Shown: positions 1 to 64,000 of the stretch, one piece after another
How positions within the stretch are numbered: position 1 is the first letter of the stretch
How the letters are laid out: each line of letters begins with the position of its first letter
Source: Pseudomonadota bacterium
Lineage (GTDB): Bacteria; Pseudomonadota; Alphaproteobacteria; UBA2136; JASBTF01
Assembly: GCA_030148545.1 (NCBI GenBank)
Contig: JASBTF010000001.1
Coordinates: 1-64,000 of the forward strand
Length of the DNA: 64,000 bases
Direction of reading: 5' to 3'
Position numbers and translations under genes: made by a program
The notes under the pieces: model-generated
Told to the model about the DNA's origin: nothing
What the model saw: only the letters and a program-made list of their open reading frames with translations
Databases searched by the model: none

Positions 1-1
1 C

Positions 2-3000
2 GAGCTAGGTTACCTGCAAGGCCAAGACCAAGCCATTGCCACCAGCGACGATGTAACCTTTAATACACTAACTACCACTGCCGGCATTGTGGCCGACACC
101 AATACCTTTGTTGTGGATAGCACCAACAACCGCGTGGGTATCGGTACTGCTAGTCCGGCTACGTCGTTGGATGTGGTGGGCGATGTTGTGGCTACAAACT
201 TACGTATTAAACGTGATACAGATAATAATACCAATGTGCATACCTTAGGGTCTAGCGATGGTAATATAAGTTATTATAACTCATCGGGTAATCGTGGTCA
301 TATTTGGAGTACCAATTCATCTACACTGGGTAATGTTGGTGAGCGTATGCGTCTTACCCATGATGGTCGTTTGGGTATCAGCACAACCACCCCGTCGGAG
401 GCACTGCATGTTGTGGGTAACGGCTTGTTTACAGGTAATTTGCAAATCAGTGGTGCACTTAATGTATCCGGTACCCAAACAATTGACGGCGTGAGCTTTG
501 CTAACGGTGGTATCCAAGCGGCAAGCGTTATTACCGCAACTGGCTTTGTGGGTGACGGTAGTGGCCTAACCGGCATTGGCGCCGATACAGCCCTAAGCCT
601 AGTTAATGGCACCAGCAGCATTACTATTCCAACAAGTGGTGGCGAAATCCGCTTCGACACCAATGGTAGCCGCGTTATGACCATGCTGGCCAATGGTAAC
701 GTAGGTATTGGCACAGAGTCTCCAGCAACAGGCCTACACCTAGAAGATACATTCTTAGCAACAGAAGGTGTCTTTAACGGTGCTACAAACGATGTACTAT
801 ATATAGCAGGTGGTAATTCTATTACCAGTGGACCATACTTGCGCTTGTTTGGCCCGGCACATGCTACTCAAGCTGGACAAAGTGTTCTAAACACAGATAC
901 CTATATTTTAAGATCACAAGATGGTTCACAGCATATGATGACAGCTGTGCCAGGTTTCCAATCCTTTAGTATTAACAATAGCGAAGCAATGCGCCTGAAT
1001 AGTACAGGCTTGGGTATTGGCACCACCGCACCAAACGCTAAGCTAGAGGTAGCTGGCACCATTAGCGCTACAGGGCTTAACATTAGCGGTACACTAAATG
1101 CCGATAACCTGAACATTGCCGGTGCAACATTGTCTACCAGCAGTATTTTCAACGGTGCAAGCAGTATTACTATTCCAACCAGCGGTGGCCAAATTGAACT
1201 CGATACCAATGGCAACCGTCGCCTAACAATCAATACCAGCGGTAATGTAGGTATTGGTACGGCTACACCAGCAGATAGGTTGCATGTAGAAGGTAACATT
1301 TACCTTGGTGCTACCAACCGTGTGATTTATACACAGTCCACGGCTGATTTAATATTACAAGCTAATACTGGTAATTTGAGGTTCTCTACTTTGGCAGGTA
1401 CCGAGCGTATGCGTATTAATAGCGCTGGTAACGTGGGTATTGGCACCACGAGCCCATTGCACCAACTCCATGTTTATGAGGATGCTGGCAACACAACCAA
1501 TACAGTAGTTATTGAGGATACACACAACGCGTCTAAAGCTCTGCTGAAACTACAGCTGGGTGCGGCACCGCGTATTCGCTTTGATGATACATCCCTAAAC
1601 GGCTCTAGCGAGGATTGGGATATTGGTATGAGCACTGCAGGCGCCTTCATTGTGCGTGACCGTGCTGGTGGCCAAAACGAAGTAACAATTGATACACAAG
1701 GTAACATGGTTGTGCTGGGCACCGTAAGCGCCACGGCCTTTGCGGGTAATGGTTCTGCCCTTACAGGCATTACTGCCGATAGCGCAGCGATAGCACAGGC
1801 CATTAACTGGGCAAGCGTAACCAGTGTGCCGCAACCTGTACAGGATCTAGCTGGCCTCACCGCAACCGATAGCGGCATCATGGTGGGTAATGGTACAAAC
1901 TTTATTTTGGAAACTGGCGCCACAGCGCGTACGAGCCTGGGCTTGGGTACAGCTAATGATGTAACCTTTAATACGCTAACCACCACCGCCCGTGCTGACA
2001 TTGGTAGCAATGTGAGTGTAACAGGCATACTGCAAGCAGCGAGTTTCATTGGTGATGGCTCGGCTTTAACCAACTTAAGCGCTGCTAATATTAACGGCAC
2101 ACTTACTGCCGACGCTATGAGCTGGTACGGCCTCAGCAATGTACCAACCAGTGTGGCCTATGTAAGTAATACGCTAGATGTTACTGAGCTGGGTTATGTA
2201 AACAACCAAGACCAAGCAGTAGCAACAGGTAGTGACGTAACTTTTGCCAACTTGAACGTAACTGGTGCCATTACCGCTACTACACTGGCGGGTGATGGTA
2301 GCAACCTAACTAACGTAACCGCCACTAACGCAGCTAACTTGGTTAACGGCACCAGCAGCATTACTATTCCAAGCACAAACGGAGATATCTTCTTTGATGT
2401 TAATGGTACACGCAGCGTAACCCTACGCTCTAACCGAGTAGAGTTCCCTAGTGGTAGTGCATCTGTTCCTGGTATTGTATTTGGTGCAGATGCTAATACA
2501 GGTTTGTTTAGTGCAGCAAGTAACCAGCTGGGTATTAGTACTGCTGGTAACGAAGCTCTACGAATTGATAATAACGGTAACGTAGGTATTGGTACCACAG
2601 CGCCAAGCAACACCCTGCATGTGTATAGTGGTGACCCAGGCTCTGTAGACTTTACTGATGCTACGCTGGTTAAAGGTGACGACTTCATTGTGTCTAATAG
2701 CGACCATGCAGGTATTAGCATTCTCTCCACCGCGGGTACATCAAGTCGTTTGTACTTTGGTACTGCTGGTGCCCCAACAGCGGGTAGAATTCAATATGCA
2801 CATAGCGCCAATGCCATGCAGTTCGTAACAAACGATACCGAGGCAATGCGTATTGCCAGCAATGGTGATGTGGGTATTGGCACCACCAGCCCAGGTGCAA
2901 CGCTAGATGTTTCTGGTACTGCTTTGGTGCAAGGTGCATTGGGCAACACTAGCTTTAATGGTCACATCATGAGCATGACCCGCGGCTCCGCCAACTACAT

Positions 3001-3490
3001 CCAAGCGACCGATGCCAGCGGCGTGCTGATTTTAGGCGCTGGTGGCTCTGGCGGCAGTTACGAGAACATGCGTATCCACAATAACGGCAACGTATCTATT
3101 GGTCGCATCACCACCCCATCTACCGCGTTGCATGTATCGGGCACCGTAACCGCTAACTACTTTGCGGGTGATGGTAGCAACCTAACTAACTTGGATGCCA
3201 GTGCTATTACCGGTTCTATTGCCGCAACCAGTTTGGTTAATGGCACCACCAGCGTTACCATTCCAGTAGGTAATGGCAGCGTGCTGGTAGATGTAAATAA
3301 CAGCCGCGTGCTAGAAGTGGGCGATGGCCAAGTAGCTGTAGGCCAAGCGGTAGACACCAACTCCGAAGCTTCACTACAAGTAGCCGGCACCGCACAGCTA
3401 ACCGGCGCAACCGGTGGTGAGGCCTGTGATGGTGATAATTTAGGTGCAATTCGCTACTACAATGGTAAACTGCAAATCTGTCGGCCGTAA
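2..3490 (+). CDS. Giant repetitive tail-fibre-like surface protein, 5' partial
   Basis: The reading frame is open from base 2, so the true start lies left of the window. A GTG at 89 is in frame, but the codons before it continue the same repeat style (ELGYLQGQDQA echoes ELGYVNNQDQA further on), so I do not treat it as a start. The visible part, about 1,160 residues, is rich in Gly, Thr, Ser, Asn and Ala. It carries about nine VGIGT-(T/A)-x-P motifs, GDGSxLT elements and SITIP elements, the hallmarks of phage-tail-fibre or adhesin beta-repeats. The C-terminus is not an S74 chaperone. It ends in a short Cys-pair segment (EACDGDNLGAIRYYNGK then ICRP). The next gene starts 10 bp downstream and shares the modules, so the two are probably cotranscribed and act together outside the cell. 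The family resemblance is clear; the role is inferred. Confidence 0.8.
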   Translation, partial: ELGYLQGQDQAIATSDDVTFNTLTTTAGIVADTNTFVVDSTNNRVGIGTASPATSLDVVGDVVATNLRIKRDTDNNTNVHTLGSSDGNISYYNSSGNRGHIWSTNSSTLGNVGERMRLTHDGRLGISTTTPSEALHVVGNGLFTGNLQISGALNVSGTQTIDGVSFANGGIQAASVITATGFVGDGSGLTGIGADTALSLVNGTSSITIPTSGGEIRFDTNGSRVMTMLANGNVGIGTESPATGLHLEDTFLATEGVFNGATNDVLYIAGGNSITSGPYLRLFGPAHATQAGQSVLNTDTYILRSQDGSQHMMTAVPGFQSFSINNSEAMRLNSTGLGIGTTAPNAKLEVAGTISATGLNISGTLNADNLNIAGATLSTSSIFNGASSITIPTSGGQIELDTNGNRRLTINTSGNVGIGTATPADRLHVEGNIYLGATNRVIYTQSTADLILQANTGNLRFSTLAGTERMRINSAGNVGIGTTSPLHQLHVYEDAGNTTNTVVIEDTHNASKALLKLQLGAAPRIRFDDTSLNGSSEDWDIGMSTAGAFIVRDRAGGQNEVTIDTQGNMVVLGTVSATAFAGNGSALTGITADSAAIAQAINWASVTSVPQPVQDLAGLTATDSGIMVGNGTNFILETGATARTSLGLGTANDVTFNTLTTTARADIGSNVSVTGILQAASFIGDGSALTNLSAANINGTLTADAMSWYGLSNVPTSVAYVSNTLDVTELGYVNNQDQAVATGSDVTFANLNVTGAITATTLAGDGSNLTNVTATNAANLVNGTSSITIPSTNGDIFFDVNGTRSVTLRSNRVEFPSGSASVPGIVFGADANTGLFSAASNQLGISTAGNEALRIDNNGNVGIGTTAPSNTLHVYSGDPGSVDFTDATLVKGDDFIVSNSDHAGISILSTAGTSSRLYFGTAGAPTAGRIQYAHSANAMQFVTNDTEAMRIASNGDVGIGTTSPGATLDVSGTALVQGALGNTSFNGHIMSMTRGSANYIQATDASGVLILGAGGSGGSYENMRIHNNGNVSIGRITTPSTALHVSGTVTANYFAGDGSNLTNLDASAITGSIAATSLVNGTTSVTIPVGNGSVLVDVNNSRVLEVGDGQVAVGQAVDTNSEASLQVAGTAQLTGATGGEACDGDNLGAIRYYNGKLQICRP

Positions 3491-3500
3491 GGAATAAGGA

Positions 3501-6500
3501 ATGAATAACATAACGACCGCTACCCGAACTCAAAAAACCACAGCCGTGTGGAAAGCGTTGGCCTATGCCGCGCTGGGTGCGGGTGCGCTGTTTGCAGCAA
3601 CAGTTGCTAAAGCCCAAACATGGGGCACCGTGGCCACTGTAAGCGGTACCTTAGCCAATGGCCAAATGTGCTACACCGATGGCTTAGATATTATTTGCCC
3701 CAGCGGCACCCCATACTGGGATGCTACCAACAGCCGCCTTGGCCTTGGTACCACATCACCCATTGCCTTGTTTGATATTACGAACGAAAGCACCACAACA
3801 GAGTTTAACCTAGTACGTTATAGCAGCGCTGCCTCTGGCCCATCGTTTAATGGGTTTCATGCGCGCGGTACTGTGGCGTCACCAGCTACACTGCAATCGG
3901 GTGATGTTCTGTTTGCTTTTGGTGCAGGTGGGTATAACGGCTCTGCACTTACTACCACCCGTGCAAAAATTCAGTTTGCCGCAACCGAAAACTGGGTAGC
4001 CGGCACCAACGAGGGTGCGTCTATCCTCTTCCAAGGGACCAACACAGGCAGTGCCTCTCGCAGCACCTGGATGAGCCTAGTAGACGGTAACCTTGGTATC
4101 GGCACCACCAGCCCAGGCGCGCCTTTGCATGTGTATGACAGCACGGCAGAAATTCGTTTGCAGGATACAGGCACAAGCACCAGCAGTATTGCGAACCTGA
4201 TTTTTTATGATAATTCATCCGTTATGGGTCGTGTTGGCTATCCATCTTCAAGCCATGCTGACCTCGAAATATTAAATAGCGTAGCGGGTGGTGATGTTAT
4301 CCTTAGTCCTGGCGCCAGTGGCTTTGTGGGTATAAAAACAGCAGACCCAACTACAGCGCTAGAAGTAGACGGTACCGTAAGCGCAACTCAGGTGAACGTA
4401 AGCGGTACTATTTATGCAACAAACTTCAGTGGTGACGGCTCCGCCCTAACCGGCATTACAGCAGATAGTGCCTCCACCGCCAGCAGCTTGGTTAACGGCA
4501 CCACCAGTATTACCATTCCAAGTGCTAATGGCGAAATGCGTTTCGACACCGCAGGCTCCCGCCGCATGACCCTCGACATCAGTGGTAACCTGGGCATTGG
4601 CACCACAGCACCAGGTTCAAGCTTAACGGTGGCTGGTAATGTGAGTGCCACACAAGCTGTGCTGCTGCCTGATTCTAATGCTATTGGTGCCACTGTCATA
4701 CTGGACGTGAAACCAGCCTCAGGCTTTACGGGTGCGGTGAATGGTTTGCGTGTTAAGGGTACTGGTAATGTTGAGGCTGGTAGTATCGCGAGTGGAGATG
4801 ATACCCAGTTACTCAATATAGCTGGTGGCGAAACTTATAATACCGGTGCTAACATAATTATGTATGGTCCAAGCCATGCGCAAGCGGGTGACTTTTTATT
4901 CCGTATTGGCACCACTAATGTAGGCCGTATTGATAATATAGGTAGACACCATTGGTACTTACCGACCGATGGTACAGAGCTAATGCACTTAGACAGTGTG
5001 GGTTTGGATGTTAGTGGTATCGTAACAGCTACCAGCTTCAGTGGTGATGGCTCAGCCCTTACCAACATTGCCGCCTCCACCGCCAGCAGCCTAATTAACG
5101 GCACCACCAGCATTACCATTCCAAGTGCCAATGGCGAAATGCGTTTCGACACCGCAGGCGCTCGCCGCATGACTTTAGACACCAGCGGCAACCTCGGTAT
5201 TGGTACCACAAGCCCGGGGCAAGCTCTTGATGTGGCTGGCACGGCTCAAGCGAATCAGTTCTATGTGGAAGATGGGAATGCAGTAATTGACCGTACAAGC
5301 GGTGCGCTAGATCTACAAACATTTGCCGGTAACGACATTTTGTTATCTCCAGGTGGTAGCGTAGGTATTGGTACCACTAGTCCGGCTAGTTATTCAGCAT
5401 TTGCCAATCACCTAGTAGTTGCCGACACAGCAGGCGATTCGGGTATTACCATTGCTTCTGCAGCAACAGAACAAGGTGGCTTATACTTTGCCGATGGCAC
5501 CACGGGTGCAGCTGCATATGCTGGTTACCTAGATTATAATCACACGTCCGATAAGCTATTAATTGGTACCGCAGGCACAAACCAAGTAGCGGTTGATAGC
5601 GATGGTAACGTAGGTATTGGTACAACTACCCCATCTGCCAGCCTCACCGTAGTGGGTGGTGTAACGGCCACCAGCTTCAGTGGTGACGGCTCCGGCCTAA
5701 CCGGCATTGCAGCATCCACCGCCAGCAGCCTAGTTAACGGTACTACAAGCATTACTATTCCAAGTGCCAATGGCGAAATGCGTTTCGACACCGCAGGCTC
5801 CCGCCGCATGACTTTAGACACCAGCGGTAACCTGGGTATTGGTACCACAGCACCACAAACAGCACTGGAAGTAGCTGGTACAATTAGCACCACAGGCTTT
5901 TATCTGGAAGGTGCAGACGGCACAGATTATATCAACATGACAGCTAATGCGCTGCAGTTTAACCGTGGTGGCGGTTCAGGTAACTTTATTGATGTACGTG
6001 GCGTGGGCGATAGCCTTACTTTTCGCACCAGTAACGCTGGCGACCGTGATACAAACGCTGTTATTATAGCACCTGATGGTGATGTTACTGTAGCAGGTAC
6101 GTTAACAGCTAATGCCTTCAGCGGTGACGGCTCAGCCCTAACCGGCATTGCGGCTTCTACTGCCAGCAGCCTCGTTAACGGCACCACCAGCATTACTATT
6201 CCATCTTCAGGTGGCGAAATGCGCTTCGACACCGCAGGCTCTCGCCGCATGACACTCGATACTAGCGGTCGCTTGGGTATTGGTACAAGTACACCAACCA
6301 GCGCGCTTACCGTTGCTGGTGCGTCTCAGGTTGCTGAAATCCGTGATGGTGGTTATCTTATGCTACGCCCATCAGGTAATGCTTGGGATATGCGTTTGCA
6401 GGCCACTTCTACCCAACTAGACATTCTCTCTGGTGGTGCTTTGTCTGATCCAATTATGAGCCTTTTGCGTGATGGCAACGTAGGTATTGGTACTACTACC

Positions 6501-9500
6501 CCATCTGCCAGCCTTACTGTAGTGGGTGATGCAAGTATTTCCGATGGTGTAAATGTTACTGGTGGCAACCTTACCATTGGTACTTATGCCAATCCACGTA
6601 TTTGGATTAATAATAACGGTGGTACAGCGTCTACCCTAGGTATGGGTGCCGATAGTGGTGCTGTTTGGTTGGGTAGCACTACTGCGAGTCCTCTATATTT
6701 CATGACAAATAGTAGCGAGGTAGCGCGCTTCACCGCCAGCGGTAACCTAGCTATCGGTACCACAACCGCCGGTGACGAGCTTACCGTTGTGGGCTCCATT
6801 ACAGCACGTGAAAGTGATGATGGTAACGATGCTGTTAAGTTGTTGTCTGGTAGTAGTTCTGGTGCGGTGCAGGTTTTTGCAAATGGCACACAAACAGTAA
6901 ATATTAGCGGCAATAGCAACCCTTCTTACTTTACTGCCAGCAATGTAGGTATTGGCACCACAGCACCAAATGCAGAGCTAGAAGTAGCCGGTACCGTAAG
7001 CGCAACTCAGGTGAATGTAAGCGGTACTATTTACGCAACCAGCTTCAGCGGTGATGGTTCTGGCCTAACCGGCATTGCGGCTTCCACCGCTAGCAGCTTG
7101 GTTAATGGTACCACCAGCATTACTATTCCAAGCGCCAATGGCGAAATGCGCTTTGATACCGCGGGCTCCCGCCGCATGACTTTAGACACCAGCGGTCGCT
7201 TGGGTATTGGCACAGCCAGCCCAAATAGCTTGCTACATGTTTCTGGTGGTACGCTAAGGTTTGATAGTGCAAATGCCATCGACTTTGCCCGTAGTGGATA
7301 CGATGTTATGTCCATTTACCAATCTAACCCAGGTGGTGGTGCAGGCTTAGGTGTTTATAATGAAACCGATACTGCCTACAGAATGTTTATTAAAGAGGAT
7401 GGCAACGTAGGTATTGGCACCACCAACCCAGGTCAGCTGCTGGACATTAGTGGTAGCGGCTCGGGTGAGCAAGGGGTGCGTGTGGTGAATGGCTCTGGTG
7501 CACTTACTGTTCGGGCTGGTGCAGGCAGTGGCGGCTATGGGTTGATTGAGTCCAGCGGTACCAACGGTATGATTTTGCGCACGGCCGATGCGTCTTCCCT
7601 ACAGCTTGGCGCTAATGGCGCAACCAATATTACGATAAATAGCGCCGGTAATGTAGGTGTTGGTACCGCTAACCCAATTTATCCGCTAGATGTTAGTGGT
7701 ACGCTGCGTGTAGGTAGTCGCAACAGAACAACTTCTTCTGTTGCCTCTGTGCTTACTGGGTTGAGCGATTATGGACCAGCAGCTCAAATACGTAGTTATA
7801 GCGATGGAGGTTGGGCACGGTTGGACTTTAACCACCACCTAGCTTCTGACTCAGCTTTCTTGATACAAGATAGTAGTGGTAATTTTACCTTACGTAATGA
7901 CTCTACAGGCCACCCATTTATTGTACGTAACTCCTCTAGCGAGCTTATGCGTGTTAACAGCAGCGGTAACGTAGGTATTGGTACCACCAGCCCATCTGCC
8001 AGCTTAACTGTGGTAGGCGGTATTACGGCCACCAGCTTCAGCGGTGATGGCTCCGGCCTAACCGGTATTGCGGCTTCTACTGCCAGCAGTCTTGTTAACG
8101 GCACCAGCAGCATTACCATTCCATCTTCAGGTGGTGAAATGCGCTTCGATACTGCAGGCTCCCGCCGCATGACTTTAGACACCAGCGGTAACGTAGGTAT
8201 TGGTACCACCACGCCAGCGCGTAAGTTTGTGGTGCGCGATACAGGTGCGCAGCTTTCCATCCGCTCCGATGATGGTCAAAGCTCGGTACTGAATTTGGGT
8301 GATGCTAGCGATGATAATATTGGTCGTATTGAGTACGATAATGGTAACGACTCCATGGCTTTCCGCACCAACGCTGCCGACCGTGTAACAATCGATAGCA
8401 GCGGTAACGTAGGTATTGGCACCGCTGCGCCAAGTAGTGAGCTTCATATAGATGGCGGCACTGGTACAGGCGAGGTTATTGTTTCCTCTGGTGCTGCTAA
8501 CTACGACGCTATTGTGACATTCATGGACAGTTCTAACGTTAAGCAAGGTTTTATAGGGTATGATGAAAGCCAAGATACAGTTGGTTTGTTCCACGACACT
8601 ACTTTTGCTGGTTCCACAAGTGGCCTTGTGCTTGATAATAGCGGCAACGTAGGTATTGGTACTGCTACCCCAAGTGCCAGCTTAACCGTGGTAGGTGGTA
8701 TTACAGCTACTAGCTTCAGCGGTGATGGCTCCGGCCTAACCGGTATTGCGGCTTCTACTGCCAGCAGCCTAGTTAACGGCACCAGCAGTATTACTATTCC
8801 AAGTGCTAATGGCGATGTACATATCGATGCCGGCGGCAGCCGTGTGGCAGTGTTCGACACAGCTGGTCAGCACGTAATTACTGGTAACCTAGGTGTGGGC
8901 GACAATAGTCACTCTACAAGTAACCTGTCTGGCCAAGGTATTGTGATTTCCAATAATGACGGTGGCGCTGTAGGGCGCATGCGTTTTGATGCAGAAAATA
9001 TTACTTCTGGTTATAATACGCGTATTGCACAAACCAATAGTGGTTTTGAGTTTGAGAGCGCAAGCGATAGCCGTCCAATTATTTTCGAAACAGGAAGTAC
9101 GTTAGCCGAGCGTATGCGTATTGCTAATGCAGGCGTAGGTATTGGTACTGCCAGCCCAAGCAGTACACTCCACGTGTATGATTCAGCGCAAGAGGTTGCT
9201 TATTTCTCAGGTTCTGGCCATAAGTTTGTCCGTGTTGAAAGCACCAGTGGTGGCGCTATTCAGTATCGTATGAAATCAGATAATGGTAATCGCCGCTTTG
9301 TGGCAGAAACAAATGCCGGCGTACCAGAAACTCAGTTGGTTTTTGGTAATACCAGCATTGACTTGCTGGGTGATTCTAGCTCAGCTGAATTTGCCTCTTT
9401 TGATGCTACAGGAGCAACAGTTTCTGGTACACTAACAGCCACCAGCTTTAGCGGTGATGGTAGCGCCCTAACCGGTATTAGCGCTTCCACAGCCAGCAGC

Positions 9501-10697
9501 TTGGTTAACGGCACCACCAGCATTACTATTCCAAGCGCTAATGGCGAAATGCGTTTCGACACCGCAGGCTCCCGCCGCATGACGCTCGACACCAGCGGTA
9601 ACCTCGGTATTGGTACAGCTAGCCCAAGCGCTGCTTTGCATGTGGCTGCCAGCAGCAATGTAGCTATGATTGAGCACACAGCAACGTCTAACATTCCAGC
9701 GCTAACGGTGCGTTCCAACAACGCAAGTTACGATGGTCTTATTCAGTTTGCTCGTGGCACAGCCTACCAGTGGTATGCGGGTATTCGCGGTGCTAACTCC
9801 GACTTTGTGATTGATGATGCTACCGTAGGCAGCACAGCATTTATGATTGATGCGGGTACGGGTAACATTGGTATTGGTACAACATCTCCAAGCGGTGCAT
9901 CTCTAACAGTTGCCGCCTTGGGTACCGATGTTATGCGCCTGAACCGTGCCGATACTGGCCAGTCATGGGACTTTAACCTATCTGCTAATGACCTAAACTT
10001 CCAAGATGCAACGGGTGGCGGTAATGTAATGACCTTAACCAACAGCACAAGACGTGTAGGTATCGGTACAACCGATCCAGCGCATAACTTGCAAGTTCAG
10101 GCAGCTGGTGGTGCATCGTTCACCGTGGCCGGTACAGTAGATACCGATGATCCATCCATTAACTTGTTCGAGCTGTTTAACAGCACAGGTAGTAACGCAA
10201 CTGGTTTTGAAATGAGCTACGAAGGTACTGGTAACACGCTAGATTTCGTACCGTGGACCACAGGCGCCCGCGGCTCTGTAGCGATGAGTATTGAGCGTAA
10301 TACTGGTGAGGTAGGTATTGGTACCACCACACCAAGCTATGACCTGCATGTAAATGGTGTAGCCGCTGGTACCGCGTGGGTTAACTTGTCCGATCGTACC
10401 TTTAAGGAAAATATTACCGATGTAGCAGACAATGCGGCTCTGCAAAGCGTACTGCGCCTGCGTGGTGTAACGTTTGAGTGGAAAGACCAAGATGCCGCGC
10501 ACATGCAAGGCACCAAGTATGGTTTCATTGCGCAAGAGGTTGAGGAAGTGCTGCCAGAAGTGGTTGTAACAGCCGACGATGGCACCAAGAGCGTAGACTA
10601 CGTAGCAGTGGTGCCGGTACTGGTAGAAGCGCTGAAAGCGCAGCAGGCTCAAATTGATGAGCTACGAAAAGAGCTCGAAGCACTCAAATCTGAATAG
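3501..10697 (+). CDS. Giant secreted tail-fibre-like protein with C-terminal peptidase S74 chaperone
   Basis: This 2,398-residue protein has a Sec signal peptide (residues 1-38, cleavage after AKA). A Cys-containing N-terminal segment follows (about 55-70), similar in style to the C-terminus of the upstream protein. The body holds about twenty (V/L)GIGT-x-x-P motifs and eight copies of a roughly 57-residue cassette from GDGSxLT to GIGTT. The C-terminus is an intramolecular chaperone of the endosialidase type (peptidase S74). SDRTFKENI has Ser2297 and Lys2302 at the spacing of the catalytic Ser/Lys dyad, followed by YGFIAQEVEEVLPE and a final coiled coil. Family members trimerise a beta-helical stalk and then cleave before the Ser, here releasing about 102 residues. 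An AAGGA run precedes the ATG. It is probably a trimeric surface fibre or adhesin. I see no capsid or baseplate genes beside it. Confidence 0.88.
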   Translation: MNNITTATRTQKTTAVWKALAYAALGAGALFAATVAKAQTWGTVATVSGTLANGQMCYTDGLDIICPSGTPYWDATNSRLGLGTTSPIALFDITNESTTTEFNLVRYSSAASGPSFNGFHARGTVASPATLQSGDVLFAFGAGGYNGSALTTTRAKIQFAATENWVAGTNEGASILFQGTNTGSASRSTWMSLVDGNLGIGTTSPGAPLHVYDSTAEIRLQDTGTSTSSIANLIFYDNSSVMGRVGYPSSSHADLEILNSVAGGDVILSPGASGFVGIKTADPTTALEVDGTVSATQVNVSGTIYATNFSGDGSALTGITADSASTASSLVNGTTSITIPSANGEMRFDTAGSRRMTLDISGNLGIGTTAPGSSLTVAGNVSATQAVLLPDSNAIGATVILDVKPASGFTGAVNGLRVKGTGNVEAGSIASGDDTQLLNIAGGETYNTGANIIMYGPSHAQAGDFLFRIGTTNVGRIDNIGRHHWYLPTDGTELMHLDSVGLDVSGIVTATSFSGDGSALTNIAASTASSLINGTTSITIPSANGEMRFDTAGARRMTLDTSGNLGIGTTSPGQALDVAGTAQANQFYVEDGNAVIDRTSGALDLQTFAGNDILLSPGGSVGIGTTSPASYSAFANHLVVADTAGDSGITIASAATEQGGLYFADGTTGAAAYAGYLDYNHTSDKLLIGTAGTNQVAVDSDGNVGIGTTTPSASLTVVGGVTATSFSGDGSGLTGIAASTASSLVNGTTSITIPSANGEMRFDTAGSRRMTLDTSGNLGIGTTAPQTALEVAGTISTTGFYLEGADGTDYINMTANALQFNRGGGSGNFIDVRGVGDSLTFRTSNAGDRDTNAVIIAPDGDVTVAGTLTANAFSGDGSALTGIAASTASSLVNGTTSITIPSSGGEMRFDTAGSRRMTLDTSGRLGIGTSTPTSALTVAGASQVAEIRDGGYLMLRPSGNAWDMRLQATSTQLDILSGGALSDPIMSLLRDGNVGIGTTTPSASLTVVGDASISDGVNVTGGNLTIGTYANPRIWINNNGGTASTLGMGADSGAVWLGSTTASPLYFMTNSSEVARFTASGNLAIGTTTAGDELTVVGSITARESDDGNDAVKLLSGSSSGAVQVFANGTQTVNISGNSNPSYFTASNVGIGTTAPNAELEVAGTVSATQVNVSGTIYATSFSGDGSGLTGIAASTASSLVNGTTSITIPSANGEMRFDTAGSRRMTLDTSGRLGIGTASPNSLLHVSGGTLRFDSANAIDFARSGYDVMSIYQSNPGGGAGLGVYNETDTAYRMFIKEDGNVGIGTTNPGQLLDISGSGSGEQGVRVVNGSGALTVRAGAGSGGYGLIESSGTNGMILRTADASSLQLGANGATNITINSAGNVGVGTANPIYPLDVSGTLRVGSRNRTTSSVASVLTGLSDYGPAAQIRSYSDGGWARLDFNHHLASDSAFLIQDSSGNFTLRNDSTGHPFIVRNSSSELMRVNSSGNVGIGTTSPSASLTVVGGITATSFSGDGSGLTGIAASTASSLVNGTSSITIPSSGGEMRFDTAGSRRMTLDTSGNVGIGTTTPARKFVVRDTGAQLSIRSDDGQSSVLNLGDASDDNIGRIEYDNGNDSMAFRTNAADRVTIDSSGNVGIGTAAPSSELHIDGGTGTGEVIVSSGAANYDAIVTFMDSSNVKQGFIGYDESQDTVGLFHDTTFAGSTSGLVLDNSGNVGIGTATPSASLTVVGGITATSFSGDGSGLTGIAASTASSLVNGTSSITIPSANGDVHIDAGGSRVAVFDTAGQHVITGNLGVGDNSHSTSNLSGQGIVISNNDGGAVGRMRFDAENITSGYNTRIAQTNSGFEFESASDSRPIIFETGSTLAERMRIANAGVGIGTASPSSTLHVYDSAQEVAYFSGSGHKFVRVESTSGGAIQYRMKSDNGNRRFVAETNAGVPETQLVFGNTSIDLLGDSSSAEFASFDATGATVSGTLTATSFSGDGSALTGISASTASSLVNGTTSITIPSANGEMRFDTAGSRRMTLDTSGNLGIGTASPSAALHVAASSNVAMIEHTATSNIPALTVRSNNASYDGLIQFARGTAYQWYAGIRGANSDFVIDDATVGSTAFMIDAGTGNIGIGTTSPSGASLTVAALGTDVMRLNRADTGQSWDFNLSANDLNFQDATGGGNVMTLTNSTRRVGIGTTDPAHNLQVQAAGGASFTVAGTVDTDDPSINLFELFNSTGSNATGFEMSYEGTGNTLDFVPWTTGARGSVAMSIERNTGEVGIGTTTPSYDLHVNGVAAGTAWVNLSDRTFKENITDVADNAALQSVLRLRGVTFEWKDQDAAHMQGTKYGFIAQEVEEVLPEVVVTADDGTKSVDYVAVVPVLVEALKAQQAQIDELRKELEALKSE
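4431..9624 (+). repeat. Eight in-frame copies of a ~172-bp module inside the S74 gene
   Basis: Near-identical modules start at 4431, 5043, 5682, 6123, 7050, 8043, 8721 and 9453. Six of them (5043, 5682, 6123, 7050, 8043, 9453) span exactly 172 bp by my count. The first is slightly longer and the seventh is degenerate in its second half. Each encodes GDGSxLTxIAASTASSLVNG, then TSITIPS, GEMRFDTAGSRRM and a GIGT motif. All start-to-start distances are multiples of three, and unique sequence of varying length lies between copies. Looser relatives occur in the upstream gene. Confidence 0.9.
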
Positions 10698-10727
10698 TCA
10701 TCTTTCGCAATTTATGTGCACCGCTTT

Positions 10728-10778
10728 GTGGTTCAGCTTCCTCGTGTAGGTTTGGCTACGCGTCGTCAGCTTCACCAC
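10728..10778. repeat. Imperfect hairpin downstream of the S74 gene
   Basis: Arms starting GTGG and ending CCAC enclose a CGTGTAG...CTACGCG stem around a GTTTGG loop. The centre resembles the hairpin at 55016-55052 (18 of 23 positions from CGTGTA to CGTCG). A further inverted pair, TTTCGCA at 10703 and TGCGAAA near 10799, brackets the hairpin. Confidence 0.5.
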
Positions 10779-10832
10779 GGCAGCAGTACCCTTAAATATG
10801 CGAAATCTAACTATTTGAAAACGAGGATAATA

Positions 10833-10858
10833 AAAACCCCGGCATAGCCGGGTTTTTT
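10833..10858. terminator. Bidirectional intrinsic terminator
   Basis: CCCGGC-ATA-GCCGGG stem flanked by AAAAA on the left and TTTTTT on the right. It can end both the S74 gene and the converging lipoprotein gene. Confidence 0.85.
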
Positions 10859-10860
10859 AT

Positions 10861-11325
10861 TTAGCTTACAATGCGCCAGCTGCCATCGGGTTGGCGGCAG
10901 GCGGTGCCGTAGGCACGTTGGGTCTCTCCGTCAATAATAATGGTTTGTTGGAACTCGCGGCAATACTCGTCAGTAATGCTGTGCGTGCCTTCACGTACGG
11001 GCGTTACACTGCCGCTGTTGCCTGTTTCTGGGTTGTCCCATACCACTTCTTCACCAATAGGTGCGTCATAGGCTTCTTCTGCGGCGCGGCCGTGGTAGGC
11101 ACGGTCTTGCTCACTCATGCTTTTGGCAATGTGGCCACCGGCCCAAGCACCAATTAGCGTACCACCAATGGTGGCCCATTTTTGGCCTTCACCACTGCCA
11201 AACTGGCTGCCCAGGTAGCCACCTGCAGCACCACCAATAACTTGGCCAACATTTTCAGATGTACAGCTAGACGCCATCAGCGCCACTGCAACAGGTAAAG
11301 CAAATAAAGGAGCAAAACGTTTCAT
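10861..11325 (-). CDS. Glycine-zipper outer-membrane lipoprotein (17-kDa-antigen type)
   Basis: I choose the ATG at 11325 because it is followed at once by a lipoprotein signal peptide with Cys at residue 21 (ASSC, a loose lipobox). A TTG 36 bases upstream would bury that signal. Residues about 26-65 form a glycine-zipper segment (GGAAGGYLGSQFG ... GGTLIGAWAGG) like the Rickettsia 17-kDa antigen and related 2TM lipoproteins. The C-terminal half has the family's usual pattern of a Tyr-Cys-Arg-Glu segment, a short hairpin and a second Cys before DGSWRIV. The likely place is the outer membrane; the molecular role is unknown. It is the last gene before a bidirectional terminator and converges on the S74 gene. 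A related but different lipoprotein lies at 30599-31018. Confidence 0.8.
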   Translation of the reverse strand: MKRFAPLFALPVAVALMASSCTSENVGQVIGGAAGGYLGSQFGSGEGQKWATIGGTLIGAWAGGHIAKSMSEQDRAYHGRAAEEAYDAPIGEEVVWDNPETGNSGSVTPVREGTHSITDEYCREFQQTIIIDGETQRAYGTACRQPDGSWRIVS

Positions 11326-11412
11326 ACCCCTAGAAAACCATACTCGCCCCCCAACTGGCAAGCGAAAAGCCCTCTAGGTTGTTGCGGCTATGTTTTAGTA
11401 TGGTGGCCGCTG

Positions 11413-11497
11413 TCCCAAGCTGCCGTAAGGCAGTTGGTCAGCGCGGATCCAAGGTGCCCTTGGTGGCAAGGGGTGGCTTTGCCACCCCCGCAGCCAT
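11413..11497. repeat. Dispersed palindromic intergenic repeat, copy at 11.4 kb
   Basis: Two hairpins lie just beyond the stop of the coiled-coil membrane protein gene: CTGCC-GTAA-GGCAG (11420-11433) and a TGGCAA...TTGCCA palindrome. The 35 bases 11463-11497 match 55315-55349 with three mismatches and no gap. In both places the copy ends a few bases beyond the stop codon of a minus-strand gene. Confidence 0.75.
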
Positions 11498-11499
11498 CT

Positions 11500-12276
11500 T
11501 TAGAACGACTTCCAACAGTGGGCAATCGTTTCGCCTTTTTTGTTAAGGGCGGTAATGTCCAAAATACGTAGGCCACTGCTTGGTACATCGGCCTTAAAGC
11601 TGCCGGTCGTGCGTACGTCGCGCACCATGGCAATATCTTTGGTGGCCAATACTGGCGAGCCATGGTCAGCTTCTAGCTCACCATCGGCCAGTAACGCTTC
11701 ACCAACACGTACCCGGAACTGGACTTTAGCCTCCACCCGAGCGCGGTCTTTTTGGTTGTTTTTCATAAAGTTAACACCATAGGTAACGGTGCTGCCGCTG
11801 TGCTTGGCGCTAATGTTAAAGCACTGCAAGGTGGCTTTATTGTTCCCCGGCTGCATGAAGGATTCATAAAACGCATTCTGCCGCGTCAGCTGGAACACTT
11901 CATCTTCCAGTGCTTGCAAACGGCTGATAGCTTCCAAACGAGCGGTCTCGGCCATGGTAATGCGTGCTTCAGCCGTCGCGCGAGATTGCTGCTCTTCGGT
12001 CAGTGTTTGGCGACTGGTATGAAACTCCTCCCGCAGCTTAGTAAGCTCGGTAGACATGCGCTCAACTTGTTTTGCAAGCGTGCTGGCGCTGCGCTTGGCT
12101 TGTTGCGCATCATCGTTAAGAATGAGCGGCGCAAATACCAACAAACCCAGCACAAATCCCAGTACCGGTACCCCAATAAAGGCTGTTATGAGCCACACTA
12201 ACCGCTGGCGGGTTAGGCGGAATGAGCGTGGTTGTTTATCGGTACGCTCAGCCTCCATGAGGATAACGGTGAACAT
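11500..12276 (-). CDS. Inner-membrane coiled-coil protein, DUF6776-like
   Basis: The 258-residue protein has a basic N-terminus, one membrane segment (about residues 28-52), then a long coiled coil (about 58-135) with many Gln, Glu and Arg residues, and a C-terminal beta-rich domain in the periplasm ending IAHCWKSF. The segment FYESFMQPG between coil and domain resembles the DUF6776 family as I remember it. In gammaproteobacteria that family sits beside bactofilin genes, and a bactofilin gene lies 3.5 kb away here (15841). The start codon is 2 bases from the galU stop with no clear ribosome site of its own, so it is probably translated by coupling to galU. An envelope-shape or polysaccharide role is inference. 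Confidence 0.6.
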   Translation of the reverse strand: MFTVILMEAERTDKQPRSFRLTRQRLVWLITAFIGVPVLGFVLGLLVFAPLILNDDAQQAKRSASTLAKQVERMSTELTKLREEFHTSRQTLTEEQQSRATAEARITMAETARLEAISRLQALEDEVFQLTRQNAFYESFMQPGNNKATLQCFNISAKHSGSTVTYGVNFMKNNQKDRARVEAKVQFRVRVGEALLADGELEADHGSPVLATKDIAMVRDVRTTGSFKADVPSSGLRILDITALNKKGETIAHCWKSF

Positions 12277-12278
12277 GA

Positions 12279-13196
12279 TTAGGCCGCGTCACTTTCATCC
12301 AGTAATGTTCTTGTTGCTGCTGCCATGCGCGCCACAAAGGGGGCAAGACGTGTTGCAATGTAAGGGTCGCTTAATGCAAAAAATAGGTTTGCCTGCTGAA
12401 AACCAACTTTATCTCCACAGTCAAAGCGTTCACCACTCAGCACATGTGCCATAAATGGATGTTCTTGCGCCATAATGTGCATGGCGTCGGTCAGTTGAAT
12501 TTCACCACCGTGGCCCACTTTCTCCTCACCTAACAGGTCGAAGATATCAGGGGTAAGAATGTAGCGACCAACCACAGCTAGGCTGGATGGTGCATCTTCT
12601 GGGTCGGGCTTTTCTACAAAGCCACGTGCTTTTACGTGGCCGCCAGGGCCAGGCTGTTCTTGCCCAAACAGGTCTACCACACCGTAGTTGCGGGTGCGCT
12701 CGCGCGGTACATCCATGGTGAGCACTACAGAGCGTTGCTCTTTTTCAAACAGCTTAGCCATTTCCACCATTGGGTTTGGCTCACCCCAAATCAGGTCATC
12801 TGGCAGCAGCACCATAAACGGGTCGTCATTCACAAAGTTACGGGCGCAGTTAATGGCGTGGCCTAGGCCTTTTGGCTCCCCTTGGCGGGTATAGGTAATG
12901 CGGCAGTGCTCCGGCAAAATATGCATTACCGCCTCGAGCTCTTTGGTTTTGCCTTTTTTACGCAAAATATCTGCTAGTTCATATGGCTGGTCAAAGTGGT
13001 TCTCTAGTGCGGATTTTCCACGCCCAGTCACAAAGCAAAATTCTTCTACCCCGGCGGCAAGTGCTTCTTCCACAGCGTATTGAATGAGGGGTTTATCCAC
13101 CACGGTGAGCATTTCCTTCGGCATAGCTTTGGTGGCGGGCAAAAAGCGGGTACCGAGGCCGGCTACAGGCAGCACGGCTTTTTTAACAGCAGTCAT
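12279..13196 (-). CDS. galU: UTP-glucose-1-phosphate uridylyltransferase
   Basis: GalU makes UDP-glucose from UTP and glucose-1-phosphate, the entry to many envelope sugars. The 305-residue length fits the family. The N-terminus carries the nucleotide-binding signature GLGTRFLPATKAMPKEML, followed by DKPLIQYAVEEA. Further on come the family motifs PKGLGHAI, VLLPDDLI and FVEKP, then GRYILTPDIFDLL and GGEIQLTDA. It is first of a two-gene unit with the coiled-coil membrane protein. The nearby WecA-type transferase and the sugar genes elsewhere in the window are plausible users of its product. Confidence 0.95.
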   Translation of the reverse strand: MTAVKKAVLPVAGLGTRFLPATKAMPKEMLTVVDKPLIQYAVEEALAAGVEEFCFVTGRGKSALENHFDQPYELADILRKKGKTKELEAVMHILPEHCRITYTRQGEPKGLGHAINCARNFVNDDPFMVLLPDDLIWGEPNPMVEMAKLFEKEQRSVVLTMDVPRERTRNYGVVDLFGQEQPGPGGHVKARGFVEKPDPEDAPSSLAVVGRYILTPDIFDLLGEEKVGHGGEIQLTDAMHIMAQEHPFMAHVLSGERFDCGDKVGFQQANLFFALSDPYIATRLAPFVARMAAATRTLLDESDAA

Positions 13197-13274
13197 TGTC
13201 TATCTCATGTCGTTAATCCTGAGGCGGATTGTGTCTGGTTGCGGCGTACACGTCAAGCTATCAGCAAAAAACGC

Positions 13275-13301
13275 GAAAACCGCCCCAATAAAGGGGCGGT
13301 T
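13275..13301 (-). terminator. Intrinsic terminator after the two tiny membrane genes
   Basis: AACCGCCCC and GGGGCGGTT form a 9-bp stem with an AATAAA loop. On the minus strand TTTT follows. The stem overlaps the stop codon of the 33-residue gene. Confidence 0.75.
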
Positions 13302-13401
13302 AACGGAAGGTAAAAGCAGTAATAATAGCTGCTAAAACCACAGTGGCTATTGCCACGATAGCAAATGGGATACCGGGGTAGATCTTATGTTTCTTAGCCA
13401 T
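13300..13401 (-). CDS. Tiny single-pass membrane protein (33 aa)
   Basis: The short frame reads MAKKHKIYPGIPF and then an uninterrupted hydrophobic stretch (about residues 12-30) ending TFR. It has the basic head and single membrane helix typical of small regulatory or accessory membrane proteins. Its ATG lies two bases beyond the stop of the upstream 47-residue gene, with GGGGA about 7 bases ahead, so the two are translationally coupled. It is closed by its own terminator. I do not recognise either protein. It resembles in size the small accessory subunits of respiratory complexes, but nothing in the sequence proves that. Confidence 0.7.
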   Translation of the reverse strand: MAKKHKIYPGIPFAIVAIATVVLAAIITAFTFR

Positions 13402-13403
13402 AG

Positions 13404-13547
13404 CTATCCCCGCAATGCCATCAGCGCAATACCTATCACAGTCAACGCAAACACAGTACCACCAGTTAAAATACATACAACCGGGTGCTCGTCAAAATAC
13501 TCGTAAAAGTCTTTCCCTTGCTTTTGCTTAGGGAGCGTATCGTTCAT
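13404..13547 (-). CDS. Tiny membrane protein (47 aa)
   Basis: A strong ribosome site (AGGGAGGAAACC) precedes the ATG. The 47 residues have a charged soluble head (MNDTLPKQKQGKDFYEYFDE, residues 1-20) followed by one membrane helix (about 22-44) ending LMALRG. It is first of a two-gene unit with the 33-residue protein. The head-then-helix pattern, an intact frame and good initiation signals support a real gene. The function is unknown. Confidence 0.75.
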   Translation of the reverse strand: MNDTLPKQKQGKDFYEYFDEHPVVCILTGGTVFALTVIGIALMALRG

Positions 13548-13630
13548 GGTTTCCTCCCTGAACGGCTAAACGAAATAAAAGTTGAGCGGCTGGTATATAA
13601 CTAAACCAATAAATTGTCCAGTTCCCAAGC

Positions 13631-13660
13631 AAAAACACGCCCCTTTACGGGGCGTGTTCT
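13631..13660 (-). terminator. Intrinsic terminator of the small lipoprotein gene
   Basis: ACACGCCCC-TTTA-CGGGGCGTGT stem; on the minus strand it is followed by TTTTT. Confidence 0.85.
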
Positions 13661-13670
13661 GTGTAGCTGG

Positions 13671-13916
13671 CTAGGACTCTTCCCAGCGGCCGCGTTCAAT
13701 ATCGGCCAAAAGCTCTTCAGTGCAGGGTACCACTGCCTCGGTAGCAAAGCCTTTGTAACCATCACGGCCATAAGTACGGCGAATGCAATTATCATAAGGA
13801 TCTTGAAAATAGCTGACCCCCGTGCTTCCTGGGTCATTAGATGAAGCGGGCGCCCCAGAGCAGGCCGACACACCAAGAACAGCCCCTATAACGGTAAGCA
13901 CAAACAGTTTTTTCAT
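13671..13916 (-). CDS. Small lipoprotein (81 aa)
   Basis: The protein starts MKKLFVLTVIGAVLG and reaches a lipobox VSAC with Cys19, so a lipidated mature form of about 63 residues is predicted. The mature part is acidic and contains two further Cys (in YDNCIRRTYG and VVPCTEELLA), which could form a disulfide in the periplasm. GGAGA lies 6 bases ahead of the ATG and a terminator follows. A longer-looking frame on the same strand (13601-13876) lacks these features and I reject it. I do not recognise the family. Confidence 0.75.
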   Translation of the reverse strand: MKKLFVLTVIGAVLGVSACSGAPASSNDPGSTGVSYFQDPYDNCIRRTYGRDGYKGFATEAVVPCTEELLADIERGRWEES

Positions 13917-13928
13917 GTGACTTCTCCA

Positions 13929-13952
13929 AAAAGCAGCGCCCCCTTATGGGGC
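13929..13952 (-). terminator. Probable terminator of the WecA-type transferase gene
   Basis: GCCCC-ATAA-GGGGC hairpin on the minus strand, followed by GCTGCTTTTT, about 50 bases past the stop codon. Confidence 0.5.
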
Positions 13953-14001
13953 AGATGAAGCAAAATTGCTTACAAGCTCATACAGCCTGTATACTTTCAG
14001 G

Positions 14002-15012
14002 TCAAGACCGTTCTAGATATTTAAGTCTGTGGCAAAAAGCGGTGAACACAGCAAGGCCCAACAGCAGGCTCAACCAGCCGGCACCAAAGGCTAAGCCAAT
14101 AAGAGCACAACCAACGTATAGTACGTTTTGCAACAGTAGGCGACGCACGGCAGCGCCATGGCTCATGCCAACAGCTACCGCGCGGTGGAACCAAAATGCC
14201 TTATGCGGTTGCCAAAATTTGTGGCCACCAAGTACACGCTTAAACAGGGTATAGGTGGCATCGGCGCTAAACCCAAGGGTGAGCGTAAACAGCACAAAAG
14301 CTGCATCCCACGTGTGTTTAGCCCATGTGGCATCGCTCACTGCCAGTAGCAATAAACCGCCCAGTACATAGCCCAACCACGTGGCGCCTACATCACCAAT
14401 AATCGCTTTAGAAGGGTGCCAATTAACGCGCAATAAACCCAATGCTGTAGCACCAATTACCAATGCCAACGGGCGCAGTGGCGGCACCAAAAATGCTAAA
14501 ACAATGGCAATAAAAGCGGCCTCGGTCAGCGCTTGGCCATCAATGCCATCCATAAAGTTATACAGGTTAATGAACCATACCCACGCAAGGGTCAGAATAG
14601 CTTTTTCCAACCAGTTGGGAATAGTCTCAAACAGTTCAGGTAGTGCCCACACACCCAACGCTACCACCAATAGCTGCACACCAAAGCGCCACCAGGGGGA
14701 AACATTGTGTTTGTCATCTAGCCAGCCCACTAGTGCTAAAGGCAAGCTTGCCAGCAAGAGTAAGGTAAGGAACAACTGGTGCGCCAAACCAAAACCCCAC
14801 AACAGCGCTAAACCAATAGGTACAGCAATGAGTGGAAACAACACTCCCACACCTTGTACTAAAGGTGCTGCATGGCTGCTACGGCTGGTTACCTCAGCCA
14901 ACATACCTTGCGCGGCACACCACGCCACCACCCGTGGCGCCAGCAAAGCACTCAACAAAAATGGACCTACAACAAGTAGGGTATCCATCCATTGGGGTAG
15001 GGCATGTTCCAT
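14002..15012 (-). CDS. WecA/MraY-family undecaprenyl-phosphate sugar-1-phosphate transferase
   Basis: This polytopic protein (336 aa, about ten membrane helices) belongs to glycosyltransferase family 4 of the WecA/WbpL type. These enzymes move a sugar-phosphate from a UDP-sugar to undecaprenyl phosphate and so start O-antigen, capsule or similar glycans at the inner membrane. Visible motifs are DD at residues 99-100 (GWLDDKHN), NLYNFMDGIDG at 149-159, GDVGA at 206-210 and a His-rich loop (PHKAFWFHRAV) matching the cytoplasmic HxxH-YQR motif. The WbpL-like loop and the absence of MraY-specific peptidoglycan motifs argue against MraY itself. The ATG has no strong ribosome site. It stands alone, divergent from the next membrane protein gene. 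Confidence 0.85.
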   Translation of the reverse strand: MEHALPQWMDTLLVVGPFLLSALLAPRVVAWCAAQGMLAEVTSRSSHAAPLVQGVGVLFPLIAVPIGLALLWGFGLAHQLFLTLLLLASLPLALVGWLDDKHNVSPWWRFGVQLLVVALGVWALPELFETIPNWLEKAILTLAWVWFINLYNFMDGIDGQALTEAAFIAIVLAFLVPPLRPLALVIGATALGLLRVNWHPSKAIIGDVGATWLGYVLGGLLLLAVSDATWAKHTWDAAFVLFTLTLGFSADATYTLFKRVLGGHKFWQPHKAFWFHRAVAVGMSHGAAVRRLLLQNVLYVGCALIGLAFGAGWLSLLLGLAVFTAFCHRLKYLERS

Positions 15013-15053
15013 TGGTGGCCAGTGTGCCGCGTTGGGTTTTTAAGTCAACCCTG

Positions 15054-15082
15054 TTGACAAGGTATACAATATATCCTAAGTG
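15054..15082 (+). promoter_or_regulatory. Weak candidate promoter for the 194-aa membrane protein gene
   Basis: Perfect -35 TTGACA at 15054, then 17 bases, then TAAGTG, which is a poor -10. The spacer contains GTATACAATATA. The element at 16447 has the same arrangement (TTGACA, 17 bases, TAAGTT). Confidence 0.3.
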
Positions 15083-15149
15083 TGTCACGAAACATTATTT
15101 ACGACTTACCGTTCACGCGCCCGTGGGGCGATAGCTTAAGGAGGCTGTT

Positions 15150-15734
15150 ATGGCTACACGCCTCTATCAGGCGTTCCTCGTTTTTTGTGTGCTAGCCTTG
15201 GGTTTGTTTTTGGTTAGTATTCCCCTTGTGTGGCTAGCAGAGTCAGCCGTTATGGAGCATGAGCTCGTTAAGGCTATGTTTTTTTCTACGCTGGCTTTGC
15301 CATCATTGGTATTTTTGGTTGTGCCTCGCTTGCTTTTTGATGGTGGCAAATGGCTGTTTTACAAGCCGTGGCGACCAAAAATGCTTACCAAGCCATTGCA
15401 GGGTTTGGCCAAGTGTTGCCTTTGGTTCATGTCATTGTTTCCATGGATGTTTACGGCCGGCATTATACTGTTAGTTATGACGCTAATAACGGCTGTAAAA
15501 GTAGCTCCCGAACCGTTAGTGCTACAGCATTACCAGCCTTGGTTTACTGAGCCTAATCTTTGGTTCCTACTGTTGAACTTGGTGTTGGTTGGCATAGTGT
15601 TGTGGTGCTATAAAAAGCTACGTACCTGCCACGCACACGAAAAAGCAGTGTTAGTGTGTGCTATCTGCTTATTGTGTGGATTGGTATTTACACTCTTTTT
15701 CACCATTGTGATGACATTTTTTACCCTCCCCTAG
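15150..15734 (+). CDS. Multi-pass membrane protein of unknown function (194 aa)
   Basis: AAGGAGG seven bases ahead of the ATG is the best ribosome site in this region. The protein is almost all membrane, with about five helices (residues roughly 8-30, 44-62, 92-115, 133-152, 165-190), short basic loops (KPWRPKMLTKP) and several Cys near the end. There are no enzymatic motifs that I can see. It is monocistronic, with a terminator starting at its stop codon. The function is unknown. Its neighbours (WecA-type transferase, bactofilin) suggest an envelope setting only by proximity. Confidence 0.65.
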   Translation: MATRLYQAFLVFCVLALGLFLVSIPLVWLAESAVMEHELVKAMFFSTLALPSLVFLVVPRLLFDGGKWLFYKPWRPKMLTKPLQGLAKCCLWFMSLFPWMFTAGIILLVMTLITAVKVAPEPLVLQHYQPWFTEPNLWFLLLNLVLVGIVLWCYKKLRTCHAHEKAVLVCAICLLCGLVFTLFFTIVMTFFTLP

Positions 15735-15755
15735 TTTGGGGAAGGTTCTTTTTTG
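15724..15755 (+). terminator. Intrinsic terminator after the 194-aa membrane protein
   Basis: CCTCCCC and GGGGAAGG arms around the stop codon, followed by a CTTTTTT run. Confidence 0.6.
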
Positions 15756-15840
15756 TCACAGGGGGGTGGGGTGAGCGCACAATTTGCCGCCACAAGGTTG
15801 TGGACAACAGTGCGCATTTGCTGCATATACTGAAAGAACG

Positions 15841-16389
15841 ATGTTTGACTTGTTTAGCAAAAAAACCGACACCCCACGCCCTGGCAACCCTAACAGTAAA
15901 GGTTCCGGTTTTCATGTGGTAGACCCACGTGAAGCAGGCGGCCATTGCCTAATTAGCGGCCACTTGCACATTCGTGGAGATGTAAGTTTTTGCGGTAGCC
16001 TACGTATTGATGGCCGTGTAGACGGCAAAGTTTCTCAAGCTGAAGGCAGCCAAGGCCAGCTCGTAATTAGTCGCGGCGCGGTGATTAACGGCCCTGTTGT
16101 AGCGCAAGATGTGATTGTGGACGGTACCGTAAGTGGTGACCTGATGGTAGATGGCCGCTTGGAATGTCGCTCCCACGCTGTGCTAAAGGGTGAGGTACGC
16201 TACGGCAGCATCCACATTGCTGATGGCGCTAAAATTGAAGCCCGTTGCCTGCAAAAGGACCAAGGCCCACACCTACAAACCGTGAGCCGCAGCCCACGCA
16301 GTAGCGCCAGCATTAGCACGCTGCAACAAACATCCACCATACCAGTGCCCAGCACCCCAATGGATTTTCTGAGCAAAAACTCAAGATAA
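15841..16389 (+). CDS. Bactofilin-family cytoskeletal protein
   Basis: The ATG at 15841 gives 182 residues; an upstream in-frame ATG would add a Cys/Gln-rich leader with no family counterpart. Residues about 35-140 form the bactofilin (DUF583) beta-helix, with short repeats such as HIRGDVSFCGSLRIDGRVDG, VINGPVVAQDVIVDGTVSGD and VRYGSIHIADGAKIEA. The core is flanked by flexible tails rich in Pro, Gly, Ser and Arg, as in other members. Bactofilins polymerise without nucleotide into membrane-associated filaments and recruit peptidoglycan or polysaccharide enzymes. The DUF6776-like coiled-coil gene at 11500 is a typical genomic partner elsewhere, though it is not adjacent here. Confidence 0.88.
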   Translation: MFDLFSKKTDTPRPGNPNSKGSGFHVVDPREAGGHCLISGHLHIRGDVSFCGSLRIDGRVDGKVSQAEGSQGQLVISRGAVINGPVVAQDVIVDGTVSGDLMVDGRLECRSHAVLKGEVRYGSIHIADGAKIEARCLQKDQGPHLQTVSRSPRSSASISTLQQTSTIPVPSTPMDFLSKNSR

Positions 16390-16446
16390 CAAATACAAAC
16401 CTGGTAAAGCCTTTGTTGCCTTTTAAAAGGGTGCTTTTAGAGTCCC

Positions 16447-16475
16447 TTGACATTGTGTATACTACTTGTTAAGTT
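16447..16475 (+). promoter_or_regulatory. Weak candidate promoter for the 248-aa membrane protein gene
   Basis: TTGACA at 16447, 17 bases, then TAAGTT. TATACT lies inside the spacer and could be an alternative -10 without a good -35. Confidence 0.3.
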
Positions 16476-16528
16476 GGCGGCAACAGTGGTGTAACCACAT
16501 GCCGTTTTCTTTGCCAATGGAGACTTTC

Positions 16529-17275
16529 ATGGCCGATCCTGATTTTTTCTCATTGCTGACTGCTCTATATGAAGCTAGCTTTGGTGCATTCCTTTCACTG
16601 CTGCTATTGTCTGCTGTGTTTGTAATCAGTACAGTTGTGATTATTATTGATTTTTTTAAACAACAGGGTTCTAAGGAATCTGGCAAGATTGTTAAAAACG
16701 TACTGCGAACAACGCTGTTTTGCCTGGCGATCTGGTTCGTATACACTCTTGTGACACAATCGTATAAGTCCAGCTGGCAACGCTACACCGCTCGCCACCC
16801 TCAAGGCGTCGAGCTGGCACAGGTGGACTGTTCAGAATTTAATAGTGCTAATGATTACCTGCGTGTATGGGCGTTGGCCAAAGGGTCTGGCTCATTACGT
16901 AATCGTTGCCACGAGTGGGAAGCAACGATGATAGCTGAAGCTGAGTTGTTCAGAGCTTCCACCATACCGGAGATGCAAGGTTATTTGGCAGCGATATCCG
17001 CGCGAGCTGAAGCCGAAGGTAATGGCGAGGCGGCAGAGTGCATTGTATATGTGCAAAATGCGCTGGCTTCTCTGAACTATACCCTGAGGGTGGGTTACGG
17101 CGGCCATAGGTACTATAGCTCTTTGCGTCCGGTGCCAAGCTATCGTACCCAGCTACATACCTGGCTGCACGGTATTAACAGCCTGATGGCCGGCGGTGGT
17201 ACCTGTGCCGAAACCTTGCCCGATTTGCAGCCTGTACACTTGCAAAATCCCGACCTGTATAATCAGGCTGGCTAA
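16529..17275 (+). CDS. Membrane-anchored protein of unknown function (248 aa)
   Basis: The ATG at 16529 (MADPDFF) is chosen because GGAGA lies seven bases ahead of it; the earlier in-frame ATGs have none. Two helices near the N-terminus (about residues 15-45 and 62-80) are separated by a short basic loop (KQQGSKESGK). The C-terminal two thirds is soluble and probably periplasmic, with Cys in VDCSEF, RNRCHEW, AAECIVY and GGGTCAE that could form two disulfides. A strong terminator follows, so it is monocistronic. I do not recognise the family and propose no function. Confidence 0.65.
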   Translation: MADPDFFSLLTALYEASFGAFLSLLLLSAVFVISTVVIIIDFFKQQGSKESGKIVKNVLRTTLFCLAIWFVYTLVTQSYKSSWQRYTARHPQGVELAQVDCSEFNSANDYLRVWALAKGSGSLRNRCHEWEATMIAEAELFRASTIPEMQGYLAAISARAEAEGNGEAAECIVYVQNALASLNYTLRVGYGGHRYYSSLRPVPSYRTQLHTWLHGINSLMAGGGTCAETLPDLQPVHLQNPDLYNQAG

Positions 17276-17282
17276 TATTATG

Positions 17283-17316
17283 ACGAGCACCACCTTTGGG
17301 TGGTGCTCGTTTTTTA
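17283..17316 (+). terminator. Strong intrinsic terminator
   Basis: ACGAGCACCACC-TTTG-GGTGGTGCTCGT stem of 12 bp followed by a T run. Confidence 0.9.
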
Positions 17317-17363
17317 TGGTGTCATAGTTGGCAATGTGGCAGCTCTCAGCTAAGCTATGCCCC

Positions 17364-17906
17364 ATGACTGATTCTGTAATTTTGCCGTATTGGGAGTTTG
17401 AGCCCAAAATTGACGATACGGCGTATATTTTTCCGCACACCACCATTATGGGTGATGTCACCATTGGCGAGCACACCAGTATTTGGCCACAGGTAGTACT
17501 ACGTGGCGACGTGCACCAAATTCGTATTGGTAAAAACACCAACTTGCAGGATGGTGCAATTGGCCATGTCACCACAGGACGGCATGATTTGGTGATTGGT
17601 GATAACGTTACTGTAGGCCACGGCGCCATTTTACACGGCTGTGAAGTTGGTGATGGCGCACTCATTGGTATGGGTAGCCGCGTGCTAGATGGTGCGGTGG
17701 TGGAACCCGGTGCCATGGTTGCTGCTGGTGCTTTGGTTGGCCCCGGCAAGGTTGTGCCAAGTGGCATGTTGTGGGCTGGCGTGCCTGCTAAGCAAATGCG
17801 CCCCATGAATGAAGACGAAATTGCCTATTTGGAATGGTCGGCCGACCATTATGTAAAACTTGCTGCCAGTTACTTTGGCGGCAACTACCACCCACGCCGA
17901 GATTAG
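17364..17906 (+). CDS. Gamma-class carbonic anhydrase family protein
   Basis: The ATG at 17364 (MTDSVILPYW) gives the family's usual 180 residues; upstream in-frame codons add an unlikely leader. The body is a left-handed beta-helix of hexapeptide repeats. Three His in the expected places (one in DGAIGH, two in VGHGAILHG) match the metal ligands of Cam/YrdA-type gamma-carbonic anhydrases, and VLRGDVHQIRIG carries the conserved Arg-Gly-Asp. The C-terminus has the usual helix (EIAYLEWSADHYVKLA). Many members are active hydratases, others are not, and the sequence does not decide. The next gene starts 12 bp on, suggesting an operon with the DMT-type protein and lpxC. Confidence 0.9.
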   Translation: MTDSVILPYWEFEPKIDDTAYIFPHTTIMGDVTIGEHTSIWPQVVLRGDVHQIRIGKNTNLQDGAIGHVTTGRHDLVIGDNVTVGHGAILHGCEVGDGALIGMGSRVLDGAVVEPGAMVAAGALVGPGKVVPSGMLWAGVPAKQMRPMNEDEIAYLEWSADHYVKLAASYFGGNYHPRRD

Positions 17907-17918
17907 AAAGTTCGTATT

Positions 17919-18911
17919 ATGATTCTGGGATTTTACCTTGGCTTAATTTCTATGGCTATTTGGATGCTGCTGGATATGTTCAGCCGCGTTGCTGTAACAA
18001 CATGGGAGTTCAACGGATTGGTTTACTCCACACTTAACCTGATGATTGGTGGCGCCGGATTGGTACTGTTAGCAGGTAAAGCATGGAGCTTAAAGAGCAC
18101 GCTAAAAGACCCTTATACGTGGAGTTACAGCATACTACGCGTTATAAAAACCGTGTTGGTGATTAATGCCATGGTTTATCTCACCGCTACGGCATCATTA
18201 TTTGCAATGCGTGTAGAAATTTTGATGACGATGGCGGCGGCGGCGTTCATGTTAAAACGGCATATACAGCTATGGGAATGGCCGGGGCTGTTGGTTGTGC
18301 TGATAGGGGTTACGCTTTTATGGAAGGAGCAAGCGGTACTGGTCACAAACATTGCACCACCAGCAATACTTATTGCTCTAGCCGCGGTATGTGGCACCAT
18401 TATGTACCTTATTGCCGAGTTACACCCAGTTAACAACAAAAGTGGTGGCTGGCGCGAGCGTGCTGGCTTTACAGGGATGATGTTGTTGGCCACAGCAGGC
18501 TGTTTTTTCGTGCTTGGGCTGATTTTGGCGTTGCTCAATATGTTTTTTGGCTTTACCGATAACACAAACAGCGTGTGGGCACCGTTGGTACCAACATTGG
18601 CGGATTACACCACACCATGGGTGTGGGGTGCGGCGGCGGCTGTTGGTATCTTCCTGCGTGCGCCAAGTATGTACCTGTATCTTAATGCAGCGCGACTGCT
18701 TAAGGCAGAGCTAATCGCGGTTGTATCGCTTATTGGTAGTTTTGCACTTATTGGTTATGAGAGTATTTTTGGCTGGCTCGGTTGGGTAGATGCCAGCACA
18801 CTCACGTTTGATACTATTATAGCCAGTATTGTGATGCTGTTTGGTGCCTTATGGTTAATGGTTGTGCGTATGAACCACAAAGCTCATAAAACCGATGAGG
18901 ACGATTTGTAG
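17919..18911 (+). CDS. DMT/EamA-like ten-helix membrane protein
   Basis: The 330-residue protein has about ten membrane helices in two halves of five, the layout of the drug/metabolite transporter superfamily. Short polar loops hold KSTLKDPYTW and HPVNNKSGGWRERAG, and the cytoplasmic end is charged (HKAHKTDEDDL). I see no substrate-defining motif, so family membership rests on topology and general composition. The stop codon TAG overlaps the lpxC GTG by one base (TAGTG), so translation of lpxC probably depends on this gene. That link hints at an envelope or lipid-A-related role, which is inference only. Confidence 0.6.
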   Translation: MILGFYLGLISMAIWMLLDMFSRVAVTTWEFNGLVYSTLNLMIGGAGLVLLAGKAWSLKSTLKDPYTWSYSILRVIKTVLVINAMVYLTATASLFAMRVEILMTMAAAAFMLKRHIQLWEWPGLLVVLIGVTLLWKEQAVLVTNIAPPAILIALAAVCGTIMYLIAELHPVNNKSGGWRERAGFTGMMLLATAGCFFVLGLILALLNMFFGFTDNTNSVWAPLVPTLADYTTPWVWGAAAAVGIFLRAPSMYLYLNAARLLKAELIAVVSLIGSFALIGYESIFGWLGWVDASTLTFDTIIASIVMLFGALWLMVVRMNHKAHKTDEDDL

Positions 18912-19735
18912 TGCCGCAGCACATTACTTTAGCTAAGGCTACAGCCGTGCTCAGCGGTGTGGGTGTACATAGTGGGGAGCCGTGCACCGCACAGGTATTA
19001 CCACGTGATACGGGTGGGATTGTGTTTCGCCAAAATGGGGAAGAGCTTGCGCTATCACCAAATGCAGTGGCCGACACACGTAATGCCACCACCATAGCGA
19101 GCCGTAACGTACGCATTGGCATGGTGGAGCACGTATTGGCAGCCTTAGGTGCCAGTGGCATTACTGCCGCCACTGTGGAAGTAACAGGGCCAGAAGTGCC
19201 GATTATGAGCGGTGCCAGCGCCGAATGGATGGATGCTTTGGCCGCAGCAGGCACCAGCATGCTAGATGAGACATACACGCCCATTGATCTCAGCACGTTG
19301 GGGCTAGATTGTGAGGCACTGGGTATTGAAGTTGCCTCCGCTGAGGCATTGACGCTCACGGTGGTGCAGCAATTTAATCATCCGCTACTGACGGCTGATA
19401 CCTTTAGCGCACCAGTACAAGCCGATGTTTTCGCGAGCAGCATTGCCAATGCACGCACTTTTGCCTGGGAGAAAGACATTGAGAAGCTTCGCGCCGCAGG
19501 GCTCATTAAAGGCGGCAGCCTAGGCTGTGCGGTAGTGTTTGGCGAGACAGACGTGGTCAACGACGACGGCCTGCGCTACCCGGATGAACCACTACGCCAC
19601 AAATGGCTAGATCTATTAGGTGATTTACAGCAGGTAGGCACACCACTTACCGGCCACCTCACCGTGCACAACCCCAGCCACACCAAAAACCACCAAATTG
19701 TATTAGCGATATCAGAGTGCTTAAATACTGGCTAA
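18911..19735 (+). CDS. lpxC: UDP-3-O-acyl-N-acetylglucosamine deacetylase, short divergent form
   Basis: LpxC catalyses the committed step of lipid A synthesis. The GTG start overlaps the upstream stop. Family landmarks are present: GVGVHSGEP near residue 16; EH at 73-74 (MVEHVLAAL), with Glu73 as general base and His74 as a zinc ligand; RHKWLD with His230 and Asp234, the other two zinc ligands; and His257 in PSHTKNH at the catalytic-acid position. The protein is 274 residues against about 300 in typical enzymes. The usual IMDGSA motif reads IMSGASAEW here, so an otherwise conserved Asp is a Ser. The usual place is the division/cell-wall cluster, whereas here it follows a DMT-type gene. Activity is likely because all metal ligands remain. 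Confidence 0.85.
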   Translation: MPQHITLAKATAVLSGVGVHSGEPCTAQVLPRDTGGIVFRQNGEELALSPNAVADTRNATTIASRNVRIGMVEHVLAALGASGITAATVEVTGPEVPIMSGASAEWMDALAAAGTSMLDETYTPIDLSTLGLDCEALGIEVASAEALTLTVVQQFNHPLLTADTFSAPVQADVFASSIANARTFAWEKDIEKLRAAGLIKGGSLGCAVVFGETDVVNDDGLRYPDEPLRHKWLDLLGDLQQVGTPLTGHLTVHNPSHTKNHQIVLAISECLNTG

Positions 19736-19770
19736 GCCAGTGTGGGATAGCGAAAAACGCTAAAATATAC

Positions 19771-19799
19771 TTGACGCTGTGGATAAGTTGGTGCATACA
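19771..19799 (+). promoter_or_regulatory. Candidate rpsA promoter
   Basis: TTGACG, 17 bases, then CATACA. A start near 19806 would give a leader of about 190 bases that includes the repeat at 19827 and the hairpin at 19908. Confidence 0.4.
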
Positions 19800-19826
19800 G
19801 ACCGCGCTGATGCGCTGTATAAGCGC

Positions 19827-19894
19827 AAAAAAGGATTAAGTATCCTTTTTAGGCAAGAGTCCCGGAGACTGACCTTTAGGTCATGTCGGAGGAT
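19827..19894 (+). repeat. Dispersed ~68-bp structured repeat in the rpsA leader
   Basis: It contains two hairpins, AAAAAGGAT-TAAGT-ATCCTTTTT and TGACCT-TT-AGGTCA, within a conserved frame. The same sequence recurs at 55237-55304 without gaps, with about seven substitutions, most of them between the hairpins. Here it lies in the presumed 5' leader of rpsA, about 100 bases before the ATG. It may be a mobile palindromic element or an RNA structure. Confidence 0.85.
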
Positions 19895-19907
19895 GAAAAT
19901 AAGCATG

Positions 19908-19929
19908 CCTAGTGCAAACCGACACTAGG
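19908..19929 (+). promoter_or_regulatory. Hairpin in the rpsA leader
   Basis: CCTAGTG and CACTAGG pair around an 8-base loop, 66 bases before the rpsA ATG. There is no T run, so it is not a terminator. It could be part of autogenous control of S1, by analogy with other rpsA leaders. Confidence 0.4.
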
Positions 19930-19995
19930 GTTCGACCATCGCCAAACGCGCTGGGATTGATGAAAACCTCGGTAGATAAAAGAGAGACTATCTCT

Positions 19996-21861
19996 ATGTC
20001 AGATAATCATATCCATCCTCAACCAGATTTGCAGAGCGCCGGTATTACACCTGCGGAAATTAAAGCTGCTATGGATGCGGATTTTACCAGTAAACTCGAT
20101 GAAACCTTTGCCCCGCACCAAACTGTGCGCAGCCAAGTTGTTAAAGGCCTAATCACCAACATTGATGGTGAGTTCGCTATTATCGACATCGGCATGAAGG
20201 CAGAAGGTCGTATTCCTCTAAAAGAATTTATCGAATTTGGTAAAGAAGAAGCGGAAATTGAAGTTGGCCAAACTGTAGATGTGTACGTTGAAAACCTCGA
20301 CGACCGTCATGGTGAAGCACAGCTAAGCCGCGAAAAAGCACGTCGTGAAGAAGTGCTGGACGACCTAGAGCGTGTACACGCTAAGGAAGAAACTGTTGAA
20401 GGTATCATCTTCGGCCGCGTTAAAGGTGGCTTCATGGTAGATGTACAGGGTATTCTTGGCTTTATGCCAGGCTCCCAGCTGGATGCACGTCCAATTATGG
20501 ACGTAAACCCATACATGTACACCCCGCTGGAAATGATGATTGTTAAGCTCGAGCGTGAGCGTAACAACGTTATTGTTTCTCGCCGTGCCGTAATGGACAA
20601 ACGCAACGCTGGTACTCGCGACGAGCTGTTGAATGACATGCACGAAGGCCAAGTACTAGAAGGTGTTGTGAAGAACATCACCGACTTTGGTGCGTTTATT
20701 GACCTTGGTGGTGTTGATGGCTTGCTGCACATTACCGACATTGCATGGCACCGTATTGGTCACCCAAGTGAAGTGATCAAGCTGGGCCAAACTCTGGAAC
20801 TGAAAGTTGTTCGCTTTGATGAAGATAGCAAGCGCGTAAGCCTTGGCTTGAAGCAACTGAGCGATGACCCATGGACCAGCGTGAACGACACCTACCCAAT
20901 TGGTGCAAAAGTAAAAGGTAAAGTTACCAACATTACCGATTACGGTGCCTTTGTTGAGCTTGCTCCAGGTGTTGAAGGCTTGATTCACGTAAGTGAAATG
21001 AGCTGGACCCGTAAGAACGTACACCCAGGTAAGATTGTTTCTACCTCTGAAGAAGTGGAAGTAATGGTACTAGAAATCGACCACGATAAGCGTCGTATTT
21101 CATTGGGTCTCAAGCAAGTACAAAGCAACCCATGGGAAGCTTTTGCTGAGCAGTTCAAGGTTGGTCAGGAAGTATCCGGCCAAGTTCGCAGCGTGACCGA
21201 CTTTGGTGTATTTGTTGGCTTGACCGACGACATCGATGGCCTGATCCACGTAAGCGACCTGAGCTGGGACAAGAGCGGTGAAGAAGCACTGGCGGATTAC
21301 CGCAAGGGTGACACCGTAAGCGCTAAAGTGCTCACCATCGATCCTGAGAAGGAGCGTGTAGCACTGGGTGTTAAGCAGCTGAGTAACGATCCGTTCACCA
21401 GCTTTGCTGAAACCAACACCAAGGGTGACATTCTTAAAGTGAACGTAACCGACGTATCTCTGGATGGTCTAACTGTAGACGCTAGTGGTATTGAAGTGTT
21501 CATTAAGAAGCGTGACCTAGCGGTTGAGCGTGACCAGCAAGATCCACAACGCTTTAAAGAAGGCGAAACTATTGACGCGAAGCTGGTAAACATCAGCACT
21601 AAAGACCGTCGTGTGGTGCTTTCTATCCGTGCGTTGGAGATTGATGAAGAGCGCGAAGCTGTTGCTGAGTTTGCAAGTGATGAAGGTGGTACCTCCACAC
21701 TGGCAGATGCTCTGGGCAGTGCGCTAAAATCTTCAGACACTGAAGAAGCAAAGCCAGCTAAAAAAGCTGCAGCGAAGAAATCCACCGCCAAAAAAGCGGC
21801 TAAGAAGGATGACGACGCTGAAGCTAAGTCTGAGGAAGCTTCCGCAGACGCAGCTGAGTAA
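19996..21861 (+). CDS. rpsA: 30S ribosomal protein S1
   Basis: S1 binds mRNA on the small subunit and helps start translation. The ATG at 19996 (MSDNHIH) is preferred: the frame upstream runs through the structured leader. Six S1 (OB-fold) domains follow in order, recognisable by VKGLITNIDGEF, VEGIIFGRVKGGFMV, VLEGVVKNITDFGAFI, VKGKVTNITDYGAFV, VSGQVRSVTDFGVFV and the weaker ILKVNVTDVSLDG. After the sixth domain comes an acidic linker and a tail alternating Lys/Ala (AKKAAAKKSTAKKAAKK) and Asp/Glu. The total is 621 residues. A strong terminator follows. The basic tail is similar in style to those on NhaA (29092) and the protein at 25465. Confidence 0.97.
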   Translation: MSDNHIHPQPDLQSAGITPAEIKAAMDADFTSKLDETFAPHQTVRSQVVKGLITNIDGEFAIIDIGMKAEGRIPLKEFIEFGKEEAEIEVGQTVDVYVENLDDRHGEAQLSREKARREEVLDDLERVHAKEETVEGIIFGRVKGGFMVDVQGILGFMPGSQLDARPIMDVNPYMYTPLEMMIVKLERERNNVIVSRRAVMDKRNAGTRDELLNDMHEGQVLEGVVKNITDFGAFIDLGGVDGLLHITDIAWHRIGHPSEVIKLGQTLELKVVRFDEDSKRVSLGLKQLSDDPWTSVNDTYPIGAKVKGKVTNITDYGAFVELAPGVEGLIHVSEMSWTRKNVHPGKIVSTSEEVEVMVLEIDHDKRRISLGLKQVQSNPWEAFAEQFKVGQEVSGQVRSVTDFGVFVGLTDDIDGLIHVSDLSWDKSGEEALADYRKGDTVSAKVLTIDPEKERVALGVKQLSNDPFTSFAETNTKGDILKVNVTDVSLDGLTVDASGIEVFIKKRDLAVERDQQDPQRFKEGETIDAKLVNISTKDRRVVLSIRALEIDEEREAVAEFASDEGGTSTLADALGSALKSSDTEEAKPAKKAAAKKSTAKKAAKKDDDAEAKSEEASADAAE

Positions 21862-21879
21862 GCTTGCACCTATAGCGAA

Positions 21880-21906
21880 AAGCCCCCGCAGTGCGGGGGC
21901 TTTTTT
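21880..21906 (+). terminator. rpsA terminator
   Basis: AGCCCCCG-CAGTG-CGGGGGCT stem followed by TTTTTT. Confidence 0.9.
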
Positions 21907-21923
21907 AATTAAGATAAGAAGAG

Positions 21924-22784
21924 CTAGGCGACCCAAATTTCTGGTTTTGGCGCGTCGCTTCTTCTTCTTTTTACGGGCATAACGCCAAGCGCAGCAGAGA
22001 CTCTGTTCTCGTCGTCGATGCCCCACCATTCGCAAGCAGTGGCGTAGGCGAGTTCAAGCTCTGGAACAACTGCTGGCTTGCCGGGAATATCTTGCTTGGT
22101 AGCCAAGTGCGTGTAGGCCACCTCTAGAGCTTTGCCCTGTGTTGGGTAGGGCCCATAGCCATCCATCGGTGGGCTGGGTGGCCCAAAGGCAGATTGGTCT
22201 GTTTCATGAAGTTCGAACAGGTACCAACCGCTCTCAAAGCCCAGCACCAGCAGTTTGGATGTTGGAAACGCATCGGCTAATTCAATCTCGGCGGTTCGTG
22301 GCTTGTTGCTGCGGTAAATGGCGCGGTTTTGCAGGCTGCCCAGTGCCAAAAGTGATGTGCTCACCGCCAGTGCCTTGGCCTCGGCTAGGGGCTGTAAGGG
22401 TGGTTTGCCACCACTTTCATCCATCATATTGAGAAAATTAGAGGTGGTATCCAACCCTGATTTTTTTTGCCGTTCCAGCCATGTGTCGTAACGGGGTGGC
22501 ACAGTGAAAAGCAGGCAGTAGATGCTGTGCGGGTCTTCCAAGAAGCGCATCAGGTCTACCTGCAGCGGGCGTACCATCATCGGTACGCCGTTGTGGACGT
22601 GGTCGACAAACTCGCGGACTTTCGTGTCTAGCTGGAATTCATTGCGCTGTGCAGCCAATGCAGTGGCCATCTCCTCGCCTTCTGCTCCAAAGAGTGTGGC
22701 GATGCGTTCATTATCGTAATAATTTTCAGGTTTGGGGGCGTCGCCCGCGGTGGGTTCAGCCTCCGTGTTTACAGTATCGGTCAT
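21924..22784 (-). CDS. Unrecognised soluble protein (286 aa)
   Basis: A clear ribosome site (AGGAG) precedes the ATG, and AGGAG/CTCCT can pair, which might hide the site. The protein has no signal peptide or membrane segment. It begins with an acidic disordered stretch (residues 1-22), followed by mixed alpha/beta sequence with Trp- and Tyr-rich patches (SGWYLFELHETD, DGYGPYPTQGKALE) and a basic C-terminus (PVKRRRSDAPKPE). I recognise no domain. It converges on rpsA and is followed upstream by two other unknown genes on the same strand, each separated from the next by a terminator. Confidence 0.65.
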   Translation of the reverse strand: MTDTVNTEAEPTAGDAPKPENYYDNERIATLFGAEGEEMATALAAQRNEFQLDTKVREFVDHVHNGVPMMVRPLQVDLMRFLEDPHSIYCLLFTVPPRYDTWLERQKKSGLDTTSNFLNMMDESGGKPPLQPLAEAKALAVSTSLLALGSLQNRAIYRSNKPRTAEIELADAFPTSKLLVLGFESGWYLFELHETDQSAFGPPSPPMDGYGPYPTQGKALEVAYTHLATKQDIPGKPAVVPELELAYATACEWWGIDDENRVSAALGVMPVKRRRSDAPKPEIWVA

Positions 22785-22887
22785 AGGAGTTTCTCCTCTG
22801 AGCTAAAAACCGAATAAAAAGATGCCTACCTATAGCGGATAATAGCGTTGTGTGCAATTGGCCAGTTGCAGGCACGATGCGCCCATA

Positions 22888-22921
22888 CAAAAAGGCACCC
22901 CAGGGCGGGGGTGCCTTTTTG
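22888..22921. terminator. Bidirectional terminator
   Basis: AAAAAGGCACCCC and GGGGTGCCTTTTT arms around a short loop. The stem is nearly the same as the one at 23536. Confidence 0.8.
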
Positions 22922-22934
22922 CGTAATGAGGAGT

Positions 22935-23435
22935 TTAAGGCTGCTCCAGCTCGTCCATAATTTCTTGGTAAGCTGCGTTATATGCTTGTTGGTAGGCCGC
23001 TTCACCAGCACGGTGCATTGCGTTATGGTAGCGTTGGCACTGCTCTAGTGCTGCTTGCAAACCAGAACTGTTTTGATTTGCCCAAACCAAATAACCATAG
23101 CTTGCAATAGGGTGTCGAGACGATCCATTGGTAGGCTGCATGCAGTGGTGCATCAACGAGCTTGGTGTTACACCATCGCCAAGTTGTTCATTGAGAGCTA
23201 TAGCATTGTTTGAGCTATTACTTATGGCGGCAACACCCAAGAGAGTGAGGGTGGTAAGAATGGTAGATGCCAAAAGGCTTAGTAAAATTTGTTTGGGTTT
23301 GCTGGCTGTCATATATCTAGCAAAGAGGTATGCAAGTAGTGCTAGTATGATAAATGTTTTTAAGAAGTGAAAGATAAACTCAAGTGTTATATGACCATCT
23401 GGCATAAAGAGGAATTCAATGTAGTTGAGATTCAT
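22935..23435 (-). CDS. Unrecognised membrane protein with Cys-rich tail (166 aa)
   Basis: Start choice is uncertain. The ATG at 23435 (MNLNYIEFLF) lacks a clear ribosome site, and a TTG 33 bases upstream or an ATG 30 bases downstream are alternatives. Two membrane helices (about residues 18-40 and 48-70) are followed by a soluble, probably periplasmic part. That part carries MHHCMQPTNG and LEQCQRYHNAMHRAGEAA, then a Tyr/Gln/Ala-rich helix (AYQQAYNAAYQEIMDELE). The two Cys could form a disulfide. No known family is recognised. Similar hairpin terminators flank it on both sides. Confidence 0.55.
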   Translation of the reverse strand: MNLNYIEFLFMPDGHITLEFIFHFLKTFIILALLAYLFARYMTASKPKQILLSLLASTILTTLTLLGVAAISNSSNNAIALNEQLGDGVTPSSLMHHCMQPTNGSSRHPIASYGYLVWANQNSSGLQAALEQCQRYHNAMHRAGEAAYQQAYNAAYQEIMDELEQP

Positions 23436-23535
23436 GAGTACGTATTGTCGATTTATTAGATGCGACAATTTCCCAAAACGGAGTTAACAAGATAACTGGA
23501 TATTTTCGTATACCTACTGGGGCTGTGATGCAAGT

Positions 23536-23564
23536 AAAAAGGCACCCCAAGGTAGGGGTGCCTT
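23536..23564. terminator. Terminator hairpin
   Basis: AAAAAGGCACCCC and GGGGTGCCTTT arms, a close relative of the hairpin at 22888. It ends the 142-residue gene on the minus strand. Confidence 0.75.
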
Positions 23565-23581
23565 TCGTATTCTGGTTTGGG

Positions 23582-24010
23582 CTAGCGGAAGTTATCTAGC
23601 TGAACAACCTTGGCTGGTGTGATGCGTCGTGTGTGGGATTTCATTCGCGGGTGGTTGGTACCCAGTGGAATAATTTCACACGGTGGCAATCGGGAAGTAA
23701 ACAGCGCTTCAGCTTCGGCCAGCAATTCGGCTTTCAGTTCGGCCTGTTCTTGGCGTCGCTGTTCATCAGCACGCTCTTGTTCAGCAGCCTCGCGCCAAGC
23801 TTTCAGCTCAACATGGTGCACGTTGAATGGTGCAAACCCAGGTTTCATGCCCAGTGCTTCGCAGTAGGCATCAAAGTAGTCTACTGCTTCGACATAGCTG
23901 TGGCAGCTCCTGCCACCCTGACGCATGCGGTCAACCAGTTCTTGTGCTTCTGCCAGTGCAGTAACACGGCAAGTGGTGTCGATAGTTTCCGACAAAGAGT
24001 ATTTGGCCAT
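23582..24010 (-). CDS. Unrecognised soluble protein (142 aa)
   Basis: GGAGGG sits seven bases ahead of the ATG, and a good promoter lies 50 bases upstream, so expression is likely. The N-terminal half (residues 1-65) is mixed, with Cys14, Cys36 and Cys50 and many Tyr. Residues about 68-102 form a highly charged helix rich in Glu, Gln, Arg and Ala that could be a coiled coil. The tail is basic (HPRMKSHTRRITPAKVV). No family is recognised. Promoter, leader and terminator make it a self-contained unit. Confidence 0.65.
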   Translation of the reverse strand: MAKYSLSETIDTTCRVTALAEAQELVDRMRQGGRSCHSYVEAVDYFDAYCEALGMKPGFAPFNVHHVELKAWREAAEQERADEQRRQEQAELKAELLAEAEALFTSRLPPCEIIPLGTNHPRMKSHTRRITPAKVVQLDNFR

Positions 24011-24062
24011 AACACCCTCCTTTTATTGGGGTGGCGGTGAACGGAATGCGGTTGTACTAATC

Positions 24063-24090
24063 TATATAGGTTGTATTTTATTAGTTACAA
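24063..24090 (-). promoter_or_regulatory. Sigma70-type promoter of the 142-aa gene
   Basis: On the minus strand: -35 TTGTAA (24085-24090), 16 bases, -10 TATATA (24063-24068). The gene starts about 50 bases downstream. Confidence 0.6.
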
Positions 24091-24161
24091 GCATTCAGAT
24101 GCTTATGGTATGCCAAAAATCAGCATTAGATGCCGAAATATGCCGATATACAGCATAGCAT
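24091..24161. promoter_or_regulatory. Cluster of GCAT/ATGC motifs upstream of a promoter
   Basis: Eight GCAT or ATGC tetramers occur in 71 bases, directly upstream of the -35 of the 142-residue gene, in AT-rich DNA. This could be a row of regulator sites or chance; no longer palindrome is shared by all. Confidence 0.3.
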
Positions 24162-24202
24162 ATTTATGTGTTTTTTAAGTGTGGCAAAAAACGCGTAAAC
24201 GC

Positions 24203-25465
24203 TTACTGGTTGGTTACATCCTGTAACAGAGCAATGTATTTTTTGGCTAAACTGCTGTGCAAATAGTGTTTTTTGGCATATTTACGCCCAGATTCGCCCA
24301 TTTTTTTGCAGCGCTTTTCATCGTCAATCAGCAGTTCAACCGTACGTGCCAATTGCTCCGGCTGTTCGGCTGGAATCACCACGCCGCCGCCGCTGGCCTC
24401 AATAATGTCGCCTGCTTCACCAGCTGGAATGGCCGTAATATTGGGCTTACCACTGGCCATAACCTCAAATATCTTCGATGGAATAAAAGCGCCTAAACCT
24501 GGCACGTCACGCAAGGTGGTTAGCGCTAGTTGCGCCATACCATAGTAGTGGTAAATTTCGGCTTTGGGTTTGGGTCCTAGCAGCATAATGTTTGGCATGC
24601 CTTTGGCCATTTTCTCCACGCGTTCATACTCGGCACCTTGGCCTACCAGCAAAAACAAAATATCGTTACGGTGCATCAGCAAACGCGCCGCATCCACAAT
24701 TTGGCCAATCGCTTGAGATTGGCCAAAGTTACCCCAGTACAACACTACTTTGGTAAGTGGGTTAAGTTGTAGTGCATTGCGTGCTTTGTCAACACCACCT
24801 TGGCCATTAGCGCTTTCCTGGTCGGCGTTTTTGTACTCGTCATCGGCTACACCATTGGTGATCACACGTAGCTTATCGGCAGGAATACCACGGCTGGTAA
24901 TATCGCCTACAAAGCTTTGGGTAACGGTAACAATAGCTGCAGCGCGGCGGTAAAGGAATAGCTCCATTTTTTCAAGCAGGCTGTAGATAAATCCTTTTTT
25001 GAGGATGCCCATTTCTACAAAAATACCGGGCCATAAATCGCGTACTTCAAACACAAAAGGTACGCCTTGCGCTTTGGCAATGAGCCACGCACTAATTACA
25101 GGGAAAATGGTGGGTGATGTAGCCACAATGACATCTGGTTTTTCGGCTGCTGGTAAGGCTTTTTTGTTGTGTTTCCAGCAGGTATAGCTAAACGACAGCA
25201 TGGAGAAAAGGCGCTTAATTTTGCCTTTATTACGTGCCGCCATAATGCCATGACGTTTTACGCGTAAACCATCAACTTCTTCCACATAAGGTGTCTCTTT
25301 GCCTTTGTAGGCGTCAAAAATCTCTCCTTTAGGGTGGTTGGGTAGGGCGGTTAACACGGTGACATCATGCCCCATATTTTGCCAATGTTTGGCAATGCCA
25401 TGCCAACGGAACGATGGCGCTGCAATTTCCGGTGTAAAGAGTTGAGAAATAACCCAAATTTTCAT
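24203..25465 (-). CDS. GT4-family glycosyltransferase, WbuB-like
   Basis: The 420-residue protein has the GT-B fold layout. The N-terminal domain begins MKIWVISQLFTPE, with an acceptor-side basic region (GKIKRLFSMLSFSY) and FEVRDLWPG, which is typical of WbuB-type transferases. The C-terminal donor domain has VVLYWGNFGQSQ, LLVGQGAEYERV and IPSKIFEVMASGKP, which carries the conserved donor-binding Glu residues. Its ATG overlaps the stop of the upstream gene by one base (TAATG), so the two are coupled. Together with the heparinase-like gene they form one minus-strand operon for a surface polysaccharide. The sugar and the linkage cannot be told. Confidence 0.88.
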   Translation of the reverse strand: MKIWVISQLFTPEIAAPSFRWHGIAKHWQNMGHDVTVLTALPNHPKGEIFDAYKGKETPYVEEVDGLRVKRHGIMAARNKGKIKRLFSMLSFSYTCWKHNKKALPAAEKPDVIVATSPTIFPVISAWLIAKAQGVPFVFEVRDLWPGIFVEMGILKKGFIYSLLEKMELFLYRRAAAIVTVTQSFVGDITSRGIPADKLRVITNGVADDEYKNADQESANGQGGVDKARNALQLNPLTKVVLYWGNFGQSQAIGQIVDAARLLMHRNDILFLLVGQGAEYERVEKMAKGMPNIMLLGPKPKAEIYHYYGMAQLALTTLRDVPGLGAFIPSKIFEVMASGKPNITAIPAGEAGDIIEASGGGVVIPAEQPEQLARTVELLIDDEKRCKKMGESGRKYAKKHYLHSSLAKKYIALLQDVTNQ

Positions 25466-26685
25466 TAGTTGAGCTCCTCTACAGGCTGTAGCGTTGTGCC
25501 ATCTTCAAAGGTGATTTGTACGGGTTTAACCACAATATTGAGTTGGTCAATTGGTAGCTCAAAAATTTGGCTTTCAGCTTGGCTCAAAGGGTTGATGCTG
25601 AGTGGCCAGCTTTGAGTCATTTCGCTACCAGCAGGGAAAGCTTGGTTGCCAGCTAGGCGATATGTTTTGAGTGATTGACCTGTTGGGCCAAAAAACTCAG
25701 CTTGAGCCACAAAACGTGCAATATTTTGTTCGCTTGTATTGGTGTAGTTGAGTTGTAGCATAACGCCTTTACCTACGCCCCACTTGGATAATCCGCTGGA
25801 TTTATCGGAAACATCAAAGCGGAGTGCTTTATCCATTTTTTCGAATATTGTGGCGTTACGTTGTTCAATAAGGGCGCTATAAGCGGTATTTATTTTGCTC
25901 ATTTGCTCTTTTAAATTGCTAATACCAACAATTTCCCAGCTACCAAGATCATTTTCTATAAGCTGCAGAGGTAGTTTAACAGTTAATCCGCTTAAATCTT
26001 TTCGTTTAAAAACCAATGTGGCTGTGGCTTGTGAGCCTTCACGGCTGGTGGTGCTTAAGCCTTGCCAATCTACGTTGTCTAGCCCACCTGTGAGGTCGAT
26101 GAGTAGGCGCTCAAAAAGGTTTTGTGGGGTACCGCTGCTGAGGTTATCGGTAGGGCCTTGCTGGATAGCAACGCGGAGTGACTCGCCAAGCCCACTTGCT
26201 AGTTCTGGCTGAATGAAGCGGTTAAGACGGTGCTGCAGGCTTTGTTTAAGCTTACTTGGCAGACCGGTAGAGGTGTTGATATTGCCATTAGCTGGGAGTA
26301 CCTGTTGCACTACATTCTTGGTGAGTGCGCTGATATCCACATAGCTTTCAAAGTGTGTGAGATTTTGGTTTTCAATCGCCCATAATGCTTCTTCTACTGT
26401 TGTGGTTGGCGTTTGTTGCTCACCACGCCACCACAGCATGGCAAGTGTGCCTGCTACAATTAATATACCAATTAAAACAAAAAGATATTGGCTAAAAACA
26501 GACTGTTTTTTGGTGCTTGCTGGTGCTTTATTGGTGCCGAGGTCAGCATTTTTAGCTGCGTCGACAACTTCTTTACGTGGCGCAGCTTTAGGGGGTTGTT
26601 TTTTAGCTGGCGCTTTCTTTTTTGTGGTTGTTTTGGCTTTAGGTTTTGATTTAGCAGTTGCTGCAGTAGGTTTTTTGGTGGCCAT
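25465..26685 (-). CDS. Lys-rich single-pass membrane protein (406 aa)
   Basis: Residues 1-60 are an unusually basic, Lys/Ala/Pro/Thr-rich cytoplasmic tail (KSKPKAKTTTKKKAPAKK). One membrane helix follows (about 67-85), then a periplasmic domain of about 320 residues. The start of that domain (VEEALWAIENQNLTHFESYV) slightly resembles DUF2939-type proteins, where a residue count per chain feeds a membrane-linked domain, but this is weak. The C-terminal third is beta-rich. It sits between a heparinase-like enzyme and a glycosyltransferase and overlaps the latter, so a scaffold or export role in polysaccharide assembly is a reasonable guess. Confidence 0.6.
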   Translation of the reverse strand: MATKKPTAATAKSKPKAKTTTKKKAPAKKQPPKAAPRKEVVDAAKNADLGTNKAPASTKKQSVFSQYLFVLIGILIVAGTLAMLWWRGEQQTPTTTVEEALWAIENQNLTHFESYVDISALTKNVVQQVLPANGNINTSTGLPSKLKQSLQHRLNRFIQPELASGLGESLRVAIQQGPTDNLSSGTPQNLFERLLIDLTGGLDNVDWQGLSTTSREGSQATATLVFKRKDLSGLTVKLPLQLIENDLGSWEIVGISNLKEQMSKINTAYSALIEQRNATIFEKMDKALRFDVSDKSSGLSKWGVGKGVMLQLNYTNTSEQNIARFVAQAEFFGPTGQSLKTYRLAGNQAFPAGSEMTQSWPLSINPLSQAESQIFELPIDQLNIVVKPVQITFEDGTTLQPVEELN

Positions 26686-26753
26686 GATTCTATAAAAATT
26701 GGTTGCTGTTGCTGGCAGTGTAGTGAAAAAGCTAGGTGACGTCTAGCTTTTGG

Positions 26754-28454
26754 CTATATTTGCTGGATAGCCCACGGCAGGCGGAGGGTTTCTCCCTCTT
26801 GCCAGCGGGCTTGAATCATCAGTTTTTGAATGCTGGTTTTTTCACCAAATTGTGGGGCGTAAATGGCGGATTTATCCAGCCAGCGCCCTTCTTTTGTGAC
26901 CATGCGCAGGTGGGTTTTTTGGTCTGCTAGGGTGAGAATGACTTCCTGCTCGTTTTTGAGCTGGAATGTAATGCCAGGGGCTAGGTGAAAATGGATGTTC
27001 ACTAACCGTTTTTGTTGTTTTTTATTTTTCAGCTGGAGCTCATCTTCACCACGAATAGTGTGGCCTTCGGTATCTATAAATAGGCGGCGTGTGTGGTGAA
27101 CGCCAATGTGAGCATAGCCATTATGCTCGGCAGTGATGCCAGTGCCATTTTTTTCGGTCAGAACTTCTGCGCTGACTTTGTTTGGGCGGCGGCCGGCACG
27201 GAAAATGCCGAATACTTCAGCGTTATCAATGTCATCTATTGTTACTGTATTGTGGGCATTGGTGCGGCGTAGGGGGAGGCGGAGTTTGTCTTGGTAGGCA
27301 TAGGTACCGCTGTTTACAAATACGCGTTCGCTATTAAGGCTAGCTTCAAAGCTGAGGGTGTCGGCATGGCTATGGCCAACCAACTCGTCGGGGGCGATTT
27401 TACCAGCGTCGAGCAGCATGTGCCATGCGCCACCGGTGATGTGAACAATGCCGCTATCGGCCAAGTGCTGTGGCGTGTGTTCGGGGATGCCTGTGCGTGC
27501 TTGTAGAGCATCTAACTTGGCAATGTTGCCAATGGCGCTATCGTTAAATAGGCTTAGGCCACCATCGGGGTGGCGTAGGGTGGCAAGCACGGTACCCATG
27601 CGCTCTAAGGCATCGTCTAGCTGGGGTGGAATGGGTTGGTTGGCTTTGAGTAGTAGAGCATGGATGTCTAGCAAATCTTCTAACACAATGGCGTGGTAGT
27701 GTGGGCTGCGTTCGTAGTGAGAACCATCGGGCAGAATTTGGATGCTAAGCTGCTCTAGCAGCAGGTTGAGTGCTTCTAGGTATAGTGTTTGGCGGCCGGG
27801 TAGGCACAGGCCAGCATAAACCAGTGCTTTGAGGTTTTTAATAAGGTGGTTGCCGCCCAGATCCCATTCTAGGTTGTCCTCCAGGTGGGTGATTTGGTGT
27901 TGCAAGCTATCCCAAAACAGTTGAACTGTTTCTTGCGGTAAGTCTTTGAGTAAGGTGGGTGCATGGGTGAGCCAAGCAACAATACGTAGTGAAAGCGGGT
28001 ACGGATGCCATACCACACCATGCCAGCGCTTGCCGAATAGGGTTACCCAGTCATCGAGGTATTCTTGGGCCAGGCGCTGGCCTTTTTCATCCTGTGTGAG
28101 CAGGTCTGGCAACCAGTCCCAGTAGTGGAGGTGGAACAACCACAGGTGGCTGGCTTCACGCGGGAGCCAGCGCATTTTTTTGCGCATGTTTAGTGTTTTG
28201 CCAATAAAGCAGAACTCCGTGTTGGCAATTTGTTTGCCATGCTGGGTGTTGGTGGGCCATAGGTTGGCGGGTGTAAGCTGGGCCTCGGTGAGTGGGGTGG
28301 GTGTTTCCCACGTGAGGGGGTATAGCGGTGTGCTGTACCAAAAACTACGTGCTTTGTAGCCGGCCCGTGCCCACAGCTGGTGCATATGCAAGTGCTTTAA
28401 CCAGCGATAGGTTTGCATTGCTTTATGGGCGGTGTTGGTTATGACTTTCAGCAT
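26754..28454 (-). CDS. Heparinase II/III-family protein
   Basis: The 566-residue protein has an N-terminal alpha/alpha-toroid domain rich in Trp and His (residues about 1-330) and a C-terminal beta-sandwich domain of the heparinase II/III type. It carries the family motif GHSHADTLSFEAS near residue 365, then FVNSGTYAYQ and RRTNAHNTVTID. Bacterial members of this group often lie in capsule or O-antigen loci and act on uronic-acid-containing glycans. No signal peptide is evident, which is common in this polysaccharide-locus type. It is first of an operon with the Lys-rich membrane protein and the GT4 transferase. Whether it is a lyase here is not proven. Confidence 0.88.
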   Translation of the reverse strand: MLKVITNTAHKAMQTYRWLKHLHMHQLWARAGYKARSFWYSTPLYPLTWETPTPLTEAQLTPANLWPTNTQHGKQIANTEFCFIGKTLNMRKKMRWLPREASHLWLFHLHYWDWLPDLLTQDEKGQRLAQEYLDDWVTLFGKRWHGVVWHPYPLSLRIVAWLTHAPTLLKDLPQETVQLFWDSLQHQITHLEDNLEWDLGGNHLIKNLKALVYAGLCLPGRQTLYLEALNLLLEQLSIQILPDGSHYERSPHYHAIVLEDLLDIHALLLKANQPIPPQLDDALERMGTVLATLRHPDGGLSLFNDSAIGNIAKLDALQARTGIPEHTPQHLADSGIVHITGGAWHMLLDAGKIAPDELVGHSHADTLSFEASLNSERVFVNSGTYAYQDKLRLPLRRTNAHNTVTIDDIDNAEVFGIFRAGRRPNKVSAEVLTEKNGTGITAEHNGYAHIGVHHTRRLFIDTEGHTIRGEDELQLKNKKQQKRLVNIHFHLAPGITFQLKNEQEVILTLADQKTHLRMVTKEGRWLDKSAIYAPQFGEKTSIQKLMIQARWQEGETLRLPWAIQQI

Positions 28455-28552
28455 ACAATTTCTTGATTTTTATGTGGTGATACTGTACTGAGTAAGTGAG
28501 ATGACGCAACAAATTTTGCGTTTTATGATCCCTTTTTCTATGGAGCTTGATC

Positions 28553-29044
28553 GTGATTCAGCGGGAAAACTTAGTAAAGGCTATTGAGTATAGCTATCAA
28601 CTGGCCGCGTACCGTGTGCCTGTTAACCTGGTGAGTGGGGTTATTAACCCTAGCAACCAGCTACCCTACCAAGACCAACCATTGATTGGCTGTGGTGACC
28701 TACCATACTTTGATGACACCGATTTGTGGCGTTACAACTTGCCTATTGCCGACTGTGATTTGGGCAGCTGGGTGGTTGAGGTCATGTTGTTTGGGCGCTC
28801 TGTCACTCTGGTTTTATGGCATGCACATCACCAAAAGCAAGGTGAGATGATGGTGGAGCGTGTCGACCAAATTCAGTACAACAGTGATGGCTGTGTTGAG
28901 GTGGTAGAGCTACAAAGGCGGACCTTCCTCACACCGGTGCCGGAGCATTATGGCATTATGGTCGCCCAGTTACGCGATGTGATGAGTCGCCACAAAATAT
29001 TGCTGGTTAACGGTGGGCAATACCGTGAAGTTAAAGTGGCATAG
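28553..29044 (+). CDS. Unrecognised soluble protein (163 aa)
   Basis: The GTG at 28553 is preferred because TGGAG lies seven bases ahead of it; a TTG six bases earlier would leave no spacing. The protein is mixed alpha/beta, without signal peptide or membrane helix. It has a short acidic Asp/Tyr-rich stretch (GCGDLPYFDDTDLWRYN), a His cluster (LWHAHHQKQGE) and a beta-strand-rich centre. The His cluster could bind metal, but no family pattern fits. It is divergent from the heparinase-like operon and ends at a bidirectional terminator shared with nhaA. Confidence 0.6.
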   Translation: MIQRENLVKAIEYSYQLAAYRVPVNLVSGVINPSNQLPYQDQPLIGCGDLPYFDDTDLWRYNLPIADCDLGSWVVEVMLFGRSVTLVLWHAHHQKQGEMMVERVDQIQYNSDGCVEVVELQRRTFLTPVPEHYGIMVAQLRDVMSRHKILLVNGGQYREVKVA

Positions 29045-29054
29045 CCGACGAAAG

Positions 29055-29079
29055 AAAGGCCCCTTGAGTGGGGCCTTTA
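29055..29079. terminator. Bidirectional terminator
   Basis: AAAGGCCCC-TTGAGT-GGGGCCTTT stem, with T-rich sequence on the plus side, between converging genes. Confidence 0.85.
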
Positions 29080-29091
29080 CTTTTTACGGCA

Positions 29092-30411
29092 CTACTTTTT
29101 AGCGGGTGCCTTACGCTTGGCCGCCGGTTTTTTGGCAGGTGCCTTTTTTGCCGGCGTTTTTTTAGCGGGCTTAGCCTTTGGCGCTGGTGTGGCTATCGCT
29201 ACCTCTGGCTCTGGCTTTTTGCTACTGAAGTACAAAATGGTTAAACCAGCAATAGTTGAGAACAGGGAGCCAACCAAAATACCTAGTTTAGCTTCGTTCA
29301 GGTATAGTGGGTTATCGCGGAAGCCAAGGCTTGCAATGAACAAGCTCATGGTGAAACCAATACCAGCCATGGCAGATACACCCCAAATTTGGGCCCAGTT
29401 AATACCGGATGGTAGCTTAGCAAAGCCAGCTTTAACAGCCAGCCAAGTGGCACCAAAAATACCAATTTGCTTACCAATAAATAGGCCGGCAATAACGCCT
29501 AGGGTTACGGTGTCCCACATGATTTCCATACTGAGTCCTTCAAAGCTTACACCTGCGTTTGCAAAGGCAAAGATTGGCAGCACCATAAATGCGACAAGGT
29601 AGTGTAGGTCATGCTCTAGTGATTTGAGTAGAGAACGACGCTCCCCTTTGATTTGTAGTGGAATAAATAGAGCGGTTACTACACCGGCTAGGGTAGCGTG
29701 TACGCCAGATTTTAATACGCAGAACCACAGGCAGATACCTAGTACAACATAGATAGAAGCACTGTTAACGCGTAGGCGGTTTACCATGAATAGACCAGCA
29801 ATAAATACGAGGCCCCATAGCAAGGAGTCTACCGCTAGGTTACCGCTGTAGAACAAGGCAATAACAATAATGGCGCCAAGGTCATCAAAAATAGCAACGG
29901 CAAGTAGGAATACTTTAAGTGCTAGTGGTACACGTTTACCAAGGATGGCAAGTAAGCCCACGGCAAAAGCAATGTCGGTTGCCATTGGTACGGCCCAGCC
30001 TGGCATTGCTTCGGGGTTACCTTGGTTTTGGAAAACGTAGATCCCAGCTGGTATCACCATACCACCAAAAGCGGCAATAAGTGGTAGAATTGCTTTTTCA
30101 CGGCTGTTGAGGCTACCTTCCATGAGTTCACGTTTAATCTCCAACCCAACCAGGAAGAAGAAGATTGCCATAAGGCCATCGTTAATCCAGTGGATGAGGT
30201 CTTTATTAACCTCAAATGGGCCAACAGCAACAAGCAGCTTAAGGTCGTGGAAAATATGGTGGTATGTATGGCCAAGCGGTGAGTTGGCAATAACGAGTGC
30301 CAGCAAGGCGCAAATGAGTAGTACAATACCCCCGGCAGCTTCCATTTTTAGAAATTCTTGCAGCATATCTACTGTTTTTTGTGATGCTTCTTGCACTTGT
30401 TTGATGGGCAT
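29092..30411 (-). CDS. nhaA: Na+/H+ antiporter NhaA with basic C-terminal tail
   Basis: NhaA exchanges two protons for one sodium ion across the inner membrane and protects against alkali and salt. About twelve helices are predicted. The ion-binding pair is Asp176-Asp177 in AIFDDLGAI, and the conserved helix motifs MAIFFFLVGLEIKREL and ATDIAFAVG are present. A ribosome-like AAGGAA precedes the ATG. The last 40 residues are not part of the family core. They are a Lys/Pro/Ala tail (repeats of PAKK and APAKK) that would face the cytoplasm. Similar tails occur on S1 and the 25465 protein, so they may be a lineage habit rather than part of transport. Confidence 0.95.
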   Translation of the reverse strand: MPIKQVQEASQKTVDMLQEFLKMEAAGGIVLLICALLALVIANSPLGHTYHHIFHDLKLLVAVGPFEVNKDLIHWINDGLMAIFFFLVGLEIKRELMEGSLNSREKAILPLIAAFGGMVIPAGIYVFQNQGNPEAMPGWAVPMATDIAFAVGLLAILGKRVPLALKVFLLAVAIFDDLGAIIVIALFYSGNLAVDSLLWGLVFIAGLFMVNRLRVNSASIYVVLGICLWFCVLKSGVHATLAGVVTALFIPLQIKGERRSLLKSLEHDLHYLVAFMVLPIFAFANAGVSFEGLSMEIMWDTVTLGVIAGLFIGKQIGIFGATWLAVKAGFAKLPSGINWAQIWGVSAMAGIGFTMSLFIASLGFRDNPLYLNEAKLGILVGSLFSTIAGLTILYFSSKKPEPEVAIATPAPKAKPAKKTPAKKAPAKKPAAKRKAPAKK

Positions 30412-30551
30412 GGGTTTGTTCCTTGGCCTTAATTAAATTTGTTATTGCCTAATATGCTGCCGTGGTTGTGGTTATGGTGCAAATACAAAGCGATAGGTCT
30501 GATAAATTTGCTGGTGGAACAAACGATGCGCTGTGGCGCCAGCAACACAAA

Positions 30552-30573
30552 AGGCCACCCCGAAGGGTGGCCT
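30552..30573 (-). terminator. Terminator of the glycine-zipper lipoprotein gene
   Basis: AGGCCACCC-TTCG-GGGTGGCCT on the minus strand followed by TTTGTG, with a stable UUCG loop. Confidence 0.8.
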
Positions 30574-30598
30574 AATGCTCGAAATTTGCCAGGTGGCG

Positions 30599-31018
30599 TT
30601 AATAGTAACGTTCACCGGTGAGACGTTGAAAGAATGTGAGTAAGCCAGAGTCGACCTGGATGCGTTGCCCGTTTGACAGAGTGCGGTGACCGTACCAACT
30701 CCTGTTGTTGTAGTAAACAAACGAGCCGTCTGAACAATGATAGCCAGATTGGTGGCCGGCCATTAAGGTGCACTGCCGACCATCGGCGTGTACCTCCTGT
30801 GGCAGGCGTTGCTGTTGGCCGTAGGCATTTTCTACATAATGGCCAGCATAAGCACCGAGGCCTGCACCAACTGCAGCACAAAGGTTGCGGTTTTCATCGC
30901 ACTGATTGGCCCCGATAGCAGCACCAAGGGCGCCACCAAGAGCAGGACCCATACCAGTGGTTTGGCAGGCGGAGAGAGAGAGTGCTGCCATAGCAGCGAG
31001 TGTGAGATTGCGGAACAT
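30599..31018 (-). CDS. Glycine-zipper lipoprotein, second copy type
   Basis: The ATG at 31018 is chosen: GGAGG lies six bases ahead of it and it begins a clean lipoprotein signal with lipobox LSAC (Cys18). The glycine-rich segment (MGPALGGALGAAIGANQ and VGAGLGAYAGHYVE) resembles glycine-zipper 2TM lipoproteins, with two Cys between the halves (QCDENRNLC). The C-terminal part is Tyr-rich and ends with an SH3-like strand pattern. It shares general layout with the lipoprotein at 10861 but little sequence. Outer-membrane location is likely; the function is unknown. It stands alone with its own terminator. Confidence 0.75.
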   Translation of the reverse strand: MFRNLTLAAMAALSLSACQTTGMGPALGGALGAAIGANQCDENRNLCAAVGAGLGAYAGHYVENAYGQQQRLPQEVHADGRQCTLMAGHQSGYHCSDGSFVYYNNRSWYGHRTLSNGQRIQVDSGLLTFFQRLTGERYY

Positions 31019-31219
31019 GATAACCTCCGTTCCGTTGTCGCTCACTTAATAAAATGAGCGAAGAAAAAGAATATGCCACTGAGCTTGGCTTAGGGCGGGT
31101 GTTCCGTTTTATAGCCCGGCGGCTTTATTGCTGTGTACAATATAGGGTGGTGCAGAAGAATTTCAACCCCTATTTTGATAAAGCACCTTCAGCCAAGCTG
31201 AACAAGGGTGTGGGGTGGG

Positions 31220-31951
31220 CTAACTTTTCAGTAAACGCTCTACGGTGAGGGCGAGAACGGGGGCAAAAAAGTCGAGGAAGGCGCTGCCTTGGCCAGCATA
31301 AAAGCGATTGTTGCTGTTAGCACCAAGCACCAATACACCAAATGGTTGGGCGGTGTTTTTGGTGGTGAGCGGTAGCAGAGCTTCGCTTTGTACATCCTCA
31401 ATTTGTTTGCCGTGAAGCGATTTATCGGCATCTTCTCCACGTAAGCTGCGTTGGCGCACGTTGTTTTCGGTGCCAAACAGCTCTTGCAACTGGGCGGGTG
31501 CAATGGTGTTGGTTTTGGTTGTGCTTACCTCGGTACTGAGTAATAAACGCACACTAAATAGGCCAAACTGATTAGTAAGGCGCTGGGTAAGGGTTTTGCG
31601 TAGCTGAGTGAGGCTGCTGATTTGCAGAACTTCTAGCACAAGCTCGTTAATGGCGGTGGCGCTGGTGTCGTTCTGTTGGGCATTGCCCAGTAGTTGACGG
31701 TTTTGTTGCTGCACACGGCTTAACTTTTGTTGTAGCTTGGTGAGCTGAAACCCCTGCAGGTTGGCCACATTATCGGCATGCATGGCATTAGGTAGTTGCA
31801 GGTGTGGAATCACCTCTGGGTGCTGGGCCAGAAAATCTGGATTATCCAGCAGGTACTGCCCGACCTGTGCTGCGGTAACTCCACTGGGCGGTGTGGATGT
31901 CAGCGACGGGGTCGACGGGGCGCGTCGGTTACTTTGGGCAGTAGTACTCAT
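31220..31951 (-). CDS. DUF484 family protein
   Basis: The ATG at 31951 (MSTTAQSNRR) is used; an upstream TTG would overlap the priA side. After a disordered, Ser/Thr/Pro-rich head comes the DUF484 opening pattern (VGQYLLDNPDFLAQHPEVIPHLQLP). A coiled coil rich in Gln and Lys follows (about residues 65-105) and then a GAF-like domain (about 110-240). DUF484 genes often neighbour xerC or priA in proteobacteria, and here the gene is divergent from priA. The molecular role of the family is not known to me. The GAF-like half suggests ligand or partner binding. Confidence 0.85.
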   Translation of the reverse strand: MSTTAQSNRRAPSTPSLTSTPPSGVTAAQVGQYLLDNPDFLAQHPEVIPHLQLPNAMHADNVANLQGFQLTKLQQKLSRVQQQNRQLLGNAQQNDTSATAINELVLEVLQISSLTQLRKTLTQRLTNQFGLFSVRLLLSTEVSTTKTNTIAPAQLQELFGTENNVRQRSLRGEDADKSLHGKQIEDVQSEALLPLTTKNTAQPFGVLVLGANSNNRFYAGQGSAFLDFFAPVLALTVERLLKS

Positions 31952-32013
31952 AGGCCGAAGTGTGCCATGATGCCGCGCAGGCGACAACGCAAAAAACGGA
32001 AATTTGTATCAAA

Positions 32014-34194
32014 TTGGCAACAAAATCACCAAAACAGCTGGTTAGAGTGGCGCTGCCGCAACATGTGCCAACGTTGCTAGACTATGCGGTAAGTGCCGAA
32101 ACGCCTGTAAAAGTAGGCGATTTTTTGAGTTGCCCGTTAATGCGACGAAAATGCCACGGTGTGGTGGTAGAGTTATTGGAAGCCTCACCGTACAAGGCTA
32201 TTAAAACAGCAGAAATTTTACCTGATGTGCCACCGCTTGCGTTGCCTACAGTAGAGTTTTTCCGTTGGGCTGCGCGTTATAGTATGAGCATGCCGGGTGC
32301 GCCAGTGCGTGCAGCCCTGCCGGGTGGCAAGGTGCCTGCAGCGCCAGCGGCATTACGCAGGCTTGTGCGTGGCGAGGAAACACCAAAACGACTCACCCCA
32401 CAGCGCCAGCGGGTGATGGATATTGTGGCACAAAAAGCATGGTCGGTTGCTGACCTGTGTAGCACTGCTCAGGTTACCCCAAGCGTGGTGCAGGGGTTAG
32501 TCAAGGCCGGTGCGCTAGTGTGGCAAGAATGTGCAGAACATGTGGTGTTGCCACAGGTGGGGCAAGGGCCGCGGCTTACAGCCGAACAAGCTGCTGCGGT
32601 GCAAAAAATCACCAGTAGTTTTCATAATTTTCAACAAGATAAAAGCGCTAAGGCTCAGCCCGTTTTGCTAGATGGCATCACTGGTAGTGGGAAGACTGAA
32701 GTGTACTTTTCGTCACTTGATGCTTTGTGGCAGCAGCAACCTGATGGGCAAGTATTGCTACTGGTGCCAGAGATTGCATTAACGCCACAGTTGATTCAGC
32801 GGGTGAGTGATCGCTTTGGGGTCACACCCCATGTGTGGCACGCAAGACAAACTCCAGCGGCAAAACAAAAGACCTGGTGGGCGGTGCATCGTGGTGAGGC
32901 ACGGGTAATTGTTGGTGCGCGCTCGGCACTGTTTTTACCGTTCCATAATTTGCGGTTGGTGGTGGTAGATGAAGAGCATGACCCTAGCTATAAGCAGGAT
33001 GAAGGTGGGTTCCATTACCATGGGCGAGATTTGGCGGTGGTATTGGCGAAGTTGTGGGGCGCTGGTGTTATTTTGGGCTCTGCCACACCAAGCTTGGAGA
33101 GTTGGCATAATACACAGCAAGGTAAATATGTGCATGTGGCCATGCGTGAGCGCATTGGCCAAGCGGTGCTGCCAGATATTTATACGTTGGATTTAAAAGG
33201 GCCAGACAAAACAGCAACGGACCACTTTTTGGCACCCACTATGTTGGCAGCGCTGGAGAAAACATTGGAGAAACGTGAACAAGCATTGCTGTTTTTGAAC
33301 CGGCGTGGTTTTGCACCGCTGCTAATTTGTCGCAAATGTGGCCACCGACATGATTGCCCAAATTGTTCAGCCAGTTTGGTGGTGCATGGTGACCGGTTAA
33401 CCTGCCACCACTGCGGCTATAGCGATGGCCGGCCGGAGGTGTGTGGTGAATGTGGTGCTGAAGATGCCTTGCACCCATTTGGCCCAGGCACACGTAAAGT
33501 AGTGCAGGAGGTGCGTGCGGCTTTGCCGTTTGCCCGCGTAGCAGTGGCGGATAGCGATGCGCTGACCACGCCAAAGCAGTTCCAAGAGTTGATGGTGGGC
33601 ATGGCTAAAGGCCAAATTGATATTTTGGTAGGCACGCAGTTGGTTGCTAAGGGTCATCACTTCCCTAAGCTGACCATGGTTGGGGTGATTGATGCGGATA
33701 TGGGCCTGGCTATGGGGGATTTGCGTGCGGCGGAGCGGACATTTCAGCTGTTGACGCAAGTGGCAGGCCGTGCCGGCCGTGCCGAGCACCCAGGCAGTGT
33801 GTGGCTGCAAACGTTTCAACCAGAACACCCGTTATTTGGTGCGTTAGTGCAGCATGATCGTGATGCCTATTACAAGCTGGAGCTTACGGCGCGACAGCAA
33901 TGGGGAGACCCACCGTTTGGCCGTTTGGTGAGCTTGATGTTGCGTGGGCTAGATGAACAGCAAACACGTGATGCAGCATTGCGCTTGGCACAAGCTTTTC
34001 CGGTGGATGAAGGGGTGAGCTTGTTGGGACCTGCGCCGCCGTTGGTGGCGAAGCTGCGTAACCAGTACCGTTTCCGTTTGTTGGTGAAGGGTACCAGTGG
34101 GTTGCAAACGTTTGTGCAAAACTGGGTAAAAACAGTACCGTTGCCAAAAGGGGTGGAGCTGTTTATTGATGTGGACCCACAACGGTTAGCATAA
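32014..34194 (+). CDS. priA: Primosomal replication helicase PriA
   Basis: PriA restarts stalled replication forks. The start is uncertain. The frame is open from a GTG at 31960, but family proteins begin just before the RVALPxx motif, so a TTG at 32014 or a GTG at 32047 is more likely. Visible parts: 3'-DNA-binding domain at the front; Walker A GITGSGKTEVY; DEEH in VVVDEEHDPSYKQD; GSATPS; eight zinc-binding Cys in four pairs (CRKCGHRHDCPNC and CHHCGYSDGRPEVCGEC); and the late helicase motifs LVGTQLVAKGHHFP and QVAGRAGRA. The size fits the family. The divergent neighbour is DUF484. Confidence 0.95.
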   Translation: MATKSPKQLVRVALPQHVPTLLDYAVSAETPVKVGDFLSCPLMRRKCHGVVVELLEASPYKAIKTAEILPDVPPLALPTVEFFRWAARYSMSMPGAPVRAALPGGKVPAAPAALRRLVRGEETPKRLTPQRQRVMDIVAQKAWSVADLCSTAQVTPSVVQGLVKAGALVWQECAEHVVLPQVGQGPRLTAEQAAAVQKITSSFHNFQQDKSAKAQPVLLDGITGSGKTEVYFSSLDALWQQQPDGQVLLLVPEIALTPQLIQRVSDRFGVTPHVWHARQTPAAKQKTWWAVHRGEARVIVGARSALFLPFHNLRLVVVDEEHDPSYKQDEGGFHYHGRDLAVVLAKLWGAGVILGSATPSLESWHNTQQGKYVHVAMRERIGQAVLPDIYTLDLKGPDKTATDHFLAPTMLAALEKTLEKREQALLFLNRRGFAPLLICRKCGHRHDCPNCSASLVVHGDRLTCHHCGYSDGRPEVCGECGAEDALHPFGPGTRKVVQEVRAALPFARVAVADSDALTTPKQFQELMVGMAKGQIDILVGTQLVAKGHHFPKLTMVGVIDADMGLAMGDLRAAERTFQLLTQVAGRAGRAEHPGSVWLQTFQPEHPLFGALVQHDRDAYYKLELTARQQWGDPPFGRLVSLMLRGLDEQQTRDAALRLAQAFPVDEGVSLLGPAPPLVAKLRNQYRFRLLVKGTSGLQTFVQNWVKTVPLPKGVELFIDVDPQRLA

Positions 34195-34195
34195 G

Positions 34196-34219
34196 AAAAA
34201 AGCCCCCGTGGGGGCTTTA
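34196..34219. terminator. Bidirectional terminator after priA
   Basis: Six A, then GCCCCCGTGGGGGC, then TTT. The first 22 bases are identical to those at 34629-34650, so the same element stands on both sides of the 112-residue gene. Confidence 0.85.
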
Positions 34220-34555
34220 AGGAAGTGCAAAAAGTTCTGAAATTGCGTCAAGCATGGTGCGTTGTTTGAAATCCCATTTTTTTGTTGGCTCAGGTTCTAG
34301 TGCAACCAGCTGATGCTGATCCGTGTCGATTTGGTATGAACGATATATACCACGAAGGTGTAACAAGACTAACTCAGGCACCCAGTCGATAAAGCGTGTG
34401 GCATTGGCTTTATCTGTTGTGAAAACAGCGACATCCTTTTTGAGTGTTATTTTGCCATTTTGATTAAGGATTAAGGTTTTAATTTGGAGATATTTTTGCG
34501 CTTTTACACAAAATACTAAGTGATGCTCTGGAAAAGGTGGTAGCGAGTTACGCAT
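34217..34555 (-). CDS. Unrecognised small protein (112 aa)
   Basis: AGAGG sits six bases ahead of the ATG. The 112 residues are mainly beta-strand with many Lys and Leu (YLQIKTLILNQNGKITLKKD) and a final helix (LDAISELFALP). There is no membrane segment or signal. The stop codon overlaps the terminator it shares with priA. It is the last of three small, unrelated-looking genes on this strand and is bracketed by two identical terminator hairpins, which gives it a cassette-like look. No function is proposed. Confidence 0.6.
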   Translation of the reverse strand: MRNSLPPFPEHHLVFCVKAQKYLQIKTLILNQNGKITLKKDVAVFTTDKANATRFIDWVPELVLLHLRGIYRSYQIDTDQHQLVALEPEPTKKWDFKQRTMLDAISELFALP

Positions 34556-34628
34556 GGTAACCTCTTGGTGTTAAGCGGAAATGGGAAAGATACCTTTTTG
34601 TGTATACCTGTGGGATTGTTTTGGCAAC

Positions 34629-34652
34629 AAAAAAGCCCCCGTGGGGGCTTAG
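34629..34652. terminator. Terminator, copy of the one at 34196
   Basis: Six A then GCCCCCGTGGGGGCTT, the same 22 bases as at 34196. On the minus strand it ends the 109-residue gene. Confidence 0.8.
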
Positions 34653-34654
34653 TT

Positions 34655-34984
34655 TTAATGAAAGGTTTGTCCCTTAAAGCGTAGTAGAGGAAACAAGTCA
34701 GGGTAGCCTGAATTTAACAGGTGCTCGGCAACTGTACGGGCAGATAGTAGTCGTACTTCTCTTATTCTTTTAATAAGTGGAGAGGTGCGCACAATTTGTG
34801 CGGCTAACTGTGCATTTGTGCGGTTACGGAAAGGTGTCCAGCCCGCATATAGTGTAGTAATTTCGGGGATAATGCAGTCTTTACCGCGGAGAATGCGTAT
34901 GCCGCAAAGTTCGTTGGTGTTGGGTATTGAGCCAAAAATACCTGCCACATCAGGGATTCTATGGAGTATTTCTTGGGGGTGCAT
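34655..34984 (-). CDS. Unrecognised small protein (109 aa)
   Basis: The ATG at 34984 is used because GGAG lies eight bases upstream; the in-frame TTG at that GGAG cannot be the start. The protein is basic, with an opening MHPQEILHRIPDVAGIFG, a centre with two Cys (ELCGIRILRGKDCIIPE) and an Arg-rich helical second half (RTSPLIKRIREVRLLSARTV). It might bind nucleic acid, but no domain is recognised. It lies 15 bases downstream of the 103-residue gene, so the two are probably cotranscribed. Confidence 0.6.
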   Translation of the reverse strand: MHPQEILHRIPDVAGIFGSIPNTNELCGIRILRGKDCIIPEITTLYAGWTPFRNRTNAQLAAQIVRTSPLIKRIREVRLLSARTVAEHLLNSGYPDLFPLLRFKGQTFH

Positions 34985-34999
34985 GAGTTTCTCCAAATG

Positions 35000-35311
35000 T
35001 TAGGATAACAGCTGTTGTGCAGGTGTTCCTTTGTGTGCTGCAATGAGAGCGCTATCAAATAAGCTTTTGATCTGCACAATAGCAAGTTCGTGCATATCAA
35101 CAAATTTGCGACAGAGCCGTTGCATGTGGGAGTTTGCCTCTGCTTCAGTAAAAAACAGAGATACTTGTTTTTCCGTAATAGCTATATACTCATAGCGTTC
35201 TTGCGGGCTGTTGATGTGGGCAATGGCCATAGTGGGCATAGTGCCGCGGATGTAGGGGTGCGGGGCCTGCCCTGCAATAATATAGCAATCTTCAAGGCTG
35301 ATTTCAGCCAT
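35000..35311 (-). CDS. Unrecognised small protein (103 aa)
   Basis: GGAGG lies six bases ahead of the ATG at 35311, which fixes the start. The first half is mixed strand and loop with several Pro and Met (PHPYIRGTMPTMAIAH). The second half is helical (EAEANSHMQRLCRKFVDMHE and on). There is no signal peptide or membrane helix. It is first of the small three-gene group and divergent from murJ. No family is recognised. Confidence 0.6.
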   Translation of the reverse strand: MAEISLEDCYIIAGQAPHPYIRGTMPTMAIAHINSPQERYEYIAITEKQVSLFFTEAEANSHMQRLCRKFVDMHELAIVQIKSLFDSALIAAHKGTPAQQLLS

Positions 35312-35440
35312 GGGTGCCTCCATTAAATTTAAAAACAGGAATGAGATGAACGTTCATGCTAGCAAGCAATGGGTGGGTGCACAATGGGTGTGGCTGTATT
35401 TTTTGTTCCTGCTTTTGGGGAAAATAGCTTAGGGTGGGGC

Positions 35441-36991
35441 ATGTCTAAAAAGAAATCGGGTGGATTATTAGCCAGTATGGGTGTGGTTGGCGGCGGTACG
35501 CTGCTGAGCCGTGCACTGGGATTTAGTCGTGACCTGATTTTGGCTAATAAGCTTGGGGCAGGCAGCGCTGCTGATGCGTTTTGGATTGCGCTAACCTTGC
35601 CAAATTTGTTGCGTCGCTTGTTTGCTGAAGGGGCGTTTAACGTTGCTTTTGTTCCGCTGTTTAGCCGTGCTCAGAAAGATACTGCCAAGGCAGAAAGCTT
35701 GAGCGGTGAGGTGCTGAGTTTACTAGCGCTGGTGACTTGCATTGTGGTGGTATTGGCAGAGCTGTTTATGCCTGCACTGGTGAGTGTACTGGCGCCGGGT
35801 TTTAGAGCTGACCCTGCAAAGTTTGAGTTAACAGTGGCGGTAGCGCGGCTGACATTCCCTTACTTGGCGTTAATAACGTTGGCGAGCTATTTGGGTGCGC
35901 TATGTAACGCCTACCAAAAATTTACTTGGTATGCGGTGGCACCTGCATTGCTGAACATTGCGCTGATTAGTTGTGTGTTGGGTGGTACAGCCATGGGTTT
36001 GGCACCGGCGTGGGCCGCAGCGTGGGGTGTGCCATTGGGTGGTGTGTTGCAGCTTGGGTTTATGGTGTTGGGTGTGCGCCAGCTGCCTATTAACTTATGG
36101 TGGCGCAAGCCAACAGCACGTACCGAAATTAAGCAGCTTTTGCAGCGTATGGGGCCAGCAGTGCTTAGTGTGGGTGTGCTGCAAATTAGCGTGATTGTAG
36201 ATAATGCACTGGCGAGTTTAACCGACCCACATGCGGTGAGTTATTTGCAGTATGCAAACCGATTTTACCAGCTACCATTAGCTTTGCTGGGTGTGGCTAT
36301 GGCTACTGTTTTGTTAACGCATTTGAGCCAAGCTATGCGCCAAGGGCAAATGGCGCGTGCGGCGCATTTGTATAGCCAAGGTTTGGTGTTGGGGGGCACG
36401 TTGGGTTTGGCCGCAGCAGCGGGGCTATACTTTTTGGCAGAGCCGTTATTGGGCACCTTTTTTGAGCATGGCGCCTTTACGCGCATGGCGACGTTTGCAA
36501 GCTCCAGCGCTATGATGGCTTATGCGCTTGGGCTACCGGGGTACATTTTGGCCAAGGTAACAGCCACAGTGTTTTATGCAGCGGAGGACACCAAAACGCC
36601 GTTTAAAATTGCTGCCATTGCCTTGGCGCTAAATGTGGTGGCCAATTTAATTCTCATGCAGTGGTTGGGCTTTATTGGTATTGCCTTAGGTACGGCGCTG
36701 AGTGGTTGGGCACATGGCTTGTTGCAATTGTACTGGGTGCAAAAACGTGGGTTGTTGCAGGTATCATGGCCGGAAATTCAGCGCCAATTGGGTAAAGCTT
36801 TGTTACTCGCATTGCTGATGGGTTTGGCGTTACAAGGGTTTGGCCGGCTGTGGTGGGTGCCAGATAATACTTTGCTGGCACTGGTATGGATTGGTATTGC
36901 TGTTGGCGGCGCAGGGGTGTTTTGTGCTATTGGTGCGCTAGCACTTGGGTTGGTGGATACCAGCTTGATTAAGCGTTTTGTGAAACGCTAA
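35441..36991 (+). CDS. murJ: Lipid II flippase MurJ
   Basis: MurJ moves the peptidoglycan precursor lipid II across the inner membrane. The ATG at 35441 (MSKKKSGGLL) follows GGGTGGGG and matches the family's start; earlier in-frame codons add a leader without family counterpart. The protein has 516 residues and about fourteen helices. The family signature near the N-terminus is present (TLLSRALGFSRDLILANKLG, then DAFWIALTLPNLLRRLFAEG AFN), including the conserved Arg residues of the central cavity. It converges with the SURF1-like gene, whose stop overlaps its own by three bases. Confidence 0.95.
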   Translation: MSKKKSGGLLASMGVVGGGTLLSRALGFSRDLILANKLGAGSAADAFWIALTLPNLLRRLFAEGAFNVAFVPLFSRAQKDTAKAESLSGEVLSLLALVTCIVVVLAELFMPALVSVLAPGFRADPAKFELTVAVARLTFPYLALITLASYLGALCNAYQKFTWYAVAPALLNIALISCVLGGTAMGLAPAWAAAWGVPLGGVLQLGFMVLGVRQLPINLWWRKPTARTEIKQLLQRMGPAVLSVGVLQISVIVDNALASLTDPHAVSYLQYANRFYQLPLALLGVAMATVLLTHLSQAMRQGQMARAAHLYSQGLVLGGTLGLAAAAGLYFLAEPLLGTFFEHGAFTRMATFASSSAMMAYALGLPGYILAKVTATVFYAAEDTKTPFKIAAIALALNVVANLILMQWLGFIGIALGTALSGWAHGLLQLYWVQKRGLLQVSWPEIQRQLGKALLLALLMGLALQGFGRLWWVPDNTLLALVWIGIAVGGAGVFCAIGALALGLVDTSLIKRFVKR

Positions 36992-37749
36992 TCTTTCTTT
37001 TTTAAACGACTCCATAGGGCAAAGCCGTATAGCAGCGGCAGTATGAGTGCGCAGCTCAGCCAGGTCCACATATATTGGCGATGAGGTAAGCCTGCGGGTG
37101 GTGGGCTGGCTATGGCTGTGGCTTGCGGGTGCGTGTTTTGCAAAGCTTGGAGGTAGTGGGTAGTGAGTAGGTTTGGTAGGTCGTCCCATGCTAGTGCTTG
37201 TGGGTCGGGGCGGAGGATGACGCGAGGGTGGTTTGCGTGGTCGGGCCCGCCCCAACCGTTGCGGCGGGTGGGGGCAACTTGCACGGTTGCGGTAAGGTTT
37301 GTATTTTGTGGAGGTTGGTTCAAAAATTGGTCTAGCCAAGTTTGGTTTGGTACACCGCCAACAGGCGGGGTGATGAGACCACGGTCGAGCATGATGGTGG
37401 CGCTGTTTGTGATGAATGGAGTGATGAGGCGCCACTTACCTGGCTCGGCAGGAAGAGCAAGGAAAACACTATGCTGAGGCAGCAATTGCCCACTAAGTTG
37501 AACTTTTTGGCCAGCGCTGAGTGGCAGGCTAAAAGGTTGTACGGGCTGCTGTTGTGCTTGCTGGAGCTGGGTAAACAGCTGCTCCTTCTTCACCGCTTTT
37601 TGGTGCTGCCAGCTGGCGAGTGAGAGCAGGGTAATTTCTAGTGCAAAAACAAGTAGTAACGAGAGTGTAAAACTGAGCGCAACCTTAAAGCCACGGCGGC
37701 TTTGCCGTTTTTTGTATTTTTTTGAACTTTGGGGTTGTGTACGTACCAT
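36988..37749 (-). CDS. SURF1-family protein
   Basis: SURF1/Shy1 proteins help insert heme a into cytochrome c oxidase. The 253 residues show the family layout: a basic N-terminus, a membrane helix (about 24-47), a periplasmic domain with WRLITPF and IMLDRGLITP (the usual TPf...vnRGwvp strand pair), and a second helix at the end preceded by LPHRQYMWTWL, which matches the (R)H..Y..QW motif. The loop is longer and richer in Gln and Pro than usual. No oxidase genes lie in the window. The gene is divergent from the RND adaptor with about 23 bases between start codons. Confidence 0.75.
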   Translation of the reverse strand: MVRTQPQSSKKYKKRQSRRGFKVALSFTLSLLLVFALEITLLSLASWQHQKAVKKEQLFTQLQQAQQQPVQPFSLPLSAGQKVQLSGQLLPQHSVFLALPAEPGKWRLITPFITNSATIMLDRGLITPPVGGVPNQTWLDQFLNQPPQNTNLTATVQVAPTRRNGWGGPDHANHPRVILRPDPQALAWDDLPNLLTTHYLQALQNTHPQATAIASPPPAGLPHRQYMWTWLSCALILPLLYGFALWSRLKKKD

Positions 37750-37772
37750 TTTGGTTGCATGGTAGCGCCATT

Positions 37773-38873
37773 ATGCGACGTCGACCATTGAATTTTGAAA
37801 CCATCCGTAACATGAATCGTAATGTATTGGTAGCAGGGGGCATTACCGCTGTAGCTGTGCTTTGGTTGCTGAGCGGCGTTTTTACAGGTTCTGAAAAGAA
37901 AATAGAAACCAAGGCTGTAGTACTAAAGACCGTGCAAGTTCAAACGGTAGAGGCAGAGCCTCACCAACGTATTTTGCATTTGGTTGGGCGTAGTGCCTCG
38001 GCACGAGCGGTGAACTTGGTGGCAGAAACCAGCGGCCGTGTAGATAAGGTGGCGGCGCAAAATGGCCAACCGCTGAAGTATGAAGATTTAATTGTAAAGC
38101 TTGATTTACAAACTAAGCCACAGCAGCTGCGTGCGGCGCAGGCGCGTGTAAAGGCAGCTCGGCTAGAAGTGCAGGCGGCGCGGCGTTTGAACCGTGAAGG
38201 TTTCCAAGCAGCAACAACATTAGCGGCGCGTGAGGCAGATTTGGCTGCGGCAGAAGAAGCTTTGGCGCTGGCGCAAAAATCGGTTGATGATACGGCGTTT
38301 ACCGCTCCTTTTGATGGCATTGTTGACCAAATTATGATGGACGAAGGCCAGTACGTGAATGTGGGTAATGTGGTTGCTAGCTTTGTTGATGATAAAAACT
38401 TACTGCTACAAGCACCGGTAAGTCAGCTGGATCGTGGTCGTCTGCAGGCTGGGCAAAAGGTTACCGCAACATTGGCTAGTGGCATGCAAGTAAGTGGCAC
38501 AGTGGCAAGTATAACCAGCCAAGCTGCTGAAAAAACCAGAACATTTTTGCTAGAAGCTACGGTGGATGGTAACCAATACCCCATGCCACTAAATGTAACT
38601 GCTGACGTAGCGGTGGAAACAGGTGTGGTTCCTTCGTTTAAAATTCCACACGCAGCGCTGGTTTTGAATAATGATGGTGATGTGGGTGTACGTGCTACGG
38701 ACATAGTAAGCGGCACCGCAGTGGTGCGTTTTGTGCCCGTGGTATTGCTAGAAGATACGCCAAATGGCCAGTGGGTGCAGGGGCCGCAAGGGCAAACTCA
38801 TGTGATTGTGCGTGGCCAGGCCGCGGTTATTGCAGGCCAAAATGTGCAAGCGGTACCAGCGGAAGCGGAGTAA
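37773..38873 (+). CDS. RND efflux periplasmic adaptor subunit
   Basis: This membrane-fusion protein links the RND pump to an outer-membrane channel. The start is either the ATG at 37773 or that at 37812 (MNRNVLVAGG); neither has a strong ribosome site. An N-terminal membrane anchor (about residues 16-36) is followed by a lipoyl-like half motif (GRVDKVAAQNGQPLKYEDLI), a coiled-coil hairpin (about 105-160), the second lipoyl half (DTAFTAPFDGIVDQIMMDEG) and beta-barrel and proximal domains. The RND gene begins 6 bases after the stop, so the two form an operon. No outer-membrane factor gene is next to them. Confidence 0.9.
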   Translation: MRRRPLNFETIRNMNRNVLVAGGITAVAVLWLLSGVFTGSEKKIETKAVVLKTVQVQTVEAEPHQRILHLVGRSASARAVNLVAETSGRVDKVAAQNGQPLKYEDLIVKLDLQTKPQQLRAAQARVKAARLEVQAARRLNREGFQAATTLAAREADLAAAEEALALAQKSVDDTAFTAPFDGIVDQIMMDEGQYVNVGNVVASFVDDKNLLLQAPVSQLDRGRLQAGQKVTATLASGMQVSGTVASITSQAAEKTRTFLLEATVDGNQYPMPLNVTADVAVETGVVPSFKIPHAALVLNNDGDVGVRATDIVSGTAVVRFVPVVLLEDTPNGQWVQGPQGQTHVIVRGQAAVIAGQNVQAVPAEAE

Positions 38874-38879
38874 CCAATT

Positions 38880-41800
38880 ATGATGGAAACCATTATCCGT
38901 GCTGCCCTTGGGCGAGCGCGCACCATGTTTGGCTTACTGGCGTTGTTGTTGGTGGCTGGTACGGCAAGTTATTTGACCATTCCTAAGGAAGCAAACCCGG
39001 ATATCCCGATTCCAGTAGTTTATGTGAGTATGACGCAAACAGGCATTAGCCCTGAAGATGCAGTGAACTTGCTGATTAAGCCGATGGAAAAAGAGCTGCG
39101 TGCATTAGAAGGCTTGGATGAAATGGAAGCTACCGCTTATGAAGGTGGCGCTAACGTGGTGCTGACTTTTCAGGCAGGGCTAGATGTAGACCAATCGCTC
39201 ACCGATGTGCGTGAAAAGGTAGATATTGCTAAAGCTAAGTTGCCACAAGAGGCCGAAGAACCACGCGTGAGCGAGGTGAACTTTTCATTGTTCCCAATTT
39301 TGACCATTATTTTGGGCGGCGATTTACCTGAGTGGGAATTGAAAACTCTGGCTGAAGATTTGCAAGATCGGTTGGAGTCTTTACCGGGTGTGCTGGAAGC
39401 TAACATTGGTGGCCTGCGCCAAGAAATGGTGCTGATTGAGGTAGACCGTACCCGTTTAGAAAGTTATGCCATTAGCCCGCAGGAAATTGCTAGTGCAGTA
39501 AGTAGTAATAACCAGTTGGTAGCAGCCGGGAGCATGCAGCTTGAGAACGGGAATTACGCTATTAAAGTGCCTGGCTTGTTCCGTAATGCAGATGAAATTT
39601 TGGCACTGCCACTGCGTACGGATGGTGACCATACTGTACGTGTGGGTGATGTGGCACAGGTTAAGTTGGCGTTTAAGGATGCTTCAACCCAAACACGTGT
39701 GAACGGTAAACCAGCGGTGACGTTGGAAATTGTAAAGCGTGTGGGTAAAAACGTGATTGAAACTGTGGATGCGGTAAAAACAGCCGTAGCAGCAGAGCAA
39801 GTAGCGCGTGAATGGCCCGAAACGCTGGCAGTAAGCTACACAGGCGACGAAAGTGAAGGTATTCGTACCATGTTGGCCGACCTGCAAAACAACGTGATTA
39901 TGGCGATTTTGCTGGTGATGGTGGTGATTTTAATGGCCCTTGGCGCACGCCCCGCGTTGCTGGTTGCTATTGCAATTCCTGGATCTATGCTCACGGCTAT
40001 TTTGCTGCTGAGTACAGCTGGTTTTACCGCTAATGTGGTGGTGCTGTTTGCTTTGATTTTATCTGTTGGGATGTTGGTGGATGGTGCTGTGGTGGTAACC
40101 GAAAATGCTGAAACACGGCGTGCACAAGGTGAAAGCCGTGATGATGCGTTTGCCCATGCCTCTGTTATGATGAGCTGGCCTATTATTGCCTCCACACTTA
40201 CAACATTGGCAGCGTTTATGCCGTTACTGTTTTGGCCAGATATTGTGGGTGAGTTTATGAAATTTATGCCGTTGACGCTGATTTTTACGCTTACGGCAAG
40301 TTTGTTTATGGCGTTGATTTTCTTACCTGTGATTGGTTCTAACACGCCAGCTGGTAAAGCCGTAGCGTTAGAAGATGCTAAGTTACCGTTTACCAACCGG
40401 TATGAAGGTGTTTTGCGCTGGTCACTGGCGCGTCCACGTAAAATTTTATTAGCGACAGCACTGTCGTTTGTGGGGATGATTTTCCTTTACGGGCAGTTGG
40501 GCCGAGGGGTGGAATTTTTCCCGCGGATTGAGCCTGAACGTGCCAGTTTGGTGGTGCATGCTAAAGGTGATATGAGTTTGGCTCAAAAAGATGCAGTGAT
40601 GCGCTTGGTGGAAGATCGTGTGCTGGATTTAGCCGGCGTGGAAACAGTTTACACCGTAGCCGGTGAGCCACTGGGGTCTGACACTGGGCCTGGTGATACG
40701 ATTGGGCAGGTTATGTTTTCTTACATTGATTGGCAGGATGGTCGCCCAACGAGTGAGGAAATTTTGGCAGAAGCTTTTAAACGTACGGCAGATATTCCGG
40801 GTGTGCGGGTAGAGCGCCAAGAAGACCGAGAAGGGCCACAAAGTGGCAAACCTATTCAGGTGTTGGTGACGTCACAAGATTATCGTGTATTGGTGCCAGT
40901 TATTGAGGAGATTCAGGCCAAGCTGGAAGAGGTGAGTGGTGTGATTAATGTATCCAACAATTTGCCACAGCCAGGTATTGAATGGGCGGTAAATATTGAC
41001 CGGGTGGAAGCAGCAAAGGCGGGTACCAGCCTGGCTGAAGTAGGTTTGTTGCTGCGTTTTGCTGCCACTGGGGCAGAAATTGGTGAGTATCGTGCGCCAA
41101 CGAAGCGTGAAGAGCTGGATATTGTGGCACGTTTCCCTGAAGAGCAGCGTATGTTGGGTGCTTTACAAAGCATGCGTTTAGGTACTGTGGATGGGCAAAC
41201 ACCAATTAGTAACTTTGCCGAGGTGAAAGCTGTGCCGAAGGTTGATGTTATTCGCCGCCAAGACCAGCAAAGCGCTGCCAAGGTAGAGGCGGATGTGCTA
41301 CCGGGTGTGCTGGCCTCGGAGATTATTGCCGGTATGCAGGCGTATTTAGAAGAGCAAACACTGCCCCCAGGTGTGGAGATTGTTTTTAAGGGTGACCAAG
41401 AAAGTCAGCAGGAATCCCAAGCGTTTTTGATGAATGCATTTATGGTGTCGCTGTTTGTGATGGCGCTTATTTTGGTGACTCAATTTAATAATGTGTATCA
41501 GGCGGGTATTATCCTTAGTGCGGTGATTTTCTCCACCATTGGGGTGTTCTTGGGGCACATTGTGATGATGAAGCCTTTTGGCGTGGTTATGAGCGGTTTG
41601 GGCGTGATTGCACTGGCTGGTATTGTGGTAAACAACAACATTGTGTTGATTGATACCTACAACAAAATTAAGCATGACTATGATGACTTTATGGAAGCTA
41701 TTATCCAAACGGGTGTGCAGCGTTTGCGCCCAGTGTTGTTAACGGCGGTAACCACCATTGTGGGCCTGCTGCCAATGGGCTTGAAGATCAACATTGATTT

Positions 41801-41951
41801 GATTAACCGAACCATTATTTACAATGCGCCATCCAGCCAGTGGTGGGACCAGCTGGCGAATTCCATTATGTTTGGTTTGGCGGTAGCCACGGTGCTCACG
41901 CTGGTTGTTACCCCTTGCATGTTGGCTTTGCAGCGCCCTAAAAAGAAATAA
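38880..41951 (+). CDS. RND family efflux permease
   Basis: The 1,023 residues show the twelve-helix, two-large-loop architecture of AcrB-type pumps, including IPKEANPDIPIPVVYV in the first loop and the symmetrical half starting near residue 520. The proton-relay residues are unusual. In helix 4 the Asp-Asp pair of AcrB is Asp401-Gly402 (GMLVDGAVVVTEN). In helix 10 the Lys of AcrB is Asn918 (GIVVNNNIVLID). The loss of one acid is matched by loss of the base, as in other RND subfamilies with a reduced relay. It forms an operon with the adaptor. The substrate cannot be told. Confidence 0.92.
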   Translation: MMETIIRAALGRARTMFGLLALLLVAGTASYLTIPKEANPDIPIPVVYVSMTQTGISPEDAVNLLIKPMEKELRALEGLDEMEATAYEGGANVVLTFQAGLDVDQSLTDVREKVDIAKAKLPQEAEEPRVSEVNFSLFPILTIILGGDLPEWELKTLAEDLQDRLESLPGVLEANIGGLRQEMVLIEVDRTRLESYAISPQEIASAVSSNNQLVAAGSMQLENGNYAIKVPGLFRNADEILALPLRTDGDHTVRVGDVAQVKLAFKDASTQTRVNGKPAVTLEIVKRVGKNVIETVDAVKTAVAAEQVAREWPETLAVSYTGDESEGIRTMLADLQNNVIMAILLVMVVILMALGARPALLVAIAIPGSMLTAILLLSTAGFTANVVVLFALILSVGMLVDGAVVVTENAETRRAQGESRDDAFAHASVMMSWPIIASTLTTLAAFMPLLFWPDIVGEFMKFMPLTLIFTLTASLFMALIFLPVIGSNTPAGKAVALEDAKLPFTNRYEGVLRWSLARPRKILLATALSFVGMIFLYGQLGRGVEFFPRIEPERASLVVHAKGDMSLAQKDAVMRLVEDRVLDLAGVETVYTVAGEPLGSDTGPGDTIGQVMFSYIDWQDGRPTSEEILAEAFKRTADIPGVRVERQEDREGPQSGKPIQVLVTSQDYRVLVPVIEEIQAKLEEVSGVINVSNNLPQPGIEWAVNIDRVEAAKAGTSLAEVGLLLRFAATGAEIGEYRAPTKREELDIVARFPEEQRMLGALQSMRLGTVDGQTPISNFAEVKAVPKVDVIRRQDQQSAAKVEADVLPGVLASEIIAGMQAYLEEQTLPPGVEIVFKGDQESQQESQAFLMNAFMVSLFVMALILVTQFNNVYQAGIILSAVIFSTIGVFLGHIVMMKPFGVVMSGLGVIALAGIVVNNNIVLIDTYNKIKHDYDDFMEAIIQTGVQRLRPVLLTAVTTIVGLLPMGLKINIDLINRTIIYNAPSSQWWDQLANSIMFGLAVATVLTLVVTPCMLALQRPKKK

Positions 41952-41981
41952 CCGCGGAACAAGGCCGCGGAGGATTTTTCT
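41952..41981 (+). terminator. Terminator of the RND operon
   Basis: CCGCGG-AACAAGG-CCGCGG hairpin starting just after the stop codon, followed by ATTTTTCTTTT. Confidence 0.75.
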
Positions 41982-42068
41982 TTTGCAGTATAGGTTAGAA
42001 TTTTTTAACACTTGAGGTGACACGTCCACTCATGCCGTTTCGGCCTATTGAAAGGTGTAACCCGTAGT

Positions 42069-42227
42069 TTATTTGAGGGTTCCGACTATAACGCTGTGGG
42101 GCGTCAAAAGTTGCGGGTTTAAGTGGCTTAGATTTTCTTTTTTTTTGCGTGCATCTTCAAAAAATGGTGAAAAGAAGATATAGGCAAAAATCAGAACAAA
42201 AGCCCAGATTAGGTAAAAATTTAGCAT
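42069..42227 (-). CDS. Small single-pass membrane protein (52 aa)
   Basis: AGGAGCC lies eight bases ahead of the ATG. The frame reads MLNFYLIWAFVLIFAYIFF (membrane helix, residues 1-23), then FFEDARKKKENLSHLN and a short tail ending IVGTLK. The head-out helix and charged cytoplasmic tail are typical of small membrane proteins. A run of nine A inside the KKK codons could cause slippage. The gene lies alone between the RND operon and the alanine dehydrogenase gene. The good ribosome site and membrane design make it credible; the function is unknown. Confidence 0.65.
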   Translation of the reverse strand: MLNFYLIWAFVLIFAYIFFSPFFEDARKKKENLSHLNPQLLTPHSVIVGTLK

Positions 42228-42335
42228 GTGAGGCTCCTATATTTCCTAAGAGGTGTATGAGTTTATGAGCATGTTTAAAAAATTTTGAAGTAAGCGCACT
42301 CTAACAGAAGGTGCTTTATGTGGATAGTGTGTTGT

Positions 42336-43376
42336 TTACAGTGAAATTTTTAACTCGCCAGCAGCAATGTTGAGGCCGCTATGCAGGGCGGCGGAAGTTT
42401 TACCTACGGCTAAATCCTGCACATAGGGGGTAATGGCACGGCTGAGGATTTCGCTTGCTGTGTGGGGTGCGGCAGCAGGTAAGTTGGTAATGGCGCTGTG
42501 TAGCACACCATGTTTTTCGGTCACGGGATTATCGTGCGTGTTGGGTTCGCTGGTTTCCATACAGCCACCTTGGTCAATAGCAATGTCCACTGCAATACTG
42601 CCTTTGGGCATAAGCTTGATATGCTTCTCAGTAATCACGTGTGGTGCCTTTTTACCTACTACATACACGGCGCCAACTAGCAGGCTGGTGCGGGGTAGGC
42701 TTGCTGCAATGTTCTCTGGGGTGGAAAGCTGCACATTGGCATGCGGCAGGTGCAGTTTGAGGCGGTCCAACGCTACGGGGTTAACATCTAGCACAGTAAC
42801 TACGGCGCCCATGTTGTGGGCCAGTGTTGCGGCCTCGGTACCGGCAATACCGGCGCCAACTACGGTAACGCGGCCAGCAGGTAAACCACTGATGCCGCCC
42901 ATTAGCACACCACGGCCACCACGTGGGGCATGTAAAAACCAGGTACCAATTTGGGTGGCAAGGCGCCCGGCAATGGCGCTCATTGGTGCAAGTAATGGTG
43001 TGGTGCCATCGGCAGTTACGGTTTCAAACGCATAGGCGGTAAGGCCAATGTCGCAAAGTTTTTTGGTTAGTTCTTCACTTGCAGCTAAGTGCAAGTAGCA
43101 AAAAAGAGTGTGGTGCGGCTTAAGGTGCGGTAGGTCATCAGCGGTGGGTTCTTTTACCTTCACAATCAGCTTGGCTTTGGCGTAGGTGGCTGCATTATCG
43201 GCCATAATTTCGGCACCGGCGGTTTTATATTCAGCGTCGGTATAGCCAGCATAGGTGCCGGCATTGCTGGTAACATGCACGCTGTGACCAGCGTTTATTA
43301 GTTGTTCAACGTCGGTGGGAATAAGCGCAACGCGGCTCTCATTCGTTTTGGTTTCTTGTGGTAGGCCGATGATCAT
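42336..43376 (-). CDS. ald: Alanine dehydrogenase
   Basis: The enzyme interconverts L-alanine and pyruvate plus ammonia with NAD. The 346 residues fit the family but are slightly short of the usual 370. The N-terminus (MIIGLPQETKTNESRVALIP) is canonical. Lys in VKVKEP and His in CYLHLAAS match the substrate-binding residues. The NAD site is VVGAGIAGTEAATLAHNMGA, and the catalytic Asp lies in AIDQGGCMETS. The last part (LPAAAPHTASEILSRA) matches the family's closing helices. It stands alone on the minus strand, divergent from the Bax-inhibitor gene. Confidence 0.93.
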   Translation of the reverse strand: MIIGLPQETKTNESRVALIPTDVEQLINAGHSVHVTSNAGTYAGYTDAEYKTAGAEIMADNAATYAKAKLIVKVKEPTADDLPHLKPHHTLFCYLHLAASEELTKKLCDIGLTAYAFETVTADGTTPLLAPMSAIAGRLATQIGTWFLHAPRGGRGVLMGGISGLPAGRVTVVGAGIAGTEAATLAHNMGAVVTVLDVNPVALDRLKLHLPHANVQLSTPENIAASLPRTSLLVGAVYVVGKKAPHVITEKHIKLMPKGSIAVDIAIDQGGCMETSEPNTHDNPVTEKHGVLHSAITNLPAAAPHTASEILSRAITPYVQDLAVGKTSAALHSGLNIAAGELKISL

Positions 43377-43436
43377 GATTCATATCATAGGTGTAAATAT
43401 ACTTTTCTAAAAAGGAATTATCTTATCCGGTTTCAC

Positions 43437-43465
43437 TTGACAGCGAGGGGGTGTGGCGTAACAAT
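43437..43465 (+). promoter_or_regulatory. Promoter of the Bax-inhibitor-1 gene
   Basis: -35 TTGACA (43437-43442), 17 bases, -10 AACAAT (43460-43465). The gene starts 45 bases downstream with AAAAAGGAG ahead of the ATG. Confidence 0.55.
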
Positions 43466-43509
43466 TTGTCACACTCCGGTTGGGAGTGCTAAAAAGGAGA
43501 TAAAAAAGG

Positions 43510-44220
43510 ATGAACATGCAACGTGGTTTTACGCAGAGTCGTGTGACCGATAGTGGTTTTGCGGCGCATATGCAGCAAGTTTTTAATTATATGACCGGTG
43601 GTGTCGCGCTAAGTGGTGCTGTGGCGTGGCTAACGCTCAATACGGGTTTAATCAACGTAGCCGCTAACGGTGCTACTCAGTTGGTATTTTTCATGGTGTG
43701 GTTGGGCTTTGGCTTTTTCATGCAACGTATTTTAAGCAGCATGAGCCCAACCATGGCGCTTGGTACTTTTGGTGCCTTTAGTGCATTAACTGGTTTTGCA
43801 TTGAGCCCATTGGTGTTGGTTTACACCGGTGCAAGCGTGGTCATGGCATTTGCCGTAACCGCCATTATGTTTGCTGGAGTAAGCGCTTATGGTTACTACA
43901 GCAAAAAATCACTTTCTAGCTGGGGTACGTTCCTTGCTATGGGTGCGTGGGGCTTAATTGGCCTGATTGCCGTATCGCTTGTTGGTAGCTTGTTTGGCAT
44001 GCAAATGGGTGGCTTGAGCTTGGTAATTAGCGCCATTGCCGTACCATTGGTAGCCGGCATTACCGCTTACGAAGTAAACATGATGCGCGAGACCTACGCT
44101 GCCTACGGTGGTGATGAGGCGCAGCGTAGCAGTGTAGCCATTTACGGTGCAGCAAGTTTGTACATGAACTTTGTTGTGATGTTTATTCATTTATTGAACC
44201 TGATTGGGCAAAGACGTTAG
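43510..44220 (+). CDS. Bax inhibitor-1/YccA family membrane protein
   Basis: The protein (236 aa) has seven membrane helices and the family's conserved stretches: AFVTAIMFAGVSAYGYYSKK-type in the middle, WGLIGLIAVSLVGSLFG, and the C-terminal YGAASLYMNFVVMFIHLLNLIG. The N-terminal cytoplasmic head (MNMQRGFTQSRVTDSGF) is typical for the YbhL/YccA group. These proteins act as membrane calcium or proton leak channels or interact with FtsH; which applies here is unknown. It has its own promoter and a strong terminator. Confidence 0.9.
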   Translation: MNMQRGFTQSRVTDSGFAAHMQQVFNYMTGGVALSGAVAWLTLNTGLINVAANGATQLVFFMVWLGFGFFMQRILSSMSPTMALGTFGAFSALTGFALSPLVLVYTGASVVMAFAVTAIMFAGVSAYGYYSKKSLSSWGTFLAMGAWGLIGLIAVSLVGSLFGMQMGGLSLVISAIAVPLVAGITAYEVNMMRETYAAYGGDEAQRSSVAIYGAASLYMNFVVMFIHLLNLIGQRR

Positions 44221-44230
44221 GCTTTGTTAC

Positions 44231-44265
44231 GCACAAAAAAGGCGCCACTGGCGCCTTTTTTGTGC
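44231..44265. terminator. Strong bidirectional terminator
   Basis: GCACAAAAAAGGCGCC and GGCGCCTTTTTTGTGC are almost perfectly complementary around CACT. Confidence 0.9.
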
Positions 44266-44296
44266 AACCAGTGCTGGCAATATGTTGGTTTTATTA

Positions 44297-44326
44297 TTGT
44301 AAAATACGGACCAATCTGTATATAAT
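44297..44326 (+). promoter_or_regulatory. Strong sigma70-type promoter
   Basis: TTGTAA, 18 bases, then consensus TATAAT at 44321-44326. It places the transcript start near 44333, downstream of the first in-frame codon of the long open frame (44327), which supports the later start at about 44408. Confidence 0.75.
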
Positions 44327-44407
44327 TTGGCTCAGATATCGGGCGAGCGGGACCTCGCGCTGATTATCTTTCAACCCGTTTCTTTTTTTGAGCTTGGGGA
44401 GTTCGCC

Positions 44408-44854
44408 TTGTCGCGAATGAATGTTGAAAACCGACTCGCTGAGTTGGGTTATGAAATTTCGAAATACAATGATGGCTGGTATATTGACCATGTTGCCAGT
44501 CGGGTCGATCATGAAGAACGTGTAGGGGAGGCTAATACTCTATTGGCTGATCCTGACCTTACGTCTTATCAACGTGCGGAGCTGCAGGCTCCAGACCACC
44601 GTTATTTTCGGTTTGATAGCTGTGAAGTTGTTAATCCGGATGACGTTGATTCGGAGTATCTGCCAGATGGTGTTTTTGAGCTTCCGTATGGTGAGTTTGC
44701 AACACGCCGTGCGGCGCTAAATAAACTCAAAGAGTTGACAGGTATTGTGGCGCTTGTTGCAAAACAAGAGCGACCACGACGTGGCCGGCAAACTGGTAAA
44801 CGTGGTTCTGGTTACTGTAATACATCTGCAGTAAGGCGCGCAGCTTGCCGCTGA
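44408..44854 (+). CDS. Unrecognised protein, paralogue of the 45015 gene (148 aa)
   Basis: The start is a TTG at 44408, seven bases after GGGGAG, or the ATG at 44417; the promoter at 44297-44326 rules out codons at 44327. The protein has the pattern RLAELGY ... DGWYIDHVAS near residues 9-32, then FRFDSCEVVNPDD and VFELPYG, with a basic C-terminus (RPRRGRQTGKRGSG) holding two Cys. The gene at 45015 has the same blocks in the same order (RL..AGF ... WQYDHVAS, then FRVNYSD, then VVVLPSN), so the two are distant paralogues. No known family is recognised. It has its own promoter and terminator. Confidence 0.65.
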   Translation: MSRMNVENRLAELGYEISKYNDGWYIDHVASRVDHEERVGEANTLLADPDLTSYQRAELQAPDHRYFRFDSCEVVNPDDVDSEYLPDGVFELPYGEFATRRAALNKLKELTGIVALVAKQERPRRGRQTGKRGSGYCNTSAVRRAACR

Positions 44855-44868
44855 TTTACGACTTCTGG

Positions 44869-44895
44869 AAAGAGCCCGCTGTGTGCGGGCTCTTT
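44869..44895 (+). terminator. Intrinsic terminator
   Basis: AAAGAGCCCGC-TGTGT-GCGGGCTCTTT stem, followed by CTTGTTTT. Confidence 0.85.
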
Positions 44896-44927
44896 CTTGT
44901 TTTGGTTGTAGTGTTATGTAAAACAAT

Positions 44928-44956
44928 TTGCACACAACATGCTGCTGCGGTATAAA
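44928..44956 (+). promoter_or_regulatory. Sigma70-type promoter of the 45015 gene
   Basis: TTGCAC, exactly 17 bases, TATAAA. The GTG start lies about 52 bases beyond the expected transcript start. Confidence 0.7.
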
Positions 44957-45014
44957 ATAGACCCAATGCATTAGCAGACTAAGTATTTATCGTTTTTGCG
45001 TTGGAGATTCTCCA

Positions 45015-45428
45015 GTGTCTTCTCAAATTCCCAACATTCCTGGAATCGTGCGGCTGATGGCTGCTGGTTTCGTTTTTAAATCCTTTACCGATGAGAGAGG
45101 CGTTACTTTATGGCAATACGATCATGTTGCATCTGCGCGGGAGAGTGGTGTTCAAGCTTTTCAGGGTAAATCTGGGGAGTCTTTGTTTCGGGTTAATTAT
45201 TCTGATAGTGATGATTTTCCTGATGACTGGCGTATTTATCACCAAGGTGAAAGCGTTGTTGTTTTGCCCTCAAATCCCTGCCGGCAGAGCCGCTTGAAAA
45301 ATGTGGTTAATTTTCTGAAGAGTCGGTTTTTGGATAGTGACCGTCCGCCGAGAATGGAGCCGCATGTTCGCATTGGCGCTGCTGAACTGCGTCATCAACT
45401 AAAGCAGCAACTACATGCTGCCGAATAA
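45015..45428 (+). CDS. Unrecognised protein, paralogue of the 44408 gene (137 aa)
   Basis: Start is GTG, with GGAG nine bases ahead of it. Landmarks shared with the preceding gene are GFVFKSFTD ... WQYDHVASARE (residues about 19-44), SLFRVNYSDSDDFPDDW and a short basic stretch RQSRLKNVVNFLKSR. The C-terminus is His/Gln-rich (ELRHQLKQQLHAAE). There is no signal peptide or membrane helix, so a cytoplasmic place is likely. It has its own promoter. A perfect 22-base palindrome with no T run follows. No function is proposed. Confidence 0.65.
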   Translation: MSSQIPNIPGIVRLMAAGFVFKSFTDERGVTLWQYDHVASARESGVQAFQGKSGESLFRVNYSDSDDFPDDWRIYHQGESVVVLPSNPCRQSRLKNVVNFLKSRFLDSDRPPRMEPHVRIGAAELRHQLKQQLHAAE

Positions 45429-45434
45429 CGCCGA

Positions 45435-45456
45435 AGGGCCCGCATATGCGGGCCCT
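45435..45456. terminator. Perfect 22-base palindrome, possible terminator
   Basis: AGGGCCCGCATATGCGGGCCCT lies directly after the 45015 gene and before the converging 45485 gene. Neither side has a strong T run, so it may end transcription only weakly, or be a protein site. Confidence 0.5.
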
Positions 45457-45484
45457 AAAGCGTTTGTGGGGTGTGAGAGGGGGG

Positions 45485-45865
45485 TTAATTATTTTCGTAG
45501 GGGCGAGGTATGGTGCCAAGGTCTTCACCAGCGCCAGCAAGTTCGAGTTCTGCTTGGTCAGCACACAATTGTGTAGAGCCTGAGCCGTTACCATGGATTC
45601 CCAATGAAGCAATTTCATCTTGTTGGTCAGCGCTCATGGCGTCGACCTGTGTTGGTTCACATAAGCGAACCGCATCTTGAATTGTTTCGCTATGTATTTT
45701 TTGATTATTTGGGTGCCGACGATAGGCAGCTATAAAGTTTTTTGCCGCCTGGGATGCAGAAAAATCGGCACTGCTTGAACCTTCTCGTTTCGTAGATTCA
45801 TGGCAAGCAATGATTTGGGTGGCATGTTGTTCAAGGCTTGTAAGGCCGCATTCAGAGTTCCCCAT
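45485..45865 (-). CDS. Unrecognised acidic protein (126 aa)
   Basis: GAGGGAG lies seven bases ahead of the ATG. The protein is hydrophilic and acidic, with Cys in SECGLTS, IIACHEST, RLCEPTQ and TQLCADQ. The first half is Ser/Ala/Arg-rich with a short amphipathic stretch (SQAAKNFIAAYRRHP). The second half is rich in Gln, Asp and Glu and ends PRPYENN. It has no signal peptide and no membrane helix. I recognise no domain. It converges with its two unknown neighbours. Confidence 0.55.
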   Translation of the reverse strand: MGNSECGLTSLEQHATQIIACHESTKREGSSSADFSASQAAKNFIAAYRRHPNNQKIHSETIQDAVRLCEPTQVDAMSADQQDEIASLGIHGNGSGSTQLCADQAELELAGAGEDLGTIPRPYENN

Positions 45866-45990
45866 AATAAAGCTCCCTCGGGCTGGGGGTGAAATAAAAG
45901 ACTAGGTTAGACATTGAGTCAGATCTTTAATGGTACACAGGTTTTGGCTGTTTGCAAGGGGGGAGGCTAAATAATTTATAAAGTGTGTAA

Positions 45991-46013
45991 AAAAGGCCCC
46001 GTTGGGGGCCTTT
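45991..46013 (-). terminator. rho gene terminator
   Basis: AAAGGCCCC-CAAC-GGGGCCTTT followed by TTT on the minus strand, just past the rho stop codon. Confidence 0.85.
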
Positions 46014-46029
46014 AGAATTGTTATGAATC

Positions 46030-47442
46030 TTATTGATTCATGCTGCGTAGGAACTCCTCGTTCGACTTGGTAGCTTTGAGCTTGCCAAGTAGGAACTCGG
46101 TGGATTCTACGCTGTTCATTTGGTTCATCAGGCGACGTAGTAGCCAAATACGTTGTTGTACTTCTGGGCCCAGCAGCAGGTCTTCCTTACGGGTGCTGGA
46201 CTTGGTGATGTCGATAGCTGGGAAGATGCGTTTGTCTACCAGTTTGCGCTCCAGCCAAATCTCGGAGTTACCGGTACCTTTAAATTCTTCAAAAATAACT
46301 TCATCCATACGTGAGCCGGTGTCGATTAGTGCCGTAGCAATAATGGTGAGTGAGCCACCTTCCTCAATGTTACGCGCGGCACCAAAGAAACGCTTAGGTT
46401 TTTGCAGAGCATGTGCATCCACACCACCGGTTAGCACCTTACCGCTGCTTGGTACGGTGGTGTTATAGGCACGGGCAAGGCGGGTCAGGCTATCGAGCAG
46501 AATGACCACATCGCGGCCTTGTTCTACCAAGCGTTTGGCTTTGTTAATAACCATCTCGCTCACTTGTACGTGGCGGCTTGCTGGCTCATCAAACGTACTG
46601 GAGATAACTTCACCCTTCACGCTGCGCTGCATGTCGGTCACTTCTTCAGGGCGCTCGTCAATCAGCAGTACAATCATGTAGGCGTCGGGGTGGTTTTCCT
46701 CAATAGCGTGAGCAATAGATTGCAGCATCATGGTTTTACCAGCTTTTGGTGGTGCAACGAGCATGGCACGTTGGCCTTTACCAATAGGGGCAATCAGGTC
46801 AATCACTCGGCCAGTAAGGTTTTTTCCGGTTGGGTCGGCACTTGCTAGCTCATATTTTTCCTGCGGGTAAAGCGGGGTTAGGTTGTCGAAGTTACGACGC
46901 GCGCGCGAGCTCTCAGGCTTATCGCCATTTACGGTGATAACTTGCACAGAGGCAAAGTAACGCTCGCCTGGGTTAGGGTGGCGCAGTACCGATACAATCC
47001 AGTCGCCATTACGTAGGCCAAAGCGGCGGATTTGGCTTGGGGAAATATAAATATCTTCCACATCTGGGGTGTAGCTGTTAGCCGCGGCACGCAGGAAACC
47101 AAAGCCATCGGGCAGAATTTCAAGCGCACCTTCGCCACGTACTTCAATACTTGGTGGGAATTTTTCTACAATGCAGAACAACAGCTCGTGGCGGCGTAGG
47201 GATACGGCATCTTCAATGCCGAGCTCATCAGCCTTTTTTAGCAAATCATCGGCAGCTGTTTCTTTCAGCTCATTCAGGTGAATGGTTTGCTCAATTTTTA
47301 CGTTCTTTTTAGGTGCTGGCTTTGCAGATTTTTCTGGCTTTGCTTCCAGCGTCATTTGCTCGCCTTCTGGCTTTTTAGCAACGCGGCGCACGCGGCGTAC
47401 GTTTGAGTTAGAATCATCAGAGGCTTTACGTGGACGAGGCAT
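46030..47442 (-). CDS. rho: Transcription termination factor Rho
   Basis: Rho is the hexameric RNA helicase that ends transcription of untranslated RNA. The ATG at 47442 (MPRPRKAS) is taken; a GTG two codons earlier is possible. The first 50 residues are a Lys/Arg/Pro-rich extension. Then come the helix-loop N-domain ([20 protein letters not shown]), the cold-shock-type RNA-binding domain ([20 protein letters not shown]), Walker [12 protein letters not shown], Walker B ([16 protein letters not shown]), the Q-loop ([18 protein letters not shown]) and the R-loop ([14 protein letters not shown]). It stands alone with its own terminator. Confidence 0.97.
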
Positions 47443-47568
47443 TTTCACTTATCTTTTTGATTGTATTTATAAAATTTTGTCGAACTTACTTTCGCAACAG
47501 GTTGGGAAAGGAGGAGTTGTTGAAAACTGGTTATATGGTTACTGCTTTTTACGCTTTGCGTCAAGTTT

Positions 47569-48360
47569 TTAAGATTTTGTGGTGCCTAGTTCCAGTACTT
47601 CGTGCTCGGCATGTGGGGGGTAGCTTACGTTGGTGAGAGATAGACCATCCGGCGGTAGCGTTGGCCCTGCTTGGGTACGGTTGCCGTTTTGTAGTAGTTC
47701 GGTAAGGCTTTCCACAGGGCGTTGACCTGCGCCAATCTCGCACAATGTGCCCATAATAATGCGCACCATGTTGTGCAAAAAGTGGTTGGCGCGAATATGC
47801 ATGGTGATGAGTTCATCGTTGTAGCTGATTTCAATATGCTGCATATCCACCATAGTGACTTTGCTTTGGCAGTCAGCACTGCGGAAGGCGCTAAAATCAT
47901 GCTCACCAACAAGTTGTTGGGCGGCTGTGTTCATTAATTCCACATTGAGCCCTGTACGCCACACCGAGGCCCGACCATGCCACCATGGCGGCACAACTCG
48001 GCGGTTATACACATGAAAAGTGTAGCTGCGTGCCCCTGCGCTGTGGCGCGCGTGGAAAGTGTTGTCTACCACAGCAACGCGACTGATGATGATGTTGGGG
48101 TGTATGTGGTGATTAAGCCCGCCCATGATTTTGGTAAGCGGTAGGGTGCTAGCGGTATCAAAATGAGCTACCTGTGCACTGGCGTGTACACCACGGTCGG
48201 TACGGCCGGCAACGCTCAGGTTTACCTGTTCTTCTGTTAGTTTGTACCATGCCGATTCAATACAGCCTTGCACCGTTGGGCCTGCATCAGGCTCGGTCAG
48301 TTTTTGCCAGCCCCAGTAGGGTTGGCCATTGTATTCAATAGTGAGTTTAATGCGGCGCAT
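47569..48360 (-). CDS. truA: tRNA pseudouridine(38-40) synthase
   Basis: TruA isomerises uridines 38-40 in the anticodon stem. The 263 residues fit the family. The catalytic Asp lies in VAGRTDRGVHASAQV. Other family blocks are YNGQPYWGWQ at the start, RVAVVDNTFHARHSAGARSY, and FLHNMVRIIMGTL near the end. It is last of a five-gene coupled unit (tsaD-gpsA-orf-fmt-truA). Its ATG overlaps the fmt stop by one base (TAATG). Confidence 0.95.
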   Translation of the reverse strand: MRRIKLTIEYNGQPYWGWQKLTEPDAGPTVQGCIESAWYKLTEEQVNLSVAGRTDRGVHASAQVAHFDTASTLPLTKIMGGLNHHIHPNIIISRVAVVDNTFHARHSAGARSYTFHVYNRRVVPPWWHGRASVWRTGLNVELMNTAAQQLVGEHDFSAFRSADCQSKVTMVDMQHIEISYNDELITMHIRANHFLHNMVRIIMGTLCEIGAGQRPVESLTELLQNGNRTQAGPTLPPDGLSLTNVSYPPHAEHEVLELGTTKS

Positions 48361-49283
48361 TAACTTAAAATATCACCTTTTTGTAGCGGGTAGCCTTTGA
48401 GAAACTCTGCAACAGGCATGGCTTTTTTACCAGGTCGCTGTAGTTCGGTAATATTAATGCTACCAGTGCCGCAGGCTATAACAATGCCATCGCCATCGGC
48501 GCTGAGAATTTCCCCAGCATTACCAAGCTGGCCACTACTGGTGAGCAAGCTGCTGCGCAGGAGTTTAAGTGTTGTATCGCCATGAGTGCAGGTTGCACCA
48601 GGCCAAGGGGCAAGGCCACGAATATGGTTGTGTACCTCTAGTGCTGGTTTGTTCCAGTCGGTTGGTCGCATTTCTGGGGTAATTTTATGGGCGTAGGTTG
48701 TGCCTTCATCCACTTGTGGTTTGGCTTGTATATTCGGCCAGGCATTGAGCACTTCTAGCAGGTGTTGGGCGCCAGCAATGGCCATACGGTCGTGCAGGTC
48801 GCCACTGGTGTCGTTTGGTAAAACGGGGTAAGGCACGCGCAGGTACACGGGGCCTGTGTCTAAACCTTTTTCCATATGCATAATGCACATGTCGGTCATG
48901 CTATCGCCAGCAAGTACGGTGTGTTGAATAGGTGCTGCACCGCGCCAGCGTGGCAGTTGTGAGGGGTGAATGTTCAGGCATGGTGCCACATCCAGCACGC
49001 GCTGTGGTAACAGCAGCCCGTAGGCAGCAACACAGATAATATCTGGCTTGAGTGCTTTTAATTCTTCTGTTGCTTCTGGGGTGAGTTTTTCGGGGTTAAA
49101 AACAGGCACGCCATGTTGTTCAGCAACCTGGTGAATTGGTGATTTTTGCACCTTTTGGCCACGCTTTGCAGGGCGTGGTGGCTGGCTGTAAACGCCAACA
49201 ACGGTTTGTGTTTTAAGGAGTGTTTCTAGCGCAGGTACAGCAAAAGCTGGTGTACCCATAAAAACAATGCGGTGCTGTTTCAT
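48360..49283 (-). CDS. fmt: Methionyl-tRNA formyltransferase
   Basis: Fmt formylates initiator Met-tRNA. The 307-residue protein has RIVFMGTPAFAVPALETLL at the start. The catalytic region contains LNIHPSQLPRWRGAAPIQ (Asn and His of the formyl-transfer site) and MEKGLDTGPVYL (the conserved Asp), followed by the smaller C-terminal oligonucleotide-binding-like domain. It starts one base after the stop of the unknown gene at 49285 and overlaps truA. The usual neighbour def is not in the window. Confidence 0.96.
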   Translation of the reverse strand: MKQHRIVFMGTPAFAVPALETLLKTQTVVGVYSQPPRPAKRGQKVQKSPIHQVAEQHGVPVFNPEKLTPEATEELKALKPDIICVAAYGLLLPQRVLDVAPCLNIHPSQLPRWRGAAPIQHTVLAGDSMTDMCIMHMEKGLDTGPVYLRVPYPVLPNDTSGDLHDRMAIAGAQHLLEVLNAWPNIQAKPQVDEGTTYAHKITPEMRPTDWNKPALEVHNHIRGLAPWPGATCTHGDTTLKLLRSSLLTSSGQLGNAGEILSADGDGIVIACGTGSINITELQRPGKKAMPVAEFLKGYPLQKGDILS

Positions 49284-49284
49284 T

Positions 49285-50004
49285 TTACTCGCTTTCTAGG
49301 CGCTGCTGGTAGTGGTCAAGTGGTACTGGTGGCTCGGCAATAACGCGGCCGCCTGGAAGTAAGCAGCGGCGCGGGAAGGTGTTGATAAGCGCGCGACCGT
49401 ATTTAAGGCAGTCGTGAAAGTAGATAACGGTAAGGCTATCTTCATTAGGAACATCAAATGTTTCCAGCACGAGTGATTTATCGGGCAGTACGCATTGGCG
49501 TGGCGTGGTGTTTACAATGGTATTACCCATAATTTGGCATTGCTCAAATGTGGCAACTGGCAAAGCTTCTACCAGCGCAGTTTTAATTTCTGGCTTAGGT
49601 GCTGTGCCAAACAACCAATATTCAGTCAGGCGGCCGGGGTCTACTGCAACCATGCCTGCTGGGGCGGTCACCTGTTTGTTAATGATACGCAATGGCGGCA
49701 GCTGTTTAGGCGAATTGCTCACCAATGCAAAGCGTAGTTGCAGGCCACGATAGTTCTGCACGTGTGAGGCAAAGTTATCGTATAGCGCGTCGGTTGGGTG
49801 CGGCGCGGTTAGGGTAGATAAACGCTTGAACAAAATAGGCCATAGTGGGCGTGGTAAATCCCAGCTGGGGTTGAGTTCGTTCAACCCAATATCAAAGTAT
49901 ATTGTAATGTTATTGGTGTTAGGCAGCTGTACTTGGTAGTCCGCTAAGGTGGCGCTATGCGCAGGTAGGGTTAATAAGGCTAAAGCTAGTATAAACAAAC
50001 GCAT
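49285..50004 (-). CDS. Exported protein with two tandem Cys-Pro-Arg-Cys motifs (239 aa)
   Basis: A signal peptide (residues 1-17, ending HSA) points to the periplasm. Two matching blocks occupy the C-terminal third: FEQCQIMGNTIVNTTPRQCV with LPDKSLVLE, and FHDCLKYGRALINTFPRRCL with LPGGRVIAE. Each has two Cys 14 residues apart and a PR-x-C core, the pattern of short Cys repeats (C..x G..v....PR.C..pdG) common in small exported bacterial proteins, so each block probably forms one disulfide-closed loop. The gene is coupled on both sides (TAATG with gpsA; one base from fmt), so it is carried in a core-gene operon. The function is unknown. Confidence 0.75.
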   Translation of the reverse strand: MRLFILALALLTLPAHSATLADYQVQLPNTNNITIYFDIGLNELNPSWDLPRPLWPILFKRLSTLTAPHPTDALYDNFASHVQNYRGLQLRFALVSNSPKQLPPLRIINKQVTAPAGMVAVDPGRLTEYWLFGTAPKPEIKTALVEALPVATFEQCQIMGNTIVNTTPRQCVLPDKSLVLETFDVPNEDSLTVIYFHDCLKYGRALINTFPRRCLLPGGRVIAEPPVPLDHYQQRLESE

Positions 50005-51053
50005 TAGAGGAGTCCTTCTTCTTCATGGAGTGTATCGGCTTGTGGTGCAGCAAATTCCCATACACGTGGGCGCATGAGCATCATTTCCAGCATGGCTTGT
50101 GGCTTAAGGTCACCATGGAGAATAGCATCCACCATACCAACAAGACCAAGGTCTACACCGCGTGCCGCAGCTTGGAAATTAGCAATATGCGCAGCCACGG
50201 CACCTTCTACTGTGCCTTCGCGTTCCATGGCTTCGGCCGCTGTCATGCCTTTGCCGAGCGCCTTACCAAAACGATAGTTACGAGAAAGGCCGCTTGCAAT
50301 GGCGAGCCATAGGTCGCCTAGACCTGCTAGGCCCATAACGGTTTCGGACTGGCCGCCAAGGGTGGTGGCATAGCGCGCCATTTCCGCAGTGGCGCGGCTA
50401 ATAACAGCAGCAGTTGCATTGTGGCCAAGCTCTAACCCAGCGCAAACGCCTGCTGCAATGGCATAGGCATTACGCAGTGCGGCGCCTACTTGCACGCCAA
50501 TCATATCGGTACTGTAATACACACGGAACCAGCTGGCGGTGAAGAGGTCGCTAATTTCATACACAACTTCTTCTGCATTGGCAGCAATAACAACGCTAGT
50601 AGGTTTGCCAGCCGCAACATCAATAGCGGCAGATGGGCCACCAAGAACGGCCAGTTTACGGCAGTTTGGGCTGTTCTCTAGCCACACATCGCTCAGTAGT
50701 GCGCCGTCGGATTCACGGAAGCCTTTGGTGCCAATCACCACAGTTTGTTCAGCTGATAGTTTGGGGCCAACTTGGGTTGCAATTTCAGTAAATGCTGGCG
50801 ATGGCACGGCAATAAAAATATTGGTGCATTTCTCTATGAAAGGCTCCAGCTTATTGGTGGCGCTAATGTTGTTGTGCAAATTAATGCCTGGCAGGTACTT
50901 ACCGTTTTGGTGGCGGCGGTTGATGTCGGTAATGGTATCGCCTTCATCGCTGAGTAGCAGTACTTCGTGCCCGCTCATAGCCAAAACTTGTGCCAGCGCC
51001 GTACCCCATGCGCCTGCGCCAATAATGCCAATAGGGGTAGTGGTTTTGCTCAT
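50004..51053 (-). CDS. gpsA: Glycerol-3-phosphate dehydrogenase (NAD(P)+)
   Basis: GpsA reduces dihydroxyacetone phosphate to sn-glycerol-3-phosphate for phospholipid synthesis. The nucleotide site is IIGAGAWGTALAQVLAMSG (from residue 8). The family pattern continues with VIGTKGFRE, LGGPSAAIDVAAGKPTSVV and the C-terminal catalytic region ALRNAYAIAAGVCAGLELGH with MGLAGLGDLWL. At 349 residues it is slightly longer than usual, from the acidic tail. It follows tsaD by 14 bases, an order common in alphaproteobacteria, and its stop overlaps the next start (TAATG). Confidence 0.96.
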   Translation of the reverse strand: MSKTTTPIGIIGAGAWGTALAQVLAMSGHEVLLLSDEGDTITDINRRHQNGKYLPGINLHNNISATNKLEPFIEKCTNIFIAVPSPAFTEIATQVGPKLSAEQTVVIGTKGFRESDGALLSDVWLENSPNCRKLAVLGGPSAAIDVAAGKPTSVVIAANAEEVVYEISDLFTASWFRVYYSTDMIGVQVGAALRNAYAIAAGVCAGLELGHNATAAVISRATAEMARYATTLGGQSETVMGLAGLGDLWLAIASGLSRNYRFGKALGKGMTAAEAMEREGTVEGAVAAHIANFQAAARGVDLGLVGMVDAILHGDLKPQAMLEMMLMRPRVWEFAAPQADTLHEEEGLL

Positions 51054-51067
51054 AAAATTAACTCAGT

Positions 51068-52075
51068 TTAGCGTTGTTCTTGTAGTGGCCAGCGTGGGCG
51101 AATAGCGGTGGTAATGTCGCCATTCGGTTGGTCATTTAATGCCCGCATACCTGCTGCGTAGGCAATCATGGCAGCGTTATCGGTGCAAAGTTTTAGTGCT
51201 GGTGCGGCAAATGTAACACCGTGTTGGTTGCAGGTTTGTTGCAACGCGTGCCGAATAGCTTGGTTAGCCGCAACACCGCCAGCAATTACAAAGTTTTTTA
51301 CACCTGTTTGTGCCAGTGCATTGGCTACTTTGCGGCTGAGCAAAGTGGCAACGGTGTGCTGAAAACTAGCGCAAACATTGGCAATATCTTGCTCGTTTTG
51401 TGGCGGGTTTTTAACAACATGGTTACGCACAGCAGTTTTGAGGCCAGCAAAGGAGAAATCGAGCGATTTATCATCCAGTGGGCGCGGGAATGCTATAGCA
51501 TTAGGGTCGCCAGTTTGTGCTGTTTTTTCCACGTGTGGGCCACCGGGGTAAGGTAGGTCAAGCAGCTTGGCTACTTTGTCGAAGCATTCGCCAATAGCGT
51601 CGTCACGGGTGGCGCCAAGTTCTTCGTAGTGGCCTATGCCATGCACCATAACAAACTGGCAATGCCCGCCAGAAACAAGCAACAATAGATACGGCAAATC
51701 AATACCTTCAGTAAGGTGTGGGGACAGGGCGTGGCCTTCCAAGTGGTGTACGGCAGCAAAAGGTTTATGAGCGCCAAGTGCCAAGCTTTTGCCATAGCTG
51801 CTACCAACAAGTAGCGCACCAACCAAGCCAGGGCCAGTAGTAGCGGCAATAAGGTCAATTTCTTGTAATGATTTTCCGGATTCGCTTAGCGCTTGTTGCG
51901 CAATAGGTGCTAAAGCTTCGTAGTGGGCACGGCTGGCAATTTCTGGGACAACGCCGCCGTAATCAATATGTTCAGCTTGGGTGAGAATAACATTGCTGAG
52001 GATTTGGCGCGTGCTGCAATTTACCACTGCGGCAGCGGTTTCATCGCACGATGTTTCAATCCCTAATACAATCAC
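51068..52075 (-). CDS. tsaD: tRNA N6-adenosine threonylcarbamoyltransferase TsaD
   Basis: TsaD transfers the threonylcarbamoyl group to A37 of ANN-decoding tRNAs. The 335 residues begin MIVLGIETSCDETAAAVV, the family signature. The metal-binding His pair lies in HHLEGHALSP, and the ATP-binding loops in LLVSGGHCQFV, GGPHVEK and FSFAGLKTAV. The family's closing region (CTDNAAMIAYAAGMR) is present. It is first of the coupled operon tsaD-gpsA-orf-fmt-truA and divergent from the exonuclease gene. Confidence 0.96.
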   Translation of the reverse strand: MIVLGIETSCDETAAAVVNCSTRQILSNVILTQAEHIDYGGVVPEIASRAHYEALAPIAQQALSESGKSLQEIDLIAATTGPGLVGALLVGSSYGKSLALGAHKPFAAVHHLEGHALSPHLTEGIDLPYLLLLVSGGHCQFVMVHGIGHYEELGATRDDAIGECFDKVAKLLDLPYPGGPHVEKTAQTGDPNAIAFPRPLDDKSLDFSFAGLKTAVRNHVVKNPPQNEQDIANVCASFQHTVATLLSRKVANALAQTGVKNFVIAGGVAANQAIRHALQQTCNQHGVTFAAPALKLCTDNAAMIAYAAGMRALNDQPNGDITTAIRPRWPLQEQR

Positions 52076-52093
52076 GTTGTTAACATAGCAGAT

Positions 52094-52124
52094 TTGGCAA
52101 AAAAATAAATGACGCTGCTATAAA
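52094..52124 (+). promoter_or_regulatory. Candidate promoter of the exonuclease gene
   Basis: TTGGCA, 19 bases, TATAAA. The expected start lies about 14 bases before the ATG, so the leader is very short and has no visible ribosome site. Confidence 0.35.
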
Positions 52125-52144
52125 AGCTGGGCATTATCGCGCGT

Positions 52145-52741
52145 ATGGAACTTATTTTTTGGGATACAGAATTTACCGCTTGGGAAGGTTCGCAAGAGCG
52201 TGGTTGGTCGGAGCCCCATGAGCACCGTGAGCTGGTGCAAATTGGCGCGGTAAAGTTAGTGCTGAATGAAAAACAACTTACCTTTACACAGCTAGATGTG
52301 CTGGATGTTTTAGTGAAGCCAAAAATTAACCTCGAGCTTTCGGGTTATTTTATTGAGCTTACCGGTATTACTCAACAAGAGCTTGATGACCGTGGTGTAC
52401 CTGTAGCGCAAGCACTTAAACAGTTGAAAAACTTTTGTGGTGATGTACCGCTACATTCATGGGGTCGGGATGACATTATTGTAGAGGAAACCTGTAAAAT
52501 TAATCAGTTACCTCTGCCTTTACCAACAGCTCAGTATAAAAATGTACACCAATGGTTAAAGGATAAAGGGTTGCCTGTAACAGGTATTAATTGCGGTACA
52601 ACGTACAGGCTAGCTGGCCTAGAGGAGCCACAAGTTGAGGGCCAGCTACATAATGCGCTGTATGATGCACGTGTATTGGCACAAACATTTGAGGCGTTAT
52701 TGCAGCAAGGTGTTTTAACCGTGGGTGATTTTGCGTATTAG
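52145..52741 (+). CDS. DEDDh-type 3'-5' exonuclease family protein
   Basis: The 198 residues have the exonuclease/RNase T fold landmarks: WDTEF at residues 6-10 (first two acids), SWGRDD near the middle (third acid) and HNALYDARVLAQTF near 178, with the His and final Asp of the DEDDh set. Proteins of this kind degrade single-stranded DNA or RNA ends, or serve as proofreading modules. The exact group is not clear from the sequence; it looks like a free-standing exonuclease rather than DnaQ. It overlaps the converging mutM stop by four bases. Confidence 0.8.
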   Translation: MELIFWDTEFTAWEGSQERGWSEPHEHRELVQIGAVKLVLNEKQLTFTQLDVLDVLVKPKINLELSGYFIELTGITQQELDDRGVPVAQALKQLKNFCGDVPLHSWGRDDIIVEETCKINQLPLPLPTAQYKNVHQWLKDKGLPVTGINCGTTYRLAGLEEPQVEGQLHNALYDARVLAQTFEALLQQGVLTVGDFAY

Positions 52742-53553
52742 CGCGGCTGGCACTGTGGGCAGTAAAATGTGCTGCGTTGTGCTTGGGTAAGTTTCTCAAT
52801 GGGTGTGCCGCAGGTGTGGCATGGTTTATCCGCGCGGCCATACACATTAAACTGGGCTTGGAAGTAGCCAAGTTTGCCATCGGTATGAGCAAAGTCTTTA
52901 AGGGAACTACCGCCAGCTGCAATGGCTTCGGCTAGGGTTTCTTTAACGCAGTGTACCAGCGTGGTGCACTCAGCTTTACTGAGCTTGTTTGCCGCGCGCG
53001 TGGGGCGAATACCGGCACGGAACAAGCTTTCGCTCGCATAAATATTACCAACACCAACCACTACTTTGCTATCCATCAGCGCCACTTTAATAGGTGTTTT
53101 ACGGTTTTTGAGGCTGCTGTGGAGTGTTGTCGCCGTAAAATCGTTCGTTAGGGGTTCAGGGCCCAAATTTACCAGTAGTGGGTGCTCGTGGAGTTCAACT
53201 GTTGGAATTGGGAGCATAATGCCAAAGCGGCGTGGGTCATGGTAGCGCAGTTGTTGCCCAGTATCTAAGTGGAAAATGACATGGTCGGCTTTGGCTAGTG
53301 GAACAGAACTGTCTAACACAGCAAAGCGGCCTGTCATACCTAAGTGGCTTAGCAAAGTGGTATGGCTGCTGGTTTGGAACAGTAGGTATTTGCTGCGACG
53401 TTCAATGTTGGTAAAGGTGCTGCCAGTAAGTTGTTCAATGCCTTGTAGTGGGTAACGCAGCTTGGGTGCGCGTACATCTACCTGTTCAATTTTGGCAGGC
53501 AAAAAGGGTAGCAGGCCTTGGCGGGTGGTTTCAACTTCGGGCAGTTCAGGCAT
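52738..53553 (-). CDS. mutM: Formamidopyrimidine-DNA glycosylase
   Basis: MutM/Fpg removes oxidised purines such as 8-oxoguanine and cuts the backbone. The start PELPEVETT supplies the catalytic Pro (after Met removal) and Glu. The conserved Lys lies in ERRSKYLLF. VGVGNIYASESLFRAGI is the helix-two-turn-helix region. The C-terminal zinc finger is CHTC, sixteen residues, CPQC. The length (271) is typical. It is divergent from mnmE, with about 42 bases between start codons. Confidence 0.97.
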   Translation of the reverse strand: MPELPEVETTRQGLLPFLPAKIEQVDVRAPKLRYPLQGIEQLTGSTFTNIERRSKYLLFQTSSHTTLLSHLGMTGRFAVLDSSVPLAKADHVIFHLDTGQQLRYHDPRRFGIMLPIPTVELHEHPLLVNLGPEPLTNDFTATTLHSSLKNRKTPIKVALMDSKVVVGVGNIYASESLFRAGIRPTRAANKLSKAECTTLVHCVKETLAEAIAAGGSSLKDFAHTDGKLGYFQAQFNVYGRADKPCHTCGTPIEKLTQAQRSTFYCPQCQPR

Positions 53554-53595
53554 GGCTGGGATTGTGCCAGCAGTACCAATGCGCTACAAGAGCTT

Positions 53596-54975
53596 ATGGC
53601 ACAAGTTGAAACGATTTTTGCACTGGCAACCGCGCCGCTGGCAGCGGGGGTTGCGGTGGTGCGTTTAAGTGGCCCACAAGCATGGCAGGCAGCAGGCAAG
53701 CTGTGTAAGGGGTTTGAGGGTAAAGCCAAGCCGCGGGAAGCATTTTTGGGTGTTTTAAAAAATGCACAAGGCGAACAGCTAGACCAAGCATTGTTGTTGG
53801 GGTTTAAGGCACCTGCCAGTTTCACTGGGGAAGATGTGGTAGAACTGCATTTGCACGGTGGCCAAGCAGTGATTGAAAGTGTGCAGCAAGCACTATTAGC
53901 TACAGGGTTGGTACGCCCAGCACAAGCCGGTGAGTTCACACGTTGTGCGGTGGAAAATGGCAAAATGGATTTAACCGCTGCAGAAGGTATTGCCGATTTG
54001 GTGGCCGCACAAACCGCAGCTCAGCAACAACAGGCTTTACGCCAATTGCAGGGTGAGTTGGGTAACTTATTTGAAGCATGGCGTCAGCAAATTATGCACC
54101 TGTTAGCGCAGGTGGAGGCTGGGGTGGATTTCCCTGATGAAGAGTTGGATATTCTGGAAGATGAGCGCGTAAAGCAAGGTTTGCAAGGGTTAGTGCAAGC
54201 GTTTGATGGCGCGCTGGTCACTCAAGCTGGGGAGCGGCTACGCAGTGGGTTTGAGCTGGCCATTATTGGTAAGCCAAATGCGGGGAAATCTACATTAACG
54301 AACCTGCTGACCGGGCAGGATACAGCAATTGTATCGGACATTGCGGGCACCACGCGTGATGTAGTGACAGCGGCGCTAGATGTTCAGGGTTACCCGGTTA
54401 CCATCGCTGATACCGCTGGGTTACGCCAAAGTGAAGACGTGATTGAGCAAGAAGGGGTGCGCCGTGCCACCAGCCGTGCCGCACAAGCCGATGCGGTGAT
54501 TGCGGTGGTGCACGCAAACGATTGGCCACAGCTGGATGAGCAGGTGCAGCAGGCGCTGAAACCTGGGGCAAGCTTGGTGATAGTTTCCCATACCGATGTG
54601 CAAACGCAGGATGTGCCGAATGCTATTGATGTAGCTGGTGAAAGTTACCCTGTATTGGGTTTAAATTTGCAAAGCGCGGAAAGTCTGGCACCAGTATTGG
54701 CTGCATTGGGCGATATTTTAGAGCAGCAGTTTGGTGTGGCGCGAGAGGCGGCGCAGCTCACACGCCAGCGCCACCGCGACTGCGTGCAGCGTGCACGCAG
54801 TTATATTGCCCAAGGTTTGGATATGTTGAACACACCGCAACAACACGTGAGTGTGAGCGATAAGCTCGCGCAGGACCTGCGTGATGCCGCGCGTGCGATT
54901 GGTGAGGTGACCGGCAAAACTGGTAGTGAGGATGTGTTGGATCTTGTATTCTCCACCTTCTGTATCGGCAAATAA
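53596..54975 (+). CDS. mnmE: tRNA uridine-5-carboxymethylaminomethyl modification GTPase
   Basis: MnmE, with MnmG, modifies the wobble uridine of several tRNAs. The ATG at 53596 (MAQVETIFALATAP) fits the family; earlier codons add an unrelated leader. An N-terminal tetrahydrofolate-binding domain precedes the helical domain, which is split by the G domain: GKPNAGKST (G1), DTAG (G3), with TTRDV at the switch. The C-terminus FCIGK is canonical and contains the essential Cys. The usual partner mnmG is not adjacent here. Confidence 0.96.
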   Translation: MAQVETIFALATAPLAAGVAVVRLSGPQAWQAAGKLCKGFEGKAKPREAFLGVLKNAQGEQLDQALLLGFKAPASFTGEDVVELHLHGGQAVIESVQQALLATGLVRPAQAGEFTRCAVENGKMDLTAAEGIADLVAAQTAAQQQQALRQLQGELGNLFEAWRQQIMHLLAQVEAGVDFPDEELDILEDERVKQGLQGLVQAFDGALVTQAGERLRSGFELAIIGKPNAGKSTLTNLLTGQDTAIVSDIAGTTRDVVTAALDVQGYPVTIADTAGLRQSEDVIEQEGVRRATSRAAQADAVIAVVHANDWPQLDEQVQQALKPGASLVIVSHTDVQTQDVPNAIDVAGESYPVLGLNLQSAESLAPVLAALGDILEQQFGVAREAAQLTRQRHRDCVQRARSYIAQGLDMLNTPQQHVSVSDKLAQDLRDAARAIGEVTGKTGSEDVLDLVFSTFCIGK

Positions 54976-55015
54976 ATTCCTCTGACGGTGATTTATACAC
55001 GCTGGCTGGCCCATC

Positions 55016-55052
55016 GGTAAGCTCGTGTATGTTTTTATACACGTCGCTCACC
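55016..55052. repeat. Hairpin after mnmE, related to 10728
   Basis: GGTAAGC and GCTCACC enclose a perfect CGTGTAT-GTTTTT-ATACACG stem. The core resembles that at 10743-10765. It lies about 40 bases past the mnmE stop, where an RNA hairpin with a T-rich loop could help end the transcript. Confidence 0.5.
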
Positions 55053-55174
55053 TCAGGCACTGCACCAGCGCGTCTAAATGCATCGCAGAGAAGTTTTTAA
55101 TTGAATGACTATAAATTTACCTATTCAAAATTTCTAGCCATTGGACAGTTTGTAAAAATAGACTTTGCGGGCCG

Positions 55175-55240
55175 CCATCCCCAGCTCGCAGTGCGAGTGG
55201 GTTGGCGCGGGGACCGAGCTGTTATGGCAAAGCCATAAAA
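55175..55240. repeat. Dispersed palindromic repeat, inverted copy
   Basis: The 31 bases 55175-55205 match 61664-61694 on the opposite strand with one mismatch (core CTCGCAGTGCGAG). A TTATGGC-AAA-GCCATAA palindrome follows at 55223-55239 and abuts the next repeat. Confidence 0.8.
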
Positions 55241-55304
55241 AAGGATTAAGTATCCTTTTTAAGTGAGTGTCCTGGAGATTGACCTTTAGGTCATGTCGCA
55301 GGAG
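55237..55304 (+). repeat. Second copy of the rpsA-leader repeat
   Basis: Ungapped match to 19827-19894 with about seven substitutions; both hairpins are intact. This copy also gains an outer TCCTG/CAGGA pairing around the TGACCT stem. It lies between converging mnmE and coaE, so here it cannot act as a 5' leader. Confidence 0.85.
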
Positions 55305-55314
55305 GGTGTCCCCA

Positions 55315-55349
55315 GTGGCAAGGGGTGGCTTTGCCAGCCCCGTAGCTAT
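55315..55349. repeat. Second copy of the 11463 repeat
   Basis: 35-base match to 11463-11497 with three mismatches, including the TGGCAA...TTGCCA palindrome. It sits just past the coaE stop. Together with the elements at 55016, 55175 and 55237 it fills most of the 386-base gene-free stretch 54976-55361. Confidence 0.8.
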
Positions 55350-55361
55350 AGTATTTAGGTT

Positions 55362-55949
55362 TTAAGAAAGAAAATCGGTGAGGATTGGTAAGAGTTCTTC
55401 ATGAGGTTTGGTGGTGTCGATCACCAAATCGGCTTTGGCGATGAGCTCGTCATCGGGCAGTTGTTTGCTGTTGAGCATATCAAACTTGGCGCGGCTCATG
55501 TTGGGACGGTCTTGAGCGCGCTCCCAGCATAGTTCAGGCGGGCACATGGTGGTCATGGTTTTGTCGCAAAGTTCTTGCAATGTGCTGCTAAACAGTAGTG
55601 GTACATCCAAAATAACGTGCGGTACGGTAATGCCCATTAGGCGTTGGTTTACCTCAGCGCGTACTGCTGGGTGCACAATACTATTAAGCTCGGCCAGTTG
55701 CTCAGGGTGTTGCAGCAGGTGAGTGCTTAGTGCGCCGCGGTCTACGGCTTGGTTGGCGTTGAGAATATTCTGCCCAAAGGTTTTAGCAATGCGCGCGGTT
55801 ACCAAGGTGCCGGGGCGTTGTAAATCGTGCACCACATCATCCGCGTTAATGCTAGTGGCTTCAAAATTTTCGCAAATGAATGCGGCAAGTGCCGTTTTGC
55901 CGCTGGCAAGGGGGCCAGTCAATCCAATTACGGTAGGTTTATGAGCCAT
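55362..55949 (-). CDS. coaE: Dephospho-CoA kinase
   Basis: CoaE phosphorylates dephospho-CoA in the last step of coenzyme A synthesis. The ATG at 55949 (MAHKPTVIGLTG) overlaps the stop of the upstream SH3 gene (TAATG) and gives 195 residues, as usual. The P-loop is GLTGPLASGKT, with PLA in place of the common GIG. The next acidic motif is INADDVVHDL. The lid and C-terminal helix regions are recognisable (HPAVRAEVNQ, ILDVPLLFSS). It forms a two-gene unit with the SH3-domain gene. Confidence 0.92.
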   Translation of the reverse strand: MAHKPTVIGLTGPLASGKTALAAFICENFEATSINADDVVHDLQRPGTLVTARIAKTFGQNILNANQAVDRGALSTHLLQHPEQLAELNSIVHPAVRAEVNQRLMGITVPHVILDVPLLFSSTLQELCDKTMTTMCPPELCWERAQDRPNMSRAKFDMLNSKQLPDDELIAKADLVIDTTKPHEELLPILTDFLS

Positions 55950-56398
55950 TAGGGTTTTACGCGCTGCATCTTGTGGTTGTCTATCCACCCTTTTCTGCCA
56001 TTTTGGCGAACTTCGCAAGCAGTTTCAGTGCATTTTTCTAGCCGTACAATTACCCCGGGGGCTAGCTTAATAATGGGTTTTTCGCCCGATGCTTTGCGGA
56101 ATAGGGTGGCAGCATCAGGCCCACGAATCAGCGCTGTTTCTTGCTTACTTACCAAGTGGCGGCTTACCCAGCCAACTTCGCCCTCAATATCGCGAATACG
56201 GTACCAACGCTGGTGTTCGGCCTCTAGTACTATGGGCCATCCACTACGGCGATAAACCCACAGAATAGGGTAGTCGGTGCCGGGGCCAACGCGCACATTT
56301 ACTTCATCACGTAGCAAGCTGCCAGGGCGTGGGTATTCGGTTGCGGTTGCGCTGTATGCACAAAGCAGAACGGTGAAAAAGAGACCAAAGCGCCACAT
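55949..56398 (-). CDS. Exported bacterial SH3-domain protein
   Basis: The 149-residue protein has a signal peptide (residues 1-20, ending TAT). Two SH3-like domains follow: residues about 28-85 (EVNVRVGPGTDYPILWVY ... GEVGWVSRHLV) and about 88-146 (AATLFRKASGEKPIIKLAPG ... GRKGWIDNHKM). Two Cys in the second (EKCTETACEV) may pair. Alphaproteobacteria often carry such a periplasmic SH3 protein; the role is probably cell-wall binding. It is coupled to coaE. Confidence 0.88.
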   Translation of the reverse strand: MWRFGLFFTVLLCAYSATATEYPRPGSLLRDEVNVRVGPGTDYPILWVYRRSGWPIVLEAEHQRWYRIRDIEGEVGWVSRHLVSKQETALIRGPDAATLFRKASGEKPIIKLAPGVIVRLEKCTETACEVRQNGRKGWIDNHKMQRVKP

Positions 56399-56732
56399 AT
56401 GGTGTTTAATCTGACATAATTTGCGAAAAAAATGTAGTTTTATTAAGCGCAGAAAAGCTGGGTTTTTTGATAAAACCCTTAATTAATTGAAGATTGATAC
56501 TTGCATACGCCTTTTGGCTACCCTATATCCTATGTATACCCGCTGGAATGGAACGGAAAACCCTTCTGGCATACCTTTTGCTTTCCATATTGTGTACAAT
56601 TTAGATATATGATTATCACGTAGGTGTGGTTTTATTCACAGCCTGTTGATAACATGCTTGTACGATAGGGAGAGCAAAGTGTATAAATGGGTTGCTCGAT
56701 GAGAGAAGCAGACGACAAAACGGGAAAGAAAC
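56399..56732. other. Gene-free stretch upstream of the prepilin-like gene
   Basis: It holds a GGGTTTT-TTGAT-AAAACCC hairpin (56460-56478), a promoter (56501-56529) and an AT-rich leader of about 200 bases with GTGTACAATTTAGATATATG. I see no coding frame or RNA gene in it. Confidence 0.6.
56501..56529 (+). promoter_or_regulatory. Candidate promoter of the prepilin-like gene
   Basis: TTGCAT, 17 bases, TATATC. It implies a leader of about 197 bases before the ATG at 56733. Confidence 0.5.
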
Positions 56733-57314
56733 ATGAGCACAAAACAGTTACGCGCAGTAAAAAATGCCGGTATTGCTACCGATGAAATGATTTTGGCTGC
56801 CGCTATGGTAACCAGCTTTGGGGTATTTAGCTATGTGGCTGTGCCATGGGATAGCCTGCTACAGTCTACCGCTGTACGCATGGTTGACCAGTTTACACAA
56901 ATTGAAGAAGCAAATAGCGAATTTTACGGCATGTACCGTATGTGGCCACACCAAATGACCAATGGTAACTGGGCTAACAACGCTTCTGCTCTGAGCACCA
57001 AGCAAGCGCTAACCTTCCCCTACAACAATATGTCCACCTTTACTGCTGCACTGCCAGACTCTGCGTATGAAGTAAGCCGTGAAGGTGTTTCTTTGCGCCA
57101 CGATTTTGGTGCCGGTGGCCGTATTATGCAGCGCCCAGTAACCCTGCCAGGCGGTGGCGGTTACATTGAAGTAATTTTTGAAGACGTGCCATTTAGCGAA
57201 GCGCGCAAAGTAGATGAAGTAATTGATGGCGCTTACGACCCTGATAATGGTCGTTTAACCATGGGCTTTGAAAATGATCGTGTGACGATCTATTACCAAG
57301 CCAACATGCTGTGA
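56733..57314 (+). CDS. Prepilin-like exported protein (193 aa)
   Basis: GGAAAG lies six bases ahead of the ATG. The N-terminus fits a type IV prepilin signal: a short basic head (residues 1-12), Gly13, then IATDE with Glu at +5, and an uninterrupted hydrophobic helix (about residues 18-37) like the pilin spine. The mature head is rich in Asn, Gly, Tyr and Pro, with Pro-Gly turns (LPGGGGYIEVIFEDV), a Trp/Met-rich start (YGMYRMWPHQMTNGNW) and no Cys. No pilus machinery genes are near. It could be a minor pseudopilin, or a protein whose membrane helix only imitates one. Confidence 0.6.
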   Translation: MSTKQLRAVKNAGIATDEMILAAAMVTSFGVFSYVAVPWDSLLQSTAVRMVDQFTQIEEANSEFYGMYRMWPHQMTNGNWANNASALSTKQALTFPYNNMSTFTAALPDSAYEVSREGVSLRHDFGAGGRIMQRPVTLPGGGGYIEVIFEDVPFSEARKVDEVIDGAYDPDNGRLTMGFENDRVTIYYQANML

Positions 57315-57320
57315 TTTTGA

Positions 57321-57414
57321 TTATGAGCTGTCGGCAAAGCCGCAGCTCATAACTGGAGACACCCCAGCCCCCGCGGCAACCAAGTCGCGCTGCGACCTTG
57401 GGATGCCGGGTGTC
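57321..57414. repeat. Dispersed palindromic repeat, copy at 57.3 kb
   Basis: TTATGAGCTG and CAGCTCATAA pair around CGGC-AAA-GCCG. A second nested palindrome follows: GACACCC/GGGTGTC outside and CCAAGTCGC-GCT-GCGACCTTGG inside. The order (GGCAAAGCC hairpin, then TCGCGCTGCGA hairpin) is the same as at 61619-61694. Confidence 0.75.
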
Positions 57415-57465
57415 AAAATCTTTGCTATATTGCTCAAGATATAAACACATAAATTCCCAACCCTT

Positions 57466-57490
57466 AGCCCCGCTTTGGCGGGGCTTTTTT
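57466..57490 (+). terminator. Intrinsic terminator
   Basis: AGCCCCGC-TTTG-GCGGGGCT then TTTTT. It lies about 150 bases past the prepilin-like gene, beyond the repeat. Confidence 0.85.
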
Positions 57491-57600
57491 GTTTGTGTTA
57501 AGCAACTTTTGCGTGTGTGGTCTGCGCTTTCATTAGTTTGCTAAAATATAGCTATGTTAATATTGGTAACTTTCAATTTCTTTTTCGGGAGAGTGAAACT

Positions 57601-58185
57601 ATGAATATACGTAGTTCTGCCCCGCTTGGGCCTGAAACCTTATACCTACATTCTGATCATATTCAACAGCCTATTAATCAGGTAGCCCGGCTTTCTGAGT
57701 GTATTAACACGGCTCGTGTTTGGGCTGTAAATGAGCATGGTCGTATTGGTGTGCGACGTCATCGTGACCTAGGTGTATGCAAAGCGCCGGGTGGTACGCT
57801 TGAACCAGGTGAGTCTGTTGAAGAAGCATTGTGCCGTGAGTTTGAGGAAGAGATGGGCTTTTTGCTCAATGCCAATTCACTGCGTCCACTATGTGAAATT
57901 GTAGAAATTCGTGAAGGCGGTAAGGATAAACAGCCTCTCATTAAGCGGTCTAGCTTTTTTATTGGTCAAGTTTTGGAGCTTGGTACTGCGGTTTCGGATG
58001 AAGAAGCAGCTAAAGGATATGACCCAGAATGGGTTGGTCAGCAAGATGCACTCTTGAGAGTAAAGCGGCTGGGTAACTACCCTGATCAGTTTTCTGGTCA
58101 CGTATGTCTACGTGAGCAAATTTCGCTGGAGCGTGCGTTGCAGTGCATTGCACCAAAAAGCCCTTTTAGCCAACTTATGCATTAA
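57601..58185 (+). CDS. NUDIX hydrolase
   Basis: The ATG at 57601 is preferred because GGGAGAG lies six bases ahead. Residues about 55-150 form a NUDIX domain; the box reads G-x5-E-x7-REFEEEMGF (GGTLEPGESVEEALCREF). Such enzymes cleave nucleoside diphosphates linked to another group. The rest of the protein has no recognisable extra domain, so the substrate is open. It stands alone with a terminator behind it. Confidence 0.88.
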   Translation: MNIRSSAPLGPETLYLHSDHIQQPINQVARLSECINTARVWAVNEHGRIGVRRHRDLGVCKAPGGTLEPGESVEEALCREFEEEMGFLLNANSLRPLCEIVEIREGGKDKQPLIKRSSFFIGQVLELGTAVSDEEAAKGYDPEWVGQQDALLRVKRLGNYPDQFSGHVCLREQISLERALQCIAPKSPFSQLMH

Positions 58186-58189
58186 ATGA

Positions 58190-58236
58190 GCCCCTTGTAT
58201 GCAGCTTTTACTTGCGTACGGGGGGGTTTTTTGTTT
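58190..58236 (+). terminator. Intrinsic terminator after the NUDIX gene
   Basis: CCCC..GTATGCAG pairs with CTTGCGTACGGGG, partly through G-U pairs, and is followed by TTTTTTG. Confidence 0.6.
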
Positions 58237-58250
58237 ACATAGCGTGATTG

Positions 58251-59150
58251 ATGACACGTAAACGTAAAGGTGACCCAATACACGGTTGGGTCCTGTTCAA
58301 CAAACCGGTGGGGATGACCAGCACCCAGGCGGTTGGTTTTGTGCGTCGTGTATTTAATGCACAAAAAGCTGGCCACGGCGGCACGCTAGACCCATTGGCC
58401 GATGGTGTGCTCCCTATTGCGCTGGGTGAAGCCACAAAGTTGATGAACTATGTGCTACAAGCCGATAAAACCTATCGCTTTACCATTAAATTTGGCGCAG
58501 CAACCGAGACCGATGATGCCGAAGGGGAGGTAATTGCGACCTCCGACAAGCGCCCTACAGAAGATCAACTACGCCAAGTATTACACCTATTTACAGGCAC
58601 TATTCAGCAGCTACCACCTAAGTACAGCGCTATTAAAAAGCAAGGCCAAGCAGCGTATAAGCTGGCACGCGCTGGGAAAGAGGTAGAGTTAGAACCACGC
58701 ACGGTTACTGTACATAAGCTGGAGGTAGAATCCTTCACACCAGAGGAAGCTGTATTGGTTGCAACAGTGACCAAAGGTACCTACGTACGCTCTTTAGCGA
58801 GAGACATTGGCGAAGAGCTTGGCTGCTATGGCCATGTGACTCAGCTTACACGCGTTGCTGTGAGCGGGTTTTCGCTACAAGAATGCGTAGATAAAGAAAC
58901 ACTTGAAAGTGTCGACAATTTGGGGCAGAGTGCGCCCCACCTGAAAGGGTTAGCTACAGTGCTGGACGATATCCCGGCATATGCGGCAACACCAGCGGAA
59001 ATCGTGATGCTGAAACGCGGCAACACTTTCCACCGAGTTCATTTGAGCCCCGGTGTGATGAAAGTGCTCGACCGTCACGGCAATCTCGTATCGCTGGTTG
59101 AAGTTGATCGAATCGGTAAAGTATCGATTTTGAGAAATTTCAACATTTAA
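58251..59150 (+). CDS. truB: tRNA pseudouridine(55) synthase
   Basis: TruB makes pseudouridine 55 in tRNA. The ATG at 58251 is used rather than the TTG just before it. The protein (299 aa) shows [13 protein letters not shown], the catalytic region [19 protein letters not shown] with its Asp, then ADKTYRF and the C-terminal RNA-contact region with [19 protein letters not shown]. It precedes rpsO by 31 bases, the usual truB-rpsO order. Confidence 0.96.
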
Positions 59151-59181
59151 TGTTAATGAAAGATATCGAAGGAGAAGACAC

Positions 59182-59451
59182 ATGAGCATCACTGCTGAAC
59201 GTCGTGCCGAGTTGGTAAAAGAATTTGGCGCTAATGAAAAAGATAGCGGTAACAGCGAAGTACAGGTAGCTATCCTGACCGAGCGTATCCGTACCCTGAC
59301 CGAACACTTCAAAGAGCACAAGCAAGACAACCACTCACGTCGTGGTCTGCTGGCTATGGTATCTAAGCGTCGTAAGCTGCTGGATTACCTGAAGCGTAAT
59401 CAGGAAGGCCAATACCTGAGCTTGATTAAGAAGCTTGGCCTACGTAAGTAA
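59182..59451 (+). CDS. rpsO: 30S ribosomal protein S15
   Basis: The 89-residue length is exactly typical. The sequence begins [16 protein letters not shown] and contains the family blocks [35 protein letters not shown] and [21 protein letters not shown] lies eight bases ahead of the ATG. S15 binds 16S rRNA early in small-subunit assembly. It follows truB in one transcript and ends with a strong terminator. Confidence 0.97.
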
Positions 59452-59508
59452 CTACCTTTGCTGATTTAGGCACCTAAATACAGCAAATTTAGTCATTTAA
59501 AATTTTTA

Positions 59509-59536
59509 AAGCCCTGCTTTGTAGCAGGGCTTTTTT
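59509..59536 (+). terminator. rpsO terminator
   Basis: AAGCCCTGC-TTTGTA-GCAGGGCTT followed by a T run. Confidence 0.9.
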
Positions 59537-59552
59537 GTGAGCTGAAAAGCTT

Positions 59553-59577
59553 AACCCCCCGCCAATGGCGGGGGGTT
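59553..59577 (-). terminator. Terminator hairpin of the 148-aa gene
   Basis: AACCCCCCGCC-ATT-GGCGGGGGGTT on the minus strand, just past the stop codon; the T run is weak. Confidence 0.65.
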
Positions 59578-59581
59578 GCTA

Positions 59582-60028
59582 TTATGCAGTTTGTTGCTGA
59601 GGTTGTGTATCATCTTCAGTAATAAATAGTTTATGTTTTGGTGGTGGGGCACCAATATGGGCAACATAAATACCGGCGATGCTACGACCAGTACCAACAG
59701 CCTGGCATTTACCATAGCGCTTAAGCCAGCGTGTGGGTTTGACCCATGTAATATTTCCAGCTGCTGTTCTGGTAGCAAACCACACTTGGTAAGTGCGATT
59801 TTTACGCCGAAATTGGTTGATGATATCCCGGTAAGCATCCCACCAGCTGTGTGTGCCGCTAGGTTGGCGTTTCAGTAGTATGAGTGGTGTAATCAGCACG
59901 CGTTGGTAGTCGCATAATGTGCTGAGAACCATACCAACACTGATGGGAGTCAGGAGGCCGGTAATGGTACGGCAAGTTTTGTTGTGGCGTGGTGCTTTTA
60001 CACCAATAAATTGAGCAGAATTTTCCAT
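59582..60028 (-). CDS. Unrecognised basic protein (148 aa)
   Basis: GGGAG lies eight bases ahead of the ATG at 60028, so the longer frame upstream (to 60091) is not used. The protein is basic, with Cys in NKTCRT, TLCDYQ and YGKCQA. The middle is Trp/Arg-rich (SWWDAYRDIINQFRRKNRTY and VKPTRWLKRYG) and the C-terminus Gln/Asp-rich. A hydrophobic stretch at about residues 27-42 is short for a membrane helix. It might bind nucleic acid, but no domain is recognised. A hairpin lies in its 5' leader. Confidence 0.6.
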   Translation of the reverse strand: MENSAQFIGVKAPRHNKTCRTITGLLTPISVGMVLSTLCDYQRVLITPLILLKRQPSGTHSWWDAYRDIINQFRRKNRTYQVWFATRTAAGNITWVKPTRWLKRYGKCQAVGTGRSIAGIYVAHIGAPPPKHKLFITEDDTQPQQQTA

Positions 60029-60048
60029 GGAGAACTCCCAAAAGGTAG

Positions 60049-60071
60049 GCGCCTGCAGGTTACGCAGGCGC
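60049..60071 (-). promoter_or_regulatory. Hairpin in the leader of the 148-aa gene
   Basis: GCGCCTGC and GCAGGCGC are perfectly complementary around seven bases, about 20 bases upstream of the ATG. It could control translation or simply stabilise the RNA. Confidence 0.4.
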
Positions 60072-60136
60072 GGCGCTGCTATGTGCAGCAAAATTAAGTG
60101 GGAATTTGTATACCTGTTTGGGGTGAGGGTGTCAAG

Positions 60137-61078
60137 CTAGGCGGCTTGGCTGGCTTGGGCAATAATTTGCTCGGCGCCTTGGCTCTTCAGGTCATCGGCG
60201 GCGGCTTTGGCCAGTTCTGCCCAATCGTTGTACGGCATTTTCATGCGGGTGCGCACGGTTGTTTTGCCATCGGGGCTGTACACCGCGGCAATAAGGCGCA
60301 GGTTGCCACCTTTGGTTACTTCGCAGTAGCCACCAACAGGAGTGTGGCAATTACCGCCAAGGTGTTGCAACAAGTGGCGCTCTACCATTAGGCAAGTGTA
60401 GCTATCCTTAACGTTAATTTTACTGAGCATATCGAGCAGCTCGGTATTATCGCTGCGGCATTCCACGCCAACGGTGCCTTGGGCTAAAGCTGGCAGCATC
60501 ATATCTGGCTCAAAAACAGTGCTAATACGGCTTTGTAGGTTTAGGCGTTCCAAGCCAGATTTTGCCAGTAGGGCACAATCTACCTCACCATCTTCTAGCT
60601 TTTGCAAACGGGTATCTACATTACCGCGCAAAGGAACTACGGTAAGGTAAGCGAAATTCGTAGCAATTTGTGCAGCACGACGCACAGAGCATGTACCAAC
60701 TTTGGCGCCTTCAGGCAGCTCTTCAAAGCTCTCATTATCACGACAAACTGCTACATCACGAATGTCATCACGCTTGAGCGCAGCTGCAATGGTGAGGCCT
60801 TCGGGTAAATCTTCATCGGTGGGAACATCCTTCATAGAGTGTACCGCAAGGTCTGCATCACCGTTTAAAATAGCTACTTCTAACCCTTTAACAAATGCAC
60901 CTTTACCACCAATGGTTTTAAGGTCGCCTTTAAACTTTTCGTAGTCGCCATCGGTCACAATGCCAACCAGCTCGCATTTAACACCGGGATTTGCTTTTTC
61001 AATCAGGTTTGCCACATGTTGGGTTTGGGTAAGGGCCATTTTGGACTTACGGGTGGCAATGCGAAGTGTTTGAGTCAT
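60137..61078 (-). CDS. hemC: Porphobilinogen deaminase (hydroxymethylbilane synthase)
   Basis: HemC joins four porphobilinogens into hydroxymethylbilane for heme synthesis. The 313 residues match the family: LRIATRKSKMALTQTQHVAN at the start, AVHSMKDVPT with Arg and Asp of the active site nearby, GTCSVRRAAQI, and the Cys that carries the dipyrromethane cofactor in LGGNCHTPVGGY. It is divergent from hemJ, another heme gene. Confidence 0.96.
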   Translation of the reverse strand: MTQTLRIATRKSKMALTQTQHVANLIEKANPGVKCELVGIVTDGDYEKFKGDLKTIGGKGAFVKGLEVAILNGDADLAVHSMKDVPTDEDLPEGLTIAAALKRDDIRDVAVCRDNESFEELPEGAKVGTCSVRRAAQIATNFAYLTVVPLRGNVDTRLQKLEDGEVDCALLAKSGLERLNLQSRISTVFEPDMMLPALAQGTVGVECRSDNTELLDMLSKINVKDSYTCLMVERHLLQHLGGNCHTPVGGYCEVTKGGNLRLIAAVYSPDGKTTVRTRMKMPYNDWAELAKAAADDLKSQGAEQIIAQASQAA

Positions 61079-61171
61079 ACGTCCTGATTTTTTTGTTTAC
61101 TCTGGTTACCGCAAATGGCTTTTGGGGGCAAGTTGTTTGCGTGTATTTTGTTGCTGTTTTATAGTGTAGTC

Positions 61172-61597
61172 ATGAGCTACGACATTATTAAAGCCCTCCA
61201 CCTTATTGCTGTTATTGCTTGGTTTGCTGGGCTGTTTTATTTGCCGCGTTTGTTTGTGTACCACGTGGATGCACCCAACAAAGCCGCTAAGGAAATGCTC
61301 ACCACTATGGAGCGTAAGTTATACCAATTTATTATGATGCCAGCGATGGCCGCAACATGGGGCTTTGGTATTTGGTTGCTGGTGCTTAACCCGGGCTGGC
61401 TTGAGTTTGGTTGGTTGCACGCCAAACTAACACTGGTTGTGCTGCTTACTGGCTATCATCACAGTTTAAAATACTTCCACAAGCAGTTGGCTGCGGGTAC
61501 GTGCAAGCGTAGTGGTAAGTTCTTCCGCCTATGGAACGAGGTGCCAACACTGGTGCTCATCGCAGTGGTGTTTTTGGTGCTGCTTAAACCATTTTAG
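61172..61597 (+). CDS. hemJ: Protoporphyrinogen oxidase HemJ
   Basis: HemJ oxidises protoporphyrinogen IX in bacteria without HemG or HemY. The ATG at 61172 (MSYDIIKALHLIAVIAW) matches the usual start; the frame extends 57 bases further upstream without family similarity. The protein (141 aa) has four to five helices, FAGLFYLPRLFVYH with the conserved His, and the C-terminal RLWNEVPT motif. It is divergent from hemC. Confidence 0.93.
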   Translation: MSYDIIKALHLIAVIAWFAGLFYLPRLFVYHVDAPNKAAKEMLTTMERKLYQFIMMPAMAATWGFGIWLLVLNPGWLEFGWLHAKLTLVVLLTGYHHSLKYFHKQLAAGTCKRSGKFFRLWNEVPTLVLIAVVFLVLLKPF

Positions 61598-61618
61598 GGT
61601 TTTGGTTTGCTGTCGCGG

Positions 61619-61694
61619 TCGGCAAAGCCGCCGCTTGGCACCAGGATGTGTCCTGGACCTCCACCAACCCACTCGCGCTGCGAGCTGGGGATGG
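61619..61694. repeat. Dispersed palindromic repeat, copy at 61.6 kb
   Basis: Three palindromes in order: CGGC-AAA-GCCG, CCAGGA-TGTG-TCCTGG (61641-61656) and CTCGC-GCT-GCGAG. The last 31 bases match 55175-55205 in inverted orientation with one mismatch. It lies between converging hemJ and the cupin gene. Confidence 0.8.
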
Positions 61695-61711
61695 TGATAA
61701 CGATGCTGATA

Positions 61712-62431
61712 TTATTTTAAATTGCCAACATGTTTCTCATGCTCAGCATTAATGCGTCCGCTGGGGCGGTTGCTGTCGTCGGCAAGGCGCACCACATCAT
61801 CTATCTGTGGAGTGGCAGCTTCAATTAACACAATGTTGCTCACAGCACGGAAACGGTGAATAGCAGGCGGCACCACATCCATAGCCGTTGGTTGGTTAAG
61901 TGGTAAGGTGGCTAGGTCGGCAGGGGCTGGCTGTGGCCCTTGGTGGTACACCAATTCCATGTTGCCGCTGGCCAAGTAAAGCGTTTCGCGTTTCTCTTCA
62001 TGATACTGCAAACTACATTGGTTACCTTGGGTGATCTCGAGCACTTTAAACGTAAAGTGCAGGCAATCAGCACCGCTGAGCCATAGCTCGCGCCCCCATG
62101 GTTTGGTAACGGTATAGTGCTCTTTTTGGTGGCTGGTTGCTACCGGTTCGGTTACTGCTGCTGTGGCCACAAAAGCTGTACAGCCTTTGGTGCTATGCAG
62201 CTCTAGCGGTTTGCCAGTTGTAAGGGATTCACCTGCGTTTATTGTACTGTTGTTAATGTTCACATCGCCGCTTTGCACATACAGCATGGTAAAGCCGAGG
62301 TTGCTGAGGGTAAGTGCCTCCCCAGCTTGGAGTGTAATGCGCTCAAAACCATAAGGGGCACCTTGTGCAAGCGCTTGCTGCGTTTGCATTGTTGTGCAGT
62401 CGGTTACTGTAATACCGCCGTAGTTAGTCAT
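61712..62431 (-). CDS. Cupin protein related to mannose-6-phosphate isomerase type II
   Basis: The 239 residues have two cupin-like halves. The second (about 105-210) shows the pattern of the mannose-6-phosphate isomerase domain: YTVTKPWGRELWLSG, then LQYHEEKRETLYLASGNMEL with the metal-binding His and Glu residues, and PPAIHRFRAVSN with the last His. The first half is a degenerate cupin without an obvious metal set. It could process a sugar-phosphate or sugar nucleotide. The stop of the GT2 gene lies 9 bases upstream of its start codon, so the two are likely cotranscribed and form a sugar locus. Confidence 0.75.
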   Translation of the reverse strand: MTNYGGITVTDCTTMQTQQALAQGAPYGFERITLQAGEALTLSNLGFTMLYVQSGDVNINNSTINAGESLTTGKPLELHSTKGCTAFVATAAVTEPVATSHQKEHYTVTKPWGRELWLSGADCLHFTFKVLEITQGNQCSLQYHEEKRETLYLASGNMELVYHQGPQPAPADLATLPLNQPTAMDVVPPAIHRFRAVSNIVLIEAATPQIDDVVRLADDSNRPSGRINAEHEKHVGNLK

Positions 62432-62440
62432 GCTGTGTTC

Positions 62441-63322
62441 CTATCGGTTAAGTAGTTTGCGTAGCAAAAATTTGAGCGCAAAAGTTTTGGCATAAATACT
62501 GGGTAGTTTGGTGAGCAGTGTTATGACCCAGCGCAATAAAGTTTGCCATTCCGCAAGTGTAGCAGGGCGCTGTGGTGTGCCGCTAAGGCTATGTGCCCAT
62601 TGTTCAGCTTTTGTTGGCTCACGGTGGAGTAGCTTGGTAAGCAAAGGTTTTTGTAGCTGCTGTAGTACAGCCATTTTTTTGCTAAAGCTGCGGTGGGTAA
62701 TGGAATCGCCATGTTGGCGGTAATCTAGCAATGGTTGTTTTAAGTTACTGAGTTGACTAGTCTCTGCTAGTTGTAGCCATAGGCCGTAGTCCTGCGCACA
62801 GGGTACATCGGGGTAGCGTAGGTTTAAATCGCTAATAATGCTACGGCGCATAATGGTGGCTGGGTGGCACAGTGGACTGGTGAACCACAGGGTGTCGCGG
62901 CAGTGTTGTGTGTTTGTGGGTAGCATAACTATTTTTTGGCTGGGGAGTAAGCGATAGGCGCAGCTGCTAGCAGTAAGATGTGGGTTTTGCTCCATAAAAG
63001 CTACTTGTTGTTCCAAACGGGTGGGGTGGCTAATATCGTCGGCATCCATACGGGCAATGTATTTACCTGTGGCGGCGGCGAGCCCTTCGTTTAAGCGCGC
63101 AGCTAACCCTTTGTTCGTGCCATCGCCAACTATTTTTACACGTTGGTCATCAATGCTATGCAGGTATTTGGTAATGTTTTCAGCAGCACCATCGTTATAA
63201 ATGAGGAACTCAAACTCAGTAAGCGATTGGTTGAGAATACTGCTCACAGCTTGTTTAAGCCACGCCAACTCAGCGCGGTACACGCTCATAATAACGCTAA
63301 CAATGGGTGCTTGTACGGCCAT
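62441..63322 (-). CDS. Glycosyltransferase family 2 protein
   Basis: The first 110 residues are a GT-A nucleotide-sugar-binding domain: VSVIMSVYRAELAWLKQAV, SILNQSLTEFEFLIYNDG, GLAARLNEGLAAATGKYIA and the metal-binding ARMDADDISHPTRLEQQ. The rest is helical, with a basic C-terminus that may touch the membrane. Such enzymes add one sugar in O-antigen or capsule synthesis; the sugar is not predictable. It is divergent from the partial GT-like gene at 63338 and cotranscribed with the cupin gene. Confidence 0.88.
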   Translation of the reverse strand: MAVQAPIVSVIMSVYRAELAWLKQAVSSILNQSLTEFEFLIYNDGAAENITKYLHSIDDQRVKIVGDGTNKGLAARLNEGLAAATGKYIARMDADDISHPTRLEQQVAFMEQNPHLTASSCAYRLLPSQKIVMLPTNTQHCRDTLWFTSPLCHPATIMRRSIISDLNLRYPDVPCAQDYGLWLQLAETSQLSNLKQPLLDYRQHGDSITHRSFSKKMAVLQQLQKPLLTKLLHREPTKAEQWAHSLSGTPQRPATLAEWQTLLRWVITLLTKLPSIYAKTFALKFLLRKLLNR

Positions 63323-63337
63323 GCCTTAAGGTATAGC

Positions 63338-64000
63338 ATGCCGAGCATGGCAAACAACCTGATTATTTTTGGTACCTATTGGAACGAGCGTGGCTGGGTA
63401 GAGGCGTCGCTTGCGCAAATTGATGCACTGAACCCAGCAGAGGTGATTTTGTGTGACGGCTGTTTTGACCCTATGCAGGAGAATAAATCTACCGATGGTA
63501 CGCGTGAAATTATTAAAGCATGGTGCGCCGAGCGCCCACACGCTCGTTGGGTGGAAGCCGTACGCCAGCCCAAATGGTTAAGTTGGCTTACGTTGCTGAT
63601 TGGGCATAATAAGGCATCGTTCAGTCGGTTATTTACACCAGGCCGTTGGAAGAGTTTGGTGCTGTGGGCACGTAACCACCCATACCGAATTAATCAGGCA
63701 CTTACGTTTCAAAAAATGATTTCCATGAGTACGCAATGGCAAGCTGGAAAATGGTTTATGACGCTAGATGCCGACCAGTTTTATACGGACGATATGGTGC
63801 AAAAAATTATTACCTATGTGAACGATGCTGATGCAGAAGCAGGGCTACTTACTGGCACTGAACGCACCTTTTTTGGTGATTTTAAACAGTCCACCACCGG
63901 GTATGAACAGCGTACCTACAACAACATGCCGCACCGTATTTACCGCGGTACTACCGTGGTACCCACACGCGGTTTAGTGGTGGATGATTGGATGCCGCAA
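63338..64000 (+). CDS. Glycosyltransferase-like protein, 3' partial
   Basis: The frame is open from the ATG at 63338 (a second ATG lies at 63347) to the last base with no stop, so the gene continues to the right. The 221 visible residues begin NLIIFGTYWNERGWVEASL, typical of a GT-A-fold start, and contain KWFMTLDADQFYTDDMVQ, a DxD-like metal motif near residue 145. It ends VVDDWMPQ at the edge. It is divergent from the GT2 gene, 15 bases away, so both belong to one sugar locus. Confidence 0.75.
   Translation, partial: MPSMANNLIIFGTYWNERGWVEASLAQIDALNPAEVILCDGCFDPMQENKSTDGTREIIKAWCAERPHARWVEAVRQPKWLSWLTLLIGHNKASFSRLFTPGRWKSLVLWARNHPYRINQALTFQKMISMSTQWQAGKWFMTLDADQFYTDDMVQKIITYVNDADAEAGLLTGTERTFFGDFKQSTTGYEQRTYNNMPHRIYRGTTVVPTRGLVVDDWMPQ

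Follow-up and report, generated by a model that had tools for sequence, protein, structure and literature searches.

REPs are single hairpins of 20-40 bp that carry a GTAG or CGTC tag (PMC3733652, PMC12306157). Their termini often provide the TAG stop codon of neighbouring ORFs (PMC3733652), and E. coli REPs located within 15 nt of a stop codon can lower translation (PMC12306157). In alphaproteobacteria, CGTC repeats predominate and have no dedicated transposase (PMC3733652, PMC12306157). BOX, RUP and SPRITE of Streptococcus pneumoniae are structured, modular repeats that nest, supply the stop codon of the preceding gene and, in the case of BOX and RUP, are mobilised by IS enzymes (PMC3049150). 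The CIR repeats of Caulobacter and Brucella are intergenic, about 100-200 bp long, contain a conserved GANTC and are made of separate arms joined by a linker (PMC2229807). Finally, the RPEs of Rickettsia are small palindromic repeats of about 105-146 bp found in small alphaproteobacterial genomes, within ORFs as well; each is one long stem-loop (PMC2229807).

The window (the whole stretch of 64,000 nucleotides analysed here) belongs to a draft genome of 1,141,067 bases, about 86% complete, in which model searches revealed two families of folded repeats, A and B. Together they amount to about 80 copies across this small genome of 1.14 Mb. Like REPs, A and B are many-copy, extragenic, imperfect palindromes near gene ends. 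They differ from REPs in being untagged, multi-hairpin elements of 90-110 nt: a GTAG or CGTC tag is present at an end of 0 of 19 A copies and, either end considered, of at most 5 of 60 B copies. A further difference is the RAYT/Y1 transposase that the GTAG type has. A search of the 86% complete genome for Y1 transposases (PF01797) gave no match, while positive controls matched. With BOX, RUP and SPRITE, A and B share a structured and modular character, nesting and the supply of stop codons, but the host is unrelated, the modules are others, and no counterpart of the mobilisation by IS enzymes was found. Separate arms joined by a linker, an intergenic position, a similar length and a probably alphaproteobacterial host are shared with CIRs, from which the elements differ by the number of arms; GANTC is found in 2 of 19 A and 4 of 60 B copies. 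The host was assigned to the alphaproteobacteria, as the probable class, on the basis of its mnmE relatives and its gene content. RPEs occur in comparable genomes, but A and B are multi-hairpin. On the tested features, A and B therefore belong neither to REPs nor to CIRs. In contrast, there is good support for the view that they work in the manner of REP/BOX-type mobile repeats. Together with a third type, C, they are probably REP/BOX/CIR-like non-autonomous palindromic mobile elements with a strong preference for gene 3' ends.

The elements are dispersed, nested, non-coding and shorter than 200 bp, as are MITEs. As to terminal inverted repeats, A has closing stems and the hairpins of B are separate. 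Overlap with predicted genes is limited to 2 of the 60 B calls. None of 4227 Rfam covariance models reached its gathering score, and at a lax threshold no match fell on the elements. A reading as integron attC sites was also considered. Hairpins of attC also sit at stop codons, but A and B occur as lone, scattered copies beside housekeeping genes of either chromosome strand, and this reading was rejected.

Extent, fold and covariation of elements A and B

The initial annotation described a 68-bp element in the rpsA leader that recurs 35 kb away with both hairpins intact. Gap-free alignment of 19827-19893 with 55237-55303 indeed gives 60 identities out of 67 (7 mismatches), the second copy is recovered in the genome search with E = 4e-20, and both hairpins are intact in both copies. 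The repeat is thus real; its 68-bp limits were too narrow, the conserved unit being 19800-19895. The same annotation would have been refuted by a genome containing just two copies without compensatory change, a condition that clearly does not hold. A whole-genome sequence search matched 12 places, and R1, a covariance model of family A built from nine copies, retrieved 19 copies with E values from 6e-23 to 7e-10. The 68-bp sequence is the core of element A. Its two copies in the window are as follows.

19800-19895, plus strand: element A, first copy, full extent, between lpxC and rpsA; R1 95.5 bits, E 3e-20, and fold
55212-55305, plus strand: element A, second copy, full extent, inside a B element; R1 104.4 bits, and alignment

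Element A is 94-96 nt long, or about 110 nt in four copies, and has four helices. A closing stem GAC../..GTC encloses two hairpins. A third hairpin, interrupted by an asymmetric internal loop, comes after this stem; in the copy at 19800-19895 it reads GACTGACC TTTA GGTCATGTC. One hairpin of A, AAAAAGGAT..ATCCTTTTT, is flanked by T5 and could be taken for an intrinsic terminator. This reading was rejected: many copies have other stems in its place, either AACAACAAT..ATTGTTGTT or GC-rich stems without a T-run.

Across 18 aligned A copies, standard pairs make up 95.7% of the pair cells, and both partners have changed in 24 of 32 pairs. Shuffles reach a covariation score of 0.190 (sd 0.017), whereas the A alignment scores 0.585 and falls below 0.1 when the partners are slid. 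Fitting the alignment to the structure gives it an advantage, but the controls are nevertheless far away. The internal loop is retained across copies.

An all-against-all comparison of the loci exposed element B, a repeat of about 91 nt composed of three hairpins. In P1 there are an internal loop (TC/T) and a G bulge, P2 varies, and P3 terminates in GGCTTTGCC. About 60 clear copies were found in the genome with a model of B, R2; this number is a lower bound, since R2 scored 150 of 444 candidates. B is represented in the window by the following features.

11408-11496, plus strand: B without A; R2 94.4 bits; 3 nt between the P3 end and the stop codon of gene 11500-12276, on the minus strand
55173-55207, plus strand: P1 hairpin of the B element hosting the second A copy, from homology to other B copies
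55306-55348, plus strand: P2 remnant and P3 hairpin (GGCTTTGCC end) of the same host B, ending about 14 nt from the coaE stop codon
57321-57408, minus strand: B; R2 72.7 bits; P3 end 6 nt after the stop codon of gene 56733-57314
61608-61696, minus strand: B; R2 82.6 bits; P3 end 10 nt after the stop codon of gene 61115-61597 (UPF0093 family)

The B element split by A thus spans 55173-55348 overall. A hand alignment of 17 B copies has 97.6% of its cells paired, with double changes in 25 of 32 pairs and a covariation of 0.613, against 0.212 in shuffles. For A as for B the sequences are related, and the counts are not independent events. Covariation well above the shuffles indicates that the helices of both elements are kept by compensatory changes.

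R2 also matched a genome of another family of the same class, G075, and, weakly, its congener G131. A second B model including G075 copies matched G131 and G005, a member of the window's own order that was outside the training set, with best E values of 2e-7 and 5e-9, respectively. Under strict filters, B-like matches were found in 4 of 385 genomes in all. The three other genomes thus have B-like elements with a common fold at only about 50% identity. Mean identity is 0.47-0.57 among G000, G005 and the G075/G131 pair, and 0.61 between the two congeners; 95.6% of the pair cells are still paired. Within a genome, B copies are far more alike (up to 98% identical in G005, mean 0.85 in G075), which points to lineage-specific amplification. 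R1 gave no match at the B loci of the other genomes. Searches for the exact A-core pattern in genome and viral contigs, for the B P1 pattern in viral contigs and, by distant blastn, for the composite in plasmids and phages were negative.

For pairing maintained in an RNA from one strand, G-U is expected to be tolerated and A-C to be avoided. Among the 1799 pair cells of B there are 28 G-T and 40 A-C, or 26 and 20 without one fixed pair, and changed pairs are almost all Watson-Crick. G-T and A-C being about equally rare, B fits pairing kept at the DNA level. As a yardstick, tRNA stems gave 32 G-T in 399 pairs; their A-C cells could not be scored. In A, 17 G-T cells stand against 3 A-C, a hint of RNA-level constraint on that element.

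The compensatory changes might also result from arm-to-arm copying of palindromes by template switching during replication. Covariation would then be mutational in origin and uninformative on selection. The double changes, nearly all Watson-Crick with few one-sided intermediates, and the lack of strand bias in B would agree with this. However, bulges and internal loops would be expected to disappear under such correction. Instead, P1 of B keeps its TC/T loop and its G bulge from copy to copy, A likewise keeps its internal loop, and the TC/T loop and the GCTTTGC end of B persist even across genomes. Template switching could contribute to the covariation; as its explanation, we consider it improbable. 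Because B fits pairing kept as DNA and arm-to-arm copying would remove the conserved bulges, we favour small mobile palindromes that are read as imperfect single-stranded hairpins.

Nesting and composites

A is found inside B at the P2 position in six copies, plus one with just the 3' half of B. One A copy lies within a hairpin loop of another A (C1:578996-579162). Two A copies are also arranged tail to tail inside element C, forming a 280-bp composite present at two loci with 95% identity. C flanks the inverted A pairs at C3:258349 and C1:298675. A copies are most alike within the same kind of host context, and composites have therefore probably spread as units. The suggestion of a mobile palindromic repeat made by the initial annotation is supported by these dispersed and nested copies, by the 280-bp composite and by the lineage-specific amplification of B in other genomes.

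Element C is a third palindromic repeat type, AGTTTATGAGGATCGTGGAAACT...AGCCGATAGAAACT, that hosts inverted A pairs; it was seen at L017:3400-3550 (approximate limits), L019:2809-3088 and L020:3135-3414. In two B copies of G005 (L158:1845-1959 and L165:2218-2332), P2 contains about 25 extra nucleotides that form a small hairpin of their own. These extra nucleotides, together with A at P2 in the window's genome, make P2 an apparent favoured place of insertion.

Placement at gene ends

Genes were called by codon usage in this analysis, and about 87% of the window is coding. The stop codon is within 15 nt of the element for 38 of 47 gene ends facing the P3 side of B, against 4 of 40 facing the P1 side (p = 6e-8). 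Read in the direction of the gene, the reverse complement of B begins -3 to 14 nt past the stop codon. A T-rich stretch such as TTTAGAA or TTTGATA is usually just ahead of B and sometimes includes the stop codon. Host genes of B with Pfam support are dnaN, dksA, dnaJ, coaE and a gene for a ferritin-family protein; further host genes were assigned from their sequence alone. Among standalone A copies, 4 of 7 complete the stop codon of the preceding gene (T|GA or TA|G). The elements of G075 and G131 likewise come after stop codons, at 6-9 nt from ORFs of 305, 434, 423, 483 and 179 open codons, or after tRNA genes or terminators. One B-like copy of G005 follows a terminator.

This placement could mean a function at the 3' end, since the position of the elements relative to stop codons is precise and oriented. 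They would then be 3'-untranslated structures with a role in shielding mRNA ends, in assisting termination or in slowing ribosomes as these terminate, either spread by selection or co-opted afterwards. Besides the P3-side gene ends and the stop codons completed by A, the recurrence in G075 and G131 beside stop codons and tRNA ends argues for such a role, and REPs provide a precedent (PMC12306157). In addition, B occupies the positions where canonical terminators otherwise sit: in this genome these mostly end 25-50 nt past the stop codon. B-marked genes have no canonical terminator that close; a candidate is found further downstream in 13 of 38, in a longer scan whose chance hits were not controlled. 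The same pattern is consistent with insertion of B between stop codon and terminator. Several observations speak against the functional explanation. B hairpins have no T-run behind them, so they are not intrinsic terminators. Some copies, B in two cases, lie beyond a complete terminator and would hardly be part of the mRNA. B shows no excess of G-U over A-C. Finally, a small share of genes is marked, and composites and nesting look like spread rather than design. On balance, we regard a primary 3'-end function as rather unlikely.

The preferred reading is that of mobile elements. They would move as folded single-stranded DNA hairpins, probably recognised by a host recombinase or one since lost. 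Their targets would be the 3' ends of genes, whether stop codons, terminator ends or tRNA ends, and also one another. Copies would persist where harm is small. The counter-point is that neither a target duplication nor a mobilising enzyme was found in the 86% complete genome; aligned flanks show no clear target-site duplication, and no close relative offers empty sites. More speculatively, distantly related bacteria of one class may harbour a multi-hairpin mobile class that inserts in fixed orientation exactly at gene 3' ends, its machine reading folded single-stranded DNA or the RNA of the sense transcript. We hold this only as a tentative proposal.

Some further features of gene ends were noticed. 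Unlike the copies at stop codons, one A copy lies directly against a tRNA-Lys gene of the other strand, at its 5' end (L005:1441-1640 / L059:1425-1594). Near-perfect long inverted repeats with A and T runs follow genes at 21878-21904, 22888-22921 and 44231-44265; they look like bidirectional intrinsic terminators.

The rpsA and coaE/mnmE contexts

The position assigned to the first A copy by the initial annotation is correct, with the lpxC stop codon at 19735 and the rpsA start at about 19996. As to transcription of the element just ahead of the S1 gene, no sigma-70-like site turned up when 19700-20050 was scanned with a consensus. This copy starts 65 nt past the lpxC stop codon and is an exception to the stop-adjacent placement. 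It is also an isolated member of the family, 79% like its nearest kin. The second copy is not simply after mnmE. It sits in a B element, and about 14 nt separate the 3' end of this host B from the coaE stop codon, on the opposite strand.

The alternative offered earlier, an RNA element reused for regulation, is not supported. A before rpsA would be an RNA leader controlling S1 synthesis, for instance through binding of S1 itself. Such a leader would agree with the fold of this copy, which is intact and lies some 100 nt ahead of the rpsA start, and with the moderate G-T over A-C excess of A. However, R1 found family A in none of 17 other genomes of the order, so that A is not conserved at rpsA in these relatives and an ancestral rpsA switch is unlikely. 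A also occurs at unrelated genes, such as coaE and an amidase gene, no promoter was detected by the consensus scan, and nothing links the isolated rpsA copy to S1. An S1 leader thus appears very improbable. Rather than a dedicated S1 switch, the rpsA copy appears to be a further insertion of the element, located between lpxC and rpsA.

If the mobile-element reading is right, a small genome contains about 80 structured repeats, most of them beside stop codons in a fixed orientation, with strong covariation that for B comes without the usual RNA signature. It would be a clean system for asking how palindromic repeats devoid of a transposase spread and why they do so at gene ends, and also whether a stop-adjacent hairpin alters translation termination or mRNA stability. 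It would also be a warning that a covarying structure may stand ahead of a ribosomal gene as a repeat, without being a regulator.

Repeats of another kind are found within a coding region of the window. In a 2398-aa ORF (3501-10697), preceded by a related 1133-aa ORF, a unit of about 190 bp is directly repeated many times within 4338-9651, with up to 90% identity between the repeats. The product looks like a large repetitive surface protein.
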